Source of the DNA: Treponema sp. J25
GTDB taxonomy: Bacteria; Spirochaetota; Spirochaetia; Treponematales; Breznakiellaceae
Direction: 5' to 3'
Length of the DNA: 39,751 nucleotides
NCBI RefSeq assembly: GCF_004343725.1
Contig: NZ_PTQW01000051.1
Span: 1 to 39,751 of the forward strand
The notes below the pieces were generated by a model that was not told where the DNA came from, did not search any database, and was given only the letters and a program-made list of their open reading frames with translations. The translations under genes were made by a program, and so were the position numbers. Position 1 is the first letter of the stretch; every line of letters begins with the position of its first letter. This document shows, piece by piece, positions 1-39,751 of this stretch.

Positions 1-2
1 CT

Positions 3-83
3 AAAACGTGGAAGGTTCAGCGGGTTGTGTACTTAAATCCATCCAATGAGACCAAGAAAATAATTCATAAAAAGGGTGCATAA
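3..83 (+). CDS. C-terminal tail of an unidentified upstream gene (partial)
   Basis: A frame is open from the left edge to a TAA at 81-83, giving about 26 lysine-rich residues that end in HKKGA. It could be the tail of a gene that lies mostly outside the window. I recognise no family, and an open frame this short could also be chance. It stops about 20 bases before the truncated nuclease frame begins. Confidence 0.2.
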   Translation, partial: KTWKVQRVVYLNPSNETKKIIHKKGA

Positions 84-103
84 ATAGGTGACAAATTTGT
101 TGA

Positions 104-1012
104 CAAATAGCGACCCTTAATCCACGGTACGCTACAATAGCGGGATACACTCAGCATGATCTAGAAACGGTGTTTGCAGAGCATCTCAGAGGCCAGGATT
201 ATGAAAAAATCCGGCGGTGGTACAATGGGTATAAGTGGCTTGGAGAGGCGGTATATAATCCCTTTGACATATTGCTCTTTATATCAAATAATTATCTCTA
301 CCGAAATTACTGGTTTTCCACGGGAACCCCTGAATTCTTATTAAAACTAATAGAAAAGAATAATTATTTTCTCCCCGATTTTGAAAATATCACTAAGGAC
401 GAATCGATGCTTAATAGTTTTGATGTGGATATTATAGAATTAGAAACATTGATGTGGCAAACAGGGTATTTAACCATCGAAACCTATGAGATGGTTTTAG
501 AAAAAACAGAATACAAACTTAAAATACCCAACCTTGAGGTTCAACAATCACTTTTTGGACTTATAGCAGAGCATATTACCAAATCGAAGGGTTACCCAAA
601 ATATTCTGGAAATATAATCCGCTCTCTTTTAGCCAAGGATTTTGATGCCTTTAAAAGGCACCTTATGGCTCTGTATGCGTCGATTCTCTATCATTTGTTT
701 GTTCATAACCGGATGTACGAAAAAGAAGGCTACTATGTATCGGTGTTTTATGCATACATGAAAGGGTTAGGGGTGGAAGCAATAGCCGAGGATGTAACCG
801 ACAGGGGAAGGATAGATCTAACCCTGGTATTTCCAGAGAGTATTTACATCATGGAATTTAAAGTAAATGGTACGGGGACCTTAGAACAGATCCACGCCAT
901 GGGCTATTATGAAAAATATAGCGATGTCCAGAAGCCGATCTATCTTGTGGGGATAGAATTTGATACCACCATCCGGAATGTACGGAACCTGGTCTGGGAA
1001 GAAAAGAGGTAG
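104..1012 (+). pseudogene. 5'-truncated AAA-ATPase-like / PD-(D/E)XK nuclease family protein
   Basis: The frame is open from base 104, after a TGA at 101-103, to the stop at 1010-1012. Family-like sequence (NPRYATIAGYTQHDLETVF) is already readable upstream of the first usable start, the GTG at 170, so the gene has lost its 5' end. Full-length members carry an N-terminal AAA-type ATPase domain of roughly 250 residues (DUF1703 / PDDEXK_9 group), and none of that is present. What remains is the WYNGY...VYNPFDILLF linker region and a C-terminal nuclease core with GRIDLTLVF and IMEFKV, which supply the expected D and E-x-K residues. These genes are often multicopy in spirochaetes and their function is unclear. 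A short GTG-started product of 280 residues could still be made, but it would lack the ATPase half. Confidence 0.75.
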
Positions 1013-1050
1013 AGGTATATAAGGAATGGATGATAGGCAAAGCCCTTACT

Positions 1051-1077
1051 CCCGCCATTGTATACGGGGGCTTTTTT
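1051..1077 (+). terminator. weak candidate terminator after the nuclease remnant
   Basis: CCCG at about 1052 can pair with CGGG at about 1066, and a T-rich tract (cttttttg) follows. The stem is only four or five base pairs with a loop of about ten bases, so this is a weak call. Its position just after the remnant gene and before the polysaccharide promoter is sensible. Confidence 0.3.
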
Positions 1078-1127
1078 GCGGACCTATCAAAACGTATTCT
1101 TTTTTGTTCATACTTTGAACAGAATGC

Positions 1128-1156
1128 TTGAAATACAGATAAACCTGTGATATGCT
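1128..1156 (+). promoter_or_regulatory. candidate promoter of the polysaccharide operon
   Basis: TTGAAA (1128-1133) and TATGCT (1151-1156) are separated by 17 bases, and a TG dinucleotide one base before the -10 gives an extended -10. Transcription would begin near 1163, leaving a leader of about 140 bases before wzx. A second, weaker pair (TTGAAC 1115-1120, GATAAA 1138-1143) overlaps it. This rests on pattern matching only. Confidence 0.4.
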
Positions 1157-1263
1157 TATGGGCAACAAGCCTGAGAGGTACGCCCTTTTTGGTAGATAGG
1201 AAGGCGTTATCTGGATGGCAGCTCTGTCAGCGTGTTTCGGCCGCGGCGGGGGTAGAAAAAGCA

Positions 1264-1296
1264 GCTTATTCAAATTTCTTTAAAATTTGGATAAGC
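1264..1296 (+). promoter_or_regulatory. long leader hairpin immediately upstream of wzx
   Basis: Bases 1264-1277 pair with 1283-1296 in a 14-bp stem (one G-T pair) around the five-base loop CTTTA. The 3' arm contains GGATAAG, the only Shine-Dalgarno-like stretch before the GTG start at 1301, so the hairpin could hide the ribosome site. No T-tract follows, so it is not an intrinsic terminator. Earlier in the same leader GGGC (1160-1163) and GCCC (1182-1185) are followed by five Ts, a possible weak attenuator. Confidence 0.45.
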
Positions 1297-1300
1297 CTCA

Positions 1301-2605
1301 GTGGTTTATAAATTGAATATACCTTTATTAAATAAAATACGAGCCAATAGCGATTACCGCCGGCTTTTTGAAAACTTTGTCTCCCTTGCAATACTGCAGG
1401 GTCTCAATTACATACTGCCCCTTATTACCTTTCCATATCAGGTGCGGGTGTTAGGGGTAGAAAAATTTGGGCTCCTGTCTTTTGCCACGGCTACGATTGG
1501 GTATTTTCAAACACTAACTGACTATGGGTTTAATCTTTCAGCAACCAGGGAAGTGGCTATACACCGGGAAAACAAAGAAAAACTAGAAGAAATCTTCAGC
1601 TCTGTTATGATAATCAAAGCAGGGCTTTTTGTTTTAAGTTTCTTGCTGTTGAATATTTTAGTATTCAGTTTTGAAAAATTCCGATCAGACTGGTTTGTTT
1701 ACTATCTTGCCTTTGGCATGGTGCTGGGGCAGGTTCTGTTTCCGGTATGGTTTTTTCAGGGAATGGAACGAATGCGCTATATTACGTTCCTTAATATTCT
1801 GGCCAAAGGCTTTTTTACTATTGCCATTTTTATTTTTGTAAAAACTCAAGAAGATTATTGGAAGGTGCCGCTCCTAAATTCGATAGGATTTGTGGTAGCT
1901 GGGGTATTAAGTTTGTTACTAATTAAAAAACAGTTTAATGTTTCTATAAAGCTTGTGGGTAAATATGGTATAATTTCACAATTAAGAGATGGTTGGCATG
2001 TGTTTGTCTCAACTATTGCTACAAGTTTATATACAATTAGCACGACTTTTATATTGGGAATATTTACTAATAACGTTATTGTTGGTTACTATTCTGCGGC
2101 TGATAAGATAATACAGGCAGTAAAAGGTTTGTATGGACCATTATCACAAGCTTTGTTCCCGTTTATTTCAAAAAAAGTTTTTGAATCTAAAGAAAAAAGT
2201 CTAATTTTTATTAGAAAAATTACAAAATATGTTTTTATTATTACCATTTTGTTATCATCTTTATTATTTATTCTTTCTGATTTAATTGTTGCTATTTTAT
2301 TAGGGAAAAATTATGTTAACTCAATAATGATTTTAAAAATATTAGCTATCCATCCATTATTAATTGGTCTAAGTAATATTTTTGGTATACAGACAATGTT
2401 GGCTTATGGAAGAAAAAAAGCATTTCAAAACATTTTAATTATTGCAAGTTTGTTGAATATAGCTTTATCTTTATTTTTAGTTCCTTTATATACTCATATT
2501 GGATCAGCAATCAGTGTAACAATTGTAGAATTCTTTGTAACATTTACAATGTTTTTATACTTGCAAAAAATAGGAATAAAAATTGTGGAGATTAAAAATG
2601 TTTAA
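1301..2605 (+). CDS. wzx: Wzx-type polysaccharide flippase
   Basis: A 434-residue, strongly hydrophobic protein with about 12 predicted membrane segments, typical in length and pattern of the PST/MOP O-antigen flippases (RfbX/Wzx). The N-terminal sequence FVSLAILQGLNYILPLITFP followed by RVLGVEKFGLLSFA is a family hallmark. It would move undecaprenyl-linked oligosaccharide units across the inner membrane. The likely start is GTG 1301; TTG 1313 is an alternative, and neither has a good free ribosome site. It overlaps glf by eight bases. Base composition changes sharply inside the gene: 32 of 60 bases are G/C at 1441-1500 but only 10 of 60 at 2221-2280. This suggests a recombination junction or a mosaic gene. 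Confidence 0.88.
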   Translation: MVYKLNIPLLNKIRANSDYRRLFENFVSLAILQGLNYILPLITFPYQVRVLGVEKFGLLSFATATIGYFQTLTDYGFNLSATREVAIHRENKEKLEEIFSSVMIIKAGLFVLSFLLLNILVFSFEKFRSDWFVYYLAFGMVLGQVLFPVWFFQGMERMRYITFLNILAKGFFTIAIFIFVKTQEDYWKVPLLNSIGFVVAGVLSLLLIKKQFNVSIKLVGKYGIISQLRDGWHVFVSTIATSLYTISTTFILGIFTNNVIVGYYSAADKIIQAVKGLYGPLSQALFPFISKKVFESKEKSLIFIRKITKYVFIITILLSSLLFILSDLIVAILLGKNYVNSIMILKILAIHPLLIGLSNIFGIQTMLAYGRKKAFQNILIIASLLNIALSLFLVPLYTHIGSAISVTIVEFFVTFTMFLYLQKIGIKIVEIKNV

Positions 2606-3737
2606 CTACATCATCGTCGGCGCTGGTTTCGCTGGTTCTGTAATAGCTGAACGGCTTGCCTCTCAAAAAAAAGAAAAAGTACTTATAATTGAAAAACATA
2701 ACCATATCGGTGGTCATTGTTTTGATTATAAAGATGAAAATAATATAATTGTCCATAAATATGGTCCCCATTTATTCCACACCAATAATAAAAAGGTGTT
2801 TGAATACCTATCACAGTTTACTGAGTGGGATATATATAATCATGAGGTGTTAGCTTACATTGATGGTAAAAAAGTCCCTTTACCGTTTAATTTGAATACC
2901 CTGTATGAGCTATTTCCTGTATCTTTAGCCAATAAGTATGAACAAAAGCTTTTAGAAAAATACAAATTGAATACCAAGGTTCCAATTCTTGAATTAAAGC
3001 AAAGCGAAGACAAGGATTTAAAATATTTAGCTGATTATATATATGAGAAAGTATTCTTAAATTATACCGCAAAGCAATGGGATAAAACACCAGAAGAAAT
3101 TGATAGTTTTGTGACAGCCCGGGTTCCACTTTTTATTGGAAAAGATAATCGATATTTTAATGATATTTACCAGGTAGTACCAAGACACGGTTATACTAGA
3201 CTGTTTGAAAATATGCTGAATAATCCAAATATCAAATTAATGCTTAATACCAATTTCAAAGAAGTGGCTACAATAAAGAATGATCAGATTTATGTTCTTG
3301 GTCATAAATTTAATGGAATAATAATTTATACTGGATGTGTTGATGAGTTATTCGATTATCAATTTGGTGAACTCCGATATCGTAGTGTACATATGAAGTT
3401 CGAGACGATACAAAAAGAATGGTATCAGGAGAAAGCTACAGTTAATTATCCTAATAGTTATAATTTTACCAGAATCACGGAATTTAAGCATATTCATTTC
3501 TGCGAATCTAAGAATACCACAATATTAAAAGAATATCCAATGGATTATATACGTGGGAAAAATGATCCTTACTATCCCGTGTTTACAGAAGAAAATCAAA
3601 AAAAATATCAAAAATATGTTGATTATGCAAAAAGATTCCCAAATATAAAATTGGTGGGAAGACTGGCTGAATATAAGTATTATGACATGGATGATATTGT
3701 AGAGAGAGCATTGGAAGTAGCTGAAAAGGAATTATAA
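2598..3737 (+). CDS. glf: UDP-galactopyranose mutase
   Basis: Interconverts UDP-galactopyranose and UDP-galactofuranose using reduced FAD, and supplies Galf for surface glycans. The N-terminus has the Rossmann FAD signature IIVGAGFAGSVIAERLA. The family block KYGPHLFHTNNKKVFEY follows, and the C-terminal half has PRHGYTRLF and GRLAEYKYYDMDD, which contribute FAD and substrate contacts. The 379-residue length is normal. The ATG at 2598 is preferred because GGAG at 2587-2590 precedes it by seven bases; an in-frame TTG at 2583 would add only five residues. The gene overlaps the wzx stop and sits one base before the next gene, so it is translationally coupled. The DNA is AT-rich, like the rest of the cassette. 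Confidence 0.95.
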   Translation: MFNYIIVGAGFAGSVIAERLASQKKEKVLIIEKHNHIGGHCFDYKDENNIIVHKYGPHLFHTNNKKVFEYLSQFTEWDIYNHEVLAYIDGKKVPLPFNLNTLYELFPVSLANKYEQKLLEKYKLNTKVPILELKQSEDKDLKYLADYIYEKVFLNYTAKQWDKTPEEIDSFVTARVPLFIGKDNRYFNDIYQVVPRHGYTRLFENMLNNPNIKLMLNTNFKEVATIKNDQIYVLGHKFNGIIIYTGCVDELFDYQFGELRYRSVHMKFETIQKEWYQEKATVNYPNSYNFTRITEFKHIHFCESKNTTILKEYPMDYIRGKNDPYYPVFTEENQKKYQKYVDYAKRFPNIKLVGRLAEYKYYDMDDIVERALEVAEKEL

Positions 3738-3738
3738 T

Positions 3739-4749
3739 ATGACTCAAAGTTTAAATATTGAGAAATATACAAATATATATATTGCTTGTCCTGCAAACAT
3801 AGCTTCTGGTGGTCCTGAATTACTCCACCAGTTGGGTTATGAATTGGCCAATTTGGGTTTTGCTACATATATGTTTTATTATAATAGCAATGAGAATGTA
3901 TACCCTGTTCATGAAGCTTACCTATGTTACGGTAATAAATTTGTAAATGAAATTGAAGATGTAAAAAAGAACATTTTGATTGTACCAGAAACATATACCC
4001 AATTAATCTATAATTACAAGTATATTCAGAAAGTAATATGGTGGTTAAGTGTAGATAATTATTATAATTTTTTAAAATCAAATAGTAAAATTAAAAAAAA
4101 TATTAAAATTTTCCTTTATAAATTGGGATTTTTCCCAAAAGAGAAAATATATAGATTTAGTAAAAATGAAAATATATTACACTTAGTCCAAAGTGAATAT
4201 GCGAAACAAATGTTAAAGAATAAAGGTGTTGATAGTCTTTTCTTAGGTGATTATCTGAATTATTATTTTATACAAAAGCAAGAAAATAATACAAATCCTA
4301 AAAAAGAAAATATAGTCGTCTACAACCCTAAAAAGGGAAAAGAATTTACAAATCTTATTATTGAAAAAGCAAAAGACATTAAATTTGTATCTATAGAAAA
4401 TATGACAAGAGAAGAAGTAGCAGATTTGCTTTCTCGTGCCAAAGTATATATAGATTTTGGGAATCATCCAGGTAAAGACAGAATTCCAAGAGAAGCAGCT
4501 ATTCTGGGTTGTTGTGTTATTACAGGGAAAGATGGTTCTGCAAAATTCTATGAGGACATCCCAATAGGAAATAATTTCAAATTTGATGCAAATAAAAAAA
4601 ATATTCCTTTAATAATCAAAAAAATTAAGAGTTGTTTTGAGAACTATGAAACTATTACAAAAGAATTTGAGTATTATAGAGAAATAATTAGAAATGAGCG
4701 AACAAAATTCTTAGATGACTTAAAAAATATTTTTAAGGTCAATGTATGA
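3739..4749 (+). CDS. putative GT-B-fold glycosyltransferase
   Basis: This 336-residue protein opens with IYIACPANIASGGPELLHQL, where the GGPE element resembles the donor-side glycine loop of GT-B enzymes. In the C-terminal half VYNPKKGKEF and AKVYIDFGNHPGKDRIPREA resemble the nucleotide-sugar binding part of GT4-like transferases, with a REAAILGC segment where those enzymes carry their E-x7-E-like helix. No signal peptide or membrane span is seen, so it probably acts at the cytoplasmic face. The sugar it transfers cannot be deduced. It begins one base after glf with AAAGGA as ribosome site, and its stop overlaps the next start in an ATGA. Codons are very A/T-biased. Confidence 0.7.
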   Translation: MTQSLNIEKYTNIYIACPANIASGGPELLHQLGYELANLGFATYMFYYNSNENVYPVHEAYLCYGNKFVNEIEDVKKNILIVPETYTQLIYNYKYIQKVIWWLSVDNYYNFLKSNSKIKKNIKIFLYKLGFFPKEKIYRFSKNENILHLVQSEYAKQMLKNKGVDSLFLGDYLNYYFIQKQENNTNPKKENIVVYNPKKGKEFTNLIIEKAKDIKFVSIENMTREEVADLLSRAKVYIDFGNHPGKDRIPREAAILGCCVITGKDGSAKFYEDIPIGNNFKFDANKKNIPLIIKKIKSCFENYETITKEFEYYREIIRNERTKFLDDLKNIFKVNV

Positions 4750-5747
4750 AAACGTATGTAGTAACAGTAACATACGGTAATCGTTTTAATTTTTTGAAGC
4801 AAGTAATCGACAGCGCTTTGAATGAAGGAATAAAAAAGATAATAGTTGTAGACAATAATTCAGTGACTGAAAGCAGAGAAAAGCTGAAAGCGTATGAACG
4901 AGAACTAGGAAAGGATAAAATAAAGGTTCTTTATCTTGATGAAAATTATGGTTCAGCTGGTGGTTATAAAAGAGGTCTTGAAGAGGCGTATAACGATCCA
5001 GATTGTGAATTTATATGGCTATTAGATGATGATAATGTGCCTGAGGAAAATGCTTTAAGAAATTTGTTGTTAGCATATGAATACTTAGGAAAAAATATTT
5101 ATAATGTTTTAATGTCATTAAGACCAATTTTTAAAGATGATTTGTTGTCTGTTCAAAAAGGTAGAATCAAAGGTTATATAAAAAATAGTTTTATGGGATT
5201 TCATATTAAATATTATTTTCTAGATAAAATATTTCAAATCAGTAATTATTTAAATGCTAAAATAGGTATAAACAGTGAAGCTGTTAATTATAAAATAGTA
5301 AAAAGCCAGATAGGACCTTATGGGGGCCTTTTTCTACATAAAAAGGTAATAGAAAATGTTGGTTATCCAAATGAAGATTTTTTTGTTTATGCTGATGATC
5401 ATGATTGGACACTACGTATGACTAATTCTGGTTTTGATCTGTATCTTTGTAGTAATAGTATTATTAAAGATATTGATGTGACTTGGCTGGCAACAAAAGT
5501 TAAAAGCCCCTTTTACAACTCAATGTCAAATGATATCAAAGTTTATTATTCAATAAGAAATCATGTGTTTTTAGATAAAAAATTCATTACTAATAAATAT
5601 GTTTATTATCTTAATCTATATATATCGTTATTTTATAATTACTTATTTCATCTTTTTTTAATTCCTAAAATGGCTATAAAGCGATTTAAAATTATTTTGA
5701 AAGCTGTAAAAGATGGATTAAATGGTAACCTTGGAAGGTTTTGTTAA
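4746..5747 (+). CDS. GT2 glycosyltransferase, galactofuranosyltransferase-like
   Basis: A 333-residue GT-A/GT2 enzyme. The N-terminal YVVTVTYGNRFNFLKQVIDS and IIVVDNNS form the nucleotide-binding start, and WLLDDDNVPEEN at about residues 94-105 carries the metal-binding acidic motif. FVYADDHDWTLRM near residue 220 resembles the catalytic DDxE/D-W region of Galf transferases of the GlfT type. A hydrophobic, basic C-terminus (YLFHLFLIPKMAIKRFK) suggests membrane attachment. The company of glf just upstream supports UDP-Galf as donor, but that is inference. It starts within the ATGA shared with the previous gene, and its stop overlaps the asnB start by one base. Confidence 0.8.
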   Translation: MKTYVVTVTYGNRFNFLKQVIDSALNEGIKKIIVVDNNSVTESREKLKAYERELGKDKIKVLYLDENYGSAGGYKRGLEEAYNDPDCEFIWLLDDDNVPEENALRNLLLAYEYLGKNIYNVLMSLRPIFKDDLLSVQKGRIKGYIKNSFMGFHIKYYFLDKIFQISNYLNAKIGINSEAVNYKIVKSQIGPYGGLFLHKKVIENVGYPNEDFFVYADDHDWTLRMTNSGFDLYLCSNSIIKDIDVTWLATKVKSPFYNSMSNDIKVYYSIRNHVFLDKKFITNKYVYYLNLYISLFYNYLFHLFLIPKMAIKRFKIILKAVKDGLNGNLGRFC

Positions 5748-7645
5748 TGTGCGGTATAACAGGTTTTTGTGATTTTACAAAGAAGACAGACAAACAGACG
5801 TTGGTTGCTATGACTGATGTTCTCTCCCATCGAGGGCCTGATGATAGTGGATATAGCTATTATCAGACGGATATTGCAACAATTGGGTTAGGACATCGGA
5901 GATTATCAATTATAGATTTGTCATCTTTAGGTCATCAACCAATGGCCTATTTTGATTATGAAATAGTCTTTAATGGTGAAATATATAATTATAAGGAGAT
6001 TAAAAAGGAACTTGAATTTTATGGATATACCTTCAATTCTCACAGTGATACAGAAGTAATTTTAGCATCATTTCATAAATGGGGTGTTGAGTGTGTTCAT
6101 AGATTTATTGGAATGTTTGCTTTTGCGTTGTATGATAAAAAACAACAAGTCCTATATTTATTCAGGGATAGGATAGGTGTTAAACCATTATATTATTATT
6201 TTAAGAATGATTTATTCTTATTTGCAAGTGAGTTAAAAAGTTTTCATACGCATCCTAATTTTAAAAAAGAAATAAATAAAGATGCTCTTGCCTTGTTTTT
6301 TCAATTTGGATATATTCTACAACCTTTTACCATATTTCAGAATTGTTGGAAACTAGAAGCAGGTTTTTATGCTATTCTAGATTTAAAGAATAAAAGTTTT
6401 AGAAAAGAACCGTATTGGAGTGTAATAGATTGTTATAATCAACCGAAACTTAATATTTCTTTTAATGATGCTATTAAAGAAACAGAAAGAATTCTTAGAT
6501 CTGCTTTTGAATATCGAATGGTAGCTGATGTACCAGTTGGTATGTTCCTAAGTGGCGGATATGATAGTACTGTGGTTACAACCCTTTTACAAAAAGACAG
6601 AACAGAAAGGATTAAAACTTTTACAATTGGTTTTTATGAGGAGAAATATAATGAAGCGCACCATGCTAAAAGGGTGGCAGAATATCTAGGCACAGACCAT
6701 ACAGAATATTACTGTACTCAGAAAGAAGCACAAGATATATTACCATTAATACCCGATATTTGGGATGAGCCTTTTGGTGATAGTTCCGCTATTCCTACAA
6801 CACTAGTGAGCAAACTTGCTCGTCAGAAAGTGACGGTAACTCTCAGTGCTGATGGAGGCGATGAGATATTTGGTGGATATGATAAATATGTGCAAGCTAC
6901 TAAATATTTTAATGTGTTTAATAAATTACCTTTTAAACGAATAATTGCCGAAACTATGAACGTTATAAAGCCATCCTGGCTATATCCGCTTAACAAGACA
7001 TACAATTTTGAAAATAGATATAATAAAATAAAATCAATGATCAGAACAGATTCTGTATATGATACCATGATTATAATTTCTAGATATTTTAATATTCAAG
7101 AAGTACAGAAGTTGTTGAATTATTCTTATTGTAATCAAACTACAGGTTATGATGAAGTATATAAATTGAACAGCTATAATGATGAAATCGACAAAATGAT
7201 GTGTATTGATTTCTTTACCTATCAGTTAGATGATATATTGGTAAAAGTAGATAGAGCTACCATGAGTGTAAGTCTGGAAGGAAGAGAGCCTCTGCTTGAT
7301 CATAGAATAATCGAATTTATTTCTCGATTGCCAAGTGAATATAAAATAAAGAATGGAAATAAAAAATATCTTTTAAAAGAATTAGTTCATCAATACCTTC
7401 CAAAAGAAATAATGGATAGACCAAAAATGGGGTTCAGTATACCGATGATTGAATGGTTTGATGATGAACTTAAAAAATATGTTGATGAATATTTAACTGA
7501 AGAGAAGTTGAAAAAAGTTGCTTTTTTAAATACAGAGGAAATACAAGAATTGAAAAAAACATGGTTAAAAAACAATCGGATAGGAATAAGTAAGATCTGG
7601 TTGTTATTAGTTTTTATGATGTGGTGGGAAAAATGGATGGAGTAA
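5747..7645 (+). CDS. asnB: asparagine synthase-type glutamine amidotransferase
   Basis: The 632-residue protein has an N-terminal class II glutaminase domain starting Met-Cys-Gly-Ile-Thr-Gly, where Cys2 is the nucleophile. That choice fixes the start at ATG 5747, with GGAAGG at 5733-5738; an earlier in-frame start would block Cys2 exposure. The synthetase domain begins around residue 240, with the ATP pyrophosphatase loop LSGGYDST and SADGGDEIFGGY. AsnB forms asparagine from aspartate and glutamine. Paralogues inside glycan clusters (for example WbpS) are thought to amidate uronic-acid sugars, and the location here favours that role, though true asparagine synthesis cannot be excluded. It overlaps the next gene by 13 bases. 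Confidence 0.88.
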   Translation: MCGITGFCDFTKKTDKQTLVAMTDVLSHRGPDDSGYSYYQTDIATIGLGHRRLSIIDLSSLGHQPMAYFDYEIVFNGEIYNYKEIKKELEFYGYTFNSHSDTEVILASFHKWGVECVHRFIGMFAFALYDKKQQVLYLFRDRIGVKPLYYYFKNDLFLFASELKSFHTHPNFKKEINKDALALFFQFGYILQPFTIFQNCWKLEAGFYAILDLKNKSFRKEPYWSVIDCYNQPKLNISFNDAIKETERILRSAFEYRMVADVPVGMFLSGGYDSTVVTTLLQKDRTERIKTFTIGFYEEKYNEAHHAKRVAEYLGTDHTEYYCTQKEAQDILPLIPDIWDEPFGDSSAIPTTLVSKLARQKVTVTLSADGGDEIFGGYDKYVQATKYFNVFNKLPFKRIIAETMNVIKPSWLYPLNKTYNFENRYNKIKSMIRTDSVYDTMIIISRYFNIQEVQKLLNYSYCNQTTGYDEVYKLNSYNDEIDKMMCIDFFTYQLDDILVKVDRATMSVSLEGREPLLDHRIIEFISRLPSEYKIKNGNKKYLLKELVHQYLPKEIMDRPKMGFSIPMIEWFDDELKKYVDEYLTEEKLKKVAFLNTEEIQELKKTWLKNNRIGISKIWLLLVFMMWWEKWME

Positions 7646-8418
7646 AAAATAAACTAGTAGTATACACTGCTCTCTTTGGAGATTATGATAACTTAATAGA
7701 TCCTCCTCAGAAATATAATGAGTGTGATTTTATTTGCTTTACAGACCAAAAACATATGACTTCTGATATATGGGAAATAAGATTAATAGAAAACTGTGAT
7801 TTACCGCCAAATATGATGAATAGAAAATACAAAGTACTTCCACATCTGTTTTTGAGCGAATATGAGTGGAGTTTGTATGTGGATGCGAATATTGCTATAT
7901 TGGGCAATCCATTGGATTTGGCAAAGAAATACTTGAGTCAATATGATATGGCAGTGCCGAAGCATTTTGCGAGAGAGTGTGTGTATGATGAGGCAAAAGA
8001 GTGTGTGATACTTGGCAAAACAAAGTATGATGAAACTCAAAAACAAATGGATAAATATAAAAATGAAGGTTTTCCAAAGAATTTCGGACTGGGTGAAAAT
8101 AACATACTTTTCAGAAAACATAATAGTGAAAAAATCATGAAACTTATGAACGATTGGTGGCATGAATTAAACATCCATACTAAAAGAGACCAGCTTAGTT
8201 TGGCTTATGTGCTTTGGAAAAATGGCGAAAAATTTTATTTTATGGATGAAAGTGCGAGAGGGAGTAATTATTTCAGATTAAAACTTCACTCTTGTGATAT
8301 TTCAAAAAAAAAATATTTAAGACGAATTATTGATTTAAAAAATGAACATATAATGAATAATCCTAATGGGCTTTTATCTACAATTATAAAAATGCTAAAA
8401 AGGCATCTTCATATTTAA
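7633..8418 (+). CDS. DUF616-type (TOD1/MUCI70-like) putative glycosyltransferase
   Basis: A 261-residue protein with the pattern LVVYTALFGDYDNLIDPP, CDFICFTDQ, NRKYKVLPHLFLSEYEWSLY and VDANIAI. This is characteristic of the DUF616 glycosyltransferase-like family, in which V-D-A/G-N takes the place of a GT-A DxD motif. A later GENNILFRKH and WWHELNIHTKRDQLSLAYVL complete the domain. The specificity is unknown; in glycan clusters these proteins presumably add a sugar in the cytoplasm. ATG 7633 is chosen because the two upstream GTGs only add residues lying inside the asnB end. The ribosome site is a GGTGGG stretch in the asnB coding end. The gene is AT-rich and part of the same operon. Confidence 0.72.
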   Translation: MDGVKNKLVVYTALFGDYDNLIDPPQKYNECDFICFTDQKHMTSDIWEIRLIENCDLPPNMMNRKYKVLPHLFLSEYEWSLYVDANIAILGNPLDLAKKYLSQYDMAVPKHFARECVYDEAKECVILGKTKYDETQKQMDKYKNEGFPKNFGLGENNILFRKHNSEKIMKLMNDWWHELNIHTKRDQLSLAYVLWKNGEKFYFMDESARGSNYFRLKLHSCDISKKKYLRRIIDLKNEHIMNNPNGLLSTIIKMLKRHLHI

Positions 8419-8448
8419 TAATATTATAGAGTTGCAAAAGGATGTAAT

Positions 8449-9357
8449 ATGAATTTTAGTATTTATACTATTTTAGTTACCTATAATCCAAACATTGCTA
8501 TGTTAAAAAAATGTATAAGTAGTATGGCAAATCAAGTAACTAAGATTATTATTGTTGATAACACTCCTCTTGGTTGTACAGAATTAAAAAATATGGAGAA
8601 ACAAAATTTAATTAATATTATTTTTTTATTTAATAACAAAGGCATAGCTTATGCTCAAAATATAGGAATAAACATAGCAATAGAACAGGGTGCCGATTTT
8701 ATATTAACTTCTGATCAAGACACTATCTATCCAGAAAATTATGTTAAAGAAATGATATCTTTCTACGAAAAATGTAAGAATAGTTATAAAATTGGCGCAA
8801 TAGCTCCTTTGTTTAGAGATTTAAACTCAAGGCGAGAAATTGAACCTGTTTTGATATTAAATAATAAGAAAATAAGAAAGGTATATGATGTTAGTAATTT
8901 TGAAGATTGCCTTCTTGCATCCCATGTAATATCATCAGGAATGATTATACCAACAAGTGTTTTAAAATATGTAGGCCTAATGAAAGAAGAATATTTTATT
9001 GATTGGGTTGATACTGAATGGTGCTGGCGCGCATTAAAAAATAAATATCAAATATTAATAAATAAAAGTATACATATAAATCATCATCTTGGAGATAATT
9101 CAATTAAATTAGGAAAATTTTCACTTGTTAATCATAACAAAATAAGAAAGTATTATAGGTTAAGAAACGGAATATATATTTTATTATATGAAAAATTTAA
9201 TATAACTATAAAAAAATATATTTTTATAAGTTTATTAAAAATGATTATATTAAACTTTATATTTAGAGAAAATATTTTAATATTTATAAAAATATTATTT
9301 AATTCTTTTTATGATGGTATTACAAAAAAAATGGGAAAAATAGAGAGAAGTTTTTAA
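8449..9357 (+). CDS. GT2 glycosyltransferase, rhamnosyltransferase-like
   Basis: This 302-residue GT2 protein shows the pattern of WbbL/RfbF-type rhamnosyltransferases. IYTILVTYNPNIAMLKKCI and IIIVDNT are at the N-terminus, NKGIAYAQNIGI follows, and the acidic motif is in ILTSDQDTIYPENYV at about residue 85. FIDWVDTEWCWRA at about residue 182 supplies the catalytic acidic region, followed by HHLGD. Adjacent dTDP-rhamnose genes support a rhamnose donor, but the exact linkage is unknown. The ATG at 8449 follows AAGGA by six bases. This is one of the most AT-rich genes in the window (12 of 60 bases G/C at 8461-8520). A hydrophobic C-terminal stretch may anchor it to the membrane. Confidence 0.82.
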   Translation: MNFSIYTILVTYNPNIAMLKKCISSMANQVTKIIIVDNTPLGCTELKNMEKQNLINIIFLFNNKGIAYAQNIGINIAIEQGADFILTSDQDTIYPENYVKEMISFYEKCKNSYKIGAIAPLFRDLNSRREIEPVLILNNKKIRKVYDVSNFEDCLLASHVISSGMIIPTSVLKYVGLMKEEYFIDWVDTEWCWRALKNKYQILINKSIHINHHLGDNSIKLGKFSLVNHNKIRKYYRLRNGIYILLYEKFNITIKKYIFISLLKMIILNFIFRENILIFIKILFNSFYDGITKKMGKIERSF

Positions 9358-9359
9358 AA

Positions 9360-10436
9360 ATGATACTACATATTCTTGGCACAGCAGGAGTACCTGCACA
9401 ATATGGTGGATTTGAAACGCTTGTTGATAATATTCTTGACTACAACAGGGATTATAGTATTACCGTATTTTGTTCTTCGCTAAATAGTAATAAAAAAGTT
9501 AAGAATTATAAAAACGCACGTCTTAAATATATAAGACTTAAAGCAAATGGTGTTTCAAGTATTTTATACGATTTTCTGTCTATGTTGATGTCTCTTAATT
9601 CTGATTACATGCTTGTTTTAGGTGTTTCTGGGGCGATTTTCTTACCTTTTATCAGATTATTATACAAAGGCAAAATAATCACTAATATAGATGGCCTCGA
9701 ATGGAAAAGAGATAAATGGAATAAAATAATTAAATTGTATTTAAAAATATCTGAAAGAATGGCGGTGCTTTTTTCTGATATTGTTGTGGCAGATAATCAG
9801 GGTGTTGTTGAATATTGTTATACTGAATATAAGGAATACAAAGATAAAATCCGATTGATCGAATATGGTGGCGATCATGTTCTTAATACTAGTAAAGTTG
9901 ATTTCGATAAAAAAAACTATGAATTTGTAGATTCAGAATATGCTATAACGGTTTGTAGGATAGAACCAGAAAATAATATTCATTTAATTCTGGAATCAAT
10001 TTCTAAAATCTATCATTTAAAATTTGTTATCATTGGAAATTGGAATAATAGTAATTATGGTAAAAAATTATATGATGAATATAGGAATAGAGATAATATT
10101 TATTTATTAAATCCTATTTATGAACAAACAACTTTAAATTCTTTGCGAAGGAATGCAAAAATATATATACATGGTCACTCTGCAGGTGGAACAAATCCGT
10201 CTCTTGTGGAGGCTATGAATTTAGGGCTACCCGTTTTCGCTTTTGATTGTATATATAACCGAGAAACAACCGAAAACAAAGCGAAATATTGGAAAAATTC
10301 TGAAGATTTAAAAGAACTTTTAATAAATACTAATCATAATGAATTAGAACTAATATCAAAAGATATGAAATTAATTGCGGATAGAAGATATAAATGGGAA
10401 ATAATATCAAAGAAATATTTTGATTTATTTAATTGA
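9360..10436 (+). CDS. DUF1972/GT4 glycosyltransferase, rhamnosyltransferase-like
   Basis: The 358-residue protein starts with [20 protein letters not shown], the hallmark of the DUF1972 domain found at the front of GT4 enzymes such as RgpA and WchF, which transfer rhamnose. The C-terminal half has the GT4 donor site, with [14 protein letters not shown] and [20 protein letters not shown]; its E residue is the usual nucleotide contact. It presumably adds L-rhamnose from dTDP-rhamnose made by the genes just downstream. It begins two bases after the previous stop. This is the last AT-rich gene of the cassette: 11 of 60 bases are G/C at 10381-10440, against 36 of 60 at 10681-10740 in rfbA. Confidence 0.85.
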
Positions 10437-10474
10437 TACCAAAAATAGATTTTTATATTGAAAAGGAGCTCTCA

Positions 10475-11341
10475 ATGAAAGGCATCATCCTCGCTGGTGG
10501 TTCTGGAACTCGTCTGTATCCTATTACTCGTGCTGTATCAAAGCAAATACTCCCGGTGTACGATAAGCCCATGATTTACTACCCCCTGTCGGTGCTCATG
10601 CTTGCGGGTATCCGGGAAGTGCTCGTTATTTCTACACCACGAGATCTTCCTGTATTCAAGGAACTCTTAGGTAGTGGTGACTGGCTTGGTATGCGTTTTG
10701 ACTATGCGGTACAGGAGCAGCCCCGGGGACTTGCGGATGCCTTTATTGTGGGGGAGCGTTTTATCGGTACCGATTCGGTAGCCCTTGTTTTAGGCGATAA
10801 TATTTTTTATGGCCAGCGGTTTACCGAAACTTTAAAAAAAGCCAATAGTAATACCGACGGGGCAACGATTTTTGGGTACTGGGTAAAGGATCCCACCGCC
10901 TATGGGGTTGTGGAATTTGATGCGAATGGTCGGGTGTTGTCAATAGAAGAAAAACCGGCAAAGCCTAAGTCCCACTATGCGGTGCCGGGGCTGTATTTTT
11001 ATGACAATACCGTTATTGACATCGCAAAAAAGGTGCAACCCTCAGAGCGGGGAGAAATAGAAATAACCAGTGTAAACAACGAGTACCTTGCCCGGGGTAA
11101 GCTTCGGGTAGAACTCTTAGGCCGGGGCATGGCCTGGCTTGACACGGGCACCTACGATGGGCTTCTTGAAGCCGGTAACTTTGTGGAGGCCATTCAAAAA
11201 CGGCAGGGCCTCTACGTGGCCTGTATCGAAGAAATCGCCTATCGGAACGGCTGGATCAGCCGCGAACAGCTTCTGCAATTGGCCGCCGGAATAAAAACCG
11301 ATTATGGGGCCTATCTTAAATTCGTTGCAGAGGAAGAATAA
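10475..11341 (+). CDS. rfbA: glucose-1-phosphate thymidylyltransferase
   Basis: The first enzyme of dTDP-L-rhamnose synthesis, converting glucose-1-phosphate and dTTP to dTDP-glucose. The N-terminus has the nucleotidyltransferase signature [16 protein letters not shown], followed by [30 protein letters not shown] carries the metal-binding aspartate, and [16 protein letters not shown] is typical. The 288-residue length is normal for RmlA. The ATG at 10475 follows AAGGAG at 10463-10468 by six bases; an upstream in-frame ATT start at 10433 would add 14 unrelated residues. Composition jumps to host-like values here, marking the right edge of the AT-rich cassette. rfbC begins two bases after the stop. 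Confidence 0.97.
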
Positions 11342-11343
11342 CC

Positions 11344-11901
11344 ATGCCCTTTACTTTCACCCCCGGCCCTATAGAGGGCCTTGTTATTATAACCCCCCGC
11401 GTCTTTGCCGATGAGCGGGGGTTTTTTATGGAGTCTTACAAGGCAAGCGATTTTGCTGCCGCAGGAATTCAAGAAACCTTTGTCCAGGATAATCATTCCC
11501 GATCGGCCCGGGGAACCCTGCGGGGCCTTCATTTTCAAAAAGCCCCCTATGCCCAGGGCAAACTCGTCCGGGTCACCCGGGGGGCAGTATGGGATGTAGC
11601 GGTGGACCTCCGGCCTGGTTCAGTCACCTTTGGCAAATGGTTTGGCATAGAACTATCGGAAACCAACAAAATCCTGCTCTGGATTCCTCCTGGCTTTGCC
11701 CACGGTTTTGTAGCTCTGGAAGATAATACGGAGCTCCAATATAAGTGTACCGCCGAATACCATGCCCCAAGCGATGCTGGTATCCGCTGGGATGACCCGG
11801 ACCTGGCTATCCCCTGGCCAGATCTGGGGATTCCCTATATCCTTTCAGAAAAGGATAAGAAGCTTCCCCTTTTAAAAAACATTAAAAAGGATATGCTATG
11901 A
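11344..11901 (+). CDS. rfbC: dTDP-4-dehydrorhamnose 3,5-epimerase
   Basis: Third step of dTDP-L-rhamnose synthesis, epimerising dTDP-4-keto-6-deoxyglucose at C3 and C5. The 185-residue cupin-fold protein contains DERGFFMESY, FVQDNHSRSARGTLRGLHFQ (with the catalytic-base histidine in the GLHFQ segment), GKLVRVTRGAVWDVAVDLR, and WIPPGFAHGFVAL with the conserved proline-glycine-histidine turn. The length matches RmlC. It is host-like in composition and shares an ATGA overlap with rfbD, so the two are translationally coupled. Confidence 0.97.
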   Translation: MPFTFTPGPIEGLVIITPRVFADERGFFMESYKASDFAAAGIQETFVQDNHSRSARGTLRGLHFQKAPYAQGKLVRVTRGAVWDVAVDLRPGSVTFGKWFGIELSETNKILLWIPPGFAHGFVALEDNTELQYKCTAEYHAPSDAGIRWDDPDLAIPWPDLGIPYILSEKDKKLPLLKNIKKDML

Positions 11902-12791
11902 TCTGGCTCATTGGCAACCAGGGCATGCTGGGCACCGAGTTAGCCCTGTTATTGGAATCTCAAAAAATAGCCTTTGTTGGCACCGACCGGGAAGTTTCTA
12001 TCCTGGATCCGAACGCCCTTCGGACCTTTGTAGAAAACAAAAACATTGAGTGGATAATCAACTGTGCGGCCTACACCGCAGTAGACAAGGCAGAAGATGA
12101 TGTTGAACTCTGCCATGCCCTGAATGCCCAGGGCCCAGAAAACCTGGGGCGCCTTGCCCAGGAAATTGGTGCCCGGGTGCTCCACATTTCAACCGATTAC
12201 GTGTTTTCAGGAAATCCCTTGCTGAAAGCAGGACGGCCCCGGCCTTACCGGGAAGATGACCCCACCGGTCCCACCGGTGTGTACGGAAAAACCAAAGCCG
12301 AGGGGGAACGGCTTCTCATGGCCGCCGCACCCACCAGCATCATCCTTAGAACCGCCTGGCTCTATGGTAAACACGGCAACAACTTCGTGTACACCATGCT
12401 CCGCCTCATGAATGAGCGGGACACCATCGGCGTGGTAGCCGACCAACGGGGGACCCCTACCTGGGCCTACGACCTTGCTCAGGCTATCCTGTATCTTATA
12501 GCCCTCTCGGGCCACTCCGAGGGGGATGTCTGGCCGCCAGCGGGGATCTATCACTACACCAATGAAGGCGAAACTACCTGGTACGACTTTGCCCGGGAAA
12601 TCTATCGGCTGGGGCGGCAGTATGGCATCATTACCCGGAATTGTGACATTAAGCCCCTCACGACCGACCAGTATCCCACCAAAGCCCGACGTCCTGCCTA
12701 CTCGGTCCTTTCCAAAGAAAAAATCAAGGCCCTCGGTCTCTCCGTTCCCCCCTGGCAGGAAAGCCTGGCACGCTTTATACATGAACTGTAG
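11898..12791 (+). CDS. rfbD: dTDP-4-dehydrorhamnose reductase
   Basis: The final step of dTDP-L-rhamnose synthesis, an NAD(P)H-dependent reduction. This 297-residue extended SDR protein has WLIGNQGMLGTELA as cofactor loop, NCAAYTAVDKAEDD, STDYVFSG, and the catalytic YGKTKAEGE (Y-x3-K). The C-terminus has RRPAYSVLSKEK, as in RmlD. It is the last gene of the rfbACD run; rfbB would normally be adjacent but lies 2 kb downstream, beyond the vapBC and hydrolase genes. No clear terminator follows. A ribosome-site-like TGGAGG at about 12800 now leads into no gene. Confidence 0.96.
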   Translation: MIWLIGNQGMLGTELALLLESQKIAFVGTDREVSILDPNALRTFVENKNIEWIINCAAYTAVDKAEDDVELCHALNAQGPENLGRLAQEIGARVLHISTDYVFSGNPLLKAGRPRPYREDDPTGPTGVYGKTKAEGERLLMAAAPTSIILRTAWLYGKHGNNFVYTMLRLMNERDTIGVVADQRGTPTWAYDLAQAILYLIALSGHSEGDVWPPAGIYHYTNEGETTWYDFAREIYRLGRQYGIITRNCDIKPLTTDQYPTKARRPAYSVLSKEKIKALGLSVPPWQESLARFIHEL

Positions 12792-12867
12792 AAAACCTGG
12801 AGGTAAGTAATATATTGAATAGCCCTCAACGGTAGGAGGAGTAAATAAAAAAGGAAATATAAAATTC

Positions 12868-12897
12868 TTGACTGTGGTATATATCAGGATATATACT
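12868..12897 (+). promoter_or_regulatory. vapBC promoter with overlapping palindromic operator
   Basis: TTGACT (12868-12873) and TATACT (12892-12897) are separated by 18 bases. Inside this lies a perfect inverted repeat, GTATATATC-AG-GATATATAC, at 12877-12896, covering the spacer and most of the -10 box. VapB-type antitoxins, alone or with VapC, normally bind such dyads and repress their own promoter, so this is the expected autoregulatory site. An AGGAGG ribosome site follows at 12903-12908. Confidence 0.75.
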
Positions 12898-12914
12898 ATC
12901 TACAGGAGGAACCT

Positions 12915-13145
12915 ATGCAAACCGCTAAATTGTTCCGGAATGGCCGCAGTCAAGCGGTGAGACTCCCAAAAGAGTATACCTTCAAAGGTGAAGATGTTTT
13001 TATCCAAAAGGTTGGCGAAGCGGTAATTCTATTCCCCAAAGATCGGGTGTGGGAAACTTTCTTAGAAGGTTTAGATGGATTCACAGAAGACTTTATGGCA
13101 AATGGAAGAGAACAACCAGAAATGCAAGAAAGAGATGGGGTATAA
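12915..13145 (+). CDS. vapB: VapB-family antitoxin (AbrB/SpoVT-type)
   Basis: A 76-residue antitoxin. The N-terminal half, MQTAKLFRNGRSQAVRLPKE followed by YTFKGEDVFIQKVG, is the swapped-hairpin AbrB/MazE-type DNA-binding domain seen in VapB/VagC proteins. The C-terminal tail (about residues 50-76) is charged and likely unfolded until it wraps around the toxin. It should neutralise VapC and repress the palindromic operator just upstream. AGGAGG precedes the ATG, and the stop overlaps the vapC start in TAATG, giving the tight coupling usual for these modules. Confidence 0.93.
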   Translation: MQTAKLFRNGRSQAVRLPKEYTFKGEDVFIQKVGEAVILFPKDRVWETFLEGLDGFTEDFMANGREQPEMQERDGV

Positions 13146-13540
13146 TGTATCTACTCGATACAAATATCTGTATTTTTCTAAAGAATGAAAAACCAAAATA
13201 TGTATTAGATCGGTTACATCAAGTAATCACTCAAAAAATATATATTTCGAGCATCACCGTTGCTGAACTATATTTTGGAGTTTTTAATAGTCAGAATATT
13301 GAAAAAAATTATATTTCATTGATTAAGTTTCTAGCTCCATTTACAATTTTAAATTTCGACGATGAAGATGCACAAGAATTTGGGAAAATACGGTCAAGAT
13401 TAAAAAAAGAAGAAAAGCTAATAGGTCCCTATGATATGCAAATAGCTGCACAAGCCATTGCTAAAAAGTTAATACTCGTTACAAATAACATAAACGAATT
13501 CAATAGAATAGAAGGAATAAAAATAGAAGATTGGAAGTAA
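13145..13540 (+). CDS. vapC: VapC-family PIN-domain ribonuclease toxin
   Basis: A 131-residue PIN-domain endoribonuclease. The acidic metal site is complete: D in YLLDTNICIF (residue 5), E in TVAELYFG (about 40), D in GPYDMQIAA (about 98), and the following VTNNINEFNRIEGI segment. VapC toxins usually cut initiator tRNA or rRNA. ATG 13145 is chosen because it overlaps the vapB stop and starts right at the PIN fold; the frame extends back to 13049, but only as a shadow of vapB. The gene is much more AT-rich than the flanking rfb genes (12 of 60 bases G/C at 13261-13320), so it was probably acquired. No frame damage is seen. Confidence 0.93.
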   Translation: MYLLDTNICIFLKNEKPKYVLDRLHQVITQKIYISSITVAELYFGVFNSQNIEKNYISLIKFLAPFTILNFDDEDAQEFGKIRSRLKKEEKLIGPYDMQIAAQAIAKKLILVTNNINEFNRIEGIKIEDWK

Positions 13541-13559
13541 AAGATCGTTCAACATCTGA

Positions 13560-13721
13560 TTTAATTGGACAGTAAGAAATATTGATATAATTAAAAAAAT
13601 TGAAGTACTTATAAAAAAAGCGTTTCAAGAGAATGGAATTAAATATAATATTTCCATAAATGTAATTTTTAGTATTTCTCCGTTATCCACTTATTCCCGG
13701 ATAAATAGGGAAAGCACATGA
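13560..13721 (+). pseudogene. decayed reading frame, possible nucleotidyltransferase remnant
   Basis: A 53-codon frame with protein-like composition but no ATG, GTG or TTG start in its first part and no ribosome site. Segments such as IDIIKKIEVLIKKAF and SISPLSTYSRINREST loosely recall the C-terminal half of small MNT-type nucleotidyltransferases, which often sit beside toxin-antitoxin genes. The resemblance is weak and made by eye. The AT-rich composition matches vapC. It may simply be non-coding filler. Confidence 0.22.
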
Positions 13722-13738
13722 TAATCCTTTTTATCATG
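13717..13738 (+). terminator. hairpin between vapBC and the hydrolase
   Basis: CATGATAA (13717-13724) and TTATCATG (13731-13738) form a perfect 8-bp stem with a six-base loop. The following ctctctt is only mildly T-rich. It could end vapBC transcription. A second small hairpin, GGGGG-TTG-CCCCC at 13781-13793, followed by gatattttt, is closer to the hydrolase start. Confidence 0.35.
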
Positions 13739-13821
13739 CTTCTCTTACTTAATGTCAGTATAATTCCATTTGCATAAAATGGGGGTTGCCCCCGATATTT
13801 TTAATGTAAGAGGTGTATGTC

Positions 13822-14721
13822 ATGAAAGAAAAAGATAATTCTGTCGAAACCCTGGGTCAAGCGCAGATTGACGACACCATGACACCGATTGCCATCCCCG
13901 ATCAGCCGAATGCGATTGAGCTTGGAACCCCTCCGCTCCCCAACGCAAAGGCCCCTGAGTCATGGCATTCGCAGTACGGTAGCCGGTTTGCTCGGAATGT
14001 TACGGTGGCAACGCTTACACCGTTTTTGCCCGATCCTGCGAAAGCCAGCGGGGCTGCGGTCATTGTTGCGCCGGGTGGCGGCTTCCTTTCATTATCAATG
14101 GAAAACGAAGGATGGAATGTGGCCAGCGCTCTGGTAAAATACGGCATTGCCGCCTTTGTTCTTAAATATCGTTTGAACCAAACACCGGCGGACTTAGCCG
14201 AATTCAAACGTTCAATGGACGAGATGTTTTCTAACACGGGACGTCAGCCGCCGCGACCCGATCCAGAGCAGATGAAAGTCCATCTTGCGCCTCAGATTGA
14301 GGACGCATGCGCCGCCTTTGCCCTGATCCGTAAGCGCGCCAGCGAGTGGAAGATTGATCCGAATCGTGTCGGCATGCTGGGCTTCTCAGCCGGTGCCATG
14401 CTTACCCTGGCAACTACGCTCGTTGGTAAAGACGCCAGGCCAGCGTTTATCGGCAACATTTATGGACCCCTGACTTCAGTACCTGTTCCCGAAGACGCTC
14501 CACCGCTCTTTGTCGCGCTCGCCGCAGACGACCCTTTCTTTGCTAATGCTGGTTTTGGGTTAATTGAAAGCTGGCGCGCTGCGAAAAAGCCCGTCGAATT
14601 CCACCTTTATGAGCAGGGTGGTCATGGTTTTGGTATGTACCAAAAGGAAACAACCAGCACAGGTTGGTTTAACGCCTTTGTTCATTGGCTTGCTATGCAC
14701 AAGATGCTCACCCTCGTTTAA
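13822..14721 (+). CDS. alpha/beta hydrolase, esterase-like
   Basis: A 299-residue cytoplasmic-looking protein of the BD-FAE / acetyl-esterase branch of alpha/beta hydrolases. VIVAPGGGFLSLSMENEGW gives the oxyanion region, with a PGGG variant of HGG. GMLGFSAGAML carries the nucleophile serine in G-x-S-A-G, AADDPFFA the acid, and GGHGFGMY the histidine. No signal peptide is visible. The ATG at 13822 is preferred because AAGAGG (13808-13813) lies eight bases before it. It could deacylate a sugar, but the substrate is unknown. It sits between vapBC and rfbB with no relative nearby. By eye its codon choices look different from both the AT-rich cassette and the rfb genes, so it may have been brought in separately. 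Confidence 0.82.
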   Translation: MKEKDNSVETLGQAQIDDTMTPIAIPDQPNAIELGTPPLPNAKAPESWHSQYGSRFARNVTVATLTPFLPDPAKASGAAVIVAPGGGFLSLSMENEGWNVASALVKYGIAAFVLKYRLNQTPADLAEFKRSMDEMFSNTGRQPPRPDPEQMKVHLAPQIEDACAAFALIRKRASEWKIDPNRVGMLGFSAGAMLTLATTLVGKDARPAFIGNIYGPLTSVPVPEDAPPLFVALAADDPFFANAGFGLIESWRAAKKPVEFHLYEQGGHGFGMYQKETTSTGWFNAFVHWLAMHKMLTLV

Positions 14722-14755
14722 ATTTCTATGGAATGAAAAATCATTGGAGATTGTC

Positions 14756-15856
14756 GTGCGTACCTTTAGGAACATTCTTATCACCGGTGGGGCTGGTTTT
14801 ATCGGTTCCAACATGATCCGCTACCTTTTAACAGGGGACTCTGGCTTTACAGGCCGTATCATTAATGTGGATGCCCTTACCTATGCGGGAAATGCCGAAA
14901 GTCTTGCGGATATTGCCGAGCATTTTGGTGGTGGATCCACCCCCCGGTACGTTTTTATTCAGGCTGATATTCGAAACAGGCAAAACCTCGAGCGTATTTT
15001 TAATGAATATCAGATTGATGCGGTCATTCACTTTGCCGCTGAAAGTCACGTGGATCGTTCTATTGTGGGGCCCGAATCTTTTGTTACCACCAATGTGCTG
15101 GGGACCTATACGCTGCTTGAGGTGGCGCGCCAGTACTGGCAGGATCGTTTTGGTACCCTTGCAGAGGCGCCGGTTCTCTTTCATCATATTTCTACCGATG
15201 AAGTCTACGGAAGCCTCGGGGCAACCGGTTATTTTACCGAAGATACCCCCTACGATCCCCGTTCTCCCTATTCGGCGAGCAAAGCCGCAAGCGATCATCT
15301 GGTCATGGCCTATCATCACACCTATGGGCTTCCGGTGACGTTGACCAATTGTTCTAATAATTATGGTCCCTACCAGTTTCCGGAAAAGCTTATCCCCCTG
15401 ATGATATTGAATATGCTGGAGAATAAGGCTTTACCCGTATATGGAGACGGTAAGAATATTCGGGATTGGCTCTACGTAGAAGACCATAACCGGGCGGTAT
15501 GGCTCGTTATGCGAGAGGGAAGGGTAGGGGAAAAATACAATATTGGTGGAGAAAACGAATGGGAAAATATACAGCTTGTTCATGCGCTTATAGATATTGT
15601 GGCCGAAGAAACCGGCAAAAGGGCTGAAGACCTGCGGCGCCTTATTACCTTTGTAAAAGATCGCCCTGGCCATGATCGGCGCTATGCCATTGATTGCAGT
15701 AAAATTAAGAAAGAATTGGGCTGGCGGCAATCTGTTAATTTCCCGGAAGGATTACGCCACACCGTTCGATGGTACCTGACCCATCAATCATGGATACAAC
15801 ACGTCCGTTCCGGTGAATACCGCCATTGGATAGAAAAAAATTATAGTAATCGCTAG
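14756..15856 (+). CDS. rfbB: dTDP-glucose 4,6-dehydratase
   Basis: The second enzyme of dTDP-L-rhamnose synthesis, forming dTDP-4-keto-6-deoxyglucose. This extended SDR protein of 366 residues has ILITGGAGFIGSNMIRYLL as NAD loop, HFAAESHVDRSI, HISTDEVYG with the catalytic acid pair, YSASKAASDHLV (Y-x3-K), and NNYGPYQFPEKLIPL. GTG 14756 is chosen because GGAG at 14746-14749 sits six bases before it and MRTFRNILITGG matches family N-termini. The frame extends further upstream only inside the hydrolase gene. It is separated from rfbACD by about 2 kb of vapBC and hydrolase DNA, which is unusual; host-like composition returns here. Confidence 0.96.
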   Translation: MRTFRNILITGGAGFIGSNMIRYLLTGDSGFTGRIINVDALTYAGNAESLADIAEHFGGGSTPRYVFIQADIRNRQNLERIFNEYQIDAVIHFAAESHVDRSIVGPESFVTTNVLGTYTLLEVARQYWQDRFGTLAEAPVLFHHISTDEVYGSLGATGYFTEDTPYDPRSPYSASKAASDHLVMAYHHTYGLPVTLTNCSNNYGPYQFPEKLIPLMILNMLENKALPVYGDGKNIRDWLYVEDHNRAVWLVMREGRVGEKYNIGGENEWENIQLVHALIDIVAEETGKRAEDLRRLITFVKDRPGHDRRYAIDCSKIKKELGWRQSVNFPEGLRHTVRWYLTHQSWIQHVRSGEYRHWIEKNYSNR

Positions 15857-15890
15857 ATCATTTAGTTAAGGAAAGAAAGGATACACCGTA

Positions 15891-16646
15891 GTGAATAGTA
15901 AACTGTTTTTGTTACTGGGAACGCTTCTAATCATTGATGCAGGATACGCTATTCCTCCCCTTAAGATTAAAGCGGGAAAGCCCGAAATAGTCTCAAAAAT
16001 TCAAGAGGGAGAGATGTTTATTCGTCCCTTACCGGCTATTCGTGATAGTATGTTCGATTTTAGCCAGCGGCCTCTGAACGAAATGGAAGAACTTTTTAAA
16101 AATATGAATCCTAATTTCCTTGCCGAAGCAGTGTATATACTTCCTGTTAGACCTGGTTTGGAACAAAAATTGAAAGACGCTATTGTACGTAAATTAAAAG
16201 AAGTGTCGTATCTTGATTCAATTCCCTATTATAGTAAACGGAATAAGACCACCCAACCACTTTTTCAGGATACGATTATTCTTGATACCCGAACAAATGC
16301 TCTTCGGACTACTATTCTGGCCCAACAGAAGATGCTCCCTTTTGAAACAAGTCAATTCACGTATAATTTTATAGAGGACAAAGATTATTTTTTGTTCTAT
16401 TCGGAAAATAGTAAGCCCCTGGTATATAACAATATTTCAACTGCCGGAGCAGGGGCCATGCGAACAGCCCTGATTATAGAAACCTATGCTGGCTATATTG
16501 TGTGTTATGGTATGGGCGGTGCCCGGGCTTTTACATTCTTTGGTTTACTAAACGACCGCCTCGAAACAGCGTTTTTAGGCCGGATAGAAGCGTTCTACCA
16601 ATGGTTTTTCACCCAGGGGCTTCCGCTTCTTCAAAGTCAATTATAA
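15891..16646 (+). CDS. secreted protein of unknown function
   Basis: A 251-residue protein that I cannot place in a named family. The first 20 residues (MNSKLFLLLGTLLIIDAGYA) look like a signal peptide with an A-x-A-like cleavage point before IPPLK, so it is probably periplasmic. The mature part has an aromatic-rich region, NYNFIEDKDYFLFY-like around residues 155-170, and a glycine-rich YIVCYGMGGARAFTFFG stretch near 205-222; I see no catalytic motif. GTG 15891 follows AAAGGA by nine bases. It lies 34 bases after rfbB, so it could be co-transcribed, and it ends before a strong terminator shared with the convergent gene. Confidence 0.7.
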   Translation: MNSKLFLLLGTLLIIDAGYAIPPLKIKAGKPEIVSKIQEGEMFIRPLPAIRDSMFDFSQRPLNEMEELFKNMNPNFLAEAVYILPVRPGLEQKLKDAIVRKLKEVSYLDSIPYYSKRNKTTQPLFQDTIILDTRTNALRTTILAQQKMLPFETSQFTYNFIEDKDYFLFYSENSKPLVYNNISTAGAGAMRTALIIETYAGYIVCYGMGGARAFTFFGLLNDRLETAFLGRIEAFYQWFFTQGLPLLQSQL

Positions 16647-16690
16647 AACCCTTCTTGGTAAGGAACGGTTTGGAATAATTTGGAATAATA

Positions 16691-16718
16691 AAAAGGCCGC
16701 ACTAAGGCGGCCTTTTTT
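16691..16718. terminator. strong bidirectional intrinsic terminator
   Basis: AAAAGGCCGC (16691-16700) pairs with GCGGCCTTTT (16707-16716) as a 10-bp stem around the loop ACTAAG. T-tracts follow on the + strand and A-tracts precede it, so it can stop transcription from both sides. It sits between two convergent genes (15891-16646 on + and 16744-17487 on -), where such a shared terminator is expected. Confidence 0.92.
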
Positions 16719-16743
16719 GTTTTCCCTTAAGGGGGCCAGCTTT

Positions 16744-17487
16744 TTATTTCTTACCGTTACTATTGCTACTACTCTGGCCGTTATATTTGCGGAGATTATT
16801 CAGCACCTCCCGGGCACGGGCTTGTACCGGACGGATGTAGGGTCCCTCGGCGATACGAATGATAGCCCTGATAGCGGAGGGATCTTTTAAGCCTCCATTA
16901 GCTTCGGCAATTTTTTCGTAGGCGTCTACCGCCGCTAAAGCAAGTAGATTATCGGGATTCAAAATATCAAAACGAGTAACCACCCAGGCAATAGCAGCGG
17001 TGGTGTCTTCGTCTCCCGCATCCTTAATTCGGGAAAGGCTTTTAATGGTTTCTACCAAGACCATTGGCTCCGCTTCTGCAACCAGAAGCTTTTTAAGGGT
17101 GTTTTTGGCTTCCGGCGTTCCCAGGTCTCCTAAATATTGGGCCGCCTTTGCTCGCACATCGGGGAAGTTATTGGTAATCCGGCCATTCAATCCTCCCTCG
17201 CGAGAGATGTTTACAATCCCTTCCAACGCAAGATATTCCAGGGCCTTCTGAATCTCTGGCCCGGTTCTTCCTGCCTTAATAGCATCCCCAATATATTCCA
17301 AGGCTACGAGCTTCATGTCCCGGCTTTCGGCCCGGCTTTGTTCTCGGATCACCATGAGTTCTACCGATTCCTGAAGGTAGGACTCTTCCACCGACAACTC
17401 TTTCTGATCTGTGGTTTTCTGTTGCGCTATGACAGCAGCGTTCATGCTACTCACTAACGCTACTACTACTAACACTACCTTTTTCAT
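16744..17487 (-). CDS. exported HEAT-repeat-like protein
   Basis: A 247-residue protein with an N-terminal signal peptide (KKVVLVVVALVSSMNAAVIA, then QQ). The mature part consists of repeated helical pairs such as VRAKAAQYLGDLGTPEAKNT, LVETIKSLSRIKDAGDED and ALAAVDAYEKIAEANGG, with the look of HEAT/PBS-lyase-type repeats. It probably serves protein-protein contacts in the periplasm. The ATG at 17487 is chosen because GGGGAGG lies four bases upstream and the signal peptide begins there; a longer reading to 17574 would add 29 polar residues with no ribosome site. It lies downstream of and on the same strand as the lipoprotein gene, separated by 68 bases. Its partner is unknown. Confidence 0.75.
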   Translation of the reverse strand: MKKVVLVVVALVSSMNAAVIAQQKTTDQKELSVEESYLQESVELMVIREQSRAESRDMKLVALEYIGDAIKAGRTGPEIQKALEYLALEGIVNISREGGLNGRITNNFPDVRAKAAQYLGDLGTPEAKNTLKKLLVAEAEPMVLVETIKSLSRIKDAGDEDTTAAIAWVVTRFDILNPDNLLALAAVDAYEKIAEANGGLKDPSAIRAIIRIAEGPYIRPVQARAREVLNNLRKYNGQSSSNSNGKK

Positions 17488-17555
17488 GCTGCCTCCCCGG
17501 GATTCTCCTTTACTCATTGCCATATGCATTCTTCCTTTTTGTCTATTATACTGGA

Positions 17556-18128
17556 TCAATTGATTATTTTCCATTGTCCATCCCGTTTTTCAAGATCATA
17601 CAGTCGTAGTCGTTGCCCTTTCGGGGTAACCGTATACGCCTTTACCCGCTTCTGGCCAATAAACTCAATATCATCGACCCGATCATTGGCTCGAGATGGT
17701 ACTACTACATATATAAAGTAATCCTGCAAAGTGCGCAAGACGATTTTTTCGTTTTTTAATCGGGCCGACTCGGAAACCTGGGCAAGAAAGTCGGGATCAC
17801 TCAAGCTATCCCGATAAACGGGACTAAGGTAAGAGACCCAACTATTAAAATCTTTATTTCGAATAATATAGTTTAAGCGTTCGATAAGCTGTTGGACTTC
17901 GATTTTTGTGGTATCGTATTCTTCTTTGGTGACTGTCCTGGGATCAAAGGGTTCTTCTTTTACCTCCGGAGGCGCTGATGTAGAGGGAGGAGATGGTGAG
18001 ACAACCGCTTCTGTACTGTTCTGTACTGGTTCCTGCACTGTATTTTGTTCCGCCGGTATGTGCTGGCATGAGAGAACAATAGCTATCCCCAGCCCAGTCA
18101 AAAGCCCTAGTTGCAAAGTGTATTTCAT
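17556..18128 (-). CDS. predicted lipoprotein of unknown function
   Basis: A 190-residue protein whose N-terminus ends in IAIVLSC, a spirochaete-type lipobox with cysteine at residue 21, so it is probably a lipid-anchored envelope protein. A proline/serine/threonine-rich linker (about residues 25-65) follows, then a compact C-terminal domain with VQQLIERLNYIIRNKDFNSW, LSPVYRDSLSDPDFLA and DLEKRDGQWKIIN. The ending resembles small NTF2-like or DUF4440-like folds, but I would not assign it. The ATG at 18128 follows GGGAG. A good promoter lies upstream at 18158-18186, and the HEAT-repeat gene follows on the same transcript. Confidence 0.75.
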   Translation of the reverse strand: MKYTLQLGLLTGLGIAIVLSCQHIPAEQNTVQEPVQNSTEAVVSPSPPSTSAPPEVKEEPFDPRTVTKEEYDTTKIEVQQLIERLNYIIRNKDFNSWVSYLSPVYRDSLSDPDFLAQVSESARLKNEKIVLRTLQDYFIYVVVPSRANDRVDDIEFIGQKRVKAYTVTPKGQRLRLYDLEKRDGQWKIIN

Positions 18129-18157
18129 GGGTTCACACTCCCGTGGTATTCTTCTCT

Positions 18158-18186
18158 ATAGTACCGCTAACTTTTCTATTAGTCAA
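18158..18186 (-). promoter_or_regulatory. promoter of the lipoprotein / HEAT-repeat pair
   Basis: Reading the - strand, TTGACT (18186-18181) and TACTAT (18163-18158) are separated by exactly 17 bases. Transcription would begin near 18151, about 20 bases before the ATG at 18128, which leaves room for the GGGAG ribosome site. The -35 box overlaps the stop of the small - strand frame at 18179-18358. Confidence 0.65.
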
Positions 18187-18358
18187 ACTGTTTATAAAGG
18201 TTGGGGGGTAAGACAAGGTCTGGGAAAGAACGGACGCCCTGTGCTGGCCGATGGAAGACCTCATCGGTACTCATAAACCTCAGACTTTGCCGTAGGGGAG
18301 GGCCCACCAAATATCGGCCTTGACCATTCGATTGCTCTGGAGTATGCTCCAGCATCAT
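18179..18358 (-). CDS. possible small divergent protein (59 aa), doubtful
   Basis: This frame fills the gap between coaD and the lipoprotein gene. Its ATG lies on the palindromic CATG that also contains the coaD start, so the two would diverge from the same four bases. The product has protein-like composition (QGRYLVGPPLRQSLRF, STDEVFHRPAQGV, LPPNLYKQFD) but no recognised domain. There is no ribosome site, and its upstream region is coaD coding sequence. It may be a chance frame. Confidence 0.25.
   Translation of the reverse strand: MMLEHTPEQSNGQGRYLVGPPLRQSLRFMSTDEVFHRPAQGVRSFPDLVLPPNLYKQFD
18320..18352 (+). promoter_or_regulatory. coaD promoter with palindrome over the -10 box
   Basis: TTGACC (18320-18325) and TATGCT (18343-18348) are 17 bases apart. 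The -10 ends only eight bases before the coaD ATG, so the mRNA would have almost no leader. A perfect dyad, CTGGAG-TATG-CTCCAG (18337-18352), is centred on the -10 box and could be a repressor site. Confidence 0.6.
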
Positions 18359-18851
18359 GTTACGGGCAGGTTTCCCAGGATCCTTTGATCCTCCCACCTA
18401 CGGACATCTTGATGTGATTCGGCGGGCTGCAAAAATTTTTGATGAACTCACGGTGATAATTGCGGTAAACCGGGAAAAACGGTACCTCTTTTCGCCGGAA
18501 GAACGGCGCTATATGATTGAACAATTAGTCCGAGATGTCCCCAATGTTCGGGTAGATCTCTGTGATACCCTTATTGTGCAGTACCTACGGGAACACCAGA
18601 TCCCCGTAATGATTCGGGGTGTGCGGGGAGTGGCTGACTTCTCCTACGAATTTGATATTTCCATGATTAATAAGGGATTAGATCCTGAAATCGAGACCCT
18701 GTTTCTCACTACCGATCCCCGTTATTTCGTGGTTCGCTCATCGGTTATTAAAGAACTTGCCTCTTTTGGTGGGGATGTCTCAGCCATGGTCCCCCCCCTG
18801 GTTGCAGAAATGTTAAAAAATAAGTATGATAGATCGGCGGAAAAGGCTTGA
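18357..18851 (+). CDS. coaD: phosphopantetheine adenylyltransferase
   Basis: The fourth step of coenzyme A synthesis: transfers AMP from ATP to 4'-phosphopantetheine, giving dephospho-CoA. This 164-residue protein has FPGSFDPPTYGHLDVIRRA with the nucleotidyltransferase T-x-G-H motif at residues 14-17, IRGVRGVADFSYEF, and the C-terminal YFVVRSSVIKE signature. The length is typical. ATG 18357 is the only sensible start, since FPGSFDP must lie within the first dozen residues. No Shine-Dalgarno is visible, and the promoter -10 lies eight bases upstream, consistent with a leaderless message. rpmF, acpP and rnc follow from a separate promoter. Confidence 0.96.
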   Translation: MLRAGFPGSFDPPTYGHLDVIRRAAKIFDELTVIIAVNREKRYLFSPEERRYMIEQLVRDVPNVRVDLCDTLIVQYLREHQIPVMIRGVRGVADFSYEFDISMINKGLDPEIETLFLTTDPRYFVVRSSVIKELASFGGDVSAMVPPLVAEMLKNKYDRSAEKA

Positions 18852-18876
18852 CAATTTACGACAAACTCTGTAGATT
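18848..18876 (+). promoter_or_regulatory. promoter of rpmF-acpP-rnc
   Basis: TTGACA (18848-18853), a perfect -35, and TAGATT (18871-18876) are spaced by 17 bases. Initiation near 18883 gives a leader of about 40 bases with a purine-rich GTGAGG before the rpmF ATG. The -35 overlaps the end of coaD. Confidence 0.75.
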
Positions 18877-18922
18877 GTGTCAAACTCCGACGACATTACC
18901 TAAGTGAAGTGAGGTTTTTACT

Positions 18923-19111
18923 ATGGCAGTTCCAAGAGGGAAAACATCCAAGGCTCGAACTCGGCGTCGGCGGGCAATAAACATGAAACTGGTGGCACCA
19001 ACCCTGATCGAGTGCCCCACCTGCGGGAACCGGGTGCAGCTCCATCGGGTATGTCCCCGCTGTGGTTTCTACCGGGGGCGACAGGTGATCATACCCCAGT
19101 CAAAATCCTAA
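18923..19111 (+). CDS. rpmF: 50S ribosomal protein L32
   Basis: A 62-residue basic ribosomal protein. The start MAVPRGKTSKARTRRRRA is the universal L32 N-terminus, and a zinc ribbon follows with two pairs, CPTC and CPRC. It binds 23S rRNA in the large subunit. The gene is followed 19 bases later by acpP, the frequent rpmF/fatty-acid gene neighbourhood. It has its own good promoter inside the end of coaD. Confidence 0.98.
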   Translation: MAVPRGKTSKARTRRRRAINMKLVAPTLIECPTCGNRVQLHRVCPRCGFYRGRQVIIPQSKS

Positions 19112-19130
19112 GGCGAAAGGAGATAGGAGA

Positions 19131-19367
19131 ATGGATGAATTATTCGAGAAGATGAAAAAAATCATCGCGGAAAAGCTGGAAATTGATGAATCCAAGATCA
19201 CCATGGACGCATCCTTCCGGCAGGACCTCGGTGCAGATAGCCTGGATACCTATGAGTTGGTCTATGCTATCGAAGAAGAAATGGGGATCTCTATCCCGGA
19301 TGAAAAAGCCAACGAATTCGAAACCGTTAAGGATGCCTACGAATTTATTAAATCTCAGCAAAAATAA
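19131..19367 (+). CDS. acpP: acyl carrier protein
   Basis: A 78-residue acidic carrier of fatty acyl intermediates. The phosphopantetheine attachment serine is in LGADSLDTYELVYAIEEE (Ser at about residue 37), and the helix-rich pattern is complete. A clear AAAGGAG ribosome site precedes it. In some bacteria acpP and rnc are adjacent, as here; the rnc frame begins inside or just after its end. Confidence 0.98.
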   Translation: MDELFEKMKKIIAEKLEIDESKITMDASFRQDLGADSLDTYELVYAIEEEMGISIPDEKANEFETVKDAYEFIKSQQK

Positions 19368-20100
19368 GCTTCCTTCTCTTCCTCCCGTCGATGGAGATCG
19401 ACGGAAGGTATTGCAGGATTTTCTGCGACGGGCAAACCTAAGGTTCAGAAGTCTAGAGCTTCTGAACCTTTCGTTTATTCATCGCTCTGCCACCAACGAA
19501 CTTCCCATCAAAGTGAATAATGAACGTCTCGAATTCCTTGGTGATGCGGTCATTGGGTTAATTACGGCCAGTATCCTATATGAGCGGCTCCCCGAGAAGC
19601 CGGAGGGAGAACTGGCGAAAATAAAGAGTGTGGTAGTCTCTGAGGATATCCTTTCAGGGCGAGCCCGGGAATTAGGAATCGATTCGCTTCTTATTCTAGG
19701 CAAAGGAGAAGAACTCTCAGGGGGAAGAACCAAAAAAGCACTCCTGGCTGATGCCCTTGAAGCCTTAGTAGGGGCTATCTACCTTGATGGGGGCTTTACG
19801 CATACCTTTGAGTTCGTCGGCCCCTTTATTCAGGAAGAAATTGAACAGGTCTTGTCCCAACGGCATCACCAGGATTATAAGACCCTCCTTCAGGAATGGT
19901 GTCAGCATTGGTATCGCTCCTATCCGCAGTATCGGCTGGTAAAAAAAACCGGCCCCGATCACGATAGGTTATTCTGGGTAGAAGTACAGGTCCAGGAAAA
20001 AGTGTATGGCCCTGCCACAGGAAAAAACAAAAAAGAAGCCGAACAGGCCGCCGCTCGCCTGGCCTATACGGACCTTACAAAAGGTGAAGCCAATACATAG
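19333..20100 (+). CDS. rnc: ribonuclease III
   Basis: Cleaves double-stranded RNA, processing rRNA precursors and structured mRNA. The catalytic domain has the signature NERLEFLGDAVIGL and a second acidic patch in LADALEALVGAIYLDGG. The C-terminal double-stranded RNA-binding domain runs from DYKTLLQEW to KKEAEQAAARLAYTDL. The start is uncertain: ATG 19333 gives 255 residues and overlaps the acpP end in another frame, while TTG 19411 gives 229 residues with a badly placed ribosome site. I prefer 19333, which implies coupling to acpP translation. Confidence 0.93.
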   Translation: MPTNLLNLSKNKLPSLPPVDGDRRKVLQDFLRRANLRFRSLELLNLSFIHRSATNELPIKVNNERLEFLGDAVIGLITASILYERLPEKPEGELAKIKSVVVSEDILSGRARELGIDSLLILGKGEELSGGRTKKALLADALEALVGAIYLDGGFTHTFEFVGPFIQEEIEQVLSQRHHQDYKTLLQEWCQHWYRSYPQYRLVKKTGPDHDRLFWVEVQVQEKVYGPATGKNKKEAEQAAARLAYTDLTKGEANT

Positions 20101-20126
20101 GGCTGTGTTTTTAACCAAAACCGCCT

Positions 20127-20152
20127 ATCGGATATACGATTTTTTCTTTTTT
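20127..20152 (+). terminator. weak candidate terminator after rnc
   Basis: ATCG (20127-20130) can pair with CGAT (20137-20140), followed by a long U-rich run (TTTTTTCTTTTTT). The stem is short, but the T-tract is the best in the rnc/cca gap. The rest of this 185-base gap shows no gene. Confidence 0.3.
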
Positions 20153-20285
20153 GCAACGACAGGGATGTCCCACAAGGGAACAATAAAGAGAGACCCGGAC
20201 TGTCCCCCGGCATGACTCGTGGGTGTTTTTGCCCCTTATGGGAGCGGCGTATACTTTCTTGACAGATTCCGGCGTGGGCCGAAGA

Positions 20286-21635
20286 CTAGGACCGCAGTTT
20301 TTCGTACAACCGAAGGGCTATCTCGCTGAGCCGTTCCCTGGTATTTTCTTGGGGGTCGTCCAGAACAGTCTGGAGTAACTCCGTAAGAATCCTTCCCATG
20401 ATAGGCCCCCGGGGAATGCCCAGGGCAGCCAGATCTTCTCCGTTAATAGCGAGATCTTTAAGGGATAAGGCCGAATTTTCCCTCAGGATGGCTTCGATAC
20501 GTTCCTGGAGTTCTCGGTTGTAATCCGGTGGCGGCTCGATTCCTGTGGTTGCCCAGGCATCGGCCCGACGAAGATCGAGCATGTCTTCCATGGCTTCTAC
20601 GCCCACCCGGGCAAGCAAACGGCGCACCGCCGCATCGGTCCAGGAACTTTCATAATAAAACATATGATGACTAATCAGGTGGCAGACCGCCTCTATAAAA
20701 GTATTGGGGTATCGGAGGCGTGTTAAGAGCTCCCGGGAAAGGCGGGCCGATTCCCGTTCGTGCTGATAAAAGGTCCAGGTCCCTTCGGAATTTTTTTGAC
20801 GGACCAGGGGTTTACCGATATCATGGAGAAGGGCCGCCATTCGTACTACCGGCTTGTGGCGGGGCGCCACATCACAGGCCAGAAGACTATGATCGAGCAC
20901 ATCGAAGCGATGAAAGCCCCGCTGTTCCACACCGCGACAGCGGGAGAGTTCAGGCAAAAGCAGTTCCAGGAGCCCCGTTTGTTCCATAAGCTGGAAGGCA
21001 ATGGATGGCTGGCGACTTGCAAGAATTCGGTCCAGTTCTTCCCGGATCCGCTCTTTTGCAACCCCCGCGGTGACCGACAGGGCCCGCGGAATCGCCGCAA
21101 GGGTAGCTTCCTCTACATGAAATTCGAGCTGGGCCGCAAAACGGAGGGCCCGGAGGGGACGCAGACCATCTTCTGTAAACCGCTTGAGGGGATCCCCTAC
21201 ACAGCGGATAATGTTCCGGCGAATATCCTCTTGCCCGTTAAAGGGGTCCACCAGGGGACCCCGGGGAAGCTGATAAGCCATGGCATTCATGGTAAAGTCC
21301 CGGCGAGAGAGGTCTTCTTCAATGGTAGGAACATACTGAACCGTGTCAGGATGTCGGCCATCGGAATAGTCCGATTCAATCCGGAAGGTGGTTGTTTCTA
21401 TTTCAAGCCCCTTGTGATGGATCGTAACCGTCCCATGTTTAATACCCGTGGGAATAACCCGTCGAAAAAGACGTAGCACCGCTTCAGGCCGGGCATCGGT
21501 GGCAATATCCCAATCTTTTGCAGGGACACCCCGGACAAGGTCCCGGACCGCTCCCCCCACAAGGTAGGCCTTAAAGCCGTGCTGTTGCAAAATTGTAGCC
21601 ACTTCAGTAAGTTGATAGGGAACACGAAACCTCAT
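20286..21635 (-). CDS. cca: CCA-adding / tRNA nucleotidyltransferase with HD domain
   Basis: Adds or repairs the 3' CCA of tRNAs; neither tRNA in this window encodes CCA. The N-terminal class II nucleotidyltransferase head has LVGGAVRDLVRG and KDWDIATDA (D-x-D), followed by the RRDFTMNAMAYQL and RCVGDPLKRFTEDGLRPLRA motifs. The C-terminal half has an HD domain, VVRMAALLHDIGKP. It is 449 residues from ATG 21635; a GTG at 21644 would add three. No Shine-Dalgarno is seen, and a TATAGT -10 box ends only seven bases before the ATG, suggesting a leaderless message. Poly(A) polymerase activity is possible in this family, but CCA addition is the simplest reading. Confidence 0.92.
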   Translation of the reverse strand: MRFRVPYQLTEVATILQQHGFKAYLVGGAVRDLVRGVPAKDWDIATDARPEAVLRLFRRVIPTGIKHGTVTIHHKGLEIETTTFRIESDYSDGRHPDTVQYVPTIEEDLSRRDFTMNAMAYQLPRGPLVDPFNGQEDIRRNIIRCVGDPLKRFTEDGLRPLRALRFAAQLEFHVEEATLAAIPRALSVTAGVAKERIREELDRILASRQPSIAFQLMEQTGLLELLLPELSRCRGVEQRGFHRFDVLDHSLLACDVAPRHKPVVRMAALLHDIGKPLVRQKNSEGTWTFYQHERESARLSRELLTRLRYPNTFIEAVCHLISHHMFYYESSWTDAAVRRLLARVGVEAMEDMLDLRRADAWATTGIEPPPDYNRELQERIEAILRENSALSLKDLAINGEDLAALGIPRGPIMGRILTELLQTVLDDPQENTRERLSEIALRLYEKLRS

Positions 21636-21642
21636 GGGAAGC

Positions 21643-21648
21643 ACTATA
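21643..21648 (-). promoter_or_regulatory. -10 box of cca, next to the start codon
   Basis: On the - strand TATAGT (21648-21643) ends seven bases before the cca ATG (21635). A matching -35 is poor (TTTCCC at 17 bases). The layout predicts initiation within a few bases of the start codon. Confidence 0.45.
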
Positions 21649-21683
21649 GCCAGTCAGCGGCCTTTGGGAAAGGGGATCGCCGC

Positions 21684-21715
21684 ATCTATACCTATGGGGT
21701 ATCTATACCTATGGG
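21684..21715. repeat. 15-bp direct repeat between cca and the thiamine gene
   Basis: ATCTATACCTATGGG occurs twice, at 21684-21698 and 21701-21715, with a 17-base period. It lies 50 to 80 bases upstream of the cca start on the divergent side, and about 100 bases upstream of the thiamine pyrophosphokinase gene. It could be a tandem regulator site or a simple duplication. Confidence 0.6.
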
Positions 21716-21816
21716 ATTCCCGGGTAGGATATAACCAGGGGCAAGGGGCCCCGAAGGGATAAAAGGGGACTTCGGTTCCTCGAAGCCCTTTAGGAATTCA
21801 TGGATAAGGAAACGGC

Positions 21817-22467
21817 ATGAAAACCCTCGTATGTATCGGAGGCCAGGGGCCAACACAAGCATGGTGCGCCCCTTTTATTCAGGGAGCCAGCCTCATCATT
21901 GCGGCCGATTCGGGGCTGAGTACCGCCCTTTCCCTGGGACTTTCTCCGCACTGGATCATCGGCGATATGGATTCGCTTCAGGACAAACACCTCCTCTCGT
22001 CTTTTCCAACGGATCGGATCTTGCGTTATCCTCCCGATAAGGACTACACGGATACGGAACTTGCCTGCATGTTTGCCTGGGACCAGGGAGCAGAAGAACT
22101 CATCCTCTTGGGGGGCGGGGAAGGGCGAACCGATCACAGTCTAGCTCTCATTTCGCTTTTTGAACGCCCCCGCTATCCCGATCTCTGGATTACCGGCCAG
22201 GAACTAATTTTCATAGGAGATGGGGCAAACCCCCGTTATTCCTCGCTCTCCCTCTCTTTTGCCGAAAATACCCTGGTCTCGGTGTTTCCCCTGGGGGTGG
22301 GCCCCTGGCGTATTACAAGTAGGGGGCTCAAGTGGCCCGTGGATGATTATCCGTGGCAACGGGGGCTCTTTGGTATTAGTAACCGTATTTCCCAATCTCC
22401 GGCAACCCTCGAGATGAAAGAAGGGCGCTTTTTAATTTTTGTGATCCCTTTGGAAGGGGCTTCTTAG
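21817..22467 (+). CDS. thiN: thiamine pyrophosphokinase
   Basis: Transfers pyrophosphate from ATP to thiamine, giving the cofactor thiamine diphosphate. The 216-residue protein has the family sequence ASLIIAADSGLSTALSLGL, PHWIIGDMDSL, YPPDKDYTDTELACMFA and LLGGGEGRTDHSLALI, which together form the acidic active site. The C-terminal beta domain (VSVFPLGVGPW, GLKWPVDDY) is also present, so the protein is complete. AAGGA precedes the ATG by seven bases. It stands alone, divergent from cca and convergent with the HIT gene. Confidence 0.92.
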   Translation: MKTLVCIGGQGPTQAWCAPFIQGASLIIAADSGLSTALSLGLSPHWIIGDMDSLQDKHLLSSFPTDRILRYPPDKDYTDTELACMFAWDQGAEELILLGGGEGRTDHSLALISLFERPRYPDLWITGQELIFIGDGANPRYSSLSLSFAENTLVSVFPLGVGPWRITSRGLKWPVDDYPWQRGLFGISNRISQSPATLEMKEGRFLIFVIPLEGAS

Positions 22468-22501
22468 GATATACATTTTTACTCGGTGAACCCGTATGGT
22501 T

Positions 22502-23002
22502 TTAACGGCGTCCATCAGGGGAACTGCGTTTCTTAAAGGCCTTCATGAGTCGCTCTTTGGTGTCCAGGGGATGTTCCACCAGAACCCGCTTGCCCGCAAG
22601 CAACTCGGCGATTCCAATCTCCCGGGGATAGCGGGGAATAATGTGGTAATGGAGATGTTCAATAGAGGCCCCCGCGCTGAGCCCCATATTGCATCCCACG
22701 TTAAAGCCTGCGGGATTGTATTCGTCGGTAAGCACATCGAGGGCTATTTTTAGCACTTCCTGGAGTCGCAACCATTCAGGAGGAGAAAGATCTCGAAGAT
22801 CCGCTATATGTCGATGGGGAAAGACAAGAAGATGTCCCGGATTGTAGGGATACAGATTAAGGCAGACCGTAAAATCCTCCTCCCGATAGACGGTAAGGTC
22901 CGTTACGGCCGGATCCCGATCCCGCACCAAACACAAAATACAGCCCTCAGGCCGTTTACCCTTAAGGTAGGCTATCTTTTCAAAATTAAAAAAATACTCC
23001 AT
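22502..23002 (-). CDS. HIT-family nucleotide hydrolase / Ap4A phosphorylase-like
   Basis: A 166-residue HIT protein with the histidine triad in SIEHLHYHIIPRYP (H-x-H-x-H) near residue 125. An N-terminal EGCILCLVRD likely binds zinc, and NLYPYNPGHLLVFPHRHIAD is typical of the Ap4A phosphorylase-type branch. It probably splits dinucleoside polyphosphates or similar nucleotides. The ATG at 23002 fits the family start (MEYFFNFEKIAYLKG); an upstream reading to 23044 runs through the promoter. A -10 box ends nine bases before the ATG, so the message may be leaderless. Confidence 0.85.
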   Translation of the reverse strand: MEYFFNFEKIAYLKGKRPEGCILCLVRDRDPAVTDLTVYREEDFTVCLNLYPYNPGHLLVFPHRHIADLRDLSPPEWLRLQEVLKIALDVLTDEYNPAGFNVGCNMGLSAGASIEHLHYHIIPRYPREIGIAELLAGKRVLVEHPLDTKERLMKAFKKRSSPDGRR

Positions 23003-23011
23003 GGTAGTGAT

Positions 23012-23040
23012 ATAATACTTCCGTACCGTGACTTTCGCAA
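23012..23040 (-). promoter_or_regulatory. promoter of the HIT gene
   Basis: On the - strand TTGCGA (23040-23035) and TATTAT (23017-23012) are 17 bases apart. The -10 ends nine bases before the ATG at 23002, leaving a leader of two to four bases and no space for a ribosome site. Confidence 0.5.
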
Positions 23041-23073
23041 GCAAACGGTAGCATTACGAGAGGAAAAACCATA

Positions 23074-23445
23074 ATGCCCCTACGACGATTACCCCGTAAA
23101 GAACTCCGTGAGCTATTATTCAAGCGGACATTGATTGTTATCCTTGTGTACAACACCTTACTGTTTTTCTTGTATTGGGTAGGCAATTTTCAATCCTTTC
23201 TTGATAGCACCCAGCGGATGATACTCCAACTCCTTACCTGGACCGGGGCGTTTCAGAGTTCCTTTTCTTTTCTTCTGGGTATCGGCATAATAGGCCACCT
23301 GTTGACCCCTTCTCATGGGGGTCCCCTTTCTCCACACCGCATTTCCTGGTATAAAAAGCTGGGGGCCGTGCTTGTTTCTTTTCTTCTGGGAATAGGGTAC
23401 GCCTTTTTTAGTCAAATGATTCTGCATCTGATGGGAGGTATATAG
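23074..23445 (+). CDS. small integral membrane protein, unknown function
   Basis: A 123-residue protein with a basic N-terminus (PLRRLPRKELRELLFKR) and three hydrophobic segments: about 19-37 (TLIVILVYNTLLFFLYWVG), 60-80 (around FSFLLGIGIIGHLL) and 97-119 (LGAVLVSFLLGIGYAFFSQM). I recognise no family. Its stop overlaps the GTG of the chorismate mutase gene by one base, so the two are co-translated, but no functional link is evident. A link to chorismate metabolism would be guesswork. Confidence 0.65.
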   Translation: MPLRRLPRKELRELLFKRTLIVILVYNTLLFFLYWVGNFQSFLDSTQRMILQLLTWTGAFQSSFSFLLGIGIIGHLLTPSHGGPLSPHRISWYKKLGAVLVSFLLGIGYAFFSQMILHLMGGI

Positions 23446-23861
23446 TGGAACAACGACTCTATGGAATTCGCGGAGCAACCGGTTGTATTAACACGGTGGA
23501 TGATATAGAAGCGCAGGTCCGTGCCCTCTACGATGGGTTACTCTCCCTAAATAAGTTACCAGAAAGTGATATCGTCAGTATCTTTTTTACTATGACGGCG
23601 GACCTTACCGCCTGTAATCCCGCGGCGGCCCTCAGAAAGCAGGGGAGGGCCCAACAGTGTGCCCTTTTTGTCTGTCAGGAGCCCCATACCGATGGGGCAC
23701 TTCCGGGTATCATCCGAATTCTTATTCATGGATATTTACCGGTGGGAAGCAACGTACAACATCTGTATCGGAATGGAGCAGAGGCGCTGCGTCCTGATTG
23801 GGCCGGTACCTCCGGAAGAGAAGGAATTTTTTTTATCAACAGTGATGGAAAGGACCCCTAA
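23445..23861 (+). CDS. aroH: monofunctional chorismate mutase, AroH type
   Basis: Rearranges chorismate to prephenate on the phenylalanine/tyrosine route. The 138-residue protein matches the trimeric Bacillus AroH family. Arg9 in YGIRGAT, Glu79 in CQEPHTDG, Arg91 in IIRILIH and Tyr108 in HLYRNG align with the active-site Arg7, Glu78, Arg90 and Tyr108 of B. subtilis AroH. SIFFTMTADLTACNPAAALR is the family core. GTG 23445 follows GGGAGG by seven bases and overlaps the upstream stop. AroH is less common than the AroQ fold, and no other aromatic amino acid gene lies in this window. Confidence 0.93.
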   Translation: MEQRLYGIRGATGCINTVDDIEAQVRALYDGLLSLNKLPESDIVSIFFTMTADLTACNPAAALRKQGRAQQCALFVCQEPHTDGALPGIIRILIHGYLPVGSNVQHLYRNGAEALRPDWAGTSGREGIFFINSDGKDP

Positions 23862-23866
23862 AACTA

Positions 23867-23895
23867 TTGACCAAATTCCTGTCTTCCGCTATAGT
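23867..23895 (+). promoter_or_regulatory. promoter of the tRNA pair
   Basis: TTGACC (23867-23872) and TATAGT (23890-23895) are separated by 17 bases. Initiation near 23902 would lie about ten bases before tRNA-Thr. It begins six bases after the aroH stop. Confidence 0.75.
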
Positions 23896-23911
23896 ACTGC
23901 TCGTTGGATAC

Positions 23912-23985
23912 GCCATCTTAGCTCAGTTGGCTAGAGCGCGTGACTTGTAATCTCGAGGTCCCCGGTTCGATTCCGGGAGATGGCT
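23912..23985 (+). tRNA. tRNA-Thr (anticodon TGT)
   Basis: Cloverleaf: acceptor GCCATCT/AGATGGC, D-stem GCTC/GAGC, T-stem CCCGG/CCGGG with loop TTCGATT, discriminator T, no encoded CCA. The anticodon loop CTTGTAA has TGT at 23946-23948. The anticodon stem CGTGA/TCTCG contains one T-T mismatch at its centre (positions 29 and 41). Confidence 0.95.
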
Positions 23986-24015
23986 GTAGAGCAAGCCAGG
24001 ATGGCGATGTAGATT

Positions 24016-24097
24016 GGGGAGATTCCCGAGCGGTCAAAGGGGGCAGACTGTAAATCTGTTGGCTCAGCCTTCGAAGGTTCGAATCCTTCTCTCCCCA
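24016..24097 (+). tRNA. tRNA-Tyr (anticodon GTA)
   Basis: A class II tRNA with a long variable arm, as bacterial tRNA-Tyr requires. Acceptor GGGGAGA pairs with TCTCCCC and the discriminator is A. The anticodon loop CTGTAAA has GTA at 24050-24052. CCA is not encoded. It lies 30 bases after tRNA-Thr and is probably on the same transcript. Confidence 0.96.
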
Positions 24098-24101
24098 GAG
24101 T

Positions 24102-24145
24102 GGGGCTGTAAAACGGGCGGTACGGCGGTTTTACAGCCCCTTTTT
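24102..24145 (+). terminator. strong terminator of the tRNA operon
   Basis: GGGGCTGTAAAAC (24102-24114) pairs perfectly with GTTTTACAGCCCC (24128-24140), a 13-bp stem with a 13-base loop, followed directly by TTTTT. It is a clear intrinsic terminator after tRNA-Tyr. Confidence 0.93.
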
Positions 24146-24198
24146 GTATTCCCATGTAAACATGTAGCATCATGCTAGGGCGCCGCAAAGGATAGTCT

Positions 24199-24654
24199 AT
24201 GGTTACCACCTTTTATGAAAAGGGGCTCTTATTCTCCTGTACCCGCTGTTCTTCCTGCTGTCGCTATGAAAGTGGTTATGTTTTCCTTTCCCAGGAGGAC
24301 CTTTTGAGATTAGCGGATTACCTTAAACTGGGCTCCCGGGAGTTTATACAGCTTTATTGTCGCTGGGTGCCGGGGCCTTCCGATACCGAACAGTTATCCC
24401 TAAAAGAAAAGTCTAATAAGGATTGTATCTTCTGGAACGATGGTTGTACCGTCTATGAAGCCCGGCCTCTGCAATGTCAGTTGTTCCCCTTCTGGGATAT
24501 AATTCTTTCCAGTGCCGACCGGTGGCAGAATGTAAGTAATGACTGTCCCGGCATGAATCAAGGCCGATGGTATAGCCCCGAGGAAATTGAAGAACTCCGA
24601 CGATTAGGAAAGGAAAATCGTATAATTTCCCGAAGAATAGAAAAGAATATGTAG
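24199..24654 (+). CDS. YkgJ-family cysteine cluster protein
   Basis: A 151-residue protein with the YkgJ/CxxCxxCC-type arrangement. SCTRCSSCCRYESGYVFLS is near the N-terminus, CIFWNDGCTVYEARPLQCQL in the middle and NDCPG later, together a likely metal or Fe-S site. The family (zinc- or iron-chelating, UPF0153-like) has no agreed role. ATG 24199 follows AAAGGA by six bases. It is followed after nine bases by the MBL-fold gene, so the two are probably co-transcribed. Confidence 0.82.
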   Translation: MVTTFYEKGLLFSCTRCSSCCRYESGYVFLSQEDLLRLADYLKLGSREFIQLYCRWVPGPSDTEQLSLKEKSNKDCIFWNDGCTVYEARPLQCQLFPFWDIILSSADRWQNVSNDCPGMNQGRWYSPEEIEELRRLGKENRIISRRIEKNM

Positions 24655-24663
24655 GAGGGGGCA

Positions 24664-25599
24664 ATGCAAATTCGTTTCTGGGGTGTGCGGGGCTCTTTAC
24701 CGGCTCCTCCGGTACCCCAGCAGATAAAAAGTAAAATCTCTGCTATCATAGAACGAATCACCCCGGACGACATCAAAGACCCGACAAGTAAAGAGCGATT
24801 CCTTTCCCGGCTTCCCCCCTGGCTTTTTGGGACCGTGGGTGGCAACACTCCCTGTCTTGAAGTTCGTACCCATGATGCCCTTATTATCTTTGATGCAGGC
24901 ACCGGTATCCGGGAACTGGGTATAGCCCTTTCTAAGGATACACAGAAACCCTCGGAGTGCCATATCTTTTTTTCCCATCTCCATTGGGACCATATACAGG
25001 GGCTTCCTTTTTTTGGCCCCGCCTATAATCCGTCGATGGAACTGCACTTGTATTCCCCCCATGAGGAGTTAGAAACGGCCCTGCAACATCAGATGCGTCC
25101 CCCATCTTTTCCCATCACCATGGAAAGCATGGGGGCAAAAAAACACTTTCATCATCTTACCGAACCGGTTATCCTTGGAAACACCACGGTAAGTTTTAAG
25201 AAAATGAACCATCCGGGTGCATCCTATGCCTATCTTGTGGACGACGGGCTCCATCGCTTTTTATATGCCACTGATACGGAGCTTTCGGCCGATGATTTTC
25301 AGCGGACCGATGAGAATGCGGCCTTTTTTGGGGGGGTGGACGCCCTCGTCATCGATGCCCAATATACCCTGGGGGAGGCCATAGAAAAATATAACTGGGG
25401 ACACAGTGCCTTTAGTCTGGCGGTGGACTTTGCATCCAACTGGGGAATCGCAAATCTGTATCTGTTTCATCATGACCCTACCTATGATGATAAAAAGCTC
25501 TACAATATCTTGCAAAATGCCCGCTGGTACGTAGAACGGATGGCAATTACGGGAGTACAGGTACACCTGGCCACGGAGGGGCTAACCATTACCCTATGA
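24664..25599 (+). CDS. MBL-fold metal-dependent hydrolase
   Basis: A 311-residue metallo-beta-lactamase-fold protein. It begins MQIRFWGVRGSLPAP, followed by VGGNTPCLEVR and IIFDAGTGIRELG, and has the metal motif HLHWDHIQGLPFF (H-x-H-x-D-H). Further ligands are expected in MNHPGASYAYLV, FLYATDTE and GHSAF. This subgroup resembles phosphoribosyl cyclic phosphodiesterase-like and cyclic-nucleotide phosphodiesterase-like MBL proteins, but the substrate cannot be assigned. It has no signal peptide. An insertion around residues 18-50 (IKSKISAIIERITPDDIKD) lengthens it. Its stop overlaps the next start in ATGA. Confidence 0.85.
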   Translation: MQIRFWGVRGSLPAPPVPQQIKSKISAIIERITPDDIKDPTSKERFLSRLPPWLFGTVGGNTPCLEVRTHDALIIFDAGTGIRELGIALSKDTQKPSECHIFFSHLHWDHIQGLPFFGPAYNPSMELHLYSPHEELETALQHQMRPPSFPITMESMGAKKHFHHLTEPVILGNTTVSFKKMNHPGASYAYLVDDGLHRFLYATDTELSADDFQRTDENAAFFGGVDALVIDAQYTLGEAIEKYNWGHSAFSLAVDFASNWGIANLYLFHHDPTYDDKKLYNILQNARWYVERMAITGVQVHLATEGLTITL

Positions 25600-25790
25600 A
25601 CGAAATAACCCTTACCTTCGAAGAAATTCTCGCCCTCTTTCGACGGTTAAAACGGGAAGAGGATCATCTTGATGAAGTAGAGTCTCACCTGCTTGCAAAA
25701 ATAGAAAATGTTTTGTATACCCGATATTCCATTGCAGAGATGGAAGCCCTCGTTTCAGAGGCGACCAGGAAGGATAACCACACAAAATAA
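25596..25790 (+). CDS. small helical protein of unknown function
   Basis: A 64-residue charged protein (ITLTFEEILALFRRLKREED, then HLDEVESHLLAKIEN), probably two or three helices with coiled-coil character. Its ATG overlaps the stop of the MBL-fold gene (ATGA at 25596-25599), and it ends 12 bases before mltG. The overlap and proper composition make it a likely real gene. No family is recognised. It could be a partner of either neighbour. Confidence 0.65.
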   Translation: MNEITLTFEEILALFRRLKREEDHLDEVESHLLAKIENVLYTRYSIAEMEALVSEATRKDNHTK

Positions 25791-25802
25791 GGGGAAAAGA
25801 AG

Positions 25803-26882
25803 ATGAATAAGCATTCCAGGCCCATCGTCGTGGGTCTTGGTATTATGATAGTTCTATGTCTGGGAATCCTTGCGGGCCTTTTAACGCTCTGGTCATTGAT
25901 GACCACCCCTGTTCCCGTTCATCCTGAGAGTATACCCTTCGGCGTTCCCGGTATTACTCAAGATCCGCGGTATGGAATTATTCTGGAAGTCTTCCCCGGA
26001 GAATCCCCTGCTCGGCTGGGACGACGACTCGAAATGGCCGGTCTTATTCGCTCTCGCCTGCTCTGGGAAATGCTGATCCGTATTGATCGGGAACCCATTA
26101 AAGCGGGGGTCTATGGGCTTACGAATGAGTTTTCTATCCTGGAACTCCACAAGCTTCTTGTCTCGGGAAAACAACTGGTGATTCGGGTAACTATTCCCGA
26201 GGGGCTCACCATTTCCAAGGTAGCAACAATCCTTGAAAAAGAAGGGATCTGTACGGCGGCGGATTTTATTAAGGTTACAACGGATTCCCAACTATTACGG
26301 GAGTTCCAGATCCCCGCCCGGTCTTTTGAAGGCTACCTGTTCCCCGATACGTATTATTTCCCCTGGCGGTATCCAGCGGCTTCGGTCCTGAAAATGATGG
26401 TGCAGACCTTTTTTAAACGCTTCACAGAGTTTACCGCTAACCAGAAAGAGCTTTCGCCGGAGCGTATTCATCAGATGGTTACCCTTGCTTCGATTGTGGA
26501 ACGGGAGTACCGGTTGCCCGAAGAAGCGCCCCGTATTGCCGGTGTGTTTTATAATCGTTTGCAACGGGGTATGGCCCTGCAATCCTGCGCTACCGTGGAG
26601 TACGTTATTACCGAAATACTCCATAAACCGCACCCCAAGGTGTTGTACTATCAGGATCTTGAGATTCCAAGCCCTTACAACACGTATCTTCATCGGGGCC
26701 TGCCGCCTGGCCCTATTGCCAATCCCGGAGCGGTGGCGTTGAAGGCGGTTCTGTCCCCAGAAAAAACGGACTACCTCTATTTCCGGCTTATAGATCCTGA
26801 ACGGGGGGCCCATCATTTTTCTCGAACCCTGGATGAACATACAAGAGCTATTCCCCTGTATGTAAAAGGAGAGAAAAACTAA
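25803..26882 (+). CDS. mltG: endolytic murein transglycosylase
   Basis: A 359-residue MltG/YceG protein that cuts nascent glycan strands and may set their length. It has an N-terminal membrane anchor (VVGLGIMIVLCLGILAGLLT). A LysM-like region follows, VTIPEGLTISKVATILEKEG, then FEGYLFPDTYYFP. The catalytic segment is VTLASIVEREYRLPEEAPRI, with the key glutamate, followed by GVFYNRLQRGMALQSCATV. Length and order are normal. It is two bases from dnaG and belongs to the same run. The cell-wall genes further right (PBP2, RodA) are its functional partners. Confidence 0.95.
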   Translation: MNKHSRPIVVGLGIMIVLCLGILAGLLTLWSLMTTPVPVHPESIPFGVPGITQDPRYGIILEVFPGESPARLGRRLEMAGLIRSRLLWEMLIRIDREPIKAGVYGLTNEFSILELHKLLVSGKQLVIRVTIPEGLTISKVATILEKEGICTAADFIKVTTDSQLLREFQIPARSFEGYLFPDTYYFPWRYPAASVLKMMVQTFFKRFTEFTANQKELSPERIHQMVTLASIVEREYRLPEEAPRIAGVFYNRLQRGMALQSCATVEYVITEILHKPHPKVLYYQDLEIPSPYNTYLHRGLPPGPIANPGAVALKAVLSPEKTDYLYFRLIDPERGAHHFSRTLDEHTRAIPLYVKGEKN

Positions 26883-26884
26883 TA

Positions 26885-28705
26885 ATGGCTCGTATTTCGG
26901 AGCTTACTATTCAGGAAATCCACGAACGCCTTGATGCGGTGTACATCATTTCTGAATATGTGCGCCTCGAAAAACGGGGAAACCGCTACTGGGGGCTGTG
27001 TCCGTTCCATACCGAAAAAACCCCTTCTTTTACGGTAGATGGGGAACGTAAATTTTACTATTGCTTCGGTTGCCATAAGGGTGGGGGGGTGGTGAATTTC
27101 ATTATGGAGATGGAAAAACTGTCCTACCCCGATGCGCTGGAATTCCTTGCTCGAAAACTCGGAGTGCCGGTCCAGTACGATGGGCAGGAACAGAAGGGCG
27201 AAAAAGATAGTTCCCTCAGGGAACGGCAGGACCTTTTAGAGTTGTATCAGCGGGTTGCGGGAAGTTTTCATCACATTCTTCTCCATACCGAGCAGGGGGC
27301 CCTGTGTCGAGATTACCTTGCTCGCCGGGGCATCAGTCAGGAAATGATAGAGCGATTCCGTCTGGGATATGCCCCCCGGGGGAAAACCTGGTTATATCAC
27401 TTTTTACGAAAGAAGGGCTACTCAGAAGCCTTCCTTGCTAAAACGGGGCTTTTTTCCCGTCAATATCCCGAGGTTTCTCTCTATCACCATCGACTTATGT
27501 TTCCTATCGCCGACCGGCGAGGGACGGTGGTAGCCTTCGGTGGTAGAATTTTAGAAGGAGAAGGCCCTAAATACATTAACTCCCCCGAAACAATGCTCTA
27601 TAAAAAACGGGAGATCCTCTTTGCCCTTGATGTAGCCCTTCCTGCAATTCGAAGTACGAAGGAGGTGTATCTCTGCGAGGGATACATGGATGTCATTGCC
27701 TTACATCAGGCGGGAATAGAAAATGCGGTGGCCCCCCTGGGCACCGCATTTACAGAAGAACAGGCCCATCTGTTACATCACTGGGCTGACAGGGTGCTAC
27801 TGCTTTTTGATCGGGATGCGGCGGGGCAGCAGGCTACGGAAAAGGCTATTCTTACCTGTCGCCGGGCAGGCCTTGGGTGCGCTGTAGCGGGATATCCCAG
27901 AGAAAAGGAGGAAGAAGGGGCGGTTTTAAAAGATCCTGCCGAGATTTTGCAAAATAAAGGCATAGAGGCGTTGCAAAAATATGTAAAATATACTATAAAT
28001 GACTTTGATTATCTGTTGGAACGGGCGCGCGCTCTGTATGACACATCTCGAACGGAAGGCAAAAGCCATGCGGTAACCTTCTTCTTCCCTTTTCTCGAAA
28101 CCCTGTCTTCAGAGGTTTCGCGGGAGTCTTGTGTCAACGAGATTGCGGATGCCTTTGGGGTAGAAAAAACGGCGATTTTGAAGGATTTTTACCATCGTAC
28201 AACACAGGAGGAACGTCAAGGCGCCCGGAATGTACAGAGAAGCTCCCGATCTTCTACGATCCACTTAAACGATGAAGTATATCTTTTTCTTACGGTGATA
28301 GCCCAGCGAAAGTGGTATCCCTTTGTTCGTGCTCACCTAAGCCCAGATATGGTAGAAGATTCGCGGGCAAAAGAATTGTTTGTGTCCCTGGAAGAGTGTT
28401 ACCGTCTTGGTCGGGAAGATATGGACAGCCTTTTGGAACAGATACAGGACCCCCTTTTGCGAGATTTCGTGCTTGAAAAAACTGCAGAGGGGGCTTTTTC
28501 TGTGCAACCGGAAAAAATTGTGCAGGATGGTATCAGGCGCATACGAATTCGTCACCTGGAGCGTCAACGGACCACGGTGGTAACTAAATTGAAACTTGCC
28601 CAATCCCAATTGGAATATTCCCGTCAGGATAGCCTTGAGGATATGCTGGCGGAGATAATGCATATAGATGCCGAAATTAAACGGCTTAAGGATGAAATGG
28701 CATGA
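26885..28705 (+). CDS. dnaG: DNA primase
   Basis: Makes RNA primers for lagging-strand synthesis. The 606-residue protein has an N-terminal CHC2 zinc finger with C39, H42, C60 and C63 ([12 protein letters not shown] and [11 protein letters not shown]). The core has FRLGYAPRG and the TOPRIM segment [15 protein letters not shown], followed by [12 protein letters not shown]. The C-terminal 200 residues are the helicase-binding region. The start ATG 26885 fits the family N-terminus. It overlaps rpoD in ATGA, the classic dnaG-rpoD macromolecular-synthesis arrangement. Confidence 0.97.
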
Positions 28706-30447
28706 CCGACTTACAGCTAGATCCGGCAGTTGTAAAGCTGATTGAATACGCAAAGGAAAAGAAAATCTTATCCTATGATGAATTGTCCGACTTTTTACCG
28801 GAGCATATTATCAATTCGGACAAGATGGATGAGGTTCTTTCTCTATTAGAATCCCAGAATATCCAACTCGTAGAAGAAGAACCCCTCTTGGATGATGAGA
28901 TAGAACTGGAAGATCAAAAAATAATAGAAGAGGAACCTGAAAAGAAACGGTTAATATACAACGATAAGGAGAGTTCTGTAGACGATCCTATCCGGCTCTA
29001 TCTTCGAGAAATTGGAAAGGAAAATCTTCTTACCGCTGAGCAGGAAGTCCAACTATCCAAGCAGATGGAGGAAGGGGAAAATATCATTAAACGGGTCGTG
29101 CGAAAATCCGGTATGATTATCCCTGCCTACTATGCAATTGCTCAGCGGGCCTTCTCGAAGCGGGACCCCCGGGAGATGAACCTTTCCAAGAAAGAAATGA
29201 CCGAATACATGGCTGAGCGTCGTCGTTTGAATCAATATTATAAGGAAACCCTGAGGCTCGTCGGTTCTGAGCTTAAACAATACATGGATATAAAAAAGCA
29301 CCTTGTTGCCCGGGGACAGGATATTTTTGAAGCGCCGGAACTTAAGGAATTACGAGAAAAGATTATTCCCGTTCTGGTCGAAGCGGATATCCATCCTGAA
29401 GAAATCTCTGGTATTTCTGAGAAATTTGTTCAGGCCGCAAAGAAAATAAAAAAATACAAACGGGAGCAAGAACGGATTGAAAAACGACTGAGAATCAGTT
29501 CCATAAAAGAATTACGTGCCCTGGGTCGAAATCTTACTATTAAACATGAGCGGGAACGGCTAGAAGAAGAGCTTGGCCTTCCGGCGGATGAAATAAAAGA
29601 GTTGATCCGGCACATCCAGGTAACAGAAAAAAAACTCCATCAATTAGAAATTGAATTTGAAGAGCCCATTGATTCAATCTTAAAAATGGCAAAGGAAATT
29701 AACCGCGGCCGGGTGATGATGAAGAGTGCCAAAGATAAACTTATCAAGGCAAACCTTCGGCTTGTGGTGTCGATTGCCAAAAAATACACCAACCGGGGAC
29801 TTCACTTCTTTGATCTCGTCCAGGAAGGGAATATAGGCCTTATTAAGGCGGTAGAAAAATTTGAATACCGTAAGGGCTATAAATTTTCAACCTATGCCAC
29901 CTGGTGGATTCGACAAGCCATTACCCGTTCGATTTCGGACCAAGCCCGAACGATTCGGGTGCCGGTTCATATGATTGAACAGATCAATAAGGTAGTCCGG
30001 GAATCCCGACAGCTCATGCAGGTCCTTGGTCGGGAGCCCACCGATGAAGAAATTGCGGAGCGCCTTGGCTGGACCGCTCAGAAGGTAAAGTCCGTAAAGA
30101 ATGTGGCCCGGGAACCCATTTCTCTGGAAACACCTATTGGAGAAGAGGAGGATTCCCTCCTGGGGGACTTTATAGAAGACAAGGATGTGGAAAATCCCGC
30201 CAATCAAACCGCCTTTACCCTGTTGCAGGAGCAACTCCGGAGTGTTCTGGAAACGCTACCACCCCGGGAGCAGGAGGTGCTCAAGATGCGGTTTGGGCTT
30301 GACGATGGATACTCTCTTACCCTGGAAGAGGTGGGGCTCTATTTTAACGTTACCCGGGAACGGATTCGGCAGATAGAAGCAAAAGCGCTGCGAAGACTAC
30401 GGCATCCTAAACGGAGCCGAAAGCTAAAAGATTATCTTGATCATTAA
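28702..30447 (+). CDS. rpoD: RNA polymerase sigma factor, sigma-70 (RpoD)
   Basis: The primary sigma factor, 581 residues. An N-terminal region 1.1 is present ([20 protein letters not shown]). Region 1.2 follows with [11 protein letters not shown], a non-conserved insert with a coiled coil (about residues 130-320), then region 2 ([36 protein letters not shown]), region 3 and region 4 ([20 protein letters not shown]). It would recognise the TTGACA/TATAAT-type promoters listed here. It starts inside the dnaG stop, and the zinc-ribbon gene follows after 22 bases. Confidence 0.98.
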
Positions 30448-30469
30448 ATTTAGATGAAGGGGAACAAGC

Positions 30470-31330
30470 ATGGTGATGGAAGAAGTGTTTTCTAAACTTC
30501 GGGTATTGCAGGATATTCTGGCAGAAAAAATTCGACTGGAAAAAGATATAGTGGAGATTCCGCGGGTTCTTGAAACCCAGCAGGAACTCCTTACCCGTTT
30601 AAAGAAGGGATTTATAGAAAAAAATCAGGAGTATGATCGTATTACAGCCCTGGTGAGCCAGCTAAAGGTATCCCTGGCGGAAGCCGAAAGTAACCGGGAG
30701 CGGGCCGAAAAGGCGATGGATACCATTACCACCCAGCGGGAATACGAGGCCCTCGACAAGGAAATCCGGGAGGCCAGTGAAAAAGAACAGCAGTATCGCA
30801 AGGAACTGCAACGGGAAGAAAAGAATCTGGCTGTTCTGTCGGAAGAAATCCAGCGGGAAGCCGCCCTCGTAGAAGAGCAGGAGCGAGATCTGGCACAGCG
30901 AAGGGCAGGGATTGAGCAGGAACTAGCAGAAAAGCGGGCAGAATTGGAAACCCTTAAAGAACGGGAACGGGAGATTACAGCCGGTCTTGATCCTGAAGTG
31001 GTCTTTAAATTTGAACGGATCATTCGAAACAAAATGGGGCTTGGAATTGTACCTATTAAAGGTGGGGTCTGTAATGGCTGCCATATGATTCTGCCAGTGC
31101 AATTTGCGAACATGGTTCGTAGTGGCGAAGAAATCGTATTCTGCCCCTATTGTTCGCGAATTCTGTACTATGAAGAATCTGAAGAAGGCGAGATGGAGTT
31201 CTTTAACGAAGAAGATGCAGGGAGCCTTTCTGATTTAGAGGATTTTGATCTTGATGAAGAGTATGATGAAGAAGAGGAAGAAGAAGAGGAGGAAGATGAC
31301 GAAAAGGTAGACATGGATTTTGATGAGTAA
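30470..31330 (+). CDS. coiled-coil zinc-ribbon protein (CdsZ/DUF164-like) with polyacidic tail
   Basis: A 286-residue protein. Residues 1-180 form a long charged coiled coil (repeated E/K/R-rich heptads). A C4 zinc ribbon follows, with GVCNGCHMILP and FCPYCSRILYY, as in the CdsZ / DUF164 family found next to rnpB or rpoD in various bacteria. The last 45 residues are almost entirely D and E (for example YDEEEEEEEEEDDEKVD), which is odd and could mimic nucleic acid or contact basic proteins. The role is unclear. Its stop lies only five bases before the RNase P RNA, so rnpB may be transcribed with it. Confidence 0.85.
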   Translation: MVMEEVFSKLRVLQDILAEKIRLEKDIVEIPRVLETQQELLTRLKKGFIEKNQEYDRITALVSQLKVSLAEAESNRERAEKAMDTITTQREYEALDKEIREASEKEQQYRKELQREEKNLAVLSEEIQREAALVEEQERDLAQRRAGIEQELAEKRAELETLKEREREITAGLDPEVVFKFERIIRNKMGLGIVPIKGGVCNGCHMILPVQFANMVRSGEEIVFCPYCSRILYYEESEEGEMEFFNEEDAGSLSDLEDFDLDEEYDEEEEEEEEEDDEKVDMDFDE

Positions 31331-31335
31331 TTAGA

Positions 31336-31745
31336 GGTAATGGATCGGGATACCGCGATGAAAAGGGAAGAAATTTACCCTTTTCATTGAGGAAAGTCCG
31401 GGCTCCAGAGGGCCTGATGCCGGGTAATGCCCGGGCTTGCTGGCCGTAAGGTCAGCAGGACAGACAGTACCACAGAAAACATACCGCCCCTCTGTGCACG
31501 AGCACAGGGTACTGCTCGAAAGAGCAGGGGTAAGGGTGAAAAGGCGGGGTAAGAGCCCACCGCATGACTGGTAACAGCATGGCAGGGTAAACCTCATCAG
31601 GAGCAAGGTCAAGCAGCGGGAATGGATGGCCCCTCCGAAGTACCGCGGGTAGACCGCTTGAAGATTTTCGGTGACGAAAATCGAAGATAGATGGTATCCC
31701 TTCCCTTAAAGGGGAAGACAGAACTCGGCTTACAGGTCCATTACC
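31336..31745 (+). ncRNA. rnpB: RNase P RNA, bacterial type A
   Basis: The catalytic RNA that trims tRNA 5' leaders. The P1 helix is GGTAATGGA (31336-31344) with TCCATTACC (31737-31745). The conserved core GAGGAAAGTCCGGGCTCC is at about 31388-31405, and the 3' ACAGAACTCGGCTTACAGG element is complete. A GTGA tetraloop hairpin (31663-31682) and other type A arms are present. Six Ts follow the 3' end. The start lies five bases after the zinc-ribbon stop, so it is processed from, or initiated within, that operon. Confidence 0.97.
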
Positions 31746-31755
31746 TTTTTTCTCG

Positions 31756-31785
31756 TTGACTTTTTATTCAAAAAAGGGTTATATC
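31756..31785 (+). promoter_or_regulatory. promoter of the TPR protein gene
   Basis: TTGACT (31756-31761) is followed by TTATAT (31779-31784) at 17 bases or TATATC (31780-31785) at 18 bases. Either ends nine or ten bases before the ATG at 31795, so little or no leader is possible and no ribosome site exists. Confidence 0.6.
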
Positions 31786-31794
31786 ATTACAGTT

Positions 31795-32736
31795 ATGTTG
31801 AGGCTTCAACAATCAACCTACAGTAAACAGTGGGCGCTCAAAAAAGTTGTTCGACTAACCATAGGGAGTGCTCTCCTCTTGTTCTTTGTAGGGGGGGGTA
31901 TCTTGTTTGCTACCCGTTGGCGCAAAACCATAGCTACCGAACGGGCCTATATATACGAATTATGGACTAAAAGTGCCTACACCGAACTCCTTTCCTATCT
32001 TAAAAAAAAGCTTGAAAAGCATCCTTTAGATTCCTTTACTCTTTCCGTATATGGGTTTACAGCGTATCAGATGGCCATGTCTCAGCCAAGTGATCAAGAT
32101 ATGCAAACCTATCTTGATGAATGTATATGGGCATTACGAAAAATAGCCACGGTACACAATAAAAAAGACCCTGCGGTCTTGTATGTTTTAGGAAAAGCCT
32201 ACTATTACAAAGGTCCTTCTTACGCAGATCTGGCTATCACGTATCTAGAAGAGGCCCAAAGGGTTCATGCGCCTTTTAAGGATATTGCCGAATACTTAGG
32301 TATGGCCTATGCGTCGGTGAAAGATTACCGTTCTAGTATTGCAGCCCTTTCTCAGGTTCTTGAACAGACGAATAAAAGCTCAGGTTCTCCGGATCTTATC
32401 CTTCTTGCCATTGCCCGTTCTTACCTGAATCTAGAGAATTATGATCAAGCAGAAGCATACCTTTTACGCTGTGTTGAAAGCTCTCAGGATGATATAGTAA
32501 TAGAAAAGGCCCGATATGAATTAGCGCTGCTCTATCAAAAAAAGACAGAACGGGATAAGGCAATTGAACAATGTCTTGCTATTCTTGCGTTAAATGAGGA
32601 AAATGCTCAGGCTCATTTTTTGTTGGGGGATCTGTACGCCGAGGCAGGGGATCTTATTCGAGCTCGATCTGAATGGCGAAGAACCCTTCGTATAGCACCG
32701 GATCATTCTTTAGCCCGAGCGAGGCTAACGAGTTAA
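31795..32736 (+). CDS. membrane-anchored TPR protein
   Basis: A 313-residue protein with one N-terminal membrane segment ([20 protein letters not shown], about residues 22-41) and a C-terminal extracytoplasmic region of tetratricopeptide repeats. Clear repeats include [59 protein letters not shown] and [20 protein letters not shown]. It probably serves as an assembly scaffold. The same place in T. pallidum, as I recall, also holds a TPR gene upstream of mreB. ATG 31795 is chosen over the longer frame because that frame runs through the promoter. A leaderless start is likely. mreB follows after 28 bases. Confidence 0.82.
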
Positions 32737-32764
32737 AGAGTTAAGGATTAATTTGGAGGAAACC

Positions 32765-33808
32765 ATGGCTGGTTTTAAGCTGTTCGATACGCTGTCATCT
32801 GATATTGGTATTGATCTTGGGACATGTAACACCCTTATCTACGTACGGGGAAAGGGGATTGTGATTAATGAGCCTTCGGTAGTAGCTGTTGAGCGAGGGA
32901 CCAAGCGGGTTGTGGCTGTTGGGGCCGAGGCAAAGCGAATGCTCTGGAAGACCCCGGGAGACATTATTGCCATTCGCCCTTTACGAGATGGGGTTATTGC
33001 GGATCTGGAAACCACTGAAAAGATGATCCGTTACTTTATCTCCAAAGTACTTCCACGGAACTGGTTTATCCGTCCTCGTATGGTTATTGGAGTCCCTTCC
33101 TGTATTACCGAAGTAGAACGGCGGGCCGTCGAAGAAAGCGCCTATAAGGCAGGGGCCCGGGATGTACGGGTTATTGAAGAAAGCCTTGCTGCAGCCATCG
33201 GAGCGGATATCCCTATTTTTGAACCCGCGGGGCATATGATTTGTGATATTGGAGGAGGGACCACCGAAATTTCCGTTATTTCCCTGGGGGGGATGGTTGT
33301 TACCAATGCCATTCGTCTTGGGGGCGACGAATTCGATGAAGCCATCATTAAGCACGTTCGAAGCAAACATAATCTTATCATTGGAGAACAAACGGCGGAA
33401 CGTTTAAAAATTGAAATTGGCAATGCCGCGCCGGACAAAACCATAGAAAAGGTAGAAATAAAGGGAACCGATGCGATTACCGGTCTTCCCCGTCGACTCG
33501 AAATTGATTCGGTAGAAGTGCGAGAGGCATTAAAAGAACCTATTACCCAGATTGTGGATGAGATAAAGCGAACCCTTGGACAAACTCCCCCAGAGCTTGC
33601 GGCAGATATCGTAGAACGGGGGATCGTTATGACCGGAGGAGGGGCCTTACTCAAAGGTTTACCAAAGCTTATTTCAAAGGAAACGGGAGTTCCCGTTATT
33701 CTTGCAGAACGGCCCCTCGATTGTGTTGCTCTCGGGGCAGGTAAGTATTTCGAGCTTGCTAAGGGTTTTGATAATACCCGCAGTATTTACGATAACCTGA
33801 ATAGTTAG
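32765..33808 (+). CDS. mreB: rod shape-determining protein MreB
   Basis: An actin-like filament protein that guides lateral cell-wall synthesis along the inner membrane. The 347-residue protein has the ATPase motifs [14 protein letters not shown] (phosphate 1), [16 protein letters not shown] (phosphate 2) and [15 protein letters not shown] (adenosine loop). ATG 32765 follows GGAGG at 32755-32759 by five bases. The in-frame TTG at 32753 overlaps the ribosome site and is rejected. It begins a tight run with mreC, mreD, PBP2 and rodA. Confidence 0.98.
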
Positions 33809-33827
33809 GATTTAGGGCTAAGGTAAT

Positions 33828-34679
33828 ATGAAGAAGCCGTCTCGGCTTGTGCCGACTACCCTTTATGTTTTTGTAGGATTAACAGGTTTTTCGTTTTTAC
33901 TACTTCTCTTTTCGGCACGGAGTTTTTTTGTTGATTTTCGAGAGATAGGGTTTTCTACTTTTTCTGGGGTGCGGAATATTGTACATAAGGCGACTAATTT
34001 TGTTTCCGAAACAATAAAATCAGTACAGGAATTAGGGAATTTAAAAAAAGAATACCTTGCGCTCCTCGAAAAAGTTGAAGAATATGAACGAATTCAACGA
34101 GATAGTGTATATATTAAACGAGAAAATGAACAGCTTAAAGAACTGCTTGGTTTTAGCAAAACCATACCGTATCGTTATTTTGTAGCCGAAATCATCGGTA
34201 AAGAACCAGATAATCTATTTTCAAGTTTTGTAGTTAATAAAGGAACGACCGAGGGTATTAAAAAAAATATGGCAGTTATTGCATACCAGGACGGCGAGCG
34301 AGGATTGGTGGGGAAGGTTATTCAGGTAGGACTTCATGAAAGTCTTGTGATGCCTATATATGATAGTAATTCTTTTGTTTCTTCCCGTTTGTTGGATAGT
34401 CGTTATGAGGGTATTGTAAATGGGCAAGGAAGTGCGCAGAAAACAGTGGTTATGCGGTATGTAAAAAAACGCGCAAAAGATGAAATTCAAATTGGCAGCA
34501 TGGTTATTACCAGTGGCTTAAGTGACATATATCCCCCGGACATACCTATCGGACGGGTAGAACGAATGATTATTCAAGATTACGAAACTTCAATCACTCT
34601 GGAACTGGCACCGGTTATCGATTTTTCCAAACTTGAATACGTATTTATCGTGGATAAAGGGGTGGGGGGAGACCAATGA
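33828..34679 (+). CDS. mreC: rod shape-determining protein MreC
   Basis: A bitopic membrane protein that links MreB to the cell-wall enzymes. The 283-residue protein has one N-terminal membrane segment (LYVFVGLTGFSFLLLLF), a coiled coil at about residues 65-108 (LGNLKKEYLALLEKVEEYER), and the beta-barrel region with AEIIGKEPDNLFSSFVVNKG, GLVGKVIQVG, VITSGLSDIYPPDIPIG and YVFIVDKG. Domain order and length are normal. It overlaps mreD in ATGA. Confidence 0.95.
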   Translation: MKKPSRLVPTTLYVFVGLTGFSFLLLLFSARSFFVDFREIGFSTFSGVRNIVHKATNFVSETIKSVQELGNLKKEYLALLEKVEEYERIQRDSVYIKRENEQLKELLGFSKTIPYRYFVAEIIGKEPDNLFSSFVVNKGTTEGIKKNMAVIAYQDGERGLVGKVIQVGLHESLVMPIYDSNSFVSSRLLDSRYEGIVNGQGSAQKTVVMRYVKKRAKDEIQIGSMVITSGLSDIYPPDIPIGRVERMIIQDYETSITLELAPVIDFSKLEYVFIVDKGVGGDQ

Positions 34680-35182
34680 TTAAACCTATTATCTGGTCCA
34701 CGGTTTTTACCTTTATAGCAGCCATATTACAGTCTACTATAATAAGTAAATTCACTTTTATATCTGTTATTCCAGATCTCACTTTAATCATTCTTGTGTA
34801 TATTGCTTTTTCGAATGGAACTATGGTTGGTCAGGTGTCAGGTTTTAGTTCAGGGCTTATTCTGGATTTTTTTACGGCTGCACCTCTTGGATATAATATG
34901 CTTATTCGAACAATAGTAGGATTTTTAGTTGGTCTCTTGAATGGTTCTGTGTACTTGGATATTTTTATTTTCCCCATACTCCTTACAGGAGTGACAACAA
35001 TATTAAAGGCTATAGTGGTATTCTTTTTACATATTCTTTTTTCTGGTATGCTTCCCTTTTATCGAATTACGGAACCTGTTTTTTGGATAGAGCTTTTAGT
35101 GAATATGGTTTTAGCTCCCTTTGTTTTTTCTTTTTTAAAGTTGTTTAAAAAGATCCTTGTGGTTCCCAGGAATGTATTGTAA
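34676..35182 (+). CDS. mreD: rod shape-determining protein MreD
   Basis: A small membrane partner of MreC. The 168-residue protein has about five membrane segments and the family-like PDLTLIILVYIAFSNGTMVG and GFSSGLILDFFTAAPLGYN sequences, where the D-x-x-T-A-x-P-L-G pattern is typical. It sits between mreC (overlap ATGA) and the PBP2 gene (overlap TAATG). Assignment rests on both motif and position. Confidence 0.92.
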   Translation: MIKPIIWSTVFTFIAAILQSTIISKFTFISVIPDLTLIILVYIAFSNGTMVGQVSGFSSGLILDFFTAAPLGYNMLIRTIVGFLVGLLNGSVYLDIFIFPILLTGVTTILKAIVVFFLHILFSGMLPFYRITEPVFWIELLVNMVLAPFVFSFLKLFKKILVVPRNVL

Positions 35183-37059
35183 TGGCTTTACCAATTAATG
35201 TTAAGGCAGAGCGTCCTGTTAAAAGAATAGAAGTTCTAAAATATCTTTTTATTACTATTTTTTCTCTTTATGCGTTGCGCTTGTTTTTCATACAGGGAAT
35301 TCTAGGGGAATTGTATCGACAACAGGCTGCTACTATTACACGACGGGTTATTACTATTCCTGCTCAGCGGGGCGAAATTTATGACCGCAATTATAATCAA
35401 CCTATAGTATTAAATGTTGACTCTTTTAGTGTTTCTATTATCCCTGCAGAAATTCCCAAAGGTTCTTTCCAGCAAGTGGTAGAACGGATTTCCGGAATTA
35501 TAGGGATTTCTAAAGATATAATTAACACGAAGGTCCCACCTTCTTACTATCACCTTTATCAACCAATTGAAATAGCTACAAATGTCTCCTACGAAGCTAT
35601 TGTTTCTCTAGCTGAACATGCGGATGAATTGCCAGGAGTTACCTGGCAATCGAAGCCAATACGAAATTATGTTGATACGGGAAGTCTTTCCCATGTTATT
35701 GGATATGTAGGAGAAATTACGCGAGAAGAACTCAAACTGCTTTATAATAAAGGTTATGCCCAGGGTGATATTATTGGGAAAGCGGGAATAGAAAAACAGT
35801 ACGATGAAATATTGCGAGGGAAAAACGGAAAAATCATTAAGACCGTTGATGTACGGGAGCGAAATATCTCTCAAAAAGAGGGGGAGCTCACGGACCCACC
35901 AATTTCTGGTAAAAATCTAGTCCTCACTATTGATAGAAACATTCAGACTCTTACCGAAAAGGCCCTTGGCCCACGGATGGGAGCGGCGGTAGTGCTTAAG
36001 CCGGCAAGTGGAGAAGTCCTTGCCATGGTCTCTTATCCCTGGTATGACCCTAATATTTTTAATCGAAATGACAAAGGCCAATTGTATCAGAATCTCCTTG
36101 CTGATCCTAACCGGCCCCTCGTGAATCGGGCTATTCAATCGAGTTATCCGCCAGCATCTACTTTTAAAATTATAATGACCGCTGCTATCTTAAATGAAAA
36201 GGTTTTCCCCCTTGATAAAAAGGTCCTTTGCGAGGGAGAGATATATTATGGAGATAGATCCTGGAGGTGCTGGGTTAGAAAGCCAGGCCACGGTTATTTA
36301 AATCTTCAGCAAGCTCTGGCGCAGTCGTGTGATATTTATTACTGGAACGTGGTACGAGATTATCTTGGAATAGAGCGAGTTGTTCAGTATGCCCGAGATT
36401 TTGGTCTAGGAGAATTAACAAATATAGATCTTCCAGGAGAGACCCCAGGGTTTGTTCCTACACCCCAGTGGAAAGAGCGACGGTTTCATGAAAAGTGGCT
36501 TGGCGGTGATACGATGAATATGTCTATCGGCCAGGGATTTACTTTGATAACCCCTTTACAAATGGCAAATATGGTAGCCATGTTGATAAATAATGGTGTT
36601 ATATATGAACCCCATCTTTTAAAAGAAGTACGGGATCCTATTTCTGGAGCAATTGTGAAAAAAGTACAACCGACTATTCTTCATAAAAGCGAGGAGATTA
36701 GCGAAGAAACATTTAAAACAACCCGGGAGTATATGCGTACCGTTGTTACTGAAGGAACAGCTCGTTTCCCTCTTAATATTAAGACAGTCCAGATTGCAGC
36801 TAAAACAGGAACCGCCGAAGTAGGCCTCGCGGATCGCTGGCATTCATGGCTTGTTGCCTATGGTCCGTATAATGCTACTAATCCGGAGGATCAGGTGGTG
36901 GTTGCTGTTATTGTAGAAGCATCAAATCCCTGGGAATGGTGGGCAACCTATGCTACAGGAATTATCTTTCAGGGAATATTTGCCAATCAAACCTACGAAG
37001 AAGCAGTGCAAGCTTTGGGATTCCAGCATATTACCACTATGAGAGAGCGAAGAGAATGA
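35182..37059 (+). CDS. mrdA: penicillin-binding protein 2 (elongation transpeptidase)
   Basis: A class B PBP that cross-links peptidoglycan during elongation. The 625-residue protein has an N-terminal membrane anchor (YLFITIFSLYALRLFFIQ). The dimerisation domain begins with PAQRGEIYDRN, and the transpeptidase domain has S-x-x-K as STFK with Ser326, SCD at 382-384 and KTG at 541-543. VDVRERNISQKEGE lies between them. The length is normal. A TAATG overlap with mreD and an ATGA overlap with rodA give complete coupling of the set. Its partner glycosyltransferase RodA is encoded next. Confidence 0.96.
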   Translation: MALPINVKAERPVKRIEVLKYLFITIFSLYALRLFFIQGILGELYRQQAATITRRVITIPAQRGEIYDRNYNQPIVLNVDSFSVSIIPAEIPKGSFQQVVERISGIIGISKDIINTKVPPSYYHLYQPIEIATNVSYEAIVSLAEHADELPGVTWQSKPIRNYVDTGSLSHVIGYVGEITREELKLLYNKGYAQGDIIGKAGIEKQYDEILRGKNGKIIKTVDVRERNISQKEGELTDPPISGKNLVLTIDRNIQTLTEKALGPRMGAAVVLKPASGEVLAMVSYPWYDPNIFNRNDKGQLYQNLLADPNRPLVNRAIQSSYPPASTFKIIMTAAILNEKVFPLDKKVLCEGEIYYGDRSWRCWVRKPGHGYLNLQQALAQSCDIYYWNVVRDYLGIERVVQYARDFGLGELTNIDLPGETPGFVPTPQWKERRFHEKWLGGDTMNMSIGQGFTLITPLQMANMVAMLINNGVIYEPHLLKEVRDPISGAIVKKVQPTILHKSEEISEETFKTTREYMRTVVTEGTARFPLNIKTVQIAAKTGTAEVGLADRWHSWLVAYGPYNATNPEDQVVVAVIVEASNPWEWWATYATGIIFQGIFANQTYEEAVQALGFQHITTMRERRE

Positions 37060-38366
37060 ACGTAAAAAGACTTGGGGAGATGGATTTCCCCTTATTGCTC
37101 AGTGCTGTGGCCCTCATAATTCTTGGAGTTATGTTTGTTTTTTCTGCGGGAGTCACGTCGACGGGAGATATTGTTTCCACAGAATATATTCGTCAAATTA
37201 TTTGGGCTGTTTTAAGTATTGTAGTGTGTCTTGTGTTATCCCTTGTAGACTATCGAAGAATTTATGACTTTGTAGAGTATATTTACTTTTTCTTTTTATT
37301 ACTGATTCTATATACCGCTGTATTTGGGAAGGTTGTCAATGGGGCACGGGCGTGGCTTGGTATCGGGTCTTTTGGTATTCAACCTTCAGAGTTTATGAAA
37401 ATTGCTACCATTCTCTATCTTGCCAAATATCTTGATTCCAGTGGGCGGGAAGCTGACGAAACCCATCGTTTTATAATTTCTGCTCTTATTATATTTGTTC
37501 CCGTGGCTATCATATTATTGCAGCCGGATCTAGGGACTGCTCTAGTTTTTATACCCATTTTTCTTTTTATGTCGTATATTGCAGGTATTCGTCTTACCTA
37601 TATTTTATATGTTGCCTTTTTTATTGCAGGCACAGGTATCTTAACAGTTCTTCCTCTTTGGCAATCATATATATTAAAGAGTAGCTATCCTTTTATTAAT
37701 GCCCTTTCTAATACAAAAGTTGATTTTCTGCTTATTGGCCTTTTTGCTATTATTTGTGTGCTATCAATCTTTGGGTACCTACGATATCGAAAACGGTATT
37801 TTTATTGGATTGCCTATATTTTCTCTGGGTTGGCCGGTTCATTTTTATTTTCATTTATAGCTCGCCATGTTTTAAAAGAATATCAGATTATGCGGCTTTT
37901 AGTCTTTCTTGATCCTTCTATCGATCCCCGTGGAGCAGGATGGAATATTATCCAATCGATTACTGCAATCGGATCTGGAGGAATTCTTGGGAAAGGGTTC
38001 CTACAAGGAACGCAAAGTCATTATCGATACCTTCCTCAGCAGAGCACGGATTTTATTTTTTCTATTTTTTCTGAAGAGATGGGATTCATTGGTGGTATAG
38101 TACTTTTCCTTTTATTTCTTGTTATTCTTATACGGTGTACTACTCTTATGAAAACCACTTCTGATCCCTTTGGTTCATATGTTGCAAGCGGAATATCTGC
38201 GGTTATTTTCTTTCATTTCGTTATCAATGTAGGAATGGCAATGGGAATTATGCCTATTACCGGTATCCCTCTTATTTTTCTTTCTTATGGTGGTTCTTCT
38301 CTTCTTGCCACTATGATAGGTATAGGTATTTTGCAGAGTATTTATATTCGTCGTTTTGAACATTAA
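37056..38366 (+). CDS. rodA: peptidoglycan glycosyltransferase RodA
   Basis: A SEDS-family polymerase that joins lipid II into glycan strands with PBP2. The 436-residue protein has about ten or more membrane segments. GIGSFGIQPSEFMKIATILY, LLQPDLGTALVFIP, GGILGKGFLQGTQSHYRYLP and STDFIFSIFSEEMGFIGG are family motifs; the aspartate of TDFIF is the likely catalytic residue. It is about 65 residues longer than E. coli RodA, with extra hydrophobic sequence near residues 205-270. ATG 37056 overlaps the PBP2 stop in ATGA. A longer frame from 36936 is only a shadow of the PBP2 gene. Confidence 0.94.
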   Translation: MNVKRLGEMDFPLLLSAVALIILGVMFVFSAGVTSTGDIVSTEYIRQIIWAVLSIVVCLVLSLVDYRRIYDFVEYIYFFFLLLILYTAVFGKVVNGARAWLGIGSFGIQPSEFMKIATILYLAKYLDSSGREADETHRFIISALIIFVPVAIILLQPDLGTALVFIPIFLFMSYIAGIRLTYILYVAFFIAGTGILTVLPLWQSYILKSSYPFINALSNTKVDFLLIGLFAIICVLSIFGYLRYRKRYFYWIAYIFSGLAGSFLFSFIARHVLKEYQIMRLLVFLDPSIDPRGAGWNIIQSITAIGSGGILGKGFLQGTQSHYRYLPQQSTDFIFSIFSEEMGFIGGIVLFLLFLVILIRCTTLMKTTSDPFGSYVASGISAVIFFHFVINVGMAMGIMPITGIPLIFLSYGGSSLLATMIGIGILQSIYIRRFEH

Positions 38367-38376
38367 GATTTATTGT

Positions 38377-39744
38377 ATGCGTATACATCCTCTTTCTGAT
38401 CTTGGTAGTGATTTATTGAATATTGAAAAACCAGGACGTTATGTCGGTGGTGAATTTGGCATATATCGAAAAGAAGACGCTGATTTCACCATGGCCATTG
38501 CATTTCCCGATCTTTATGAGATTGGGATGTCTAATCAGGCAATTAGAATTTTATATAACCATTTAAATCGTATAGAAGGGGTTTCCTGTGATCGGGTTTT
38601 TTGTCCTGCCCCCGATTTTGAAGAGCTCCTTAAAAAACGAGAGATACCTCTATACACTCTTGATCGAGGGATTCCGCTGTATGACCTCGATATGATCGGT
38701 TTTTCCCTTGGGTATGAGCTCGGAATTACGGGAGTACTCACTATTCTACAAAGTGGAAAAATACCCGTTTTAAAGAAAGAACGAAGTGAAAAAGACCCCA
38801 TTATTATCATGGGTGGACCTGCGGTATCCAATCCGAGCCCTTATGAGTCTTTTATTGATGCTTTCTGGATTGGTGAAGCGGAAAATAATTTCTTTAAATT
38901 GGTGAAAGTATTAAGAGACCATAAGAAAAAGGGAGCTTCTAAAAAAGATTTGCTTGCAATTTTATGGGACTGTAAACATATCTGGATGCCTGGAAAAACA
39001 GCGGTTAGATCTATTTATACGACTTTTGGCAAAAATGACCGAGTTGTTGTGCCGGTTTTTCCTGTTCCCAATATAAAAATAGTTCAAGACCATGGGGCAG
39101 TAGAAATCATGCGAGGCTGTCCTAACGGGTGTCGTTTTTGTCATGCTGGAATTTGGTATCGTCCCATGAGACAAAAAGACGCAGATGCTATAGTTGATGA
39201 AGTAAAAGAATTCATTCAGAAGGGGGGATATCGAGAAATTACCCTTTCCTCGCTTTCTTCGGGGGACTATCAAGGTATTGATGAACTCCTTTTTGCATTA
39301 AACACTACGTATAAGCATCGTTATATTTCGTTTCAATTACCGTCGCTTAAGGTTTCAAGTTTTTCCTTACCACTGTTAGAACAAATTGCAGAAACAAGGA
39401 AAAGCGGCCTTACCTTTGCGGTGGAAACCCCTTATCAACATTGGCAATGGTCCCTTAACAAAGAAGTAACCTGTGAAAGTGTTATTGCGATTCTTAAAGA
39501 AGCAAAAAATCATGGTTGGCGTTCAGCAAAATTTTATTTTATGATAGGTCTTCCCGTTGGAGACTATGAAGAAGGGTACGAGTACAACAAAGAGGAAGAA
39601 GCTATTGTCGATTTTATTACGTCTATTGTTAGAGCCGTCAAAATGGAAATACATATCAATGTGGGGACCTTTGTTCCTAAGCCGCATACTCCTTATCAAT
39701 GGGTCGCCCAGATTAGTTCTTCTTTAGCGGAAGGGCACCTCTAA
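38377..39744 (+). CDS. B12-binding-domain radical SAM protein (TIGR03960-like), apparently short
   Basis: A 455-residue protein of the radical SAM group with an N-terminal B12-binding-like domain (MAIAFPDLYEIGMSNQAIRI, VSCDRVFCPAPDFEELL, IIIMGGPAVSNPSPYESFID). The radical SAM cluster is RGCPNGCRFCHAG (C-x3-C-x2-C), followed by REITLSSLSSGDYQGI and ETPYQHWQWSLNKEVT. The family usually continues for roughly another hundred residues after the FVPKPHTPYQW motif, but here the frame ends 13 residues later, seven bases before the window ends. The start is uncertain: ATG 38377 lacks a ribosome site, and a TTG at 38356 lies inside rodA. The reaction is unknown; relatives are often near tRNA or ribosome genes. 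Confidence 0.82.
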   Translation: MRIHPLSDLGSDLLNIEKPGRYVGGEFGIYRKEDADFTMAIAFPDLYEIGMSNQAIRILYNHLNRIEGVSCDRVFCPAPDFEELLKKREIPLYTLDRGIPLYDLDMIGFSLGYELGITGVLTILQSGKIPVLKKERSEKDPIIIMGGPAVSNPSPYESFIDAFWIGEAENNFFKLVKVLRDHKKKGASKKDLLAILWDCKHIWMPGKTAVRSIYTTFGKNDRVVVPVFPVPNIKIVQDHGAVEIMRGCPNGCRFCHAGIWYRPMRQKDADAIVDEVKEFIQKGGYREITLSSLSSGDYQGIDELLFALNTTYKHRYISFQLPSLKVSSFSLPLLEQIAETRKSGLTFAVETPYQHWQWSLNKEVTCESVIAILKEAKNHGWRSAKFYFMIGLPVGDYEEGYEYNKEEEAIVDFITSIVRAVKMEIHINVGTFVPKPHTPYQWVAQISSSLAEGHL

Positions 39745-39751
39745 AAACCGC

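Follow-up and report, generated by a model that had tools for sequence, protein, structure and literature searches.

The locus considered here raises the question of whether a single intact gene for a polysaccharide flippase can be a mosaic of two histories. Exchange of surface-glycan clusters in Klebsiella and E. coli has its junctions outside or between genes, whereas the candidate junction described here lies inside wzx. The window is a stretch of 39,751 nucleotides from Treponema sp. J25 (contig NZ_PTQW01000051.1), in which wzx occupies 1301−2605 on the + strand; the gene has a GTG start and encodes a putative polysaccharide repeat-unit flippase of 434 aa. The product matches the Pfam profile PF01943 (Polysacc_synt; E 2e-62, 211.5 bits against a cut-off of 28.2), and the reading frame is unbroken from end to end, as the initial annotation had stated. 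The protein is an ordinary Wzx of the MOP superfamily, and the gene carries a credible but unproven junction; from its placement within a glycosyltransferase cluster, Wzx is predicted to transport undecaprenyl-PP-linked repeat units. A search of the organism’s own genome matched wzx alone, with no second close copy.

The AlphaFold model of Wzx (pLDDT 93) has two six-helix lobes in a MOP/MATE fold, and a fold search with this model gives WzxE and MurJ as best matches. WzxE is a lipid III flippase (PDB 9G97, 9G9P) described as having 12 helices arranged in lobes of residues 1−210 and 211−418 (PMC11706664); in the window the corresponding N-lobe (TM1−6) is a conserved module at 1301−1936 with a third-codon-position GC content (GC3) of 0.38. 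TM6 comprises residues 188−212 (1862−1936), and is followed by the inter-lobe linker between TM6 and TM7, residues 213−220 (1937−1960); the C-lobe (TM7−12, TM7 beginning at residue 221) is a variable, very AT-rich module at 1961−2602 with a GC3 of 0.15. All of these features lie on the + strand.

A composition breakpoint inside wzx had been proposed at about 1850−1970, and this breakpoint is real. The best maximum likelihood change point in GC3 is at 1904, with a support interval of 1790−1967 (within 2 log units), GC3 falling from 0.40 to 0.16; the break is again at 1904 when only synonymous GC3 is considered (0.38 to 0.15). None of 5000 codon shuffles stratified by amino acid produced a step as large as that of wzx; amino-acid composition therefore fails to account for it. 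The estimate of 1904 falls in TM6, slightly ahead of the linker. The counts first used to describe the shift, 32 of 60 bases G+C at 1441−1500 and 10 of 60 at 2221−2280, are exact, and these 60-base pieces were picked near the extremes, the former being the maximum of the gene.

Host codon use was taken from 243 genes in a 380-kb portion of the genome (GC 0.494), where the 5−95% range of GC3 is 0.355−0.596. The 5′ part of wzx, with a GC3 of 0.376, sits at the 5.8th percentile and is thus compatible with the host, yet atypical; to call it host-like was loose wording, while the rest of the gene is very AT-rich as claimed, its GC3 of 0.148 being below that of all 243 host genes. Steps at p<=0.001 are present in 2 of 135 host genes (~1.5%), so that composition alone is no proof of exchange. 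At the same threshold, homologous loci show steps in 4 of 103 wzx genes vs 1 of 324 other ORFs (Fisher p 0.013). At the aligned position the GC3 difference of the window gene is larger than that of 101 of its 102 homologues, L011 being the only one to surpass it. Ten wzx genes carry a GC3 step at p<=0.01; the front is GC-richer in all ten, and the break lies at codons 184−218 in five of them.

Low GC3 is kept from glf to a GT1-like gene (0.11−0.24 across these genes), so that an AT-rich block of 8.5 kb begins at the wzx break. The change-point scan and composition profile place this island at 1904−10464 (+ strand), between the wzx break and rmlA; its right edge, at 10457−10491, coincides with the rmlA start, where GC rises from ~27% to about 48−50%. 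The block includes glf (2601−3737, +), which encodes UDP-galactopyranose mutase (PF03275, E 6e-70) and overlaps the end of wzx, and a gene at 3739−4749 (+) with no Pfam match; the same order of wzx, glf and this gene is found in another spirochaete genome (G053), and tblastx and blastn show synteny of this region with locus L142. The remainder of the block (4746−10436, +; GC3 0.11−0.22) encodes two GT2 glycosyltransferases, an asparagine-synthase-like amidotransferase, a TOD1/MUCI70-type glycosyltransferase, and a DUF1972/GT1 rhamnosyltransferase-like protein. On the other side of the break, the PDDEXK gene upstream of wzx has a GC3 of 0.40, and this composition runs on into the N-lobe. Beyond the block, a vapBC toxin-antitoxin pair lies between rmlD and rmlB (12915−13540); VapC matches a Leptospira-type tRNA(fMet) endonuclease model, and vapC is itself AT-rich (GC 0.30).

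Separate trees were built from residues 12−195 (N) and 206−425 (C) with 62 homologues. In both trees, Wzx of the window pairs with that of L086, which comes from a spirochaete of a different family (support 85 for N and 99 for C); when L092 is added, the window, L086 and L092 form an N-lobe clade with support of 100/97. The discordant trees by which the exchange was to be recognized are therefore not found in the window gene: L086 is a relative of both parts, the halves are congruent at the available, sparse sampling, and a C-lobe from a distant donor lacks tree support; exchange within the window/L086 clade may have taken place. The window gene was at one point considered tree-discordant, L086 being closer in the C-lobe (0.59) than in the N-lobe (0.56), and this was dropped after the 100/97 clade was obtained. 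According to the initial annotation, close relatives with the same shift and congruent trees would speak against exchange; L086 is congruent, but its wzx has no GC3 step (0.33/0.32) and its Wzx is only 58% identical to that of the window. The order wzx, glf, next gene is common to the window and the L086 genome, which indicates that these three genes are an older unit within spirochaetes. The nearest N-lobe relative is the spirochaete L092 (76%). Among members of the host’s family, the only copy of this wzx is a distant one (29%), and further genomes of both spirochaete families and of the family of G098 contributed no additional useful copies; no donor for the window gene was found among the homologues searched. 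A 75% match in G093 stops at residue 118 because the contig ends there, and is not the broken remnant that it resembled.

Across the family, the two lobes have conflicting trees; each is rejected by the data of the other lobe, the C tree with a loss of 447 log units and the N tree with one of 1219, vs a difference of −20 to +10 for N data simulated on the C tree (12 simulations). Pairs with N-lobe identity of 0.75−0.92 and C-lobe identity of 0.20−0.42 are common and the reverse was not seen; the break codon in 85 mosaic pairs has a median of 203 (quartiles 198−218). Homologue pairs are mutually dependent, so that all pair figures given here are descriptive and not tests. Sulfurihydrogenibium yellowstonense (L012) and a spirochaete (L087, on a 387-kb contig) have 95.0% identity over 603 bp, codons ~13−214, and the ~9 kb and ~19 kb compared have no similarity beyond this piece; the identity ends abruptly, at a junction which maps to 1951 of the window. 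A second genome from the phylum of L012 (L156; Aquificota) has the same N-lobe, at 94−95% DNA identity, with a third C-lobe; C-lobe DNA identity within this set is 47−52%, L156 having 47% to either other (L012 5965−7272, L087 1477−2766, L156 1495−2748; reverse strand orientation). As neither flank is common to the three, what they share is just the N-lobe. L152 and L158 have an N-lobe identity of 0.89 and a C-lobe identity of 0.54; this pair also has short upstream patches in common. The same N-lobe DNA joined to unrelated C-lobes at the linker is thus seen in L012/L087/L156 and in L152/L158, and the window gene displays the composition step only. These cases show that the lobes move independently, and the mover may be the N-lobe or the C-lobe. 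The family break at codons 198−218 and the window’s step at TM6 and the linker both fall at the boundary of two structural units. Lobe modularity of Wzx as a family-wide property is strongly supported, and better so than the junction of the window gene; the idea of a mosaic flippase holds for relatives at the same place, including the spirochaete L087, but not as discordance within the gene for which it was proposed.

The gene next to wzx is predicted by the C-lobe and not by the N-lobe, an association mostly carried by the glf group. Where the C-lobe is at least 0.45 identical to that of the window, 12 of 13 loci have glf directly 3′ of wzx; among the other assessable loci 1 of 41 does, and none of the 18 with an N-lobe identity of at least 0.60 and a C-lobe identity below 0.45. 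When ‘glf next’ is treated as a state, it requires 11 changes on the N tree vs 7 on the C tree. Over all homologues, 1 of 106 mosaic pairs has a homologous next gene in common; the figure is 43% for pairs whose N-lobes are below 0.55 identical and whose C-lobes reach 0.45 or more. The signal is weak once the glf group is removed (4 of 52 pairs with N-lobe <0.7 and C-lobe >=0.45). Physical adjacency and functional matching would both predict this linkage. A Citrobacter wzx with adjoining glf (L046, 5965−7221) resembles several glf-type genes more in its C-lobe than in its N-lobe; its identities to L071 (N 0.36, C 0.49) are opposite to the usual pattern.

It is probable that wzx of the window arose by exchange at the lobe boundary in a modular flippase family and that the composition step is the trace of this event. 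The place and sharpness of the step are the grounds on which we infer the exchange, its direction, and the use of N-lobe DNA as the crossover site. N-lobe DNA (TM1−6) and C-lobe DNA (TM7−12) would each recombine with the lobes of relatives where the two lobes meet; a single AT-rich block would consist of the C-lobe half, glf and the genes that follow, joined in frame to the N-lobe, the conserved part with a different base-composition history. Most likely, homologous exchange, inside or at the end of the conserved N-lobe DNA, would have joined a resident front to an incoming back half, which would bring its own glf and glycosyltransferases. It is proposed that the lobes fold as units, and that in-frame products at their boundary would for this reason be kept by selection. 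The initial annotation’s proposal of 3′ replacement stands in so far as an intact gene contains a junction that opens an AT-rich block extending through the glycosyltransferases; the discordance that it expected between the trees of the two parts was not obtained. Switching of the surface glycan would be the presumed outcome of such an event in this organism.

The opposite direction, with the N-lobe and not the C-lobe replaced, suits the data nearly as well, though it is considered rather unlikely: the whole wzx would have arrived with the AT-rich cluster, and a less AT-rich wzx would later have supplied a new 5′ part through homologous recombination or gene conversion. In its favour, only the N-lobe is shared between otherwise unrelated DNA in L012/L087/L156, the N-lobe GC3 of 0.38 is low for the host, and the nearest N-lobe relative is the spirochaete L092; against this, the genome has no second wzx as donor, and the upstream composition is continuous into the N-lobe. 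Less probable still is that no exchange took place and the step is ordinary codon heterogeneity within an imported or slowly changing gene beside an AT-rich cluster. The host genes with steps of equal significance and the placement of L086 with both lobes fit this account; the step nevertheless opens a continuous 8.5-kb AT-rich block and sits on the family breakpoint, and L086 lacks it.

The contrast between lobes across the family could also be attributed, without recombination, to a more constrained N-lobe and a C-lobe under fast adaptive change, which is highly improbable. Concordant pairs, too, show a somewhat better conserved N-lobe; however, C-lobe identity is equal or higher in close pairs such as L002/L028, and the N and C topologies conflict. 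Rate differences alone are ruled out for L012/L087/L156, since they cannot yield near-identical N-lobe DNA beside unrelated C-lobe DNA. A broader proposal can be offered tentatively for this cross-phylum family: the N-lobe would serve as a general chassis, into which the C-lobe would fit as a substrate-specific cartridge; with crossover in the conserved N-lobe DNA, exchange at the TM6−TM7 linker would provide a standing route for swapping glycan clusters between distant bacteria, and the window would contain one such junction.

Wzx of the window has the same fold as WzxE (TM-score 0.74), with 14% identity in the structure match. In the available account of WzxE, TM7 rotates between states and several of the proposed sugar-contact residues (D249, Q255, D262) are in the C-lobe, which holds much of the proposed contact network; that portion of the account treats WzxE as one gene and describes no lobe exchange (PMC11706664), in contrast to the lobe mosaics in the family of the window gene. 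The only chain matched by sequence is a TacF-type teichoic acid flippase (PDB 9XZN; E 3e-11, residues 28−401), which differs in substrate and host group. Pneumococcal cps loci are altered by recombination that includes wzx, as in 6D (wciP, wzy, wzx); these exchanges, in the sections available, take place within a single species and concern entire genes or segments, with no lobe-boundary junction or cross-phylum modules (PMC5850285). Transfer of gene clusters brings new surface glycans in Klebsiella, where whole serotype loci are exchanged (PMC13043062), and in E. coli, where O-antigen clusters are switched (PMC5359238); the outcome is the same as in the reading preferred for the window. No earlier report of exchange at the Wzx lobe boundary was found in the open journal literature that was searched.

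The substrate specificity of Wzx proteins is hard to assign because their sequences are highly divergent; if C-lobes are swapped as units with the adjoining sugar genes, natural lobe chimeras would reveal the seat of specificity. A conserved block of ~0.6 kb within wzx would, if this holds, explain cross-phylum recombination of otherwise unrelated glycan clusters, and single Wzx trees would blend two histories.

Two further features lie 5′ of wzx. The PDDEXK_9 nuclease-family gene (170−1012) has an open frame back only to a stop at ~101−103, with more stops 5′ of this and the contig end at base 1; it is probably 5′-truncated or broken. A 14-nt inverted repeat (1264−1296; 93% complementary, 5-nt loop) is found directly 5′ of the wzx start codon; it has no terminator-like T run and would bury the likely ribosome-binding site of wzx.
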